Shown here piece after piece: positions 1 to 52,417 of a stretch of DNA of 52,417 bases. Below the pieces are notes generated by a model. It was not told the DNA's origin, did not search any database, and saw only the letters and a list, made by a program, of their open reading frames with translations. The stretch comes from Candidatus Bathyarchaeota archaeon B26-2. GTDB taxonomy: Archaea; Thermoproteota; Bathyarchaeia; Bathyarchaeales; B26-1. The stretch lies in assembly GCA_001593935.1 (NCBI GenBank), contig LUCE01000004.1:1-52417 (forward strand), written 5' to 3'. Positions within the stretch are counted from its first letter, which is position 1. Every line of letters begins with the position of its first letter. A program made the translations under genes and the position numbers.

Positions 1-290
1 AGGCATTATGTCCCTTCTAGGAAGCCTTAGGCTTCGACTTGGCTTTAGAGAAAAATTTTTGTGGAACCTCAACTTATTGATGTTGTGGAGTGGAGTGGAC
101 CTTAAATTCTCTGTTGTTCTGGCCCTTCTATTCTTTATCTTCATATCTCTGAAGAAACCAAGGAGAAAAGCGTCTCGCGATGAAAGGTACCTTCTACATT
201 AATGCTATGTCGAATCTTGATGAGAGTCTCTCAGCGAGTTTCTTCACTAATCTTAATAAGTGGTTTTGGGATGTTTATTCTCTCTTGGAG

Positions 291-836
291 ATGGCGGCCT
301 TGAAGGTTAAGGTCGAAAACACTCTGATAGAACTCGTTAAGGGCGACATAACGAACCTAGACGTTGAGTGTATAGTCAACGCCGCGAACAGCAACCTGAA
401 GCTTGGAGGAGGAGTCGCAGGGGCCATAAGGAGAAGAGGCGGACCCAGCATCCAGAAGGAATGCAACGAGATAGTAGCCCGGAGAGGGAGAATCCCTGTT
501 GGGGAGGCCGCGATAACCGGTGGAGGAAACCTGAAGGCCCGATACGTAATTCACGCGGTTGGGCCCGTACATGGGGAGGGCGACGAAGATAACAAGCTCA
601 GAAGGGCGACCGTTAACAGCCTCAAACTCGCAGACCAATACAAGATAAGGAGCATAGCTTTCCCAGCAATCTCTACGGGGTACTTCGGCCTCCCAAAGGA
701 TAGATGCGCAAGGAACATGCTTAGAGCAACCATCGAATACGTCCAGAAAGGCACAGAGATCGAACGTATAATCTTCTGCCTATACGACGGAGAGACGTAC
801 AGAATTTTCGAGGAGACCCTGAAAGAGATCACGTAA
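291..836 (+). CDS. Macro domain (ADP-ribose binding/hydrolase-like) protein
   Basis: ORF 180..836; macro-domain signature VKGDITNLDVECIVNAANSNLKLGGGVAGAIRRRGG and YVIHAVGP. Homology begins near the internal ATG at 291. Confidence 0.9.
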   Translation: MAALKVKVENTLIELVKGDITNLDVECIVNAANSNLKLGGGVAGAIRRRGGPSIQKECNEIVARRGRIPVGEAAITGGGNLKARYVIHAVGPVHGEGDEDNKLRRATVNSLKLADQYKIRSIAFPAISTGYFGLPKDRCARNMLRATIEYVQKGTEIERIIFCLYDGETYRIFEETLKEIT

Positions 837-920
837 CGACGCCAAACTTGGTTACGCTAGAGAACGTTAAACATTATGCAAAAATTATATGTCCACGCGG
901 GTACTCCTTCTCTAACGTAG

Positions 921-1802
921 GTGAAGGTTATGTTAAAGACCAACGTGGACCGTTTGGTTAGAATCTCTGTTATGGGCGAGGTCTCGAGCCCGGTCTTCAG
1001 AGCGTCTTACAGGATATCCTCCGAAGGTGTGCCGATGGTTCTACCCGGCGTCGGAGGGATAACCTACAACGTGAGGGTTGGAGACCCGGCTACGGGGTGG
1101 GAGGCCGACCACGTTGAACCCGGAGTCAGCGTAAAGAATAAAGATAAACCCGAGATGAACAGAGCGTTGAACCTCTTGGCCTGCGTCGGAAACGAGGCTA
1201 AAGTCGTCTCGGGCGACGCGAAAGGTTCTAAGGGTGTTGTCACGGGTAAGCACGGAGGAATAGAACATGTCCTTATAGACTTCCCGACCGACGTTATGGA
1301 GAAGATGCTCATCGGAGACAAGGTCCTGATCAAGGCCTTCGGGGTAGGCCTGAAACTCCTCGACTTCCCAGAGATAAAGGTCATGAACATGGACCCGAGG
1401 CTTCTCGAGGCGATAGACCCGAAGCCCGTCGGAGATAAACTCGAGGTCCCGGTTACGCACATCATCCCAGCGGCGGTCATGGGCTCCGGCCTCGGAGCCG
1501 ACCAGACCTACTCCGGCGACTACGATATCCAACTCTTCGATGAGAACGTCAGACAGCGATATAACCTAGACACCCTTAGACTCGGAGACCTTGTCGCCAT
1601 AGAGAATACTGACCACTCTTATGGGAGGGTCTACCGTGAAGGAGCGATCACCATCGGGATAGTCGTCCACAGCGACTGCGTGATCTCCGGCCACGGCCCA
1701 GGAGTAACAACCCTCTTCACTTCGAGAGAAGGCAAGATAAAACCGAGAATAGACCCAGACGCAAATATAGCCAAGATTCTCAAGATACGGGACGACCTCT
1801 AG
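921..1802 (+). CDS. DUF4438 domain-containing protein
   Basis: 293 aa ORF; MLPGVGGITYNVRVGDPATGWEADHVEPGVS and GHGPGVTTL resemble DUF4438 family proteins. Start may be the ATG at 930. Confidence 0.75.
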   Translation: MKVMLKTNVDRLVRISVMGEVSSPVFRASYRISSEGVPMVLPGVGGITYNVRVGDPATGWEADHVEPGVSVKNKDKPEMNRALNLLACVGNEAKVVSGDAKGSKGVVTGKHGGIEHVLIDFPTDVMEKMLIGDKVLIKAFGVGLKLLDFPEIKVMNMDPRLLEAIDPKPVGDKLEVPVTHIIPAAVMGSGLGADQTYSGDYDIQLFDENVRQRYNLDTLRLGDLVAIENTDHSYGRVYREGAITIGIVVHSDCVISGHGPGVTTLFTSREGKIKPRIDPDANIAKILKIRDDL

Positions 1803-1808
1803 CCGACA

Positions 1809-3086
1809 TCAACGGATTAGAGTTCCCAGAACGTCGAACATCATCTCCCGAGGCTTCCCCACGATCTCTATCCTTTCGGAGAGCTCCCTATCCGACTTGA
1901 TGACCTCGACGAGGCTCAAGGAGACCCAGAACCTCTCAAGTTCGAGCGTGTTCTTTATTCTCACAACCTTGGCTTCGTTTGGGTCGATCGGGCCGCATGT
2001 TCGGAGGGCCGTGGCTATCGCGTCTCTGTCGCTCGGGAGGAATACAGGTATCTTGCACCCTTCGGGCCATCCCGATGTCAAGCAGTTCACGAACGTTGAG
2101 TGATAGTCTATCTTCTCTATGGCCCTCTCGGTCGTTAGGTCGGCTAGGCCCAGCCCTATGGCGTTCCCGTGGGTCTTCTCGGAGAGGTCTAGGACAACTA
2201 TCCTCTTGATCTTCGGGGCTGAAGGCTCATATTCGCCGGGTATCCAGAACCTTCCTACGACGTTCGTGTCCATACCGGTTCCGCTTATATCCTTTCCTAA
2301 CTCGTCGATTATGAGGACGTCTATCTCCTTGAAGGGTATCCTAGCCAAGAGCCTCTTTGCCTCTTGGAGAAGCCTCTCCTCTTCACGTTCTATCTCCTCC
2401 GGCTTAAGAGCCCTCACCACCGCGATCTCGTGGTAGGCGTTCTCAACTATGGCCAACCCGAGGATTATGGGAGCCCTCTCCATGATGAGCCTGGCGGCCG
2501 CGGGCATAACCCTGTGGTAGCCTTCCGCACGATACCTGTGGATCGTCTCGGCGCCCTTCTGTTTTCCTAAGCCGATCGCCATCATCTTCATGAGGCCGCT
2601 CTCTATTCTACCTTTGAAGTCTGTGTGAGGTTTCACACGGTTGACCACAATTATTCCGTCGGAGTTGAGAGCGTTCCGGTCGATGTAGACCGGGGTTCCG
2701 TCCTCGAGCCTACCTATCTCCTCAACCTCCATGGAAGAGTATATCGGCGCCCCAACGGCCTCAGGGGTTATGCCTAAGCTCTCAAGGACCCTGAGCTGAC
2801 CCTCAGGCGTTGCTCCTCCATGGCTTCCCATAGCCGGAACAAGAAAGGGCTTACCCCCAACCCGCTTAACCTCCTCAACCACAGTCGCCAATATCTCCGG
2901 GTAATGGGCGATCCCCCTGCTCCCTGCCGTGATCGCTATCCTTGAGCCGGGTTTGACCAACTCTTGGAGCCCAGCTCTCCTCAACTCTCTTCTTACTGCG
3001 GATACATAATCATCGATCTTCGGGGCGGGTATCCTCTGCCTAACCTCAACCATCTTGGGGAACACCGTAGAGTTCTCCGCGGCCAA
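1809..3086 (-). CDS. LarA-like / DUF2088 family protein (nickel-dependent lactate racemase superfamily)
   Basis: 425 aa; ITAGSRGI...VPAMGSHGGATPEGQ and VNRVKPHTDFKGRIESGLMKMMAIGLGKQKGAE are typical of the family. Confidence 0.75.
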   Translation of the reverse strand: MAAENSTVFPKMVEVRQRIPAPKIDDYVSAVRRELRRAGLQELVKPGSRIAITAGSRGIAHYPEILATVVEEVKRVGGKPFLVPAMGSHGGATPEGQLRVLESLGITPEAVGAPIYSSMEVEEIGRLEDGTPVYIDRNALNSDGIIVVNRVKPHTDFKGRIESGLMKMMAIGLGKQKGAETIHRYRAEGYHRVMPAAARLIMERAPIILGLAIVENAYHEIAVVRALKPEEIEREEERLLQEAKRLLARIPFKEIDVLIIDELGKDISGTGMDTNVVGRFWIPGEYEPSAPKIKRIVVLDLSEKTHGNAIGLGLADLTTERAIEKIDYHSTFVNCLTSGWPEGCKIPVFLPSDRDAIATALRTCGPIDPNEAKVVRIKNTLELERFWVSLSLVEVIKSDRELSERIEIVGKPREMMFDVLGTLIR

Positions 3087-3220
3087 TCGCTCCTCCCCTC
3101 CGGACGATAGAAGAATTGAAGCCCCTAAAACGTCTTATTCTTTCCGGTCTCTTCTAGGCTTAGAACCTTTAAATCCTATACGCATCCTCTTATTTATGAT
3201 TCTGTCCAGAGAGGAGAGCC

Positions 3221-4402
3221 TTGAGACCGTCCGCCCTCAAGGGCATAGGCCTAAACATCCTACTCTTGGGTATAGTGAGCTTCATAAACGATGCGAGCAG
3301 CGATATGATCTGGCCGATCCTACCCATGTTCATAACGAGCGTGGGCGGCGGGGGATTGGCCGTAGGCTTAATCGGAGGCTTGGGGGAGAGCGTATCGAGC
3401 ATTCTCAAGATCTTCTCGGGGTACTGGTCCGACAGGCTTGGCAGGAGGAAGGTTCTCGTCGCCTCTGGGTATGCTCTCTCATCAATCTCGAAGATGTTCT
3501 TCCCCCTGGTCGGGAGCTGGATTCACCTGCTTATCCTTAAACCGCTGGAGAGGGTTGGTAAGGGGATCAGAACGGCTCCAAGAGACTCGTTGATAGCCGA
3601 CTCCTCCGTGAAGGGTAAACGCGGTATGAGTTTCGGCATACATAGGGCTCTGGACACTTCCGGGGCTCTCCTCGGCTCCTTCTCAGCCTTCATCTTCGTC
3701 TGGTTTTTAGGCTTACCATTCAGGAGCATACTGGTCATCGCCGCTGTTCTGGGGTTCTCAGCGCTCATCCCCTTGATCTTCGTTAGGGACGTGAGGGTTC
3801 AGACCAAGAGGAAGGCATCCCTCAAGATAGGGTTAGGCAGGCTTGGAAAACGGTTCAGACTCTTCATCCTCGTGGTGACTATCTTTGCGTTGGGGAACTT
3901 CAGCTACATGTTCCTCATACTCAGGGCTAGAGAAGCCTTCCAAACCGTCTTCACTGAGAGGCTCGCCGAGGCCGTCCCCATACTCCTATACGTGCTCTTC
4001 AACACGTCATACGCAGTCTTCTCAATGCCCCTCGGAAGCGTCTCCGACAAGATTGGGAGGGGTAAGGTCCTCGCCTTGGGATACGTACTCTTCGGCCTAA
4101 CATGCCTAGGCTTCATCTTCTCTGAGGAGCTCTACGCCTTCATAGCGCTCTTTCTGACGTATGGGCTGTTTCACGCATCCGTCGACGCCATCCAGAGAGC
4201 TTACGCCTCAGACCTAGTCTCAAAGGAGTGGAGAGGCACAGCCCTAGGAACCTTCCACACCTCCATAGGGCTTGCAGCCCTCCCAGCCAGCACGATAGCC
4301 GGAATCCTGTGGGATATAAACCCGGCTCTAACCTTCACCTTCGGGGCGGCCGCAGCCTTCCTAGCAGCCGGGCTTCTCATAACTCTACTGGAGAAGGCTT
4401 GA
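3221..4402 (+). CDS. MFS transporter
   Basis: 393 aa, about 12 hydrophobic segments; GYWSDRLGRRKVLVASGY and GSVSDKIGRGKVLALGY (MFS loop motifs). Confidence 0.85.
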   Translation: MRPSALKGIGLNILLLGIVSFINDASSDMIWPILPMFITSVGGGGLAVGLIGGLGESVSSILKIFSGYWSDRLGRRKVLVASGYALSSISKMFFPLVGSWIHLLILKPLERVGKGIRTAPRDSLIADSSVKGKRGMSFGIHRALDTSGALLGSFSAFIFVWFLGLPFRSILVIAAVLGFSALIPLIFVRDVRVQTKRKASLKIGLGRLGKRFRLFILVVTIFALGNFSYMFLILRAREAFQTVFTERLAEAVPILLYVLFNTSYAVFSMPLGSVSDKIGRGKVLALGYVLFGLTCLGFIFSEELYAFIALFLTYGLFHASVDAIQRAYASDLVSKEWRGTALGTFHTSIGLAALPASTIAGILWDINPALTFTFGAAAAFLAAGLLITLLEKA

Positions 4403-4439
4403 GATGGAAACCGTTATCTTCTGGAACCCTCTATTTTAG

Positions 4440-4757
4440 GTGAACGTGGCTGAGTGGAGACCCTTGAAGAGGCCGCAGATATCGAGGCGTGAGGTCGAGC
4501 ACATCGCGTGGCTGGCGCGTATAGAGCTCACAGATGAGGAGAAGACCATCTTCACAGAACAACTCAACGAGATCCTCGAGTACTTCAGGAAGATGGACTC
4601 CGCCGAGACTGAGGGAGTACCGCCAACATACCATGTCTTAGACCTCGCCAACGTCTATCGTGAGGACGAGACTCACGAGTCCCTAACGAAGGAGGAGGCT
4701 CTCTCGAACGCCCCGAAGAAAGAGAAGGGATTCTTTAAGGCTCCAAGGATAGTTTAG
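4440..4757 (+). CDS. gatC: Asp-tRNA(Asn)/Glu-tRNA(Gln) amidotransferase subunit C
   Basis: ISRREVEHIAWLARIELTDEEKTIFTEQLNEILEYFRKM; directly upstream of gatA. Confidence 0.9.
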   Translation: MNVAEWRPLKRPQISRREVEHIAWLARIELTDEEKTIFTEQLNEILEYFRKMDSAETEGVPPTYHVLDLANVYREDETHESLTKEEALSNAPKKEKGFFKAPRIV

Positions 4758-4835
4758 TGGGAGAAGCCGTGAATCACCTCTATAGATCGCGGAGGCTGGG
4801 AACCGCATAACCTGAATGCACAGGGTGGACTTCAC

Positions 4836-6296
4836 ATGCCTAGACTTTACGAGCTGACCGGTAGAGAAGTCTCGGAGAGGATACGGAGCCGAGAATTGAC
4901 CGCTAAGGAGTACATCTCATCGATCCTCGAGAGGATACGCGAGGTCGAAGGGAGAGTTCACGCCTTCGTCACGGTCCTAGAGGAGGAAGCCCTAAAAAGG
5001 GCTGAGGAGATCGATCGTAAGGCTGACAGTGGACGCAGCCTCGGCATGCTCTGCGGGGTGGCAGTAGCCGTCAAAGACAACATCTGCACCAGAGGAATCA
5101 GAACGACATGCTCATCCCGTATGCTCGAGGACTTCGTTCCGCCATACAACGCCACAGTGGTCGAGAGGCTTCTGAAAGAGGACGCCATCATCATCGGTAA
5201 GACGAACATGGACGAGTTCGCCATGGGCTCCACAACAGAGACGAGCTACTTCGGTGCCACCCGCAACCCATGGAACCTCTCCTTCGTTCCAGGAGGCTCA
5301 TCCGGAGGGAGCGCCGCCGCCGTGGCCGCCGGAGAGGCAGCCCTAGCCTTGGGGTCAGATACCGGCGGCTCGATAAGGTGTCCAGCCAGCTACTGCAACG
5401 TGGTCGGTCTGAAGCCGACGTACGGGCTTGTGAGCCGGTACGGGCTCATAGCGTACGCTAACAGCCTTGAGCAGATCGGGCCTATGGCCCTCGATGCTTA
5501 TGACTGCGCCCTACTCTTAAGCGTGATCAGCGGTTACGACCCGAGGGACAGCACCTCGGTCGAGACGCCTCAAGGGGACTACGTGAAACTTCTGGACGGA
5601 GGAGTCGAGGGCTTCAAGATCGGGGTTCCATCCGAGTTCTTCGGCGAGGGTGTGGACGCCCGAGTTAAAGAATGCGTTTGGAGAGCCATCCACACATTGG
5701 AGGATCTAGGAGCCTCTTATGAGGAGGTGTCACTCCCAAGCCTAGAGTACGCCCTAGCCGCTTACTACATAATAGCTATGTCCGAGGCGAGCTCGAACCT
5801 AGCCCGTTACGATGGCCTCCGCTACGGATATCGGGTAGAGAAGGACTCAGACTGGTCCACCGTCTACTCGAAGAGCAGAAGGGAAGGGTTCGGAGCAGAG
5901 GTTAGGAGAAGGATAATCCTCGGGACATACGCGCTCTCAGCCGGCTACTACGACCAATATTACCTTAAGGCGCTCAGGATACGAACCCTAATCAAGAAGG
6001 AGTTCGAGAAAGCCCTAAAAAAGTTCGACCTTCTAGCTGGACCGACGATGCCCATACCTCCATTTCGGATAGGAGAGAAGATTCAGAGCCCTCTTGAGCT
6101 CTACATGTGTGATATACTCACCGTTCCAGCTAACCTAACGGGAGGTCCAGCGATCTCGGTGCCATGCGGACTCGTAGATGAGCTTCCGGTGGGCCTCCAA
6201 CTCGTAGGGAGACCCTTCAGAGAAGACCTACTGTTGAGGACGGCTAGAGCATACGAGGAACGCGCAGGTTTCGGAGGGTTGAGGCCGAAACTTTGA
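4836..6296 (+). CDS. gatA: Asp-tRNA(Asn)/Glu-tRNA(Gln) amidotransferase subunit A
   Basis: Amidase signature GKTNMDEFAMGSTTETSYFGATRNPWNLSFVPGGSSGGSAAAVAAGEAALALGSDTGGSIRCPAS. Confidence 0.97.
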   Translation: MPRLYELTGREVSERIRSRELTAKEYISSILERIREVEGRVHAFVTVLEEEALKRAEEIDRKADSGRSLGMLCGVAVAVKDNICTRGIRTTCSSRMLEDFVPPYNATVVERLLKEDAIIIGKTNMDEFAMGSTTETSYFGATRNPWNLSFVPGGSSGGSAAAVAAGEAALALGSDTGGSIRCPASYCNVVGLKPTYGLVSRYGLIAYANSLEQIGPMALDAYDCALLLSVISGYDPRDSTSVETPQGDYVKLLDGGVEGFKIGVPSEFFGEGVDARVKECVWRAIHTLEDLGASYEEVSLPSLEYALAAYYIIAMSEASSNLARYDGLRYGYRVEKDSDWSTVYSKSRREGFGAEVRRRIILGTYALSAGYYDQYYLKALRIRTLIKKEFEKALKKFDLLAGPTMPIPPFRIGEKIQSPLELYMCDILTVPANLTGGPAISVPCGLVDELPVGLQLVGRPFREDLLLRTARAYEERAGFGGLRPKL

Positions 6297-6402
6297 TAAG
6301 ACAAGCCGATTGGACCCCACTTTTCCCTTCTGAGACGCTCCGTCCTCCGGTAAATCCTTAAACGGTTGAGAGGAAAAGATTAACTTCGGATGTGAGACAG
6401 GT

Positions 6403-6852
6403 TTGAGTGGAGGCCACTTAACTTTTGGTTTGAGGCCGCCCATAGGAGGCTACATTCTGCGGATCACTAGGGAGGAGTGGTTCCACCAAGTCTTCGAGTT
6501 GAAGAAGTACTATCCAGGAGTGAGGAGGACTTGGACACCGGGTCTAATGGTTATTTTAGCCAAAAAGATGGAGGCCGGGGACTCCTTCGTCGGATATGGA
6601 ACGATAGGTGGCTTCGTGGAATTGGAGAACCTCCCGGAGGGCGAGAGGAAGATGTGTGAGAGTATGGGGTGGAAGGGAGCCATAATCTTCGACAGTCTCT
6701 TCAAGTTCGACCCACCGCTCCCCATTAAGGAGACCGTCCTCCACGACTCCAAGGCCAAAGGCAGATACCTACACGGGTTCCCCCTAACCAACGACCAACT
6801 CGATTCGATCCTAAGCAAAGCCGAAGTGCTCTGTAACATCTATAAGGTTTGA
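6403..6852 (+). CDS. Hypothetical protein, possible EVE/PUA-like fold, inserted between gatA and gatB
   Basis: 149 aa; YILRITREEWFHQVFELKKYYPGVRRTWTPGLMVILAKKMEAGDSFVGYGTIGGF resembles EVE/PUA-like domains by eye; co-directional with gatA and gatB. Confidence 0.55.
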   Translation: MSGGHLTFGLRPPIGGYILRITREEWFHQVFELKKYYPGVRRTWTPGLMVILAKKMEAGDSFVGYGTIGGFVELENLPEGERKMCESMGWKGAIIFDSLFKFDPPLPIKETVLHDSKAKGRYLHGFPLTNDQLDSILSKAEVLCNIYKV

Positions 6853-6904
6853 TGTTCATCTTATCTCGGTTCAGCGGTCCACCAAGGGGCTGGAGTGAAG
6901 GGTT

Positions 6905-8374
6905 ATGGGCACACAGGGAGTAACTATCGGGCTTGAGGTCCACGTCCAGCTGACAAGCCTAAAGACCAAGCTCTTCTGCGGATGCCCTTCAGACTACAGG
7001 GGAAAGGAACCCAACACTCTAGTCTGTCCAGTCTGTTTAGGGCTTCCCGGAGCGTTACCCGTCCTCAACAGGAAGGCCGTCGAGTACGCCGTCATGGCTG
7101 CCCTAGCCCTCAACTCCAAGGTCTCCAAGAGGATGCTCTTCTTCAGGAAGAACTACTTCTACCCAGATATGCCGAAGAACTTCCAGATCACTCAGTACGA
7201 CAAGGCCGGAGGGGTTCCCCTAGCCGTTGGCGGGTACTTAACGATCGAGGGCCAGAAGGGAGAGAAGAAGATTCGTATAAGCAGGATTCACTTGGAAGAG
7301 GACCCGGGCCGTCTCGTCCATTTGGGGCCTATAGACCGGTCTCCGTACACGCTGGTCGATTATAATAGGGCTGGTATAGCCTTGCTCGAGGTTGTTACGG
7401 AGCCTGACCTCGACTCTCCTAGGGAGGCGAGGTTCTTCCTCCAGAAGTTGAGGTCGATATTGGAGCATCTGGAAGTCTTCGATGGGAGCTTGGAGGGTGC
7501 CATGCGTTGCGATGCCAACATCTCTTTGAAGGGTGGAACTAGGGTTGAGGTCAAGAATATAACCTCGTTCAAGGAGGTGGAGCGCGCCTTGAACTTCGAG
7601 ATTTTGAGGCAGAGAGGCCTCCTAGAGAAGGGCATATCCGTCGAGAGGGAGACGCGTCACTGGGATGAGACACGCCGGATAACAGTGAGCCTACGGACGA
7701 AGGAGGAGGAGCAGGATTACCGGTACTTCCCTGAACCCGACCTCGTCCCCGTCATCTTGAGCGAAGAGTTCATAGAGAATGTCAAGAGGAGGATGCCCGA
7801 GCTTCCGGAGGCGAGGATGAGAAGGTTCATACGTTCTTATGGGCTTCCGCGGTATGACGCCCAGGTCCTCGTCAGCTCGAAAGTCCTAGCCGACTTCTTC
7901 GAGGAATGTGTAAGAATCTACAATAGACCGAAGGAGATAAGCAACTGGATGATGAGCGACCTACTGCGGTACCTCTACGAGAACAATCTAGAACTCCAAG
8001 AGTCGAGGATCACGCCTCAGAACCTCGTTGAGATGATACGGCTGATAGAGGAAGGAACCATAAGCGGGAAGATAGCCAAGAGGATACTGCCGACGATGAT
8101 CTTAACCGGTAGAAGCCCAAGGGAGATCGTTGAGTCCGAAGGCTTGACGAAGATAACCAGTCGAGAACTCCTCAGTAGACTCGTAGAGAGAATCTTCAAG
8201 GAGAACCCTAAGGCTGTCCAGGACGCCTTGACCAACGAGAAGGCCGTCCACTTCCTTGTAGGCCAACTCATGAAGGAGACGAAGGGGAAGGCCGACCCCG
8301 CATTAGCGAACGAGATGATAAGGGAGAAGCTGGAAGCACTAAAAGAAGGAAAGAAGACTCAGGGAGACTTCTAG
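6905..8374 (+). CDS. gatB: Asp-tRNA(Asn)/Glu-tRNA(Gln) amidotransferase subunit B
   Basis: IGLEVHVQLTSLKTKLFCGCPSDYRGKEPNTLVCPVCLGLPGALPVLNRKAVEYA; DYNRAGIALLEVVTEPD; C-terminal YqeY-like domain. Confidence 0.97.
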   Translation: MGTQGVTIGLEVHVQLTSLKTKLFCGCPSDYRGKEPNTLVCPVCLGLPGALPVLNRKAVEYAVMAALALNSKVSKRMLFFRKNYFYPDMPKNFQITQYDKAGGVPLAVGGYLTIEGQKGEKKIRISRIHLEEDPGRLVHLGPIDRSPYTLVDYNRAGIALLEVVTEPDLDSPREARFFLQKLRSILEHLEVFDGSLEGAMRCDANISLKGGTRVEVKNITSFKEVERALNFEILRQRGLLEKGISVERETRHWDETRRITVSLRTKEEEQDYRYFPEPDLVPVILSEEFIENVKRRMPELPEARMRRFIRSYGLPRYDAQVLVSSKVLADFFEECVRIYNRPKEISNWMMSDLLRYLYENNLELQESRITPQNLVEMIRLIEEGTISGKIAKRILPTMILTGRSPREIVESEGLTKITSRELLSRLVERIFKENPKAVQDALTNEKAVHFLVGQLMKETKGKADPALANEMIREKLEALKEGKKTQGDF

Positions 8375-8392
8375 AACTCTCTACGCTTAGTC

Positions 8393-9073
8393 TCAGTAGG
8401 GAGACTTCTCGAGTTCCACCCCTAGGTCGGACTTGAGAACCTTACTTAGGAACCTAAAGACGTGGAAGGCTGCCTCCCGATCTGCCGGAACCCCGATCGT
8501 TGAGCCTAGGAGGCAGACACCTTCAATCCCCCTCTTCTTCGCTAGGCCTAAAAGTAGGCCGGAAGCCCCCATTATCTTCCCGTTTCCGTAGATAACGGCG
8601 CCTTTCTCCATGTACTCCACAGCGACCTTTGGAGATGTTGCGGCTACGTATATCTCCCTCATGGGGCGGGGTGTTGGAGCCCCACCTATCGTCACTATGA
8701 AACGGCATCCGAGGCCGGCTACGAAGTCCAGAACTTCACTGCAGACCTCGTAGTGGGCTGGAACATCCTCGAGTGAAGGTTGAGCGTCCCCCGTCAAGAT
8801 TATGATGTCTCTGCCTATCTTCGAGGCGTAGAACTCGTATCTAGGAGGCCGGCAGACACCGTCCGCGTCTATCAAGACGAAGTCTGGGAACGAGGGGGAG
8901 TACAGCTCAGCGAAGAGCTCGGCTCCAGAGAACTCGATCATGAGGTGAGCCACGATCTTCCCCACGTTCCCTAGTCCAGGAAGCCCACTCACAAGTATAG
9001 GGTCTTCCAAGTCGGGTTGGAACCTTAGGCGGATGTAAGGCTTATCCATGGTGAGAGACGCCTCGACAACCAT
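8393..9073 (-). CDS. PAC2 family protein (proteasome-assembly-chaperone-like)
   Basis: 226 aa; PILVSGLPGLGNVGKIVAHLMIEF...ELYSPSFPDFVLIDADG. Confidence 0.85.
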   Translation of the reverse strand: MVVEASLTMDKPYIRLRFQPDLEDPILVSGLPGLGNVGKIVAHLMIEFSGAELFAELYSPSFPDFVLIDADGVCRPPRYEFYASKIGRDIIILTGDAQPSLEDVPAHYEVCSEVLDFVAGLGCRFIVTIGGAPTPRPMREIYVAATSPKVAVEYMEKGAVIYGNGKIMGASGLLLGLAKKRGIEGVCLLGSTIGVPADREAAFHVFRFLSKVLKSDLGVELEKSPY

Positions 9074-9466
9074 ACAGTGAACACGATCATGTATAGGCTT
9101 TTCGTTGTCACTGAGGAGTTGAAAGACTACACTAAGAGAGACTTGGGATAGCGTGTTGAAGGAGTTATAGAAGGGCCGGGTTTCTCTTTTTGAGAGTGCC
9201 CTACGTCCTTTTGTGTGGACTGTGGCCTAACCCAGCCCCTCTCGAACCCCATTAATCTCATCAGAAATAAATCATTTATTAATTTTGAATCTGTCTTTCA
9301 ACTTCTACGGAACTATTGAGCCTTAGAGAGATTATATTCTTCCATCTTGCTCTTGAAGTGTTCCACGGGGTTAGGATTGATTGGAGGTTCAGTCGATACT
9401 TCCATTTATTTTATATAGATCAAGCATCCAAAAAAGAGGTTCGGGCTGAAATGTAAACTGGTAGAG

Positions 9467-9793
9467 GTGTTGATGGTGGATAACGTTAAAGCCTCGGGGT
9501 TCACTGTGCTCTTCATAGGGGTGGTGGTTCTCCTCTTCACGTTCTATAACGCTTATCTCCTCCTCCAAGGAATCTTGGAGATACCGGTCTCTGAGGATCT
9601 CATGAGCCTCTTCGGGGAAGCCCTTGCGCCTCTCATCTCGTACTCGATAAAGGCGCTGTACCTAGGCATAATGGGCTGGATAGGGTCGATCCTAACTAGG
9701 AGAGGGGTTCAGATAATAACTTACGAGGGGAAGCCCAGAGAGGCAGCCCCGTCACCAGTTGAGGTAATCGGGGAGAGCGCGAAAAGTAAGTGA
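9467..9793 (+). CDS. Small membrane protein, unknown function
   Basis: 108 aa, two predicted TM segments (VLFIGVVVLLFTFYNAYLLL; APLISYSIKALYLGIMGWIGSIL). Confidence 0.6.
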   Translation: MLMVDNVKASGFTVLFIGVVVLLFTFYNAYLLLQGILEIPVSEDLMSLFGEALAPLISYSIKALYLGIMGWIGSILTRRGVQIITYEGKPREAAPSPVEVIGESAKSK

Positions 9794-9870
9794 GTCTGAA
9801 GAGGCGATGGTTAAGCTGCTTTCACCGGTTAACCCAGTCTCACCACCCGAGATTATAGGAGAACCCTAAG

Positions 9871-10674
9871 ATGAGGCAGAGCGTTAGGGCGCTCGGATGG
9901 GCCATAACCCTCTCCATGCTCTTGACCTTCGCTTTCCTCGTGACGGCCATATACTCGATGGTCCAAACGATGATTGAGAGCCAGGGGATCGGGCTTGGCG
10001 AGGTTCAAGCCGAGTTCTCGGACGGCCGCTTAACCCTCTCGATTCCTCTAAACATCAACAACACTGGATACTACGATCTCTCCAACTTCAACGTGACCCT
10101 AATCTTGAAGGGGCCGGACGGAACCGTCATCTCCAGCCAGAGCTCTATCCTTGAACGGGTGGAACGCGGATCAACCGCGACGAGCTGGAGCAACCTCACC
10201 ATCGACATGGCGGAGCTTCTCTCCGGTATGGAATATCTCCTCTTCAACGACTCCGAGTTCAAGCTTGACATGCTGCTCACTTTTAGGTACGCGTACGCTC
10301 TCACGTTCCAAGTGAGAGCCGCGAACATCTCGATACCTTGGGGTGCACCCCTCTACAACTTCTCGATAACCGGGATTGGAGCCCCATACAACATAAGCCT
10401 AACCGAGTGCTTCATCGATGTGTATTTCGGGTTCGAGAACCACTCACCCTTCAGCGTGGAGGGAACCCTACGTCTGAAAATCTATAACGATGGAGGCGAG
10501 TACCTAGGCTCCGGATCTCAGACGATCAATGTTCCACCCCAACAAGGATTCAGAGGATACGTCACCGTCCACATAGAGAACCTCATGAAGTACACGGGGT
10601 CTGGATACATCGAGGTCTCCTTCGAGAGTCCCGTTCTAGGCCTCATAGACTTAGGGAGGGTAGATTATGGCTGA
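9871..10674 (+). CDS. Membrane-anchored extracytoplasmic protein, unknown (possible LEA/beta-sandwich-like)
   Basis: 267 aa, single N-terminal TM, then beta-rich domain with N-x-S/T sequons; stop overlaps start of next ORF. Confidence 0.6.
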   Translation: MRQSVRALGWAITLSMLLTFAFLVTAIYSMVQTMIESQGIGLGEVQAEFSDGRLTLSIPLNINNTGYYDLSNFNVTLILKGPDGTVISSQSSILERVERGSTATSWSNLTIDMAELLSGMEYLLFNDSEFKLDMLLTFRYAYALTFQVRAANISIPWGAPLYNFSITGIGAPYNISLTECFIDVYFGFENHSPFSVEGTLRLKIYNDGGEYLGSGSQTINVPPQQGFRGYVTVHIENLMKYTGSGYIEVSFESPVLGLIDLGRVDYG

Positions 10675-11176
10675 GAAAGAGGAGAAGAGCTTGAGAGAGT
10701 GGGCGTCCATAATCCTCCCAAGGGTCTTGAGAGCTGCACTTTGGGGCTTCATAATGGGCGGAGAACTACTCATACCGCTCCAACTGCCGGACTTCGGAGG
10801 ACAGATTGAAAACTTCTTTCCCCAGAGCCAGATGAGCTTCACGCAGATGGTCCTGATCTTCGTCGTCTTAGAGGTCGCTATACAGCTCCTCCAAGGAACG
10901 ATAATTAAGTACGCTCTCTCCATGGCTAGAACGATAATCTCTATGATCGCCCTCTTCCTCGTGACGAACGGAGGAGTTATCTCGATCGTCATCTCTTCGA
11001 CGCCTGAAACCCCGCTTCCACCCGGCCAGACAATAGCCTTCACGGTCGACTTCAGCGCCATACTCGGGATATTTCTGATCTTCTCACTACTGTCGATCGT
11101 AAAGAACCTCTTACAGGCTGTAGATTTCCTCTCAAGGAAGGCGGAGGAGCCAGTTACGATCCCTGAGTTCCCGTAA
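10667..11176 (+). CDS. Multi-pass membrane protein, unknown function
   Basis: 169 aa with several TM segments; ATG overlaps preceding stop by 8 nt (translationally coupled). Confidence 0.6.
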   Translation: MAEKEEKSLREWASIILPRVLRAALWGFIMGGELLIPLQLPDFGGQIENFFPQSQMSFTQMVLIFVVLEVAIQLLQGTIIKYALSMARTIISMIALFLVTNGGVISIVISSTPETPLPPGQTIAFTVDFSAILGIFLIFSLLSIVKNLLQAVDFLSRKAEEPVTIPEFP

Positions 11177-11327
11177 ATAAGGGGACAAGTACCATATCTG
11201 AGTGAACGGTGGTTGCTAAATTGTGGAGATTCTAAACTCCACATAATTATCTCAAGTTTATGGCTTAGGTTGGGAAACGAAAAAGAGAATTCCGAGCGCG
11301 AGGCGCATCTACAGATGGAAAGGCGGT

Positions 11328-12080
11328 GTGGAAATGAGAGGGGAATTGACCGTTGAGGAGTATATGGCTGGCCTTGGGGTCGATATGCTTCACGCTGGAG
11401 GTATGAAGAGGACCGAAGACTTGGCGGAGATGTGTAGAGTCTCAAGAGGTAAGAGTGTGTTGGATGTGGGTTGCGGATATGGCAAGACAGCCTCCTTCCT
11501 CGTGAAGAAGTATGGTTGCGAAGTGTTTGGTCTCGATATCTCTAGGAGGATGATTGAAGGAGCGAGAAAGAAGGTGATGGAAGAACATGTAAGGGATATT
11601 GTGCATCTCCTGTTAGGCAACGCTGAGAGTATGCCCTTCAAAGATGAAAGCTTCGACGTAGTGATCTCCGAGGGAACAACAGTTTTTCTCGAAAAAGAGA
11701 AGGCGTTAAAGGAGTATGTTAGAGTTACGAAGCATGGAGGGTATATATGTTTAAATGAGCTCAGCTGGAGAAAGGAGCCTCCAAGAAGAGCTGTGGAACG
11801 AGCCTTCAATGATCTGCAAGGGGTACAACCACTCAAATGTGAGGAGTGGATAAAACTCTTGGTGGACTCCGGACTTGAAGATGTCGAGTCGAGGACTTAC
11901 AGGTATAAGAGCTTCTCGTGGGATGTTATCAGAAGCATAGGCCTCCATGCATTGGTCAAGGTGGGTGTCAAACATCTCATAGACTCCAGGATTAGAAGGT
12001 GGATAAGCCGTCAAGAAGCAGTCTTCCACAATTACTCCGAGTATTGGGGCTACGGACTCTACAGTGGAAGGAAGCCTTAA
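11328..12080 (+). CDS. Class I SAM-dependent methyltransferase
   Basis: SVLDVGCGYGKTASFLVKKYGCEVFGLDIS; NAESMPFKDESFDVVISEG. Confidence 0.9.
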   Translation: MEMRGELTVEEYMAGLGVDMLHAGGMKRTEDLAEMCRVSRGKSVLDVGCGYGKTASFLVKKYGCEVFGLDISRRMIEGARKKVMEEHVRDIVHLLLGNAESMPFKDESFDVVISEGTTVFLEKEKALKEYVRVTKHGGYICLNELSWRKEPPRRAVERAFNDLQGVQPLKCEEWIKLLVDSGLEDVESRTYRYKSFSWDVIRSIGLHALVKVGVKHLIDSRIRRWISRQEAVFHNYSEYWGYGLYSGRKP

Positions 12081-12138
12081 GAGTCATTGTTCGGTTCTTG
12101 TAGAATGGATGATGCCTGGCAAGGAGGGTGCACTCTCC

Positions 12139-13350
12139 ATGAGCGAACATAACGAGATATTTACGCTCAAGATTCTTCTCGTCGTCTTCCTAATCTTAAA
12201 TTTGGCAACGACCTCCTTCCTGAGTTTAAGGATAATTGAACTGCAGAGAACTCTCGACAACCAGACCAGTCAGATCAATAAACTTAGCCGTCAGGTCTCG
12301 CAGATGCGGGACGAACTTTCTTTTCTAGAGGGAGAGATTCAGAGCTTACCATCTCTATTCACAACCTCTCTTAGCGAGATCTACAGTGAAGTAAAGGACT
12401 CGATTGTAGTTGTCAGGGGTAAAATTGTAGAAGAAACCCCCTTTGGGGAGGAGTACATCTCTGTTCAGGGTTCGGGCTTCGTCTACAATTATAGCGGGGA
12501 GATCATCATAGTGACTAATAATCACGTCGTCGACGGGTGCATAAATATAACGGTCTCCTTTCTGAACGGCGAAACCTATCAAGCTGAGATAATCGGTAAA
12601 GACTCTTACAGTGACCTCGCGGTCTTGTCGACCGATGCGCCGCCATCCGAACTTAAACCGTTGACTGTGACAAGTTCGTCCTCACTTAAGGTGGGACAAA
12701 CGGTGATAGCGGTAGGTAGCCCCTTCGGCTTAGCCGGCTCCATGACCGTAGGCGTAATCAGTCAGCTCGGAAGGACGATCAGCGAGTCGGCCACAGGCGG
12801 TTACCTCATAGCCGACGTCATCCAGACGAGCGCGCCGATAAATCCGGGAAACTCCGGAGGCCCCCTTCTGAACATCCTCGGCGAAGTAATAGGGATAACA
12901 ACAGCGATCGTTAAAGATTCTCAAGGAGTCGGCTTCGCAATACCCTCAGATACCCTGCTGAGGGAGCTGCCCTACCTGATTAAAGGGGAGCAGTACCCCC
13001 ACCCTTGGCTAGGCGTCAAAGGAATCAATATGAACTTCGATATAGCGAAAGTGATGAACCTAAACGTGACCTACGGATGGCTAATCGTTGAGGTTTTGAC
13101 TAACAGTCCCGCAGAGAAGGCGGGCCTAAGAGGAGGAACCCACGTGGTAAATATTGACGGGACCCCCGTCAAGATCGGCGGAGACGTGATAATCATGATA
13201 AACGGAACGAGAATCAGAAACGGAGACGACTTAGCCACGTACCTTGAGAGAAACACGGAACCCAACCAGAGTATCCAGATCACAGTGATAAGATTGGGGC
13301 AGATGCTCAATGTCACCGTGACGCTTGGAGTACGCCCCATAGCAGGTTAA
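12139..13350 (+). CDS. Membrane-anchored trypsin-like serine protease with PDZ domain (HtrA/DegP family)
   Basis: ORF 12064..13350; ATG at 12139 preceded by GGAGG. Catalytic triad contexts IVTNNHVVDG, SYSDLAVLS, INPGNSGGPLLN; C-terminal PDZ (NSPAEKAGLRGGTHVVNIDGTPV). Confidence 0.93.
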   Translation: MSEHNEIFTLKILLVVFLILNLATTSFLSLRIIELQRTLDNQTSQINKLSRQVSQMRDELSFLEGEIQSLPSLFTTSLSEIYSEVKDSIVVVRGKIVEETPFGEEYISVQGSGFVYNYSGEIIIVTNNHVVDGCINITVSFLNGETYQAEIIGKDSYSDLAVLSTDAPPSELKPLTVTSSSSLKVGQTVIAVGSPFGLAGSMTVGVISQLGRTISESATGGYLIADVIQTSAPINPGNSGGPLLNILGEVIGITTAIVKDSQGVGFAIPSDTLLRELPYLIKGEQYPHPWLGVKGINMNFDIAKVMNLNVTYGWLIVEVLTNSPAEKAGLRGGTHVVNIDGTPVKIGGDVIIMINGTRIRNGDDLATYLERNTEPNQSIQITVIRLGQMLNVTVTLGVRPIAG

Positions 13351-13353
13351 TGG

Positions 13354-13746
13354 TCATACGTCCGCAACCACTTCGTATTCCATCACCTTTCCTTCTCCGT
13401 CAAAGATGGCGATGTCCTCTTCAGACATGTAAGGATAAGCCGCAATTACCATTATCCTACCATAGAATTTGTTCAAATCCACGATAGACGGCCTTAGAAC
13501 ACCTGAGGGATGAGAATGGGCTGTGCCTACAATGGAAAAATCGACTGGGAGCATGTATAAAGGAAAATTGGAGAAACCGAACCCTCGAACTGCAAGTGGG
13601 GGAATCTCGACCTCATCAACTGTGATTCGGTCTCTCTTTATGCTTCCTTTTAGGAGAAGAATTCCCTCCTTTGGGTGGCAGGCCTTCGCGTATTCTAGTA
13701 TGCTCCTTATAACTGATCGTTTTACATAAATTAGTCTCCTCTTCAT
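13354..13746 (-). CDS. JAMM/MPN+ (Mov34/PAD-1) family metalloprotease-like protein
   Basis: JAMM motif: E in HPKEGILLL, then HSHPSGVLRPSIVD. Internal ATG at 13746 (MKRRLIYV) is likely the start. Confidence 0.8.
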   Translation of the reverse strand: MKRRLIYVKRSVIRSILEYAKACHPKEGILLLKGSIKRDRITVDEVEIPPLAVRGFGFSNFPLYMLPVDFSIVGTAHSHPSGVLRPSIVDLNKFYGRIMVIAAYPYMSEEDIAIFDGEGKVMEYEVVADV

Positions 13747-13760
13747 AAAGGGTCCTCCAT

Positions 13761-14456
13761 TTATTTGAGTAGGGTGGCTTCCATTATAAATGGTGAGCAT
13801 TCTTCAATACTGAATCTTTTGAATTTGTTTTGGGGACTCCCTAGGGTCTTCCGAAACTCTTCCATGGTGAGGGCCGAATGGAAACTTACGAGCTTATAGA
13901 CGAAGATTGCAATTAACGACCCGTAACGTTCCTTTAACCATTCTAAGTCTTCTTTAGGTGCATCCTTCCGCAGTTCATATATTAGAGCTTGGCCCCGGGG
14001 TTTTAGCACACGGTAAATCTCGTTAAGCACCCGTATCGGTTCCTTCCAGTGATGGAAACTGCCTGTACTCACGACGAGATCGAAGACGGAATCCTCGTAG
14101 CGCATATGGTTTGCATCCTCAACCTCGAATCTAACCCTGCCGGTTATCCCCGCCTTCTGCGCATTCTTCTTCGCGATCCTTATCATATCCGGGGATAAAT
14201 CTATGCCGATTATTTCCACCTTATCTATAAGCCTAGCGATTTCTATTGGTAAATAACCCGGTCCAGTTCCAACATCTAATATACGGCCCTCCATTATTTT
14301 GGACGCGACAGTCTTTGCTACGTAGATATACCAGTCTCTAGTGAAAGGACTACGCCTCGCCAGATACGCATAAAACCGAGTTGAAGGAAAAGGAATCTCT
14401 TCGGGGAGATACTTCTCTATTCTCATCGTTTCTTTTTCACATCTTTTCTTGTTCAT
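13761..14456 (-). CDS. Class I SAM-dependent methyltransferase
   Basis: ILDVGTGPGYLPIEIARLIDKVEIIGIDLSPDMI; VFDLVVSTGSFHHWKEP. Confidence 0.9.
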   Translation of the reverse strand: MNKKRCEKETMRIEKYLPEEIPFPSTRFYAYLARRSPFTRDWYIYVAKTVASKIMEGRILDVGTGPGYLPIEIARLIDKVEIIGIDLSPDMIRIAKKNAQKAGITGRVRFEVEDANHMRYEDSVFDLVVSTGSFHHWKEPIRVLNEIYRVLKPRGQALIYELRKDAPKEDLEWLKERYGSLIAIFVYKLVSFHSALTMEEFRKTLGSPQNKFKRFSIEECSPFIMEATLLK

Positions 14457-14501
14457 ATTTTTAAATAGTTAATTATTGGGGAAGGAATGAACGAGATGTA
14501 T

Positions 14502-15698
14502 TCATGGAGGTTGCCCAGTAGATAGACCCCAAGAGTAGATGCCTATTATCATCGGTGTCAAGATTATCGCGGTCGCTATAAGAGCGGAGTATAGAGATAG
14601 GGAAATTAATCCAGAATTAAAGAGGATATATTGGACAATTACGCTGGTGCTGAATCTTACACTAAGCCCTACACCTAGTAACAGCGAATATTTGGTTCCA
14701 AGCATCTCTCGGAAAAGTGGGAAAGATACTAAAAGTTTTGAGCCGTTTGCAACAATAAAAATGAGAGCCATCAACAGGGGATAGACGAGAATAGAGCCCA
14801 AAGAAACATTTGCTCCTATGCTCAGAAAGAAAAGTGGAGAGAGAAAGATGTAACCAAGAAAATTTATAGCCCTCTCATCTTCATTCAGTATCTGTTCAGG
14901 CAGTAATTGTCTTGTAACTATGCCGCCCAAAATGGCACCTATCGTAGCCAAATCCTCAAAGACAAGTCCGCCCAGAGCAGCGAAGAAAAAGAAGATGAGT
15001 AAAACTAAAAGGGAATGCAGGTAAGGCGTATCTGAGTTCCTCCTTAAAGTAGTTTTGAGTTTACTTCCCAGTTTTATAATTGCCAAGGCAAGGAGAAGCA
15101 AGCCGCCCAGAGCAGAGACGATCAATAAGGGGTCTGGGACACCCTGAACTTGGGCTTCTGATAAAAATGCAGGTAAAGCTGCGATAACTGCAAGCATGAA
15201 GACCTCTATGATATCGTCGAAGGTTCCTATACCCAACGTAAGTTGACCAAAGGTTGTGTTAAGCACCTTAAATTCAGAGAGGATAGGTAAAAGGACGGCC
15301 TCGCCAACTGTCGCGAAGGAAAGGGCTGTTATCAAGGCGACCAGATAAGAGCTGCTCACATGATCTGGAAACCCGAAATAAAAAAGCAGACTTCCAAAGA
15401 AGCCTTCTGAAGAGATTATCAGAATACTGCCGAGGAAGATCTGTTTCCCCAGGTTCTTCATCTCTTTCAAATCTATATTGAAACCAATTATGAAAAGAAT
15501 AAAGAGCATCCCCAAGTTTGCTAGCAACTGGAAGGCTTCACTTTCGATGGAAGGCTTAAAAAAGCCAAGTAAAGATAAGATCATGCCGAAGAATAAGGCA
15601 GCGAACATCCACGGCATTCTTAGATACTTCTGTATCAGATGGCCAAAGACCAGCGAGACGCCGTAGGTTACAACGATGAGGAGCAGTACATTTTCCAT
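14502..15698 (-). CDS. Cation:proton antiporter (CPA2/NhaP-Kef type membrane domain)
   Basis: 398 aa polytopic protein; FATVGEAVLLPIL, GTFDDIIEVFMLAVI, LGGIVTRQLLP consistent with Na+/H+ exchanger family. Confidence 0.85.
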   Translation of the reverse strand: MENVLLLIVVTYGVSLVFGHLIQKYLRMPWMFAALFFGMILSLLGFFKPSIESEAFQLLANLGMLFILFIIGFNIDLKEMKNLGKQIFLGSILIISSEGFFGSLLFYFGFPDHVSSSYLVALITALSFATVGEAVLLPILSEFKVLNTTFGQLTLGIGTFDDIIEVFMLAVIAALPAFLSEAQVQGVPDPLLIVSALGGLLLLALAIIKLGSKLKTTLRRNSDTPYLHSLLVLLIFFFFAALGGLVFEDLATIGAILGGIVTRQLLPEQILNEDERAINFLGYIFLSPLFFLSIGANVSLGSILVYPLLMALIFIVANGSKLLVSFPLFREMLGTKYSLLLGVGLSVRFSTSVIVQYILFNSGLISLSLYSALIATAIILTPMIIGIYSWGLSTGQPP

Positions 15699-15879
15699 GG
15701 TATCTTACCGCCTTGAAACTGCACGTTGCCGACGTAAGAGTTCTCTGAGTAGTTCAAGATGTTCATCTTCAAGTTCTCAAGTATAGAGGGGGAATAATAC
15801 TTAAACCTTTTCTATAAACTTTTATAATGATTTAATATATTTAAATTGGATAGAGAAAATTAAATTTAGTGGTGATACC

Positions 15880-16886
15880 GTGTCCTATACAAGGAAATTA
15901 CAAAAGATTGGAGAGAGCCTCTTCGTCTCGCTTCCGAAAAGTTGGGTCGAACGGATGCAACTCAACCAAGGCGATATAAATCGCGCTAGTTGAGCAACCG
16001 GATGGTTCCCTCATCCTCTATCCAGAGTTTAGAAAGGAGACCTTGAACCAGATAACTTTAAATGTTGACGCCAAGGAAACAACACGGTCCCTCAAACGAA
16101 GGATCACTGGAACATACGTCGACGGTTTTGACGTCATAAAATTAAAGGCTGTAGATAACTTCACGGGGGAACAACAGGACGCGATTAGAGAGATAACGGA
16201 TGCCCTCTTCGGGCTCGAAATCGTCGAAGTGACATCGAATATGAATCACGATTCAATGCCTATTAACGAAGACACTGCCCATCGAGAAGACGAGTCAGAG
16301 AATTCATAGTACAATAAGATCGATGTTCAGTGAGACGATCTTAGCCTTAAAGGAGAGAAACCCCGAAGCATCTAAAGGTGTGATAAAAAGGACACGCGAC
16401 GTCAAAAGGCTTTCCTTGGTCGTTCACAGACTTCTTCGAAGCTTGATACTCTTTCCAACCGAGCGACCGTCTGAAATGAAACCGATAGACAGCGTTGACT
16501 TTCTCCGAGTTATCGATAAGACCACAGAAGTCTCTGGGGCCGTAAAAAAGATCGCTGAAAGTGTCATCACAGAAGGACAGACTTTTCCTAACTCCATTCT
16601 AGACTCGTTGCTCAAGACAAGTAACAAGGTTCTGGAACTATATGATTGGTCTATGCAAGCCTTAATGTCCAAGGACTTGGAGTTAGCCAATCGTGTCCTA
16701 GACGAGAAACCGAAACTAAATTTTGATGATCTGTGGGAGCTCCTTCAGAAGGAAGAAAAGAAGATGAAGATCTCCGGTCCAGCATTCTCTCACATTCACA
16801 GGATTATCGATAACTTCAAGCAGATATACCTTTACGCTCTGGAGATATCTGAGATTGCTATTGATCGTGCGGAGGAACTCTCCTAG
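15880..16886 (+). pseudogene. AbrB-PhoU domain regulator (archaeal phosphate-uptake-regulator-like), broken by two +1 frameshifts
   Basis: Frame a (GTG 15880): VSYTRKLQKIGESLFVSLPKSWVERMQLNQGDI (SpoVT/AbrB). Dropping one A in 15978-15980 continues as IALVEQPDGSLILYPEFRKETLNQITLNVDAKE...EVTSN. Dropping T at 16242 continues as RITIQCLLTKTLPIEKTSQRIHSTIRSMFSETILALKERN... into the PhoU-like ORF 16323..16886. Confidence 0.8.
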
Positions 16887-17024
16887 AAGGCATAAAAAGA
16901 AGGAAAGCAACGTCTTAAGGCTTTATGCGTTGCGGAGTTTCATCCCTTTTTCGCCATTAAAGTACTGGATGTAAGTGGATATTCACTTTTAGGCTCGGCC
17001 TCGTCTTCATGAACACCATTAGTT

Positions 17025-17057
17025 AACTTTAAATCTCTCCATTTACCTCTCTATAAA
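17025..17057 (+). promoter_or_regulatory. Candidate TATA elements upstream of the hydrogenase/complex-I-like operon
   Basis: AACTTTAAAT (about 17025-17034) and CTATAAAAC (about 17051-17059) upstream of the first gene (GTG 17109). Confidence 0.35.
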
Positions 17058-17108
17058 ACTCGGTAAGGTGACGGACGGAGGCGTACATGGACGTTAGGCG
17101 AATCGCTG

Positions 17109-17414
17109 GTGGCGTTGATAGCTATCCTGTCGATATCCTTGGCCATATATGCGCTGAGCGGTCTTAAGGCGCCCAAACCCAGAAAGAGTCGAGACAAGGT
17201 CTCCGTATATGCATGCGGCGAACGAGTGAAAGTTGGAAAACTCAAGATAACCGTGACCTTACATGAGTATCTGACATATTTTGTTGTCCTTGACTCCTCA
17301 GCCTTGATGGTAGCCTTCGCATCGTTGGCAGCGGATACCGTAAACCCGCTCATCATACTAACCTACTTGATAATCGTCCTAGCGGCGTCCCTCATCTTGC
17401 GAGGAGGCGACTAG
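17109..17414 (+). CDS. NuoA/FpoA-like small membrane subunit
   Basis: 101 aa; KVSVYACGERVKVGK...HEYLTYFVVLDSSALMVAFAS matches the NuoA Y-x-CG ... hydrophobic pattern; first gene of Nuo-like operon; GTG start. Confidence 0.65.
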   Translation: MALIAILSISLAIYALSGLKAPKPRKSRDKVSVYACGERVKVGKLKITVTLHEYLTYFVVLDSSALMVAFASLAADTVNPLIILTYLIIVLAASLILRGGD

Positions 17415-17415
17415 A

Positions 17416-17844
17416 GTGCTCCGGGTAGGTCTCACCAACTGGGCAAGACGGAAGTCTCCGTGGGTACTCCACTTCAACAGTGGGGCCTGCAACGCGTGCG
17501 ACATAGAGGTTGTAGCCCTACTCACGCCGAGGTACGATGTCGAACGTTTCGGAATCTTACTCAAGCCGACACCTCGGCACGCAGACGTGCTTGTCGCAAC
17601 GGGACCAGTAACCAGACAGTGCGCCCAAAGGCTCAAGAGAATCTACGAGCAGATGCCGGACCCGAAGTTCGTGGTGGCGGTTGGGGCATGCGCCTGCTCC
17701 GGCGGGGTCTTCAGAAAATGCTACAACGTCATCAAAGGCGTCGATAAGGTTATCCCGGTCGACGTGTACGTGCCCGGATGCCCTCCAAGGCCTGAGGCCA
17801 TAATCGACGGAATAGTAAAGCTCCTCAAGGAGGTTGGAGGTTAA
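17416..17844 (+). CDS. [NiFe] hydrogenase small subunit / NuoB-like protein (proximal 4Fe-4S)
   Basis: [51 protein letters not shown]: group-4-hydrogenase style cysteine spacing. Confidence 0.93.
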
Positions 17845-17849
17845 AGGGG

Positions 17850-19523
17850 ATGGCCTCCTCCCGCGAGGATGAAACCATAAACACGCTCAGAGAGAGGCTC
17901 GGACAGGGCCTCCTGAACTCTTGGGTCTCTAGGCCTCGGAGAGCGTACGTCCATGTTAGACAAGGCTCCCATAGAGAAGCGATCTCAGCCCTCTTAAACA
18001 GATTTCCAGAGACAACCATCTCAACCATAACGGCGCTCGATCTGGGCGGGGAGATCGAGCTGAACTACCACCTGTGGTGTGATGGAACCGTCCTAACCGT
18101 ACGGGTTACTGTGCCTAAGTCCAACCCTGTGACCGAAACGGTGACCGACATCATTCCGGGGGCAGCCCTCTACGAGCGAGAGGTCTTCGACTTATTTGGA
18201 GTGAGGTTCACCGGGCATCCTGACTTGAGGAGGCTGCTCCTCTCAGACGACTGGCCGAGTGGGCAGTATCCACTGAGGAAGGATTGGAGCCCTGGAGCGG
18301 GCTTACCCCTCAAGGCGCCTCCCTCAAGGATAGGTAATCCAGATATGAGGGACGCTTCCTCGATAGTGAACGTTGTGGTCGGCCCCCAGCATCCGGCCCT
18401 ACACGAGCCTGAACGATTCCTGTTTAAGCTAGATGGTGAGACCGTTCTGGACGTTGAGACGAGGATTGGATACGTCCACAGGGGAATCGAGAAGGCTGCG
18501 GAGAGTCTCATGTTCTTCCAGAACGTCCACTTGGTAGAGAGGATATGTGGCATCTGTAATGTTGCACACACAGTCTGTTTCTGTCAAGCCGTCGAGGAGA
18601 TCGGAAGAGTAGAGGTTCCCCCAAGGGCTGAGTGTCTTAGGGTGATAATAGCCGAGCTCAACAGGATACATAGCCACCTCTTACTCTTAGGGGTCGCCGG
18701 TTTAGAAGTCGGCTTCGAGACCCTCTTCCAATACATATGGCGGGACCGTGAGACCGTCCTAGACTTGGTGGAAGGACTCACCGGGAACAGGATTATGGCC
18801 GAGTATAACACGATCGGAGGTGTTAGACGGGACATAAGCCCGAGCATAGCCCAAACGATCTTGAGGGAGATGAGAAACCTCAGGAAGAGAACGTCCTTTT
18901 ACAGGGAGGTCTTCGAGAGCGACCCAACCTTAGAGTTGAGGACCAAGGGGATAGGTAGGCTTAGGAGACCGGAAGCATTAAAGTTGTGTGTTGTGGGCCC
19001 GGTTGCGAGGGCGTCCGGCGTAGACAGCGACATCCGAAGAGATGATCCATACGCAGCCTATGAGGATGCTCCATTTAATGTCCCGGTCTATGATGAAGGC
19101 GACGTCTGGGCTAGGCTTATGGTCAGGGTCGATGAGGTTGCTGAGAGCATAAACCTGATAGAGTATGCGGTCGAGAACATGCCGAGCGGCCCCTTCAGGG
19201 TTAGGGTTGCTAGGAGGCAGCCTGAAGGCGAAGCTTTGAGCCGGGTTGAGGCGCCTAGGGGCGAACTCCTCCATTACGTTAAGAGTAACGGGTCGGCTTA
19301 CCCGGAGAGGGTTAAGGTCAGAACTCCGACTCTAGCTAACATAATCTCATTTAGGGAGATGGTTAAGGGATACTATGTGGCCGATATCCCAGCCATCCTC
19401 GTAAGTCTGGACCCGTGCTTCGCCTGCACCGACCGTGTAGCCCTCGTAGATGCGGATAGCGGCCGGAAGTGGATATGTAACCTAAGGGACCTGCGGAGTG
19501 ACAGATGGAGGAAACAGCCATGA
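17850..19523 (+). CDS. Fused NuoC-NuoD-like group 4 [NiFe] hydrogenase large subunit (HycE/HyfG-type architecture)
   Basis: N-terminal 30-kDa subunit domain ([31 protein letters not shown]) fused to large subunit with L1 [11 protein letters not shown] and L2 DPCFACTDR motifs. Confidence 0.95.
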
Positions 19524-20536
19524 CTTCGGATCTGCTCCTCCTAATCTTTAGGGTTCTCATCTTCCCGGGCTTCCTCTTTCTTCTATCCCTAACTCTATTC
19601 TGCGATTGGTTTGAGAGGAAGATTATGGCTCGGATGCAGAACCGTATGGGCCCGACGTATACGGGTCCTTTCGGGATTCTTCAGCCCTTGGCAGATTATG
19701 TAAAGCTACTCACCAAGGAGGATATAACACCTAGACGGGTAGGTGGGGTTATATTCGCCGTTACACCTGTCGTGTCGTTCGCTCTCTTCATGCTCTCAGC
19801 CTTCTACCTGCCGATAGACGGCCTAAATGTCTTCCATAACGTGGGCTTCGAGGGCGACCTCATATTGGTACTCTCCCTAATTACGTTGGCTCACTTCACC
19901 CTTTTCCTCTCAGGGTGGTCCTCAGCCAACCCGTACAGCGCCCTTGGAGCTACAAGAATCTTGGTCCAGTTCTTGGGATACGACATCCCGCTCATCATGT
20001 TAGCAGCCGGCTCAGCTCTCATGACGGGAAGTCTCTCCTTGAGAGAGATAGCTGCCAAGCAGAGCGTGCCCTTGGCAATACTTATGCCTTGGGCCTTCGT
20101 GCCTTTTCTGCTGGTCCTCCAAGCTGAGCTTGAGGAGGACCCCTTTGATATACCCCATGCAGAGACGGAGATAGTTGCTGGCTACGAAACCGAGTTCGCA
20201 GGCAGGAAGTATGCCTTCATCAGATTGAGTAAGGACCTTCAAGTGGTCTTTGGAGCGGCTCTCGCCTCTAACCTGTTTTTGGGAGGGCCGTACGGGCCTC
20301 TACTCTTCGGCCCTCCGGCCTTTTGGTTTACATTCTGGTTCGTCTTGAAGGTTCTCATCGTCATCTTCGTTATGGAGCTCATTGAGGCTATATGCGCACG
20401 GCTCCGCATAGACCATGTCGTGAAGGCGAACTGGAGCCTGATGTTCCCCGTCGCGGTGTTATCTCTAGCCCTAACGGTGATCGCAGTCCCTTGGCTCAGA
20501 GGGGCGACATGGATTGAACTGTTGGAGGCGAGATAG
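19520..20536 (+). CDS. NuoH/HyfC-like membrane subunit
   Basis: [64 protein letters not shown] at 19520 overlaps the upstream stop (ATGA) with GGAGG ahead. Confidence 0.95.
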
Positions 20537-20539
20537 ATA

Positions 20540-20938
20540 GTGGCCAAGGTTAGGATACCTCAGATTCTCAGGGAGGTTGCCTCCTCCCTCTTCAAGAGGC
20601 CGTCAACTAGGGGTTATCCAATCGTCAAGTCCATCCCGCCTGAAGGCTTCAGAGGTAGGCAGGTCTTCCATCCTGAAAGGTGTATAAGCTGCGGCCTCTG
20701 TGCTAGGGACTGTCCATCTGGGGCGATAGAGATGGTTGAGGTCTCAGGCAAGAGGATGCCCCTCTTCCATCTAGATAGGTGTATATTCTGTTACCTCTGC
20801 GTTGAGAACTGCCCAAGAAACGCCATAACATCTTCAACCACCTATGAGATGGCTTCGCTTGGTAGGGAGGGCATGATCATGAAGCCTAATGGCCAACCCA
20901 TGAATAAGGAAGACAACGGAGAGGTGCACCGCTCTTGA
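20540..20938 (+). CDS. NuoI-like 2x[4Fe-4S] ferredoxin subunit
   Basis: CISCGLCARDCPSGAI and CIFCYLCVENCPRNAI. Confidence 0.93.
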   Translation: MAKVRIPQILREVASSLFKRPSTRGYPIVKSIPPEGFRGRQVFHPERCISCGLCARDCPSGAIEMVEVSGKRMPLFHLDRCIFCYLCVENCPRNAITSSTTYEMASLGREGMIMKPNGQPMNKEDNGEVHRS

Positions 20939-21396
20939 TCTCGTATGAGATTGTGTTCACCGTTGCACTGGTGGTTTCAACCTTCCTAGCGGTCCACCTA
21001 GAAGAGAGCGTCCACGCGGTAGCCTCATTCGGCTTCATGATAATACTGCTCTCGGGACTATACTTCAGTCTAGGCGCTCCCTTTGCAGCGGTCTTCCAGC
21101 TGGCTATAGGGGTTGGGACGTTGGCGGTCTTCTTCCTAGCCGGAGAGATGCTGGCCTCGAAGAAGGAACCTACGCAGAGACTTAGAGGAAAACTCTTAGG
21201 CGTCTTGGCGGCGGTCATCCTCTCCCTTCCGTCCATAGCCTTGAGCGTCACCCCGAACGTTCAGATCAACTCTAAAGGCGTTCCTTTCTCCGAGGCCCTA
21301 TGGGGCTTGAGGGGACTGGACGTGGCTGCCCAAGGCTTCGTAATACTTGTGATCTCCATGGGCGTGGCCATAATCTTGAAGCGTAGGAGGAGTTAG
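20935..21396 (+). CDS. NuoJ-like membrane subunit
   Basis: 153 aa; FAAVFQLAIGVGTLAVFFLAGEML; overlaps the preceding stop (TTGA). Confidence 0.8.
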   Translation: MISYEIVFTVALVVSTFLAVHLEESVHAVASFGFMIILLSGLYFSLGAPFAAVFQLAIGVGTLAVFFLAGEMLASKKEPTQRLRGKLLGVLAAVILSLPSIALSVTPNVQINSKGVPFSEALWGLRGLDVAAQGFVILVISMGVAIILKRRRS

Positions 21397-21397
21397 G

Positions 21398-21721
21398 ATG
21401 GACTACGTGATACTTTCGATGACCCTCCTCGCAGTGGGGATTTACGGACTCGTTACGAAGCGTAATTTACTGAAGGTTCTGATCTCGATCGAGATCATAG
21501 CGGCCGCTGCGTCCATGAACTTTGTAGCCTTCGCGTCCATGGTCGGCGGGTCTCTAGGTCAGGCTTTCCTAATCTTAGCGTTGTCTGTTGACACCACACT
21601 TACGGCGATAATCATAGCCTTAGTTGTGGTCGCGTACCGTGACTTGGGGACGATCGATATATGGGCTCTCTCTAGGCTTAGGGAGGTTAGGGCGGCTAGG
21701 AGGAGGGGTAAGCGACGTTAG
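21398..21721 (+). CDS. NuoK-like membrane subunit
   Basis: 107 aa; RNLLKVLISIEIIAAAASMNFVAFAS with the conserved TM Glu. Confidence 0.88.
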   Translation: MDYVILSMTLLAVGIYGLVTKRNLLKVLISIEIIAAAASMNFVAFASMVGGSLGQAFLILALSVDTTLTAIIIALVVVAYRDLGTIDIWALSRLREVRAARRRGKRR

Positions 21722-21726
21722 ACCTC

Positions 21727-23658
21727 GTGGCGGAGTACTCGCCGTGGCTGGTCTGGCTGTTCCCAATAGTCTCCAGCCTCTGGGTTCCGCTTGTCTCCAA
21801 GCTTGGGAACCGGGCTAGGGACGGCTTCGTCATATCTGTAGGCGTCTTTACGCTCATCTTCTCAGCCTTGCTTATACCGACCATCTCCTCCGGAGGTTCC
21901 ACCGATCTCAGCGTAAAGTGGATCAGGATAGGAGGAACGGACATACGGTTAGGTGTGTTCATAGACCCCTTAAGCCTACTTTTCGCTAACCTTGTGGCCT
22001 TCGTCGGCCTAGTTGTCCTCCTCTACTCATTGAGCTACATGGCCCACGAGGAGGGCCTACCCAGATACTACTTCTTCATGCTTCTCTTCATAGGGTCAAT
22101 GGTCGGCCTCGTCTTAGCGGACAACTTCCTCCAGCTCTTCATCTTTTGGGAGCTCGTCAGCCTCTGCTCATACGCGCTGGTCTCGTTCTGGTATAGGAAG
22201 CCCGAGGCTGTCAAGGCCGGCATGAAGGTCTTCATCATGACGAAGATCGGGGACATCTCCCTTCTAGCCGGAATCTTGATCCTCTACGCTGGGCTACATT
22301 CACTCTCATATCAGCAGATATTTGAGCAGTACTGGAAGCTCCCCCAAGCGACCCTAACCGCTGTATCCATGCTTATGCTCTTCGGCGCCCTCGTGAAGTC
22401 AGCCCAGTTGCCTCTACACTCATGGCTATACAGCGCTATGGAGGCTCCTACATCAGTTAGCTGCCTCCTTCACGGGGCTACCATGGTCAAGGCAGGCGTC
22501 TACCTAACCGCTAGAACCCACGTCATCTTCTGTAATGTTCCGCTTTGGTTGGATTCGTTAGCTTGGATAGGAGCCATCACAGCCGTCTTGGGAGCGGTCT
22601 TAGCACTCCATACAACCGACATAAAAGGTGTACCAGCATACTCAACGGTGAGTCAGATAGGTTTTATGATGGCGGCGCTCGGTGTGGCGCCGTCGCCTCA
22701 ATCGCTAGGATGGTTCGCAGGCCTCTTCCACACGATCAGCCACGCCTTCTTCCAAGGACTAGGCTTCTTGGCGATAGGGAGCATAGTGCATCAGCTCGGG
22801 ACGAGAGACATGAGGAAGATGGGAGGCTTAAGACGTGATATGCCGATCACGTTCACCCTCTGCATAATCGTCATATTGGCTAGGTCCGGAATCCCTCCCT
22901 TCTGTAGCTTCTTCAGTAAAGGCTTAATCGCGAAGAGTCTTTTGTTGGCAGATAATACTCCACTCACACTACTCATATATGCGGCGGCCGCCATAACATT
23001 CGCCTACAGTTACAGGTTTCTAACAATAACATTTGCTGGCGAAAAGTCATCATACTTGAAGAACATCAAGGTACACGAGGCACCACGATTGATGTCCATA
23101 GCCTCAGGCATCCTTGCCGCAGGAACTATCATCTTGGGTTTCCTCGGAGGCTCACTCGTGGATTTCCTCGGGACGAGATACGTCTTCGACTTGGCGAGCT
23201 TCTTCAGTCTTGAGTCTTTAATGTTCGTTGTGACCCTTCTCATAGGAGGCTTGCCCATCTACCTCATCTACCAACGTAGGGTGGTTGGGACAGAAGACTT
23301 GAGGAGAGGCGCTTTGGGGGTTTTAGATAGGGTTATTGAAGAGAACTACTTCCTCGACCGTGCTTACGGCTTCATAGTCCGTGTTCTCTTAAGCCTTTCC
23401 AACAACCTTTACAGAATGGACATCAGAGTTATGGAACGCGTACCATACTTCGTAGCGAATGGGATAATGAGGCTATCCCACATAATGCTTGTGAGCTTCG
23501 ATTTGACTCTTGACAGGGTCGTTGCGTTTACCGCTGAGGCCATCGCGGTCCACAGTGTGAAAGTTAGGAGGGTGCATAGAGGTGTCTTATCCCACTTCGT
23601 CCTCGCAGCTACCTTCGGCGTCCTACTTTTATACATCCTACTCATACTAACGACCTAA
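21727..23658 (+). CDS. NuoL-like antiporter-type subunit with C-terminal extension
   Basis: 643 aa; LFIFWELVSLCSYALVSFWYRKPEAVKAGMKVFIMTKIGD; LHSWLYSAMEAPTSVSCLLHGATMVKAGVYL. Confidence 0.95.
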   Translation: MAEYSPWLVWLFPIVSSLWVPLVSKLGNRARDGFVISVGVFTLIFSALLIPTISSGGSTDLSVKWIRIGGTDIRLGVFIDPLSLLFANLVAFVGLVVLLYSLSYMAHEEGLPRYYFFMLLFIGSMVGLVLADNFLQLFIFWELVSLCSYALVSFWYRKPEAVKAGMKVFIMTKIGDISLLAGILILYAGLHSLSYQQIFEQYWKLPQATLTAVSMLMLFGALVKSAQLPLHSWLYSAMEAPTSVSCLLHGATMVKAGVYLTARTHVIFCNVPLWLDSLAWIGAITAVLGAVLALHTTDIKGVPAYSTVSQIGFMMAALGVAPSPQSLGWFAGLFHTISHAFFQGLGFLAIGSIVHQLGTRDMRKMGGLRRDMPITFTLCIIVILARSGIPPFCSFFSKGLIAKSLLLADNTPLTLLIYAAAAITFAYSYRFLTITFAGEKSSYLKNIKVHEAPRLMSIASGILAAGTIILGFLGGSLVDFLGTRYVFDLASFFSLESLMFVVTLLIGGLPIYLIYQRRVVGTEDLRRGALGVLDRVIEENYFLDRAYGFIVRVLLSLSNNLYRMDIRVMERVPYFVANGIMRLSHIMLVSFDLTLDRVVAFTAEAIAVHSVKVRRVHRGVLSHFVLAATFGVLLLYILLILTT

Positions 23659-23662
23659 GGAT

Positions 23663-25141
23663 GTGATCGGGATGATGGCGCCTTTATTATTCACGCTTCT
23701 TTTGCCGCTGATCTCGCTTCCATTCATATACCTGCTCGGTAGAAAGCCTAAAGTGGCGGCTCTCATCGTAACGGTCTCTTCTATACTCGATCTAGCCTTT
23801 CTGGCTATGACGGCCCCCACGGTTTTATCTGAAGGCAAATACGTGGAATCTTATAGGTGGATACCTATGCTCGGTTCTCCATTGACCCTATTTGTCGATG
23901 GGATAAGCCTCTCGATGGCTGTGATAACTCTACTACTGATAATCTCGGCAACAGTCTTCTCGATGAGTTACATGGAGAAGGAGGGCTCCCTCCGTGAATA
24001 TTATATTTTAATGGCGTTCCTCACAGTCGGGCTGGTCGGGGTCTTCATAACCTCAAACCTCATGGTCTTCTACTTCTGCTGGGAGTTCATGCTCATCCCA
24101 ACATACTTCATAATCGGGGAGTGGGGCTACAGGGAATCATACCGGGCAGCCTTCAAGTTCTTCATCTTCACCCACGCCGGAGCTGTCTCGGTCCTCTTGG
24201 GAATAGGAGCCATCTACATGCTTACAGGGGACTTGGACATGTTCACGGCTAGGACTCTTCTAGAGTCGGCTCCTCCAAGCCTCTTAGAATGGATATTCAT
24301 AGCCTTCACCTTGGGGTTCGCTGTGAAGATGGCCGTCGTTCCGGTTCACATGTGGCTTCCAGACGCTCACGCCGAGGCTCCAGCCCCAATCTCAGCCCTG
24401 CTAAGCGGGGTCATAATAGAGGCTGGAGCCTACGCTATACTTAGAGTCTCGTTCGGAACAGTCTTCCCATCCATCATGGACAGGGTGGCCGGCAGCCAAT
24501 TCCTGTACATAATCTCGACGTTCGGTGTGGTCTCAGCCTTCTACGGAGCTATGACAGCCTTAGCTGAGAACGATATAAAGAGGATCGTCGCCTACTCGAG
24601 TATAAGTCATATGGGCTACGTTCTCTTCGGACTCTCACTTTACCCCCTAGTGGAGGGGGTTGTCGGCACGGTCCTCCACCTCGTGAACCATGCGGCGAGT
24701 AAGGGGCTTCTATTCCTCTGCGCCGGAGCTGTCATGAAGCAGACTGGACTCAGAGATATACGGGAGATGGGCGGCCTCGCCTCCAAGATGCCCGTAACCG
24801 CGATCTCAACTGCGATCTCATCCTTCAGTATAGCCGGGATACCGGCCTTCGCATGTTTCATGAGCGAGTTCCTAATCTTCATGGGCGGCTTTCAAGCTAG
24901 CAGTATGGACGGGTTCTTCTATCTCCCGACGGCCCTCATGATTGTCGCGACGGTCTTCAGCCTAGCGTACGTCCTCAGACTCTTCTGGAGGGTCTTCTTG
25001 GAGGAGCCCAAGCCCGGAAAGGTCTCGAAGCTTCCAACGTTGATGGCAGTCTCTATGCTCTTTCTCTCCTTTGTGAATGTGGCTTTAGGTGTATGGCCCG
25101 GCCCTGTAATCGACTTGATAGGAAGCGCTGAGCTCGGCTGA
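23663..25141 (+). CDS. NuoM-like antiporter-type subunit
   Basis: 492 aa; WEFMLIPTYFIIGEWG; VPVHMWLPDAHAEAPAPISALLSGVIIEAGAYAILR. Confidence 0.95.
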   Translation: MIGMMAPLLFTLLLPLISLPFIYLLGRKPKVAALIVTVSSILDLAFLAMTAPTVLSEGKYVESYRWIPMLGSPLTLFVDGISLSMAVITLLLIISATVFSMSYMEKEGSLREYYILMAFLTVGLVGVFITSNLMVFYFCWEFMLIPTYFIIGEWGYRESYRAAFKFFIFTHAGAVSVLLGIGAIYMLTGDLDMFTARTLLESAPPSLLEWIFIAFTLGFAVKMAVVPVHMWLPDAHAEAPAPISALLSGVIIEAGAYAILRVSFGTVFPSIMDRVAGSQFLYIISTFGVVSAFYGAMTALAENDIKRIVAYSSISHMGYVLFGLSLYPLVEGVVGTVLHLVNHAASKGLLFLCAGAVMKQTGLRDIREMGGLASKMPVTAISTAISSFSIAGIPAFACFMSEFLIFMGGFQASSMDGFFYLPTALMIVATVFSLAYVLRLFWRVFLEEPKPGKVSKLPTLMAVSMLFLSFVNVALGVWPGPVIDLIGSAELG

Positions 25142-25155
25142 AAGGAGGGAACCTT

Positions 25156-26655
25156 TTGATAGGTCTCTTGGATGTGCTTTTGCCTACTGTCATCTTAACC
25201 GTCTCGGCCATGCTGACCCTGCCTATACTAACTGTAATTAGGCGTAGGAATAGCCATCACAGGGCTCTAGCTGTGCTCTGGATTGTCGTCCCCTTCTCGG
25301 CGGCAGCTCTCTGGATAATACACCTCTCTTTGGAGTATTATGGGAGTATGGGCTCTCAGCCCTTCGTCTTCGTCTCTTTTGCGCCTGGAGAGGAGGCTCA
25401 CCTCTCAAGCTCTTTCTTGGTGGACGCCGTCTCCATCTACATGGTGATCGTCTACTTACTGATGGGTTTCGCCTCATGCCTATACGGGATCCTTTACATA
25501 GGGTTCGAGGAGAAGCCCTCGGAGCGGTACTTCGCCCTCACCTTCATGGTTGTAGGAAGCGTTATGGCTGCAACCCTCTCAGGGGACTTGCTCACGCTCT
25601 TCATCTTCTGGGAGGCGTCAGCAGCAGGCTCATGCTTCTTGATAGCCTACAGGAAGAGAGCGGACTCCATCGAGGCAAGCATAAAATATCTAGTAATGAT
25701 CGTGATCGCTTCTGGGTTCATTGTCTACGGACTATCCATAATATACGGGCTCGTCGGTTCCCTGAACTTCTGGGTTGTTAGAGACGCTCTCATAACGGCG
25801 CCTGATAAGAGGCTTCTCTTAGCGGCGTTCCTTTTCGTGGCGGCGGGGTACGCGATCGAGACCGCTGTGGTACCTTTTCACATGTGGCTTCCAGACGCCT
25901 ACACTGCGGCTCCACCGTCTTCAGCCGCCTTCTTGTCGGCTATAGTAGATCAAGCGAGCTATTACGTCTTCATGAGGGTTCTAGTTTACATACTCACTCC
26001 ACCTGAGGTTCTGAACTGGCCTGTTGCCTTAGCTGTGTTCTCAGCCCTAACCATGACCGTTGGGAACCTCTTCGCCCTAGCCCAGAGGGATGTTAGGCGC
26101 ATGGTAGCCTACGTTTGCGTGGCAGATATAGGCTACAACCTAGTTGCGATAACGAGCGTGAAGCCATTAGGGGTCATGGGGAACCTCTTCTTCTTCTTTG
26201 TTGGGGGAATGACGACTGCCCTAGCCTTCATGGCCGTAGGCATAGTCAATAGGCTCGGCCTCAAGACTCTAGAGGACTTCGCGGGAGTTGGGAGAAAGTT
26301 CCCCCTCACGAGCATAGCCCTAGTTGTGGCAGCCCTCTCATTCTCAGGGGTCCCCCCGTTCGCAGGTTTTATAGCCAAGTATCTCGTCTTTACGGCGGCC
26401 ATAGAGGCTGGCATGGCTTGGCTGGCGGTCGTTGGGGTTCTAAACTCGGTTCTCCAGTCCGCCTACCTCCTCAGATTAATCCATTACATGTATGCTAGGC
26501 CGGCAGGGAGGAGAGTTAGGGGAGGAGAACCTCGGAATCTTCTCATCCCTGTCTACATAATGGTTGTGGCCATAATAGTTTTGGGCATGTATCCGGCGTT
26601 CGCCTTGGATTTGATTAACCCGGCGGCTTTGCAGCTTTCTTTACTTCTTTCATGA
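25156..26655 (+). CDS. NuoN-like (MrpD/NuoN/HyfB family) antiporter-type subunit
   Basis: 499 aa; IFWEASAAGSCFLIAYRK; VPFHMWLPDAYTAAPPSSAAFLSAIVDQASYY. Confidence 0.9.
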   Translation: MIGLLDVLLPTVILTVSAMLTLPILTVIRRRNSHHRALAVLWIVVPFSAAALWIIHLSLEYYGSMGSQPFVFVSFAPGEEAHLSSSFLVDAVSIYMVIVYLLMGFASCLYGILYIGFEEKPSERYFALTFMVVGSVMAATLSGDLLTLFIFWEASAAGSCFLIAYRKRADSIEASIKYLVMIVIASGFIVYGLSIIYGLVGSLNFWVVRDALITAPDKRLLLAAFLFVAAGYAIETAVVPFHMWLPDAYTAAPPSSAAFLSAIVDQASYYVFMRVLVYILTPPEVLNWPVALAVFSALTMTVGNLFALAQRDVRRMVAYVCVADIGYNLVAITSVKPLGVMGNLFFFFVGGMTTALAFMAVGIVNRLGLKTLEDFAGVGRKFPLTSIALVVAALSFSGVPPFAGFIAKYLVFTAAIEAGMAWLAVVGVLNSVLQSAYLLRLIHYMYARPAGRRVRGGEPRNLLIPVYIMVVAIIVLGMYPAFALDLINPAALQLSLLLS

Positions 26656-26700
26656 CGGTTATATCTCTGATTGGTAGATACTATCTTGAGGCGTAGATTG

Positions 26701-28230
26701 ATGAAGAGGGGGAGTAGAGATAGAAGCCTCATAGCCTTCGACGACCTAAATCGTACTGTTATAGGTAAGGGTTTCTGCACTTTCTGTGGGGCGTGTGAGG
26801 CTGCGTGTCCTGTTCATGCGATAAGGATAAGAGATCACGAAATCCATTATGACGACTGCTCGAACTTTCTGGACCTCTGCCCTATCTGCTACGACATCTG
26901 CCCTCATACAGAGCCTCTCCTAATGGAGGCGTTAAGGTTCGTCTCGGACGCCCCCCGGAGAAGGGAGGCGCTAGGATACTACAGGGAGGTCCTCTTCGCG
27001 CAGTCAGTTGACTCCAAGCTTAGAGAAGCGAGCCACAGCGGGGGGGTTGTGACAACTCTACTCATGCAAGGCTTGAAGGACGGCCTTATCGATAGCGCTG
27101 TGATCTCAGAGTCCGAACCTAACTCTCCACTGAAGCTGGCGCCTCAGATAAGTCTAGTTCCGGACGATGTCCTCTCGGCTGTCGACAGCAAGTTCTCACC
27201 GTCCTCGGTGGCCAAAGCCTTTGGGAGCGCGGTTAGAGAGTACGGGCGGGCTAAGATAGCCTTCGTCGGGGTACCTCACCAGATACTTGCCATAAGGAAA
27301 CTTGAGGCTTGGGAACACAAGATAATGGATAGCCTCGAGGTGACGATCGGGCTCTTCTGTCTCTGGATCTTCTCCTTGGACAATCTGCTGAACTACTTGG
27401 CTGGGAGGCTGGGTGTCGACATCCACGAGATCGTCAAGATAGACCTAACTGACACTTATAGGGTCTACACGGCGAAGGGGGTCTTCAAGGTCCCGATCTT
27501 AGAGATTATGTCTCACGTCATGAACAAATGTAGGACGTGTATGGACTTCACGTCGGAGCTGGCGGACATATCTGTTGGCGGAGCTAGCCCTCTCCAAGGT
27601 TGGTCAACCGTCATCATTAGGACCGAGAAGGGTGAAAAAATTTTCAGGAACGCTTTGGAGGCTGGAGCCTTAAGAGTTATGGGGATCGACGAGGCTAAGG
27701 AGGCCTTCGCCCACCTGATCTCGATGGCTACGGGGAAGAAGAGGATAGCCCTAAGAGAGATAAGAAGAATGAGGGATGAGGGCGTGTACATGCCTCCTTC
27801 AGACGTTAGGCTTGCCTTCTTATCTCACGAGGCCTCAGTTCTATCCGATATAAGGATAGAAGAGATTATGACGAGGAGGGTCATAACTGTTCCCCTAGAC
27901 ATGACGGCCTCTCAGCTTCTAGAAACGATGGTGAAACATCACCACATGGGTTATCCGGTCACGGATGCTGAGAACAATCTGGTTGGGATGGTAACCTTCG
28001 AAGACCTTATGGGCGTTCCGAAGGATGAGAGGGACGCAACCTTAGTCAAAGAGATAGCCAAGAGGAGGCTTGTCGTAACCTATCCGGAAGAGTCTGTTCT
28101 AGAGGCTCTCGAGAAGATGAACGGACACGATATCGGGAGGCTTCCGGTAGTCGACCCAGAGAATCCAAAGAAGCTCCTCGGGGTCGTAACAAGGAGCGAC
28201 ATCTTACACTCGTTGGGAAGACGCGTTTAG
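26701..28230 (+). CDS. FrhB/FpoF-like Fe-S flavoprotein (coenzyme F420 hydrogenase/dehydrogenase beta subunit family) fused to tandem CBS domains
   Basis: ORF 26671..28230, ATG at 26701. N-terminal GFCTFCGACEAACPVHAIRI and CPICYDICPH; FrhB-like ASHSGGVVTTLLMQGLKDGLIDSAVI and KCRTCMDFTSELADISVGG; C-terminal CBS pair IEEIMTRRVITVPLDMTASQLLETMVKHHHMGYPVTDAENNLVGMVTFEDL ... GHDIGRLPVVDPENPKKLLGVVTRSDIL. Confidence 0.9.
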   Translation: MKRGSRDRSLIAFDDLNRTVIGKGFCTFCGACEAACPVHAIRIRDHEIHYDDCSNFLDLCPICYDICPHTEPLLMEALRFVSDAPRRREALGYYREVLFAQSVDSKLREASHSGGVVTTLLMQGLKDGLIDSAVISESEPNSPLKLAPQISLVPDDVLSAVDSKFSPSSVAKAFGSAVREYGRAKIAFVGVPHQILAIRKLEAWEHKIMDSLEVTIGLFCLWIFSLDNLLNYLAGRLGVDIHEIVKIDLTDTYRVYTAKGVFKVPILEIMSHVMNKCRTCMDFTSELADISVGGASPLQGWSTVIIRTEKGEKIFRNALEAGALRVMGIDEAKEAFAHLISMATGKKRIALREIRRMRDEGVYMPPSDVRLAFLSHEASVLSDIRIEEIMTRRVITVPLDMTASQLLETMVKHHHMGYPVTDAENNLVGMVTFEDLMGVPKDERDATLVKEIAKRRLVVTYPEESVLEALEKMNGHDIGRLPVVDPENPKKLLGVVTRSDILHSLGRRV

Positions 28231-28263
28231 GCCGCTTCTTGAGAGAGGAGTCCCGGAGAGCCT

Positions 28264-29286
28264 TTGAAGTCCGTCGACCGCGTCTTGGCTGCTCTGTATC
28301 ACGAGGAGCCCGATATGGTCCCATGCCTATGGGCCGTTGCATCGGGATTGAGAGGCCTCCAAGATGCCGTATTAAAGAGAGGCCTAAAGCTGCCGGGAGA
28401 CATGGTCAACGTTGGAAGCGTCTTAGATGTCGAGGTCGTTGAGCGTGGGCCCGACTACGAAGTCCTAAAGTCTCCTTTTGGGGACCTCCGTCGGCGTTCA
28501 TACAAGGTGGAGTATGGCTACATCAAACTCGTAAAGCCGGCTGTCTCCAGTCCAGAAGACCTGGATGGGCTGGAACCTCCTGAAGTCTCGATGGAGAGGG
28601 TTGAGGAAATCAAGAAGGTCGTTGAGGCACATGAGGATTACTTCACTTTTATAGGGCATGAGAGCCCCTTCGACTCTGTGACCCAGCATCTTAGGGGTTT
28701 CGAGCAGTTTCTTCCCGACATTCTTGGGAACCCTAGCTTCGCTAGGAGGCTCCTAGAATTCGCCGTTAAACCCCAAGTTGAGTTCGCTAAAGCCGTGATA
28801 GAGGAGGCGGGAGTTCAAGGGGTCTGGCTTACGGGAGACCTAGGGGACCGCCATGGACCCTTCATCTCCCCAAAGACCTATAGGGAGGTCCTATACCCGT
28901 GGGACCGCATGGTCGTCGACTCCTACCACAAGCTGGGAGCCTTCGTCTTCCTCCACAGCCATGGAAACCTAAACCTCATCTTGGACGACCTTGTGGAGGC
29001 TGGTTTCGACGCCCTTAACCCGATAGACGAGGCAGAAGGAATGAGTCTGGCCGCCTTGAAGGAAAAGTACGGCGACAAGATAACGCTCGTCCCTCAGCCC
29101 TCAACCTACAAGCTCGAGAGGATGCCGAAGGACGAGATAGAGGAGTACTTGGCAAGCCAGATAGGAGCAGCCGCCCATGGGGGAGGGCTCATCTACTACG
29201 GCGTAATCGTCAATATGCCCATAGGGAACGCCGAATGCTACGTGAGGGCCTTCGAGAGGCTTAGGAGATACCCCGTTAGATTCTGA
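28264..29286 (+). CDS. Uroporphyrinogen decarboxylase (URO-D)-like family protein
   Basis: 340 aa; VLAALYHEEPDMVPCLW, GVWLTGDLGDRHGPFISPKTYREVLYPWDRMVVD. Confidence 0.85.
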   Translation: MKSVDRVLAALYHEEPDMVPCLWAVASGLRGLQDAVLKRGLKLPGDMVNVGSVLDVEVVERGPDYEVLKSPFGDLRRRSYKVEYGYIKLVKPAVSSPEDLDGLEPPEVSMERVEEIKKVVEAHEDYFTFIGHESPFDSVTQHLRGFEQFLPDILGNPSFARRLLEFAVKPQVEFAKAVIEEAGVQGVWLTGDLGDRHGPFISPKTYREVLYPWDRMVVDSYHKLGAFVFLHSHGNLNLILDDLVEAGFDALNPIDEAEGMSLAALKEKYGDKITLVPQPSTYKLERMPKDEIEEYLASQIGAAAHGGGLIYYGVIVNMPIGNAECYVRAFERLRRYPVRF

Positions 29287-29291
29287 GAGCA

Positions 29292-29645
29292 TTATCTCTG
29301 GTATGGGATGAGGCAGAGGAACTTTAAGGCCTGATCGCTGACGTTCCTGAATTGGTGATTCTCGTTTGGAGGTATGAAGATTACGGAGCCCTCGGCGATC
29401 TCGTGCTCGCCATCCTCACCTACGACTACGCCCTTACCCTCCAAGACGAAGACCTCATGTTCCCACGGGTGCTTATGGTACGGGGTGTATCCGCCGGGCT
29501 CAAGCTCGAAGAGCCTCATGGCGAAGTTCTCAGCCCCGATCTTCTCATCTATGAGCCACCTAACCCTAACCTTGAGCGCTCCTTCACCCACATCCTCAGC
29601 CTCAACGTCGCGGTGATCGAAGACCTTCAACCGAACATCCCCCAC
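29292..29645 (-). CDS. Cupin domain protein
   Basis: GGYTPYHKHPWEHEVFVLEGKGVVVGEDGEHEIAEGSVIFIPPNENHQFRN. Confidence 0.9.
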   Translation of the reverse strand: MGDVRLKVFDHRDVEAEDVGEGALKVRVRWLIDEKIGAENFAMRLFELEPGGYTPYHKHPWEHEVFVLEGKGVVVGEDGEHEIAEGSVIFIPPNENHQFRNVSDQALKFLCLIPYQR

Positions 29646-29751
29646 CTCTTAAAATAGTCTAATCATCCTTCTCAGAGATACTTTAAGAGGCTTGTGGTAG
29701 ATGTGAACCTTTTCCTGTTTTGAGTACACAAATGTTTTTTCTTTTGAGTGC

Positions 29752-30903
29752 TCAAGAGAGGAGTCTCTTAGCCGCTTCGACGCTTGCTCCATCCTTAACC
29801 GGGTATCCCATGTCGGCTAAGGCTTTCTCGAGGGCGCTTACGGTCGTTATCACCTCTGGAGCCGAGATCGTGCCCATACATCCTATTCTGAAGATGAGGT
29901 CTCTAACCTTCCCAGCTCCGCCGGCTATAACTACTTTGTATCGTTCTCTCATGAGTCTACGAACCTCGAGGCCGTCTACACTCGTAGGCCTCTTGAAGGC
30001 GATCACGGTGTTAGATCGGGCTTCCTTCTTGGGAAAGACTTCGAGTCCCAAGGCTTCAATAGCCTCGTAGAAGGCTTCGCTGCAGACCCTATGCCTCTCG
30101 AAGCGTTTCTCTAGGCCTTCCTCCCGTATCATCTTCAAGGCTTCGTCGAGGGCGTAGAAGAGTGGGATCGCAGGCGTGAACGGAGTCTCCCATCGATCTT
30201 GGAAGCTCCTCATCGTGAGGAGGTCGTAGTAGAAGGGCCGCTTCGTCCTCTCGATCCATTTCCAAGCCCTCTCGCTGACCGAGATCAGGGATAGACCCGG
30301 CGGGCATGCCAGACACTTCTGGCTCCCAGCCACACAGACGTCTACGTTCCATTCATCCACCGGAAGCGTGTCTCCTCCAAGTATCGAGACAGCGTCTACG
30401 AGGAGGAGTAAGCCTCTCTCCTTAGCGATCTTCCCGATCTCGGGGAGGTCGCGCACTGTGACGCCCGTAGAGGTCTCGTTGTAGACTATGGCTATGATCT
30501 TTACGTCCTCCTCGAGTTCCAATCTCTGTTCTATCTGGTCCGCCGTGGGGGCTTCCCCGTACTCTAGCTTGATCTCGAGGGGTGAGCCTCCCCTCCTGAC
30601 GATCTTCTCCTTCATCCGCTCGCTGAAGAGCCCGAAGACCGGGATGAGGACCTTGTCGCCGGGGTTCACGAGGTTGCTGACCGCGCACTCAACCCCTCCC
30701 GTGCCGGATGCCGTGAGGACGAAGACCTCGCCTTCCGTCTGGAAGAGGTACCTCAAGTTCTCGATTATACCCTTGTATAGGGCCCTGAACTCCGGCCCCC
30801 TATGGCTTATCATGGGCTTCATCATAGCCTTAGAGACGCGTTCCGGGACGTTAGTAGGGCCCGGAACCATGATTAGGCTTCTCTCAGAAAACTCGCAGTC
30901 CAA
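29752..30903 (-). CDS. Class V aminotransferase (alanine/serine-glyoxylate aminotransferase-like)
   Basis: MVPGPTNVPERVSKAMMKPMISHRGPEFRALYKGIIENLRYLFQT; VAGSQKCLACPPGLSLISVS (PLP-Lys region). Confidence 0.92.
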   Translation of the reverse strand: MDCEFSERSLIMVPGPTNVPERVSKAMMKPMISHRGPEFRALYKGIIENLRYLFQTEGEVFVLTASGTGGVECAVSNLVNPGDKVLIPVFGLFSERMKEKIVRRGGSPLEIKLEYGEAPTADQIEQRLELEEDVKIIAIVYNETSTGVTVRDLPEIGKIAKERGLLLLVDAVSILGGDTLPVDEWNVDVCVAGSQKCLACPPGLSLISVSERAWKWIERTKRPFYYDLLTMRSFQDRWETPFTPAIPLFYALDEALKMIREEGLEKRFERHRVCSEAFYEAIEALGLEVFPKKEARSNTVIAFKRPTSVDGLEVRRLMRERYKVVIAGGAGKVRDLIFRIGCMGTISAPEVITTVSALEKALADMGYPVKDGASVEAAKRLLS

Positions 30904-31006
30904 CCTTACTTCACCATTCCAACCGGAGCGAAGCCACGGGTCTAATTCAAATAAGTTACGTTATTATTAACCTTTTGCATTCAAGATTCTTAAGGAGCGT
31001 TTAGAC

Positions 31007-31843
31007 TTGACCGAGCCGTCTGACATTTCGAAGCCTCCAATCGTTACTTTACTCACGGACTTCGGCTTGAGGGACCCCTACGTCTCCGAGATGAAGGCAG
31101 TCATCCTCTCGATCTGCCCAAGGGCCGAGATCGTCGATGTAAGCCACCTCGTAAGGAAGTTCGACATCCGGATGGGAGCCTTCATCTTAGCTCAGGCTGC
31201 ACCCTACTTCCCGGATGGAACAGTTCACGTCGCCGTCGTGGACCCCGGAGTTGGGACGGAGAGGCGTCCCATAATCGTTGAGACGAGACGCAGCTTCTAC
31301 GTGGGACCCGACAACGGGGTTCTCATGCTGTCAGCCCGGAGAGAAGGAATCCGCCACATCTACGAGATCAAGAACCGAGAGTACATGCTCAAGAAAGTCT
31401 CGAGAACCTTCCATGGACGCGACATCTTCAGTCCAGCTGCGGCCCATCTGGCCCTCGGGGTTCATCCAAACCTCTTCGGGCCGGAGGTAAGCGACCCAGT
31501 GATGCCCGGCTTCACTGAACCTAAGGTCCGTGGACGCGAGGTTCTAGGTGAGGTGATTCACGTAGACGACTTCGGGAACCTCGTGACAAACATCTCGTTG
31601 GAGAACCTTCTGGAGATAGGGGTTAAAGAGGGCGAGAACCTCAGAGTTGAGGTTGGAGGAAGAAGTCTCGACTTGAGGCTCTGCACGGCTTACGGCGAGG
31701 TCTCTCCGGGAGAGATGCTCACCGTGATCGGGGGAAGCGGTTTCTTAGAGGTCTCGGTGAACATGGGCAGCGCATCTCGGACTCTCGGGTGCGAGGTGGG
31801 TGAACTTGTCCGCGTCACGTCGCTGAGGAAGGCTGGGTTGTGA
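31007..31843 (+). CDS. SAM hydroxide adenosyltransferase (DUF62) family protein
   Basis: VTLLTDFGLRDPYVSEMKAVI; HVAVVDPGVGTERRPIIVETRRSFYVGPDNGVL; RTFHGRDIFSPAAAHLALG. Confidence 0.92.
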   Translation: MTEPSDISKPPIVTLLTDFGLRDPYVSEMKAVILSICPRAEIVDVSHLVRKFDIRMGAFILAQAAPYFPDGTVHVAVVDPGVGTERRPIIVETRRSFYVGPDNGVLMLSARREGIRHIYEIKNREYMLKKVSRTFHGRDIFSPAAAHLALGVHPNLFGPEVSDPVMPGFTEPKVRGREVLGEVIHVDDFGNLVTNISLENLLEIGVKEGENLRVEVGGRSLDLRLCTAYGEVSPGEMLTVIGGSGFLEVSVNMGSASRTLGCEVGELVRVTSLRKAGL

Positions 31844-32544
31844 GGGCCGTGTCGAGGACTCGTAGGATAAGGGTTATAGTCGACGAGAGGGAGCGGCCCT
31901 CCGGGGTTCCTGACGTTCTGAAGGGCTTCAACTTGATGGTTGATTATAGGGTTCTCGAGGTTGGAGACTACATAGTCTCACGTTACGCCGTCGAGCGTAA
32001 GGAGGTTCACGACTTCGTCCGCTCCCTATACTCGGGTAGAATCTTTGACCAAGCTCAACGCCTTGCCGAGGCTTATGAGAGGCCGATCCTCATAGTTGAG
32101 GGGGACCTCCGTCCAATCTTGGAGGGAAAGATCAAGCCTCAAGCCTACTGGGGAGCAGTGGCAACCTTGGCGCTCGGTTACGGGTTACACGCCTTCTTCA
32201 CTCCAGACGAGTTTCAGACCGCCAACCTTCTCTACGCGTTGGCGAAGAGGAAGATCGACGCCAAACCTGTCAGGCCGTTGGTCAGGAAGAAACCGAGGAT
32301 AGACGACTTGAGAAAGATGCAGATATTCCAAGTCTCAGGTCTCCCGGGAGTCGGCCCCAAGACCTCTGAAAGGCTGCTTAAGAGGTTCAAGACCGTCAGA
32401 GGAGTCTTCACAGCCTCGGTGGCCGAACTCTCCACCGTGAGAGGGCTGGGCAGAGTCAAAGCCGAGAAGATCGCGAGGTTCCTAGATGCGCCATACCAGC
32501 CGCTCAGAAAGGAACCCCAACAACTCCGCCTCAACGATGCTTAA
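31840..32544 (+). CDS. ERCC4/XPF-type nuclease with C-terminal helix-hairpin-helix
   Basis: VIVDERERPSGVP...EVGDYIVSRYAVERKEVHDFVRSL (GD-x-ERK-x-D core); LPGVGPKTSERLLKRF. GTG start overlaps upstream stop. Confidence 0.92.
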   Translation: MRAVSRTRRIRVIVDERERPSGVPDVLKGFNLMVDYRVLEVGDYIVSRYAVERKEVHDFVRSLYSGRIFDQAQRLAEAYERPILIVEGDLRPILEGKIKPQAYWGAVATLALGYGLHAFFTPDEFQTANLLYALAKRKIDAKPVRPLVRKKPRIDDLRKMQIFQVSGLPGVGPKTSERLLKRFKTVRGVFTASVAELSTVRGLGRVKAEKIARFLDAPYQPLRKEPQQLRLNDA

Positions 32545-33271
32545 GCGTTGTGAAAGACTCATGCCTGATCTTACGTATCGTCTCGAGCATCAATATTCCT
32601 AGGAAAGGGAGAAGCCCCATGCTCACGAAGGACAAGAAGACAGGTTGAATTTGTTGGATGTGTTTTGGATCTTGGGCTGAGACGAATATAAGAGGCAGTC
32701 TTAAGTCTAGAAGAGCGAAGGTTATCATCATCCCTATGAGAAGCGCTAATGAGAAGAGTGGAGGCTTATAGAGGTCATACGGGTTGTGGCTCCCCGTCCG
32801 TCTAACCGTCAATAACCACATGAAAAAAGCCGGAACAAGAAGAGCGTAGACCAGACCTAGGGCAGCCACCCCGGCCCCTAAGAGCCACAACAACCAGATT
32901 CCGGGGTTGATTAGGGTTGTTAAGAACCCAGCCGACCCTATGAGAACGGCGTCCCCACCCGTTAAGGGCTTGGCTTCAGACCTCTTCTCCGGAAACCTTA
33001 TTAGGAGCTGCGAGGCCAATCTGCCTTTCTCCGTTAGGCAATACCTGCCGTTCTCATCCTTCTCTATAAGGTCTCCCAGCATCTTCAAGTGGTAGTTGAG
33101 CTTCCCAGTGTTAGTTAAGCCAAGGATTCCCATCAACTCTGTGTAGGTCAGTTCACTCCTCCTGTGAAGCTCCAGAACTATCCTCCTCCTAATCGGGTGC
33201 TTGAGTATCCTATGTAGAGACTCTAAGTCTACACTCAACTCTCTCCAGCCTCTATTCTCCAGCAACCCCAA
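32531..33271 (-). CDS. Winged-HTH regulator with C-terminal transmembrane region
   Basis: ILKHPIRRRIVLELHRRSELTYTELMGILGLTNTGKLNYHLKMLGDLIEKDENGRYCLTEKG then several TM segments. Confidence 0.8.
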   Translation of the reverse strand: MGLLENRGWRELSVDLESLHRILKHPIRRRIVLELHRRSELTYTELMGILGLTNTGKLNYHLKMLGDLIEKDENGRYCLTEKGRLASQLLIRFPEKRSEAKPLTGGDAVLIGSAGFLTTLINPGIWLLWLLGAGVAALGLVYALLVPAFFMWLLTVRRTGSHNPYDLYKPPLFSLALLIGMMITFALLDLRLPLIFVSAQDPKHIQQIQPVFLSFVSMGLLPFLGILMLETIRKIRHESFTTLKHR

Positions 33272-33378
33272 ACATGAATCCTGAAGAGCCCGATTTAAGA
33301 CTATTTGACTAAAAAATTTATCATAACCTTATCACAGACCTATTCTTTACATGAAGAACAAAGAGGAAACTGAACAAT

Positions 33379-34656
33379 TTGAACGATGGGGGAGAACCGA
33401 AAAGAACGATAGTCAATGCGGGAGTTCCATCGTCGAGCCTGCGTGAAGTCGTTGGGAAGGTTTGTGGAAGAATAACTCCGAGGGAACTAGCCGATCTGAC
33501 GTACAGCCTCGTGCGGATTCCGAGCCCAACCCTCCATGAGGAGGAGGTCTCTAGGCATTACTACAGCGTGCTTGACGAGTTTGGGCTGGATGTCCGTCTC
33601 CAACCGGTGGATGGTGGGAGGAGTAACGTAATCGGTGTCTTGGCCGGCGTAGGCGGGGGAAACAACCTCCTCTTAGGCGGACATCTGGACACGATATCTC
33701 CAGAGAACTGTGTTGAGCCGAGGATTGAAGGAAATAAAGTCTATGGGAGGGGAGCCGAAGACATGAAGGGCTCCCTCGCAGCTATGGCCTTAGCGGCTAA
33801 AGCCTTGACCATCTGCGATGTTAAGCTTAAGGGAGACCTATTGTTGGCTGGATGGGTTGGGCATGAAGCTCCCCTAGGCATGGGGGAGGGCCCTAGGCTC
33901 CTAGCGAAGGAGATTAGGGACGGCCGCCTCAAGGTTGACGGAGCCGTCATAACCGAGGGGAAGATCGACAGCATAACCGTTGCCCAAGGCGGAATGGCCA
34001 TCTTCAAGGTCAAAGCCGAAGGAAGAAGAGGCGGAGTACATACGTCGCTTCTCCAACTGAGTTCAAACCCCATCTTATGGATGAGCCTAATCATAAAAGA
34101 ACTTCACAAAATGGACAAGGAGTTGGGAAGCAAGCCTTGGCACAGACTGATACCGGAGAGGCCTTCAATCCAGCTCGGGACGGTTCAAGGAGGAGACTTC
34201 TATAACCGGATGCCGGAGAACGTCGAGATAACCGGAACCATAAGGTGGGACCCCGACGAGGACTTCGAGACCGTCAAGAAGAACCTTCAAGAGAGACTGA
34301 AGAGAACTGAACAGCGAATAAAACACGAATTAGACCCTTCAGCCAAGATAGGACTGAACATGAGGATGATCAGAGACTCATACGAGCTGGATGAAGCCGA
34401 AGACCTGCCCCAGAAGCTCAGGGACGCATCCATCTTAGTAACCGGCGAGGACCTTAACGTAACGGGCATAAGGGTCGTAACCGATCTGTCGATCCTCGGC
34501 GGGGAGGGCGGCGTGCCGACAGTCGCCTACGGTCCGTCGATGCGCGGCGAGACGACGGCGCACTCGGATAATGAGTGGATAGACAGCGAACGACTGGCGA
34601 GAGTGGCGAGAACATTGGTAGCTCTAGCGATCCTCTACTGCGGCGTCGAGAACTGA
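33379..34656 (+). CDS. M20 family metallopeptidase (ArgE/DapE-like)
   Basis: NLLLGGHLDTISPEN; YGRGAEDMKGSLAAMALAAKAL; GETTAHSDNEWI. Confidence 0.92.
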   Translation: MNDGGEPKRTIVNAGVPSSSLREVVGKVCGRITPRELADLTYSLVRIPSPTLHEEEVSRHYYSVLDEFGLDVRLQPVDGGRSNVIGVLAGVGGGNNLLLGGHLDTISPENCVEPRIEGNKVYGRGAEDMKGSLAAMALAAKALTICDVKLKGDLLLAGWVGHEAPLGMGEGPRLLAKEIRDGRLKVDGAVITEGKIDSITVAQGGMAIFKVKAEGRRGGVHTSLLQLSSNPILWMSLIIKELHKMDKELGSKPWHRLIPERPSIQLGTVQGGDFYNRMPENVEITGTIRWDPDEDFETVKKNLQERLKRTEQRIKHELDPSAKIGLNMRMIRDSYELDEAEDLPQKLRDASILVTGEDLNVTGIRVVTDLSILGGEGGVPTVAYGPSMRGETTAHSDNEWIDSERLARVARTLVALAILYCGVEN

Positions 34657-34773
34657 TATAACAAGTAGCCTCTGTTCTCGGTTATCTTTGGCGTAACATT
34701 CACCGTGTCCTCTTCTCCACAACGCGATAATGTTATTAATATCCTAAAATGAACTGGGTTCTGGGTGGTGTTG

Positions 34774-35085
34774 ATGTACGTCGTGAACATCGCGAACCTT
34801 CCAGACGAAGCTAGGATCGTTGATGAGGCTACCGTAGGGTCTAAGAAGCTCATAGTTGCGGTCAGAGTTCTCAAGCCTAACGAGGTAGTTGAGCCTCATA
34901 AACACGAGGTTGAGGAACAGTTCTACCTAGTCCTCAACGGCAGGGGTATAGTCAAGATTGGAGACGAGGAGAGGGAGGTAGGCCCCCTAGACGCCGTATA
35001 CATTCCGGTTGGGATGGAACACTCAACTAAAGCCATTGGAGACGAACCCTTCAAGTACGTCTACGTAGAGGCTCTTGGGAAGTAA
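34774..35085 (+). CDS. Cupin domain protein
   Basis: EVVEPHKHEVEEQFYLVLNGRGIVKIGDEEREVGPLDAVYIPVGMEHSTKA. Confidence 0.88.
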   Translation: MYVVNIANLPDEARIVDEATVGSKKLIVAVRVLKPNEVVEPHKHEVEEQFYLVLNGRGIVKIGDEEREVGPLDAVYIPVGMEHSTKAIGDEPFKYVYVEALGK

Positions 35086-35210
35086 AGTTTACGTGAAAAT
35101 TAAACCAACAAACGGTACGCTATCAATCCTAGAAAGGTATGATTATAGCAAAGATTATCTCCTTCACGACGAGGAGACAAACCCTTAGCTACGTTCGGAT
35201 AGTACGTCTC

Positions 35211-35996
35211 CTACAGTTTGGAGAGCGTCTTTCTCAGTTCAGCTCCGTTCTTCTTCCACCAAGTGTATAGGATTTTTAGGTCAGTGTTGAGGCTGAAGTT
35301 TCGGACTCCAAGGTCTATGTATCTCTGGGCTTCCTCCGGCGTGTTTATCTCGGCCCTCGGGGCGACATCCATCTTCAGAGCTGTCTTTATGGTCTTTAGC
35401 TCTGCCTCCTTCACCTTTGGATGGTTCCTCTCTCCGGGGTGTCCTATGCTAAGAGAGTAGTCCGCCGGGCCGAACTGAACCATGTCTACGCCTTCCACAG
35501 AGAGTATCTCCTCCAGGTTCTCAACCGCGCTCTCCTTCTCGATCATTAGGGCTACGACGGCGTCGTCGCACATCTTCACAACGTCTGAGGCTGAGGCCTT
35601 CCCTGAGACGTACCCGATCCGCCTATCCACTCTGAAGCCGCTCTTTCCTTTAGGCTCAGCCCTAACGGCTTTGACGGCCTCCTCGGCGTCCTCGACTGTC
35701 CTTATATCCGCGAAGAGGAAGTTCTCTATTCCAGAGGCAAGAGCCCTACCGGCTATGTACGTTCTCGGCTCCTGATCGATCTTTATCATGGTTGAGAGGC
35801 CTACGAGTTCAGCCGCCCTAGCGAAGTTATCGAGGTCGTGGAGAGTATAAGGGCCATACTCACCCAAGAACTCGACGTAGTCGTAGAGGCCAGTGTAACC
35901 CAGAACCTCAACGAGGCCAGGCCAGATCATCAGAACCCGGGTTCCAAGGGTTGGCTCACCCTTATCGAGGAGGTTCCTAAGCTTATTCACCTTCAA
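35211..35996 (-). CDS. HpcH/HpaI aldolase family protein
   Basis: YDYVEFLGEYGPYTLHDLDNFARAAEL; VALMIEKESAVENLEEILSVEGVDMVQFGPADYSLSIG. Confidence 0.88.
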   Translation of the reverse strand: MKVNKLRNLLDKGEPTLGTRVLMIWPGLVEVLGYTGLYDYVEFLGEYGPYTLHDLDNFARAAELVGLSTMIKIDQEPRTYIAGRALASGIENFLFADIRTVEDAEEAVKAVRAEPKGKSGFRVDRRIGYVSGKASASDVVKMCDDAVVALMIEKESAVENLEEILSVEGVDMVQFGPADYSLSIGHPGERNHPKVKEAELKTIKTALKMDVAPRAEINTPEEAQRYIDLGVRNFSLNTDLKILYTWWKKNGAELRKTLSKL

Positions 35997-36077
35997 GGGC
36001 TAATCTTCCCCCTTAACAGAAGACCCTATTTCAAGGAGAGCCATATAAAGCTTCAGAGATGAGGGGAACACAGCCTT

Positions 36078-37247
36078 CTACGCCTTCGCCACGGGATAGA
36101 CGCCGTACTTCTTCGCGGTTCTAAGCATAGCCATGAAGAACACAGCCTTCACGTTTGGGTGGATAGTATTGGATGAACCGAGTATGTAGCCTCCTCCCGG
36201 GGCCGCGTCCCGAATGTTACTCAAGGTCTCACGGACAACAGCCTCTTCCGGGCCGAAGACCAAGCTCCGGGCGCAGTCAACGTTCCCCCATAGCACGAGG
36301 TTCGGGAAGGACCTCCTGAGGTCTTTAAGCCTCATCCCCGCTTGGGCATCGATCTCGCCGAATCCGTCGACACCGGACTCGGATAGGAGTTCTCTGGCAA
36401 TAGGCCAGATGTTCCCGTCCGTTCTGAAGATGTATGGGAGGCCGAGCTGGTGGCAGAACTCCGTGATCCTCTTCAACCTCGGCAGGATGAACCTCCTGAA
36501 GGTTCTTGGGGAGTAAACGGGACCTCGTGTGCCAGCCAAGTCTCCGCCTCCAAGTATGAAGTCGGCGCCATGCCTCTTCGAGGCCTCGATCATCTTCAGG
36601 GTTCGTTCAAGCTGGTTGTCCAAGTACCTCTCGACGAGGTGCGGCCTAGAGATTGTTGCTAGGAGCCAATGCTGGTCTATCGGTATGTTTATGCCTCCGT
36701 AACCGGCTATGAACTTCTCGTCTCCAAGCCTCTCCACGATGAGATCGTAGGCCTCAAAGGTCGTCTCGTCCACCTCAAAGCCTCCTCTTTCCAGAGACTC
36801 AACAAGCTTCTCTATAGCCTTGATTCCTTCACGCTTGATCGACGAGTCTATTGGCATACATTCCATAGAGACCGGGTTGTACCTCCGGACCTGCCATAGA
36901 CCTGTAGACTCGTCTTCGAAGTAGTACGTGTACTTGTCTATGATCCTAGTTGGGCCCTTCGACCCGGCGCTTGGAACCAGAGGCGGCCTAACGATGTCGA
37001 GCTCAAGCTTTACATGGAGCTCAATTATATCCTTCGCTATCCTCTTGACGAGGGTGTCCCGCTTACCCCTGTAAGTGAGCTCGTAGATCTGTCTCTGGCC
37101 GGGGCCTGAAGCAGCCGTGTAGGCTTCTCTACCCAGTATCTCCGAGGCCACGTTTGGGGATATACCTTGCTCGAAGAGGGGAACTCTGTCGGGCTCCTCG
37201 AAATCGAACGCCATCTCAACCCTTTCTCTGGAAGACAGCAAGTTCAA
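36078..37247 (-). CDS. Uroporphyrinogen decarboxylase (URO-D)-like family protein (divergent)
   Basis: RVEMAFDFEEPDRVPLFE; FILGGGDLAGTRGPVYSPRTFRRFILPRLKRITEFCHQLGLPYIFRTDGN. Confidence 0.82.
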   Translation of the reverse strand: MNLLSSRERVEMAFDFEEPDRVPLFEQGISPNVASEILGREAYTAASGPGQRQIYELTYRGKRDTLVKRIAKDIIELHVKLELDIVRPPLVPSAGSKGPTRIIDKYTYYFEDESTGLWQVRRYNPVSMECMPIDSSIKREGIKAIEKLVESLERGGFEVDETTFEAYDLIVERLGDEKFIAGYGGINIPIDQHWLLATISRPHLVERYLDNQLERTLKMIEASKRHGADFILGGGDLAGTRGPVYSPRTFRRFILPRLKRITEFCHQLGLPYIFRTDGNIWPIARELLSESGVDGFGEIDAQAGMRLKDLRRSFPNLVLWGNVDCARSLVFGPEEAVVRETLSNIRDAAPGGGYILGSSNTIHPNVKAVFFMAMLRTAKKYGVYPVAKA

Positions 37248-37444
37248 CCCTCCTAATGGTAAACTTCCGCTCTACCAAGACAGGCCCTTCCTTCATAGAC
37301 GTGATACCGATTCTAACATCCCTTTTAAGGTTCAATATCAAGAGTAGCAGATTGCGGTTCATATCTCTTTGGCTCCCAAAGGTTCTTCTAACGCTTTCGG
37401 ATAGATGAACAAGTTTTTATCCGGCATCGAAGAAGTGGGTAGTT

Positions 37445-38641
37445 GTGGTCGAAATGGCGAAGGAAATCCTCATAGTTATAATAGCCTCATCTCTAATCCT
37501 TAACGTGGCCTTAGGGTTATCCCTAGCGTCGGTGATTAACAGTATGGGCCTGATGGCCAAGAAGATAGCCGAATACGAAGCGAAGTGGGCTGAGGAGCCG
37601 TGGTCTCCACCTGAAGGGCTGGGTTATCTGCCTCCCGGAACCGTGGCCACACGGTGGAGCAGAGATATGGTTCTCGTCTACATCGATGCGAGGAGCTATA
37701 CGGACCCCAACTTTATGTGGAACCCGGAGAGGTTCAAGTGGCTCGTCGCCTACATCGACTCCGAGAATAGGACCGTAGACTTCCTCTTCGACGGCTTCCT
37801 CATAATAGGGTACATCTGGAAGGAAGGACGGTCTCTTCTACCTCTCAAGAATAAGAGCCCAGCCGACAAGAGCGACTGGGAGGACTTTCTGAACCTCCAA
37901 CTCGAGGTTGGAGCCAAGAACCTAAACGAAGCCATCAAAGAAGTGTCCCAAGAGCTGGGTGCACCCAATTACATGGCTAAACTCGTCCTAACGATCCCGT
38001 ATCCGGACAAGAGACAGCACGACTTTGGAGAAGTTGACGGCGAGAGCCTAGACCTCGGAAAAACCGAGGATAGGGTTAAGGCTGTTGAGTGGTTCGTAGA
38101 TGAGGCTCTCAGCCTCTGGTCACAGTACTACCTCAACGGGTCCGTGAATAGGCTGGAACTCATAGGCTTCTATTGGCTCCACGAGCAGGTTGAACCCGGA
38201 GACGCAGACGTCATAAGGGAGGTGTCAAGCCACGTACATGAGATGGGTTATCTTCTCTTCTGGATTCCGTGGTTCAGGGCTCCAGGCGTGGATAACTGGA
38301 GGGAGATAGGCTTCGACGTGGTCACGATGCAGCCGAACTATGCGTTCTACGACTGCGGCCTCGACCGTTTTGAGAAGGCTGCGGAGACCTGCTACCGGTA
38401 CGGGATGGGAGTCGAGATGGAACTACCCTTATACAAGAGAAACCCACGTATCTCAGATTGGAAAGAGTCCTTTGAGGCCTACATGGCGGCCGGTGTGAAG
38501 TACGGGTTTATGAACCAGGCGATGTTGACCTACTATTACGGAAACGCCTTTGTAACGATGGCGACAACCTCGGAGCTGAGAGAATACTACGAGAAGATAT
38601 ACTGGTTCGTCAAAGGAACCTACCCGAACGCTCCACCATAA
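37445..38641 (+). CDS. Membrane-anchored DUF4855 domain-containing protein (glycosidase-like TIM barrel candidate)
   Basis: N-terminal signal anchor; LVLTIPYPDKRQHDFGEVDGESLDL, LELIGFYWLHEQVEPGDADVIREV, VDNWREIGFDVVTMQPNYAFYD resemble DUF4855. Confidence 0.75.
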   Translation: MVEMAKEILIVIIASSLILNVALGLSLASVINSMGLMAKKIAEYEAKWAEEPWSPPEGLGYLPPGTVATRWSRDMVLVYIDARSYTDPNFMWNPERFKWLVAYIDSENRTVDFLFDGFLIIGYIWKEGRSLLPLKNKSPADKSDWEDFLNLQLEVGAKNLNEAIKEVSQELGAPNYMAKLVLTIPYPDKRQHDFGEVDGESLDLGKTEDRVKAVEWFVDEALSLWSQYYLNGSVNRLELIGFYWLHEQVEPGDADVIREVSSHVHEMGYLLFWIPWFRAPGVDNWREIGFDVVTMQPNYAFYDCGLDRFEKAAETCYRYGMGVEMELPLYKRNPRISDWKESFEAYMAAGVKYGFMNQAMLTYYYGNAFVTMATTSELREYYEKIYWFVKGTYPNAPP

Positions 38642-38782
38642 GATTCTTGAGCGGAAGGATAGACAAGAACACCGGTGTCACTGAGGTCGTCAGCCTTAAT
38701 TCATGGTTAACCCTTCTCGGTTTTGGGTCTAGATTGAAGGTTCACAACCACTTTAAGGCTTATAGAAGACCCCGTAAAGGAA

Positions 38783-39004
38783 ATGAGTGAAACAAGGAAA
38801 GTCTTAGAGGAGTGCAAGGAGAGCCTAGCTGAGATAAGGCGTCTCGTCAATTTCATAAGGTCGATGCCTCCCGAGGAATTTCTGGAGAGAGTGAAGAGTC
38901 TACCAATAAAGGATAAAGCCGTACTTTTGGATATGATCAGGCTTGGGGAACTCTCTCGGCAGGTGACGTCTGTTAGAGGGAGACGCCCGACTTACATACT
39001 TTGA
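38783..39004 (+). CDS. Small hypothetical protein
   Basis: 73 aa, charged, coiled-coil-like; intergenic position between annotated genes. Confidence 0.4.
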   Translation: MSETRKVLEECKESLAEIRRLVNFIRSMPPEEFLERVKSLPIKDKAVLLDMIRLGELSRQVTSVRGRRPTYIL

Positions 39005-39086
39005 GAACTGCTTGCCTTCTGAAGAGAGACTGCGCACAGTAATCTTAATTTGACGGGTTATCGATCTACTCTCTGTGAAAGTTTAG

Positions 39087-40163
39087 ATGAGGGTCTTTGT
39101 AACCGATTGTGAGGGACCTATCTCAAAGAACGATAACGCCTTCGAGCTGGCGAGTTACTACATTCCGCGCGGAGACCGCTTCTTCACCGTGGTGAGCAGA
39201 TACGACGACGTCCTAGCCGACATAGTGAGGAGACCGGGCTACAAGGCGGGGGACACCTTGAGGCTCATCCTTCCCTTCCTCCGGGCTTACGGAGCAAGCG
39301 ACAAAGGTATGAGGAGATACTCAAGAGAGAACATACTGCTGGTCCCAGGCGCAGCCGAGACGCTCCGTTTCGTCTCCGAGACCATGCCATCCTTCATCGT
39401 CAGCACGAGCTACGAGCATTATATCTCAGCCCTCTGCGAGGTTGTAGGGTTCCCATTTGAGAACACGTACTGCACGAGGCTTGAGATAGACAGGTACAAA
39501 CTCAGCGGGGACGAGATCGAACGCCTAAAAGAGATAGCAGGAGAGATAGCTGAGATGCCGATGATCGAGGTTCCTGACAGCGCAGAGTCCCTAGACGAAC
39601 TCTCGGAGAGGGATAGAGAGACTATAAAACGGCTGGACGAGATCTTCTGGAACGAGATTTCGAGGATGAGTTCCGGCAGGATGCTAAAGGAGGTCAACCC
39701 GGTGGGCGGATACGAGAAGGCTAACGCGGTTAGGGATATAGCCTCCAAGATGGAGGTCGACTTCTCGGATATAATCTACATAGGAGACAGCATAACCGAC
39801 GTCGAACCGTTCAGGCTCGTCAGGGAACGCGGAGGCTTAACGGTCAGCTTCAACGGAAACGCTTACGCGATAAGGGAGGCGGAGATCGCCGTCCTCTCAC
39901 ATCACACCGTTGTGACCTCCATCTTGGCGGATGCCTTCGACAAGCTCGGCAAAGAAGGCGTGATAAAGCTCGTGGAAGACTGGAATCTACCCTCGCTTAG
40001 GAGGATCTGCAACCCAGATCTCATAGACCGGCTGGAGAAACTGTACCACCAGAAGCCCCCGATGGTCGAGCTGATAACCTCAGCCAACAGAGAGAGGCTG
40101 ATGAGAGAGAGCAGCGCCTTCAGGAAGACCGTGAGAGGAGAAGCCATAGGAAGGCTTGGATAA
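39087..40163 (+). CDS. HAD-superfamily protein related to energy-converting hydrogenase A subunit R (EhaR-like)
   Basis: MRVFVTDCEGPISKNDNAFELASYYIPRGDRFFTVVSRYDDVLADIVRRPGYKAGDTLRL; HAD motif IIYIGDSITDVEPF. Confidence 0.75.
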   Translation: MRVFVTDCEGPISKNDNAFELASYYIPRGDRFFTVVSRYDDVLADIVRRPGYKAGDTLRLILPFLRAYGASDKGMRRYSRENILLVPGAAETLRFVSETMPSFIVSTSYEHYISALCEVVGFPFENTYCTRLEIDRYKLSGDEIERLKEIAGEIAEMPMIEVPDSAESLDELSERDRETIKRLDEIFWNEISRMSSGRMLKEVNPVGGYEKANAVRDIASKMEVDFSDIIYIGDSITDVEPFRLVRERGGLTVSFNGNAYAIREAEIAVLSHHTVVTSILADAFDKLGKEGVIKLVEDWNLPSLRRICNPDLIDRLEKLYHQKPPMVELITSANRERLMRESSAFRKTVRGEAIGRLG

Positions 40164-40273
40164 CCATTTTTCAATGATTGTTTAAACGGCTCCGTGAGGC
40201 TGATCTGTGGCACGTAAGGTCTCTAGTAATATAAGAGGCTTATACGCTGTATAGGGTTGAGAGGTGTCTAACG

Positions 40274-41188
40274 ATGATGTTGGGGGATGTGGAGATTTTA
40301 GACACCTACGCGGAGGCCTTTGAAGGGCTATACTTCAGGTTGATTGTCACAGCCGACGATGAGGAGACCGTTAGGAGGGCTGCGGAGGACGCAACTGCTA
40401 CACCCTCCATAGTCATCGGCAGGGTTGAAGGCGGGGTGGAGAGGCTGCTCAAGGCGGATGAAACCCCTGACGGAAGGGTGGGCGCCATCATACAGTTCTG
40501 GAGCGCACTCAGCGAGGACAAACCCCTCAAGGAGATCATCGAGAAGTTCTACAAGGAGGTCTCATACAGGATAAGGCAGGATATACTCGTTAAGCCCTTC
40601 ACGTCCGTCTTCGACGCTTGCCTCAAGCCCATCGGCCGAGTTGACACCATGGAGCGGATAGGCCATTGCGGAGACGGTTACGAATGGGTTGAGAACCGTT
40701 ACGGCCGAGAGGTGATAATCGTCCCGATAATGGTTCCAGATTTCTTGATAGAGCGGTACCTAGGGTACGGTAAGGGCGTCACCGGCGGAAACTTCTGGTA
40801 TATGTGCAAGACCCGGGAAGCCGTGAAAGAGGCCGGCGAGAAGGCTTTAGAGGCTATACACGAAGTTGAGGGGGTAATCACGCCCTTCGACATCTGTTCA
40901 GCCGGCTCGAAGCCTGAGACAAAGTTCCCGTGGATAGGTCCTACAACCAACCATCCGTACTGCCCAAGCCTAAAAGAGAGGCTCGGAGCGGAGTCGAAGG
41001 TTCCGGACGGAGTTGGATACATACCCGAGATTGTGATTAACGGGACCTCCCTAGAGGCCGTAAAAGAGGCGATGAAGGCCGGAATCGAGGCTGTATGCAC
41101 CGTGGAAGGAGTCTTAAGAGTCTCAGCGGGGAACTACGGAGGAAAGCTCGGGAGATACAAGATTCACTTGAGAGAGTTGCTCCCATGA
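40274..41188 (+). CDS. ftr: Formylmethanofuran--tetrahydromethanopterin formyltransferase
   Basis: [76 protein letters not shown]; characteristic Ftr sequence. Confidence 0.93.
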
Positions 41189-42132
41189 TGCCCGTTAAGC
41201 ACGAGGGTCCTCGAGGTTCTAGTGGACTTGAAGCCGTCTGCTTTGGAGCCCTCAACATGGATAGGCTCTACAAGGTTGACCGCATAGCCGGAGCCGACGA
41301 GGAGAGCTGGATAGTAGGTTTCACCGAGTCTCCCGGCGGCTCAGCTGCGAACACCGCCGTCGGTTTGGCTAGACTAGGCGTTAGGACAGGTTACATCGGG
41401 AAGGTTGCTAAGGACAGAGATGGGACGCTTCTCCTCGAGGCTTTTAGGCGTGAAGGTGTGGACACGGGAGGCATCGTCATCTCGGAGTCTGGAAGGAGCG
41501 GGGTTGTGATGGGGTATGTCGACTTGAAGGGCGAGAGAGCCCTCTATGTGGACCCCGGCGTCAATGACCTCTTAGACTTCGACGAGGTTAAGGTGGAGTA
41601 CGCTGCTGGAGCTGAGGTTCTCCACTTGACTTCCTTCATCGGCGACAGGTCCTTCGAGGCTCAGAAGAGGCTTGTAGAGGCTTTATCGGACGTTAAGGTT
41701 ACGCTCGACCCCGGAGCCCTCTACGCTAGGAGGGGGTTCGAGGAGCTGAGGCCTATCATAACGAGGTGTTACGCGCTTCTCCCAAACGAGGCTGAGCTTA
41801 GGCTCCTAACAGGGGCAAGAGGCTACGTGGAGGGCTCCAGGATCATCATGGACGAGGGTGTGAAGGTCGTCGCTGTAAAGCTTGGCGAGAGGGGATGCTA
41901 TGTAACCGACGGGACGGAAGAACACCTAATAGGGCCTTACACCGTGGATGTAGTCGATACAACCGGTGCAGGAGACGCCTTCAACGCGGGTTTCCTCTAC
42001 GGCTTGGTGAGAGGTAAGCCCTTGAAGATGTGCGGGCTTCTAGGGAACTACACGGCCTCAAGATGCATCACGAAGATGGGAGCTAGGAACGGGTTGCCGA
42101 GGCTCCGCGAACTTCCTCAAAACCTCAGGTAA
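41185..42132 (+). CDS. PfkB-family carbohydrate kinase
   Basis: [54 protein letters not shown] at 41185 overlaps the ftr stop (ATGA). Confidence 0.93.
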
Positions 42133-42278
42133 AGGCTCTCAAGCGTATAGGCGCCGAAGCGCAGTCTCCATCATCCCATCCTCACCTAACCTCTCAATAA
42201 GATTTTTAATTCAGCAAGTTCAGAATACTTTGAGCCCTTGTGAGGTGGGCCTCCGGGAAAAAGGGAAACTCCGAGTTG

Positions 42279-42959
42279 ATGCTGAAGATCGATATGCACG
42301 TCCATACGTGGTACTCAGATTCGACGGCGTCGGTGGACGAAGTCCTAGAGGCGGCTAGATTTAAGGGGCTTGACGGAGTCGCGATAACGGACCACAACAC
42401 TGTGGTGGGCGCCTTAGAGGCTGAGAGGAAACGGGGAGACCTCATCGTTATTCCGGGTGAGGAAGTCTCAACCCTACACGGCGAGATCATCGCCCTCGGA
42501 GTTAGGAGCGTAATCCCGAAGGGCCTCCCGGTGACGGAGGCCATAAGGAGAGTTCACTCACAAGGGGGATTCGTTGTGGTTCCTCACCCAACAGTCCCGT
42601 TCATAGGCACCTTTGGGGAGAAGATCATAAGGAGGCTCCCGGTAGACGGGATCGAAGTCTTCTCGGCGATAACGCCCTTCCCGGGATACCACTTCAAGAA
42701 AAACCTCAGGCTTGCCCGGAGTTTAGGGTTACCCATGCTCGCTGGGAGTGACTCTCACTTCCCCGAGACCGTTGGGGACGCCTACACAATCGTATATTCG
42801 GAGGGGCCGAGCGTGGAGGAGATTCTGGACGCTGTGAGGCGCGGCCGCACCAAGGTTGGGTGCAGACCTTCAAGTTGGACATTCAAGGTTAGGATGCTGC
42901 GGGGTTTCTTCGCTTCTCTCCCTTGGGCTCTTCTTAAACGGAGACCCGTCCCGTTATGA
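42279..42959 (+). CDS. PHP domain metal-dependent phosphoesterase
   Basis: KIDMHVHTWYSDSTASVDEVLEAARFKGLDGVAITDHNTVVGALEA; LAGSDSHFPETVGDAYT. Confidence 0.92.
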   Translation: MLKIDMHVHTWYSDSTASVDEVLEAARFKGLDGVAITDHNTVVGALEAERKRGDLIVIPGEEVSTLHGEIIALGVRSVIPKGLPVTEAIRRVHSQGGFVVVPHPTVPFIGTFGEKIIRRLPVDGIEVFSAITPFPGYHFKKNLRLARSLGLPMLAGSDSHFPETVGDAYTIVYSEGPSVEEILDAVRRGRTKVGCRPSSWTFKVRMLRGFFASLPWALLKRRPVPL

Positions 42960-42995
42960 AGCGGGAGGCGGCGTCCGCCACCGGCGATGGGCTGT

Positions 42996-43325
42996 TCAGC
43001 CCTCTCCGGTTGAGCTCGCTGAGTGGAGCCACACTTCTATTAGGCTCTGCTGCCCGGCGCCCGTCAGCTCCCACATGTAAGGCCTCCCACCCCTACGAGC
43101 GACTATGTGCTCTTTCTCTAAGAGGTGGAGGTGGTGCAGAACAGAGGCATAGCTCATACCAGTCTTCTCGGACAGTTCCTTCGCGTTGGATGGTTCCTTC
43201 TCGAGGGCCATGATCACCTTCGTTCGGTTGGCTAGGCCTCGCGGGACGTTCCTCTTCAGAGTTAGGAAAGCTTTTGGGTGGTATGAAAGTCTAGACAACT
43301 CTGCCTCCCAGACCGGAGGTCTCAC
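42996..43325 (-). CDS. Winged helix-turn-helix (ArsR-like) transcriptional regulator
   Basis: LSRLSYHPKAFLTLKRNVPRGLANRTKVIMALEKEPSNAKELSEKTGMSYASVLHHLHLLEKEHIVARRGGRPYMWELTGAG. Confidence 0.85.
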   Translation of the reverse strand: MRPPVWEAELSRLSYHPKAFLTLKRNVPRGLANRTKVIMALEKEPSNAKELSEKTGMSYASVLHHLHLLEKEHIVARRGGRPYMWELTGAGQQSLIEVWLHSASSTGEG

Positions 43326-43468
43326 TCGTTACCTCTTTTCTCTCGTATGGCATATAAGGTTTGTTCAGGGAACGTTGGAGCAAACAACCTCAGAAAGCGG
43401 CTTTACGTCATGTAAGGCTTATAATTGGCCTAGCTTACTCAATAGCGGTAGGAGGAGATGTTCCAAAC

Positions 43469-45484
43469 TTGAGACCGAAGTGGTGGAAGAAACCTATACG
43501 CTTCATCTCAGGCTTTCCTTACAAAGATAAGGTGAAGGACCCGGCGGAGATCGTTAGGATCAAGAGGCGCCTAGGTTTCAACGCCGAACACATAGGCCTT
43601 CCTGAAGACAGCGACTACTTCCAGAGGTACCTTGAGGAGGCGCATAAAACTGACTTTAGGGTGCTCGTCTACTTCAACGTTCACGCACATCCTCCCTCAT
43701 TCGCGGAGGAACATCCGGACTGGATACAGCGGAGGTCCGACGGAAGCATGATCGACAATCTCTACGGTTTCAGGGCTGGGCCTTGCGTGAACTCTCCATA
43801 CAGGGAGTGGGCTTTCAATTACATCAGGAAGGTTGGGAGCTCCTTCGACATCGACGGCATATTCCTCGACGGGCCGTGCTATTATCCCGGAGCATGTTAC
43901 TGCAAGCATTGTAGAGAGAAGTTTAAAGAGAGGTACGGCGAAGACTTGCCGCAGTGGGAGAGTTGGGGGGACCCCTTATGGGCCAAATTCTTGGAGTTCA
44001 GGTACGACTCGATAGCCGAGTTCCTGAGGGACTCAAGGAGAGCCTTGGAGGACGTTAATCCTGAAGCCATCATCTACATGAACGCTAGCGGGCTCTGGCC
44101 AGCTTGGCCTAACGCCAGGGACAACAGGAGACTGTCCAAACATCAGCACCTGCTCGGAGCCGAGGGAGGCTTCATCTTCTACACGCGTCCAAGTGACGTG
44201 CCGTACTGGAAGGCCGGTGCAACCGCCAAGATGCTGGAGACTCAGAGCGGGGGCATACCCACCGTGATCTTCATCGCGGGCGACCACAAACCTTGGGACA
44301 AGTACCCCCTAGCCGAGAACGAAGTCCGCATCCTTATAGCTGACACGGTTGCCAACGGCGCCAACCCATGGTACTCCATCCGGGGAAACGTTGAGACAGC
44401 CGCGGAGATGATGAGGTTTCTGGAGGAACACGAAGATTATTATGATGGCGCCGTATCAGCCGCCAAAGTGGGCCTAGTCTGGTCTAGCAAGACGGCTGAC
44501 TTCTACGGTTCAGAGGTCCCAGAGATCGATTTCCTCCCTCCAGGCTCGAAGGTGAGTAGAGCCGAGGTTCTAAGAAACTTCTCCGACGCGTTCTCAGGCT
44601 TCTACGAGGCCCTGCTGAGGTCCCACATACCCTTCGACGTAATCGACGATCTCACCATTGAAGGAGGAGTCCCAGAGAAGTACGACGTTGTGGTGTTGCC
44701 CAACATAGCATGCATCTCTGACAGAGAGGCCATAAACCTTAAGAGGTTCGCTGAAGATGGAGGCAACGTTGTAGCCACCTTCGAGACCTCCTTGTACAAC
44801 GAGTATGGAATCAAGAGAGAAGATTACGCGTTAGGTGGAGAGTTCGGGGCTAGGTCCGCCGGAAAAGTGCTGGGACCCTTCCAGTGGGATTACGTAGCCT
44901 TAAAGAAGCCTCATCCACTCTTGGAAGGCATAGACCCAGACGACATTCCGGCTCCAACCTTCGGAGCGGCATCCTACCTCACGGAAGACGTCGAGGCCGT
45001 CGCCACCTTCAGGGAGAGAGCGCCCGGGAGATACGTGGACCTTCAGCCGCTGAGCAAGCACCCAGCGGTAACCGTGAAGAATGTAGGTGAAGGACTCTTC
45101 ACGTACATGGCCGGAGCCTTCGACGCGGGTTACTGGACTCATAGGCTGAAGGAGTACAGGCTTCTCTTATCGAACGCGGTCCGCCTGAAGGGAGAGGCCG
45201 ACTTCGTGGAGCTGAGAGGCGCCCCGCAGACGTTGGAGGTGACCGTTAGGAGGCGTGGAGACATCTTCGTGATACACTTCGTCAACTTTACAGGCGAGAT
45301 GAGCAGGCCCTTCGAGAATATCATACCCATACCCAACTTGGAGGTCAGGCTCCACGGAGTGACTTCCGTCCGAGAGGTCAGGGCGCTGAGACTGGATAAG
45401 AGACTTCCCTTCACGACGACGAAGGAAGGAGTAACCTTTACGGTGCCCAAAATAGAAGCCTACGAAGTTGTCGCCGTCGAGTAA
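43469..45484 (+). CDS. Glycoside hydrolase-like protein (GHL6-type TIM barrel with beta-galactosidase-trimerisation-like domain)
   Basis: ORF 43361..45484; likely TTG start at 43469 preceded by GGAGGAG. DGIFLDGPCYYPGACYCKHCREKFKERYGEDLP; YDVVVLPNIACISDREAINLKRFAEDGGNVVATFETSLYNEYG. Confidence 0.75.
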   Translation: MRPKWWKKPIRFISGFPYKDKVKDPAEIVRIKRRLGFNAEHIGLPEDSDYFQRYLEEAHKTDFRVLVYFNVHAHPPSFAEEHPDWIQRRSDGSMIDNLYGFRAGPCVNSPYREWAFNYIRKVGSSFDIDGIFLDGPCYYPGACYCKHCREKFKERYGEDLPQWESWGDPLWAKFLEFRYDSIAEFLRDSRRALEDVNPEAIIYMNASGLWPAWPNARDNRRLSKHQHLLGAEGGFIFYTRPSDVPYWKAGATAKMLETQSGGIPTVIFIAGDHKPWDKYPLAENEVRILIADTVANGANPWYSIRGNVETAAEMMRFLEEHEDYYDGAVSAAKVGLVWSSKTADFYGSEVPEIDFLPPGSKVSRAEVLRNFSDAFSGFYEALLRSHIPFDVIDDLTIEGGVPEKYDVVVLPNIACISDREAINLKRFAEDGGNVVATFETSLYNEYGIKREDYALGGEFGARSAGKVLGPFQWDYVALKKPHPLLEGIDPDDIPAPTFGAASYLTEDVEAVATFRERAPGRYVDLQPLSKHPAVTVKNVGEGLFTYMAGAFDAGYWTHRLKEYRLLLSNAVRLKGEADFVELRGAPQTLEVTVRRRGDIFVIHFVNFTGEMSRPFENIIPIPNLEVRLHGVTSVREVRALRLDKRLPFTTTKEGVTFTVPKIEAYEVVAVE

Positions 45485-45499
45485 AAACCCCTAAATCCT

Positions 45500-45512
45500 T
45501 CTTTTTTGTTTA
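45500..45512 (+). terminator. T-rich candidate terminator
   Basis: CCTTCTTTTTTGTTTAC just after the stop at 45484, between convergent genes. Confidence 0.4.
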
Positions 45513-45530
45513 CATCCGCCGCTTAGAAGC

Positions 45531-48500
45531 CTACGGCTGAGCCATGAACTTGGAGAGGCTGACTTGCCTAGCCTCCTTCCCCGCCTCGAATAGGGAGCTT
45601 ATCTCCTCCTCCATCAGGGAGATTCTCTGAGCGTAGTATCTCGGAAGCTTGTAACGCTCCGTGAGCATGCGGGCGTCCTTTAGATACTTCTCGATTCCTC
45701 CCCTATAGACCGTGAGTGTTATCTCGCCTCCGCATTGGGGACAGTTGCCTCTGAGGGGCATCCTTCTGAAACGTCTGTTGCAACGTTTACATCTGAAGCT
45801 CTGGGTTGCGAAGGCCCTCAAGTTTCCCGCTATGTCCCGTATGAAATGCGTGTCCAGAACTATGCGGGCTACCTCTCTGGCGTCGACGGCCTCTATCTTC
45901 TCGGCGAGCTTGAGCTGAGCGTCGAGCTTCTCGGACATCTTCTTGAGGACTTTGTATATGCTCTCTTGGTTCCCAGAGTTTATGTCCGAGGTTGGGGTTG
46001 TATACTTGAAGCCCTGGAACTGTGCTTCACTGTTGAACCTATGTTTCACGAGGTCTATAAGGCTGTTGAGGTCCCTCGGCGAAGCCCCACTCCACGTCTT
46101 CTCATAGAAGATTATGGGATACTTGTCGGCTACATCTATCTCGTGGGCCTGCCTCTGAACCTCCCTCGGGTTTATAGTCTTTATTATGAAGAGGGGGGAG
46201 TCCATTATTCCCCCTATCTGGGCTGGCAGGTAGGTCTCAGAGAAGTTTATGAGAGCGTCTAAGGCGAGCATTATGCTGTCCTCGTCTCCGTCGCAGTCCC
46301 TACGCTTCGCAGAGTGCCAGAGAGGATGCGCGAAGCAGACCTTAAGCCTCGTGAACCCCACTATGCGGCCCAGTATGCCGGCGCACGTGTGAGGTGCCAA
46401 ACCTATAATGAGGTGGCCGACGAGGTCCTTGGGCCTCTTAACGTTGTAGAAGGGTTCAAGCCCGTAAACCTTCACTAGGAGCTCGTCTATGAAGTTCGCC
46501 ACATTCATGAGGTACTCCACGCTCTCTTCGGGTATGATCACGTCTTGAAGCTTGAGCTCGCAGACCTGCTCCGGACTCTTTAAGGGGTTTCCCAGATAGT
46601 CGTGGGTGTAGCCTAGCTCCCTCAGTTTCTCAACGGAGACTCTTATCTCTGAAGGTTTGAAGTGTGTTAAGGGAGCGTTCGTGGCGTCGAATCGAACTGT
46701 TCCATCCTTATAGACTGATAGGTTGTACTTAGCTCGTAAGACTCCCTTCTCTATGGGTTCAGGGGTCTTCGTCTTGTTCGTTAGGCCTCTCACTCCCTTA
46801 AGGCTCTTAGGTTTGAAGCCGACCTTCTCGCAAGCCTCGTCTAACAGCCTCTTTATTGGAACCTGCTGCTCCGCGTAGTTCACGTGCTGAACCTTGCACG
46901 TTGGGCAGGCCTCCTCCTTGAGAGTTCTCCCGCACCTTGGACAAACCTTTTCAGGAACCGTCCTCAACCCGCAGCTTGGGCATGCCGCCTTGAAGGTTAC
47001 GGTTCCACAGTTGGGACATGTCCTTCTCGCAACCTCGACCCTTATAGACCTCTTCCCGTAGGCTTCCATAAGGTTCCTCTGGGGGCCTCCGCTCAACTTT
47101 ACCGGGAAGAGAACGTGGACTAAAGGCTTCATCTCTCTCCTCTTAGCCGCTTCAGGCCGGCCGACCCGGGCGCCTATGAAGGTCGGAGCCTTGTCCCTTA
47201 TCGGAACCCCGCTTAGGCGATTGAGGTTCTCTATGACTCCCAAGGACTCGTCGATCTCCAAGTCAGGCTTGTCAAGGCCGAGGGTTAAGGCTAGAACGCA
47301 GGCTTCCTCAGCTCCGATTAGAATCTCCCCACCATCGAGAACCCTGTGCGGCACACATAGATCCTCGAGGACCGACTTGACCTCCGGGTTGCTCCGCCCC
47401 CTAAACTCTACAGTCGTCTCTCCTTCAACTTTACGGTTGGAGTTTAGGAGCCAGCTCCGCAGATTCTTCAAGTCTGAAGTTGAGATGTTCGACCAGAAGT
47501 AGGTATGAAGCGGGTGAAGCGGAACCTTCAACCCAAGGCTGATCTTGAAGGCTTCGGAGGCGTTGGGCTTTTTCTTGAAAGGGTCCTTAAGGAAAGAGAG
47601 GAGCCGTTGTTTCGGCACGCCAGCGACTTCCGCCGCCTCCTCTAAGTCGCCTCCAAAGTTCAGGTCTATCGAGGCTTTGAGCTCCTCCCGCCACCACTCC
47701 TCCGTGAAGCCCGAAGGAAGAAGATGCTTATTGTTGTATAGGAAGTCTCCGTAGCTGACTAGGAGGTCCCCCAAGAATAGAATTTTATCGATCTTTCTCT
47801 TCAATTGGCCTATGTTCCTCTCGGTAACCTTGACGACTGAGCCGTCGGTCAGCCTAACAACTGGGGGTTCTATAGAGTCGACTGGGAGTACTACACCCGC
47901 CTTTCCGGGAGCCTCAACCTTGAGCTGCGTTCCGCCTGCTAGGAAGTTCTGGAGGACCTCCATCGTTAGGGGATGAACCCCCAAGGCTGCGAGGCCGGTG
48001 TTTCTGGACCTTCCGTACCGAAGCCTGAAGCCTCCTTTCCTAGACGGGAAGGATAAGATTGGGCGTCCAGCTGGGACGTCTTCCATGAAGCCGGCGTTCT
48101 TCTTCTTTGAGGCCTTCCTTACGTCCTTGAGCCAGCTCCAACCCTCTATGTTTAGGTCTTCAACCACCGCTAGGACCTTGGCGGACCGGCCTATCACGCC
48201 GTCGTTCACTACCCTTAGGGCTCCCCCGCGCACCCTATTCGTCTCTATGCGGGGCAAGTTTCTATGAGAAGAGACCTCAACCGGGTCCGACTGGATTCCA
48301 GTAACCTCTATCGGGAGGTTCTGGATGGCCCTCCTAACCTCCTCGTCTGAGACGTGGTACTGGAAGCGGGCTACCTCCCTCTCGTAGAGCCTCAGCTCCT
48401 CTACGAAGCGGCCGATCTCCTCTTCAGTCGGCTTGTAACGGTCTAGACCGAGCATCTTCCTGACGAAGTCGGCTATGACCGGCGTAAGGGCGGTCTCGGT

Positions 48501-48944
48501 TCCCCCGGCTGAACGGATGGGGCCGGCTAGGTAGACCGCTAGGTACCTAGAACCGTCTGGGTTCTTCTTGATCTTTACCCTAGCTATGCCTTCCAGGTAT
48601 ACGGCGGCCGTCACTCCTTCGGTCAGTATCGCGAGGGCCGTTCTGATGGCTTGTTCGGCAGCCGCCTCGTCCTCCATGTGCCCGAACCTTCCGTAGACGA
48701 TCTCCTCAGCTATCTTGAAGGCCATCTCCTCCCGCGGCATGAGGTTGCTCAGCTCTCTTATTCTCTCGGCAACCCCCGGGGGCCCTATAAAACTCTCGAC
48801 GAGCCCCGCTAGGTCGGTTGCAACCCGGACTTCCGGATGGAACTCTGGGTCGATGCCCTTGGCTCGAGCCTTCTTAGCGATGTCGTAAAGGCTTTTTAGG
48901 GAGTCTTCTAGGCTTGATATGTACTCCTTATACTCAATGCTCAT
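45531..48944 (-). CDS. polC: DNA polymerase II (family D) large subunit DP2
   Basis: 1137 aa; YLAGPIRSAGGTETALTPVIADFVRKMLGLDRYKPTEEEIGRFVEEL; AKRRDCDGDEDSIMLALDALINFSE; zinc-binding CPNCG...CPSCG...CPRCG...CPTC and CKRC...CPQC. Confidence 0.97.
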   Translation of the reverse strand: MSIEYKEYISSLEDSLKSLYDIAKKARAKGIDPEFHPEVRVATDLAGLVESFIGPPGVAERIRELSNLMPREEMAFKIAEEIVYGRFGHMEDEAAAEQAIRTALAILTEGVTAAVYLEGIARVKIKKNPDGSRYLAVYLAGPIRSAGGTETALTPVIADFVRKMLGLDRYKPTEEEIGRFVEELRLYEREVARFQYHVSDEEVRRAIQNLPIEVTGIQSDPVEVSSHRNLPRIETNRVRGGALRVVNDGVIGRSAKVLAVVEDLNIEGWSWLKDVRKASKKKNAGFMEDVPAGRPILSFPSRKGGFRLRYGRSRNTGLAALGVHPLTMEVLQNFLAGGTQLKVEAPGKAGVVLPVDSIEPPVVRLTDGSVVKVTERNIGQLKRKIDKILFLGDLLVSYGDFLYNNKHLLPSGFTEEWWREELKASIDLNFGGDLEEAAEVAGVPKQRLLSFLKDPFKKKPNASEAFKISLGLKVPLHPLHTYFWSNISTSDLKNLRSWLLNSNRKVEGETTVEFRGRSNPEVKSVLEDLCVPHRVLDGGEILIGAEEACVLALTLGLDKPDLEIDESLGVIENLNRLSGVPIRDKAPTFIGARVGRPEAAKRREMKPLVHVLFPVKLSGGPQRNLMEAYGKRSIRVEVARRTCPNCGTVTFKAACPSCGLRTVPEKVCPRCGRTLKEEACPTCKVQHVNYAEQQVPIKRLLDEACEKVGFKPKSLKGVRGLTNKTKTPEPIEKGVLRAKYNLSVYKDGTVRFDATNAPLTHFKPSEIRVSVEKLRELGYTHDYLGNPLKSPEQVCELKLQDVIIPEESVEYLMNVANFIDELLVKVYGLEPFYNVKRPKDLVGHLIIGLAPHTCAGILGRIVGFTRLKVCFAHPLWHSAKRRDCDGDEDSIMLALDALINFSETYLPAQIGGIMDSPLFIIKTINPREVQRQAHEIDVADKYPIIFYEKTWSGASPRDLNSLIDLVKHRFNSEAQFQGFKYTTPTSDINSGNQESIYKVLKKMSEKLDAQLKLAEKIEAVDAREVARIVLDTHFIRDIAGNLRAFATQSFRCKRCNRRFRRMPLRGNCPQCGGEITLTVYRGGIEKYLKDARMLTERYKLPRYYAQRISLMEEEISSLFEAGKEARQVSLSKFMAQP

Positions 48945-49026
48945 CTTCTGGTTCGGGAAGGGCTTCCCCTCCTTTTTCTAGGCGGCTGCTTGAACCTTCA
49001 TGGATGGTGGAAAAGTTTCGATGCGT

Positions 49027-49338
49027 CTACTTCTGCCAGAGGCGGCAGAGCATTATCGTTGACCACTTCTCTATGGGGCGTCCCATGGCCTTCTGGTACG
49101 TCTCCTTCGCGATCTGCTCCCTCTTCCTTACGCATTCTTCGCAGTGTTTGTTCCTTAGGTCTGAGGGGCCGTCGCACTTCCCGCAGTTGAGTATAAGCGA
49201 CTCTCCTAGGCCTCTGAGAGTCACCCACCAGTACTCCTTTTCGTCGTATTGGGGCTCGAAGTCAGGCCATATCTCGAAGGCGTCTTCCATCTCCAAGGCT
49301 TTCTTGAGAGCCCTAAAGTAATTCTCAAACGCGGTCAC
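49027..49338 (-). CDS. Small hypothetical protein with Cys4-like zinc motif
   Basis: 103 aa; CGKCDGPSDLRNKHCEEC; located between polC and the GGGPS gene on the same strand. Confidence 0.55.
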   Translation of the reverse strand: MTAFENYFRALKKALEMEDAFEIWPDFEPQYDEKEYWWVTLRGLGESLILNCGKCDGPSDLRNKHCEECVRKREQIAKETYQKAMGRPIEKWSTIMLCRLWQK

Positions 49339-49358
49339 TCTTCTCTCCCACCGGGCGG

Positions 49359-50138
49359 TTAACGCCTATATCTTCTGTTAACTCCCTCTTTTATACCTTC
49401 TATTATCCTCATAATCCTCTCTTTGATCTCTTTTCTGGAGGAGCTCTCCTCCAAGACCGTTCCGGTCACAACTATGTCGGCGCCAGCGGCCACGGCTTCC
49501 TTTGCGTGTTGACCGGTTCTTATGCCTCCGCCGACTATGAGGGGAACCTCCAGGACGTTCTTGACAGCCCTTATCATCTCCTTTGAGACCGCTTGTTTAG
49601 CTCCCGAACCCGCCTCTAGGTAGACGAACCTCATCCCCAAGTACTGGGCAGCTAGGGCGTAGGAGGCTGCAAGTTCAGGTTTGTTGTGTGGTATGGAACA
49701 CGCTCGACCTATAACTCCTACCGCTCCAGCTTCTCCAACTATTATGTACCCCATCGGTATGGGTTCGAGGCCGAGCTTCCTCACCAACGGAGCCCCGAGG
49801 ACTTGGGCTCCAGCTATGAAGTACGGGTCTGAAGAGTTTAGGAGGGACATGAACCATATTGCGTCTGCGTACTTACTTATCCCTGTTATGTTGTTTGGGA
49901 AGAGGATGACCGGTATCTCTACGACGCTCTTTACAGCCTTCACAACCTTGTCTAGGTGCATTGTGGAGACTAAGGTTGTCCCTCCGATCATGATCGCTGA
50001 GGATTGGCATTCCTCAGCCTCTCTGGCTGTGGTGGAGGCCGACCTCGGGGTGACGTCTTCAGGGTCGATTAGGGTCATGTGAATCGCTCCGTCCTCTTTG
50101 ATCTTGTTTAGTAGGTAGCGTTCCACCTCTCCTATCAA
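49359..50138 (-). CDS. Geranylgeranylglyceryl phosphate synthase
   Basis: HMTLIDPEDVTP; AIMIGGTT; VILFPNNITGISKYADAIWFMSLLNSSDPYFIAGAQ; YLEAGSGA; VGGGIRTGQHAKEAVAAGADIVVTGTVLEE. Confidence 0.93.
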   Translation of the reverse strand: MIGEVERYLLNKIKEDGAIHMTLIDPEDVTPRSASTTAREAEECQSSAIMIGGTTLVSTMHLDKVVKAVKSVVEIPVILFPNNITGISKYADAIWFMSLLNSSDPYFIAGAQVLGAPLVRKLGLEPIPMGYIIVGEAGAVGVIGRACSIPHNKPELAASYALAAQYLGMRFVYLEAGSGAKQAVSKEMIRAVKNVLEVPLIVGGGIRTGQHAKEAVAAGADIVVTGTVLEESSSRKEIKERIMRIIEGIKEGVNRRYRR

Positions 50139-50244
50139 GTCTACTTCACTGACCTTCTCCGCCTAGTATGGCATCATTTATTATTTACTGATTTAAAAGG
50201 GTTGAGGGTTGTTAATTCTCCTAGAAGATGCTGGCTGACGAAGG

Positions 50245-50275
50245 GTTAATTAAAATATAATTAACTTAAAAAAAT
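50245..50275 (-). terminator. T-rich candidate terminator downstream of the 50310..52292 gene
   Basis: Minus-strand reading CCATTTTTTTAAGTTAATTATATTTTAATTAA a few tens of nt after the stop. Confidence 0.4.
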
Positions 50276-50309
50276 GGGAGAGTGGTTTCCTTTCGGTTTC
50301 TCTGCTTTT

Positions 50310-52292
50310 TTAGTATGGCATGCCCCATATTGACGCGAGTATGAGCGAGACCGATACGGCTAATGTTACCGCCAGACCTTCTCCGACGACCAGTCCGCCA
50401 GCTAGAACCATCTTGTACTCGTCCCACCATTCCTTGCCCACCCTTCTCTTGATTATCTGGGCTATTATGCCTCCTATGAGCCATGTTGTGACGCCGGGTG
50501 TTATGGAGCTCATGCCCGCACCTAAGGCTATGAATGAGATCGGCGAGTGAAGGTAGTCTAAGATCATGTATAGGACGGTTCCGATTACAAACGAGATGAA
50601 CAGCCGGTCTATGGCGAAGAGTCCTGGGAGCTCCCTGCCCTTTATCCATAGGCTTCTCATGGTGGCGCTGATATCCCAGTAGATGGCGGCACCCGGGTAT
50701 CTGCCTGACGGGATCGGTGCGAGCCACCAGAAGAGCTGAACGTAGAGGTATCCAATGATCATGGCTACTGGTAGCAGCAGCCAGTAAGCCGCGATCAGGC
50801 TTGACGTCTTGGTCTCGGTGATTTCGGCGATCTTGAACCACTGAAGCCTTCCATGTCCGGTAGCGGTCATTATGTTGGGGGCGAACCAGATATCGACTCC
50901 GGGGTATCCGGAGGCGTAGTAGAGCAGGTTATCTATTATGCCTTGCGGTGTGTAGACGACGCCTGTCTCGCCCCTCATCCTTCCTCCGATCAGCGTCGTT
51001 ATGAAGGGCAGAGCCACCATTATGGGAATTATCCAAGCGGCCATCGCGACGAAGTTTGGAACCAAGTAAATGAAGAGAGCGACTCCGCCAACTATGCCCA
51101 CAAGGATCATCGGTAGAGTAACCTTCGAGAAGGAGATCGGGTCCGTGTACCTCTTCTTGGCGGCTCTGGGTTTGAGCATCAAGGTTAAAGCTCTGGATAT
51201 GATCTGTGGATGACGTATTATTGGAGCCAAACCAACTGCTAAGGAAACCCCCACAAGCGTAGTCATCCAGAAGTACAGTATGGCTCTTTGCCACATCATG
51301 TGTATGTTCATGCCGGGTTCCCACCAGGACTGAACGCCGGGCACGTCGGGGTTGGTGTCTGGAAGTCCCCAAGCCACCCAGTTCGAGTTGAGTATCCAGT
51401 TTCCGAAGAACCATGTGGCGTATGACCCTATGAAGATTCCTAGGATCGTCGGAAATGGAAGGATGAAGCCGCTTGAGATGGGACCTATATCTGTCGCTAG
51501 CCCAAGGATCGCTCCTGGCATGGCCCTCTCCACGTACGGGCTGAAGTCATACCATGGAACCGGAATTAATGTGATTCTCCTACCCGTTAAGGCTTCCATG
51601 ATGAACGGGAAGCTGTAGACGATGAAACCCCATGCAAACCCTATCACGGCTGCCACGGCTAGGAAGTATAGCGGTTTCTTCTTCTCGCCGGTCAACGTAG
51701 TTATGGTTATGCCGCTCATCTGCTCGAGCGGAAACGGCAGCCTCTCGGCCTCCATGAAGATCTCTCGAGCCCAAAGTGCAAGTCCGAAGTATAAGAGGCC
51801 CCATATGATCGTCGTCATTATGCTTAGGGTTATCGGGCCTGGCATGTTGTTAACGGAGTCCCAGAACCACGCCGGATGGAAGAACGTTCTAAGCTCTAAG
51901 ATTTTAGCTTCAGGAGGCGGGGCGGCCCAGTTCGGGATGTAGGGCGCGATTCCGAAGAGGTGGGCTATGGGAGATTCTCTGTACCAAGCGTTGTAGATGT
52001 GGCCTAATGGGAAGACCATCTCTGCTCCTGTTAGGATGAGGATCATACACGCTTCTTGTCTTGTTACCTTTCGCCCGGAAATCTTCGCTAGCTCAACCCA
52101 TAGGAGGAGAGTGAACCACGCTACTGGGACTGATCCCGTCCCTGTCATTAGGTTTAGATAAATGAGGGCGGGGATGAAGACGACTATTGCGTAGAGGATT
52201 GCGAGAACGCTTGTTCTGTTGAGGCCTGACCTGAAGGTTGGCACCACAATCTCTGTAGCTTCGCTAACTTCGACGCTGCTTTTCTCACCCAT
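50310..52292 (-). CDS. Large polytopic membrane protein (OPT/DUF6785-like transporter family)
   Basis: 660 aa, more than 10 TM segments; ERLPFPLEQMSGITITTLTG, AMPGAILGLATDIGPISSGFILPFPTILGIFIGSYATWFFGN resemble OPT-like proteins. Confidence 0.65.
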   Translation of the reverse strand: MGEKSSVEVSEATEIVVPTFRSGLNRTSVLAILYAIVVFIPALIYLNLMTGTGSVPVAWFTLLLWVELAKISGRKVTRQEACMILILTGAEMVFPLGHIYNAWYRESPIAHLFGIAPYIPNWAAPPPEAKILELRTFFHPAWFWDSVNNMPGPITLSIMTTIIWGLLYFGLALWAREIFMEAERLPFPLEQMSGITITTLTGEKKKPLYFLAVAAVIGFAWGFIVYSFPFIMEALTGRRITLIPVPWYDFSPYVERAMPGAILGLATDIGPISSGFILPFPTILGIFIGSYATWFFGNWILNSNWVAWGLPDTNPDVPGVQSWWEPGMNIHMMWQRAILYFWMTTLVGVSLAVGLAPIIRHPQIISRALTLMLKPRAAKKRYTDPISFSKVTLPMILVGIVGGVALFIYLVPNFVAMAAWIIPIMVALPFITTLIGGRMRGETGVVYTPQGIIDNLLYYASGYPGVDIWFAPNIMTATGHGRLQWFKIAEITETKTSSLIAAYWLLLPVAMIIGYLYVQLFWWLAPIPSGRYPGAAIYWDISATMRSLWIKGRELPGLFAIDRLFISFVIGTVLYMILDYLHSPISFIALGAGMSSITPGVTTWLIGGIIAQIIKRRVGKEWWDEYKMVLAGGLVVGEGLAVTLAVSVSLILASIWGMPY

Positions 52293-52308
52293 CCTTCACT
52301 CCTCCATA

Positions 52309-52417
52309 CTAGCTAGATGCTCCTCCTTTTCCTCTTTCTATGTATTTCTGTCTTTCTGTTGGTGGGAGGCTTCTCCAGAGTAGGAGTTGTTTTCTGAATA
52401 GGTCTACGTAGTGGCGG
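52309..52417 (-). CDS. C-terminal fragment of a further minus-strand CDS, truncated by the window edge
   Basis: Open minus-strand frame RHYVDLFRKQLLLWRSLPPTERQKYIERGKGGASS* running off the window end, 17 nt upstream of the OPT-like gene. Confidence 0.5.
   Translation of the reverse strand, partial: RHYVDLFRKQLLLWRSLPPTERQKYIERGKGGASS

Follow-up and report, generated by a model that had tools for sequence, protein, structure and literature searches.

An FrhB-type flavoprotein fused to a CBS domain pair is linked to the Hfo hydrogenase operon in Bathyarchaeia

Many Bathyarchaeia encode an FrhB-type protein with a C-terminal CBS pair (FrhB-CBS), whose gene is linked to the operon of the hydrogenase Hfo. 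We propose, with a probability of roughly 0.6, that FrhB-CBS is a peripheral electron-exchange subunit of Hfo, or a dedicated soluble partner of it, that carries a CBS regulatory module. We consider this the best reading because of the anatomy of the protein, its linkage to the operon across several gene orders and a gap in the published complex. The Hfo of Bathyarchaeia has been described as an Fpo-like group 4g [NiFe] hydrogenase from which the F420-binding module FpoFO is absent, with FrhB handled separately (PMC7886697). The absence of FpoFO from Hfo is likewise stated for hot-spring Bathyarchaeia (PMC8407382). An operon-linked FrhB-CBS fits this vacancy, an Hfo without an FpoF-like input module.

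The Hfo operon

The window, which is the whole 52,417-nucleotide stretch that was analysed, is one contig (C13) of a bathyarchaeal genome of 1.89 Mb that is 99.8% complete. The named genomes closely related to it carry the label Candidatus Bathyarchaeota, apart from one MAG labelled Brockarchaeota. As C and D are fused, ten forward-strand genes for Fpo-like subunits precede FrhB-CBS. They start with a NuoA/FpoA-like membrane subunit (17109..17414), assigned by position and homologues with no Pfam match, and a NuoB/FpoB-like subunit (17416..17844, Oxidored_q6). These are followed by a NuoCD fusion, the hydrogenase large subunit of the Hfo type (17850..19523; PMC7886697), in whose D part all four [NiFe] ligand cysteines are kept (RICGIC and DPCFAC). 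Pfam matches identify NuoH-like (19505..20536), NuoI-like (20540..20938, with two [4Fe-4S] motifs), NuoJ-like (20935..21396) and NuoK-like (21398..21721) subunits, as well as the last of three antiporter subunits, which is NuoN-like (25156..26655). The other two, NuoL-like (21727..23658) and NuoM-like (23663..25141), were assigned by family-model matches. With the full Fpo-like subunit set A-N and both the L1 and L2 [NiFe] motifs in D, the operon is, judged by sequence, of the Hfo type; the subgroup label 4g is taken from PMC7886697. HypD is encoded in the same genome, which means that [NiFe] maturation is encoded as well.

A strict pattern search had suggested that D subunits of family f7 lack the [NiFe] motif. 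Alignment overturned this, as RICGIC is intact, and so is DPCFSC where the end of the protein is covered. In seven loci (L078, L079, L081, L085, L114, L115 and L118), DPCFSCTDR forms the very end of D, which has no extension at its C-terminus. Another complex-I-like group 4 hydrogenase operon was found at G000:C17:18100-27900 (L117), with RICGIC and DPCLAC intact and FrhB-CBS absent from the stretch read. The window also contains two URO-D family proteins (28264-29286, forward strand; 36078-37247, reverse strand). The first of these lies downstream of FrhB-CBS and resembles MtaA/MtbA methylcobamide:CoM methyltransferases with a score under the cut-off. It had no match in the relatives' loci that we inspected and was therefore excluded from the unit.

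The FrhB-CBS gene and its product

The FrhB-CBS gene (26701..28230, forward strand) encodes 509 amino acids, comprising a ferredoxin domain (residues ~20-70), an FrhB flavin/Fe-S domain (~90-365) and a CBS pair (~385-506). Its ATG at 26701 lies 45 nt after the NuoN stop at 26655. We favour this codon over an upstream TTG at 26671, which would give 519 amino acids, because homologues start near the ATG. Scans for promoters and terminators returned nothing beyond chance level.

The original prediction had described an FrhB-type protein with N-terminal ferredoxin motifs and a C-terminal CBS pair at this distance from the NuoN-like gene, and the reading frame, Pfam and orthologues all agree with it. 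The Pfam matches were Fer4 (E-value of 1e-5), FrhB_FdhB_N (3e-12), FrhB_FdhB_C (3e-34) and two CBS stretches (2e-29). Membership of the FrhB/FdhB family is clear, with 47.1 bits for PF04422 (gathering cut-off 22) and 118.6 bits for PF04432 (cut-off 23.3). The ferredoxin region has two sets of four cysteines (C26/29/32/36 and C53/60/63/67), which are invariant in an alignment of 30 sequences. Full-length orthologues with 45-65% identity occur in dozens of genomes; such intact copies in independent assemblies rule out a chance or mis-assembled fusion. The FrhB-CBS of Bathyarchaeum tardum is 501 amino acids long.

The Fe-S cluster of FrhB itself is bound in Methanothermobacter marburgensis by C104/134/192/195 (PMC3591093). 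Most relatives have all four of these cysteines, and the window's protein has three, with His193 replacing the first. This histidine of the PC motif (27277-27279) is shared by L053, L054 and L062, while the remaining aligned fusions have cysteine. The cluster of the window's small clade may be either His-ligated or lost. A structural model of middling quality (pLDDT 73, pTM 0.74) matches FrhB proteins, CBS proteins that bind nucleotides and, over 380 alignment columns, the 8RIU subunit.

Comparison with known electron-input proteins

FrhB and FpoF are the top family matches of FrhB-CBS. Like FpoF/FqoF, the input subunit of the F420H2 dehydrogenases Fpo and Fqo, it combines ferredoxin and FrhB domains and has a complex-I-like membrane partner. 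Unlike FpoF/FqoF, it is nearer to FrhB, it has CBS domains, the D subunit of its partner is a [NiFe] hydrogenase, its F420 site features are changed and F420 synthesis genes were undetected in its host. It was rejected as FpoF proper, with 124.6 bits against a cut-off of 444 for NF006808 and 123.3 against 475 for NF040616. FrhB of the group 3a F420-reducing hydrogenase shares the flavin/Fe-S core at ~30% identity, but the ferredoxin and CBS domains are both missing from it, and the hydrogenase that it serves is cytosolic.

The best profile match (E-value of 5e-60) is 8RIU, the zeta subunit of the F420-reducing CODH of Candidatus Ethanoperedens. Together with 8RJA (FwdI) from the same organism, it shares with FrhB-CBS the order of ferredoxin and FrhB domains, which are attached there to another redox enzyme. 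F420 reduction has been shown for both complexes (PMC11493965). At the C-terminus, in the place of the CBS pair of FrhB-CBS, 8RIU zeta carries a short extension for dimerisation. The window operon has the same subunits and [NiFe] motifs as published Hfo (PMC7886697). In the open-access papers searched, we found no description of Hfo linked to an FrhB-CBS protein and no report of FrhB joined to CBS. The parts are all of known kinds; joined in this way, and associated with Hfo, they appear to be new to the literature searched.

The CBS pair

The pair consists of two CBS domains and has the ribose-binding Thr/Asp motif of nucleotide sensors. The GxxTxxD of the second domain is invariant in all 30 sequences, and this makes nucleotide gating plausible. 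The Asp of the first domain is kept in the window's clade and is Glu in much of f7. The fold and the GxxTxxD-type motif are common to AcuB, MJ0922 and the CBS tandem of the Archaeoglobus fulgidus site-2 protease; unlike these, the pair of FrhB-CBS is joined to a redox flavoprotein. S-adenosylmethionine and methylthioadenosine are further possible ligands of CBS pairs, and MJ0100 is among the matches to the FrhB-CBS model. Gating by energy charge, which the original prediction had put forward, is plausible from the invariant motif of the second domain.

Distribution, linkage and phylogeny

We determined how widespread the fusion is by counting only matches that included CBS sequence, in a class sample of 221 Bathyarchaeia genomes. 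It was found in 41 of them, near full length in 39 and partial in two. An Hfo-type D match (E-value ≤1e-60) was present in 36 of the 41 (Fisher p = 0.004 against the sample, uncorrected for relatedness), and direct reading added a 37th, G199, where a truncated D gene lies beside the fusion. The screen returned no D match for G026, G167, G188, whose fusion is partial, and G196; in G167, NuoLMN nevertheless adjoin the fusion. Only about half of the 77 D-positive genomes of the order carry FrhB-CBS.

In 22 of the 35 genomes where both genes could be placed, the fusion and the Hfo D gene share a contig and lie within 13 kb of each other. The other 13 pairs were not within this distance on one contig, several of them in fragmented assemblies. 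Three gene orders were found, NuoN followed by FrhB-CBS, NuoI followed by FrhB-CBS, and FrhB-CBS followed by NuoA. In L073, FrhB-CBS and NuoA are separated by the gene of a small DUF1622 membrane protein (11588-12052), and similar proteins are present in this position in L068, L081 and L085. The original prediction had called for a survey of co-occurrence with group 4 hydrogenases, and it held up: the linkage spans several families of one archaeal order, and homologues do co-occur with the operon in related genomes.

In a tree of the FrhB part, all fusions fall into one clade with a support of 100/100, which includes a few members without CBS. This is best read as a single gain of CBS followed by losses; the reading is unproven, as the tree needs four label changes. 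Beyond Bathyarchaeia, full-length fusions were found only in the MAG labelled Brockarchaeota (L062) and in one genome (L125) of a sample around the Heimdallarchaeota genome G554. These two cases may reflect wrong binning, a wrong label or transfer.

Electron carrier and alternative explanations

The original prediction was that the subunit links F420H2 (or ferredoxin) to the hydrogenase, and its F420 part rested on family names. If FrhB-CBS were a true F420 module, F420H2 would reduce its FAD and electrons would pass to the hydrogenase, or would flow the opposite way, under the control of adenine nucleotides, with F420 or F0 taken up from neighbours where F420 is not made. FrhB and FpoF as the best family matches, and solved relatives that reduce F420, are consistent with this. 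So is the presence of CofE-like ligases in each of the 23 genomes tested and of CofD in 11 of them. However, CofD, CofG and CofH were not detected in the window's genome, which does have CofE-like genes, while methanogen controls matched over the cut-off. CofD was also undetected in eight of the 19 fusion genomes tested, including the single-contig G013. The F0 synthase (CofG, CofH) reached the cut-off in none of the 23 genomes, and CofH did so in only six of 128 near-complete Bathyarchaeia. Where CofD is present in G161 and G167, it lies beside the other FrhB paralogue. Each of the 23 genomes has two to five CofE-like ligases (in G000, on C8, C56 and C18), although CofG and CofH were undetected and CofD often was too. 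F420 synthesis has independently been reported missing in other Bathyarchaeia (PMC9534799, PMC10989822), and in an enrichment study a Bathyarchaeia archaeon was suggested to depend on co-cultured bacteria, with F420 named as a cofactor that it cannot make (PMC10989822), which is in line with uptake.

The binding site has changed as well. In FrhB of M. marburgensis, F420 is located near S209-V210 and near an IGKGK loop that is conserved (PMC3591093). None of the 30 aligned fusions has an IGKGK-type loop, and all 30 have G-[GST]-[AG]-x-P-L in the F420 pocket instead of the G-S-V/I-G-S that 8RIU and 8RJA keep. We regard these changes as suggestive only, since the F420-active 8RJA also works without the loop and salvage of F420 is possible. 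Because the known F420 pathway was not detected in the window's genome, F420 is probably not the electron partner in this organism, and an F420 module appears unlikely; ferredoxin, which the original prediction also named, may be the carrier instead. We hold it to be quite improbable that FrhB-CBS is a soluble flavoprotein that does separate work and is merely encoded near the operon, for example, like plant HCAR, as a ferredoxin-fed reductase of a small molecule. HCAR belongs to the same family and is among both the fold and the sequence matches, and a few genomes have the fusion with no D match. Moreover, part of f7 has unlinked copies, many beside aconitase: FrhB-CBS is relocated there, next to an aconitase gene in six of eight such loci. 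In L066, L067, L070, L071, L076 and L077, the relocated gene lies 5' of a gene from a single protein cluster, and the member of this cluster in L071 was typed as aconitase. Against a separate job, linkage has been kept through divergent operon layouts at ~50% protein identity, and fusion genomes without an Hfo D gene are few.

Proposed role in Hfo

As an electron-exchange subunit of Hfo, FrhB-CBS would pass electrons between a cytosolic carrier and the FAD and [4Fe-4S] cluster of its FrhB domain. From there they could move to or from its own two-cluster ferredoxin domain, and the path would continue through NuoI, the proposed docking partner of that domain, towards the [NiFe] site and thereby the ion pump. 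In the window's organism, F420 would be less likely as the carrier than ferredoxin or some further hydride carrier. At the C-terminus, the CBS pair may mediate dimerisation and bind either an adenine nucleotide or a different adenosyl ligand, so that the entry or exit of electrons would respond to the energy state of the cell. In its boldest and most tentative form, which we rate as doubtful, FrhB-CBS would be an F420-independent FrhB-type flavoprotein acting as a nucleotide-gated electron valve, with CBS-bound nucleotides switching the exchange between the cytosol and the ion-pumping [NiFe] hydrogenase.

Hfo features in discussions of how energy-converting hydrogenases are connected with complex I, as a link between the two. 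The presence of an FrhB-like gene is not always evidence of F420 metabolism, which calls for caution. A conserved, operon-linked candidate input module with a built-in candidate sensor of energy state makes the electron source of this widespread sediment lineage testable.
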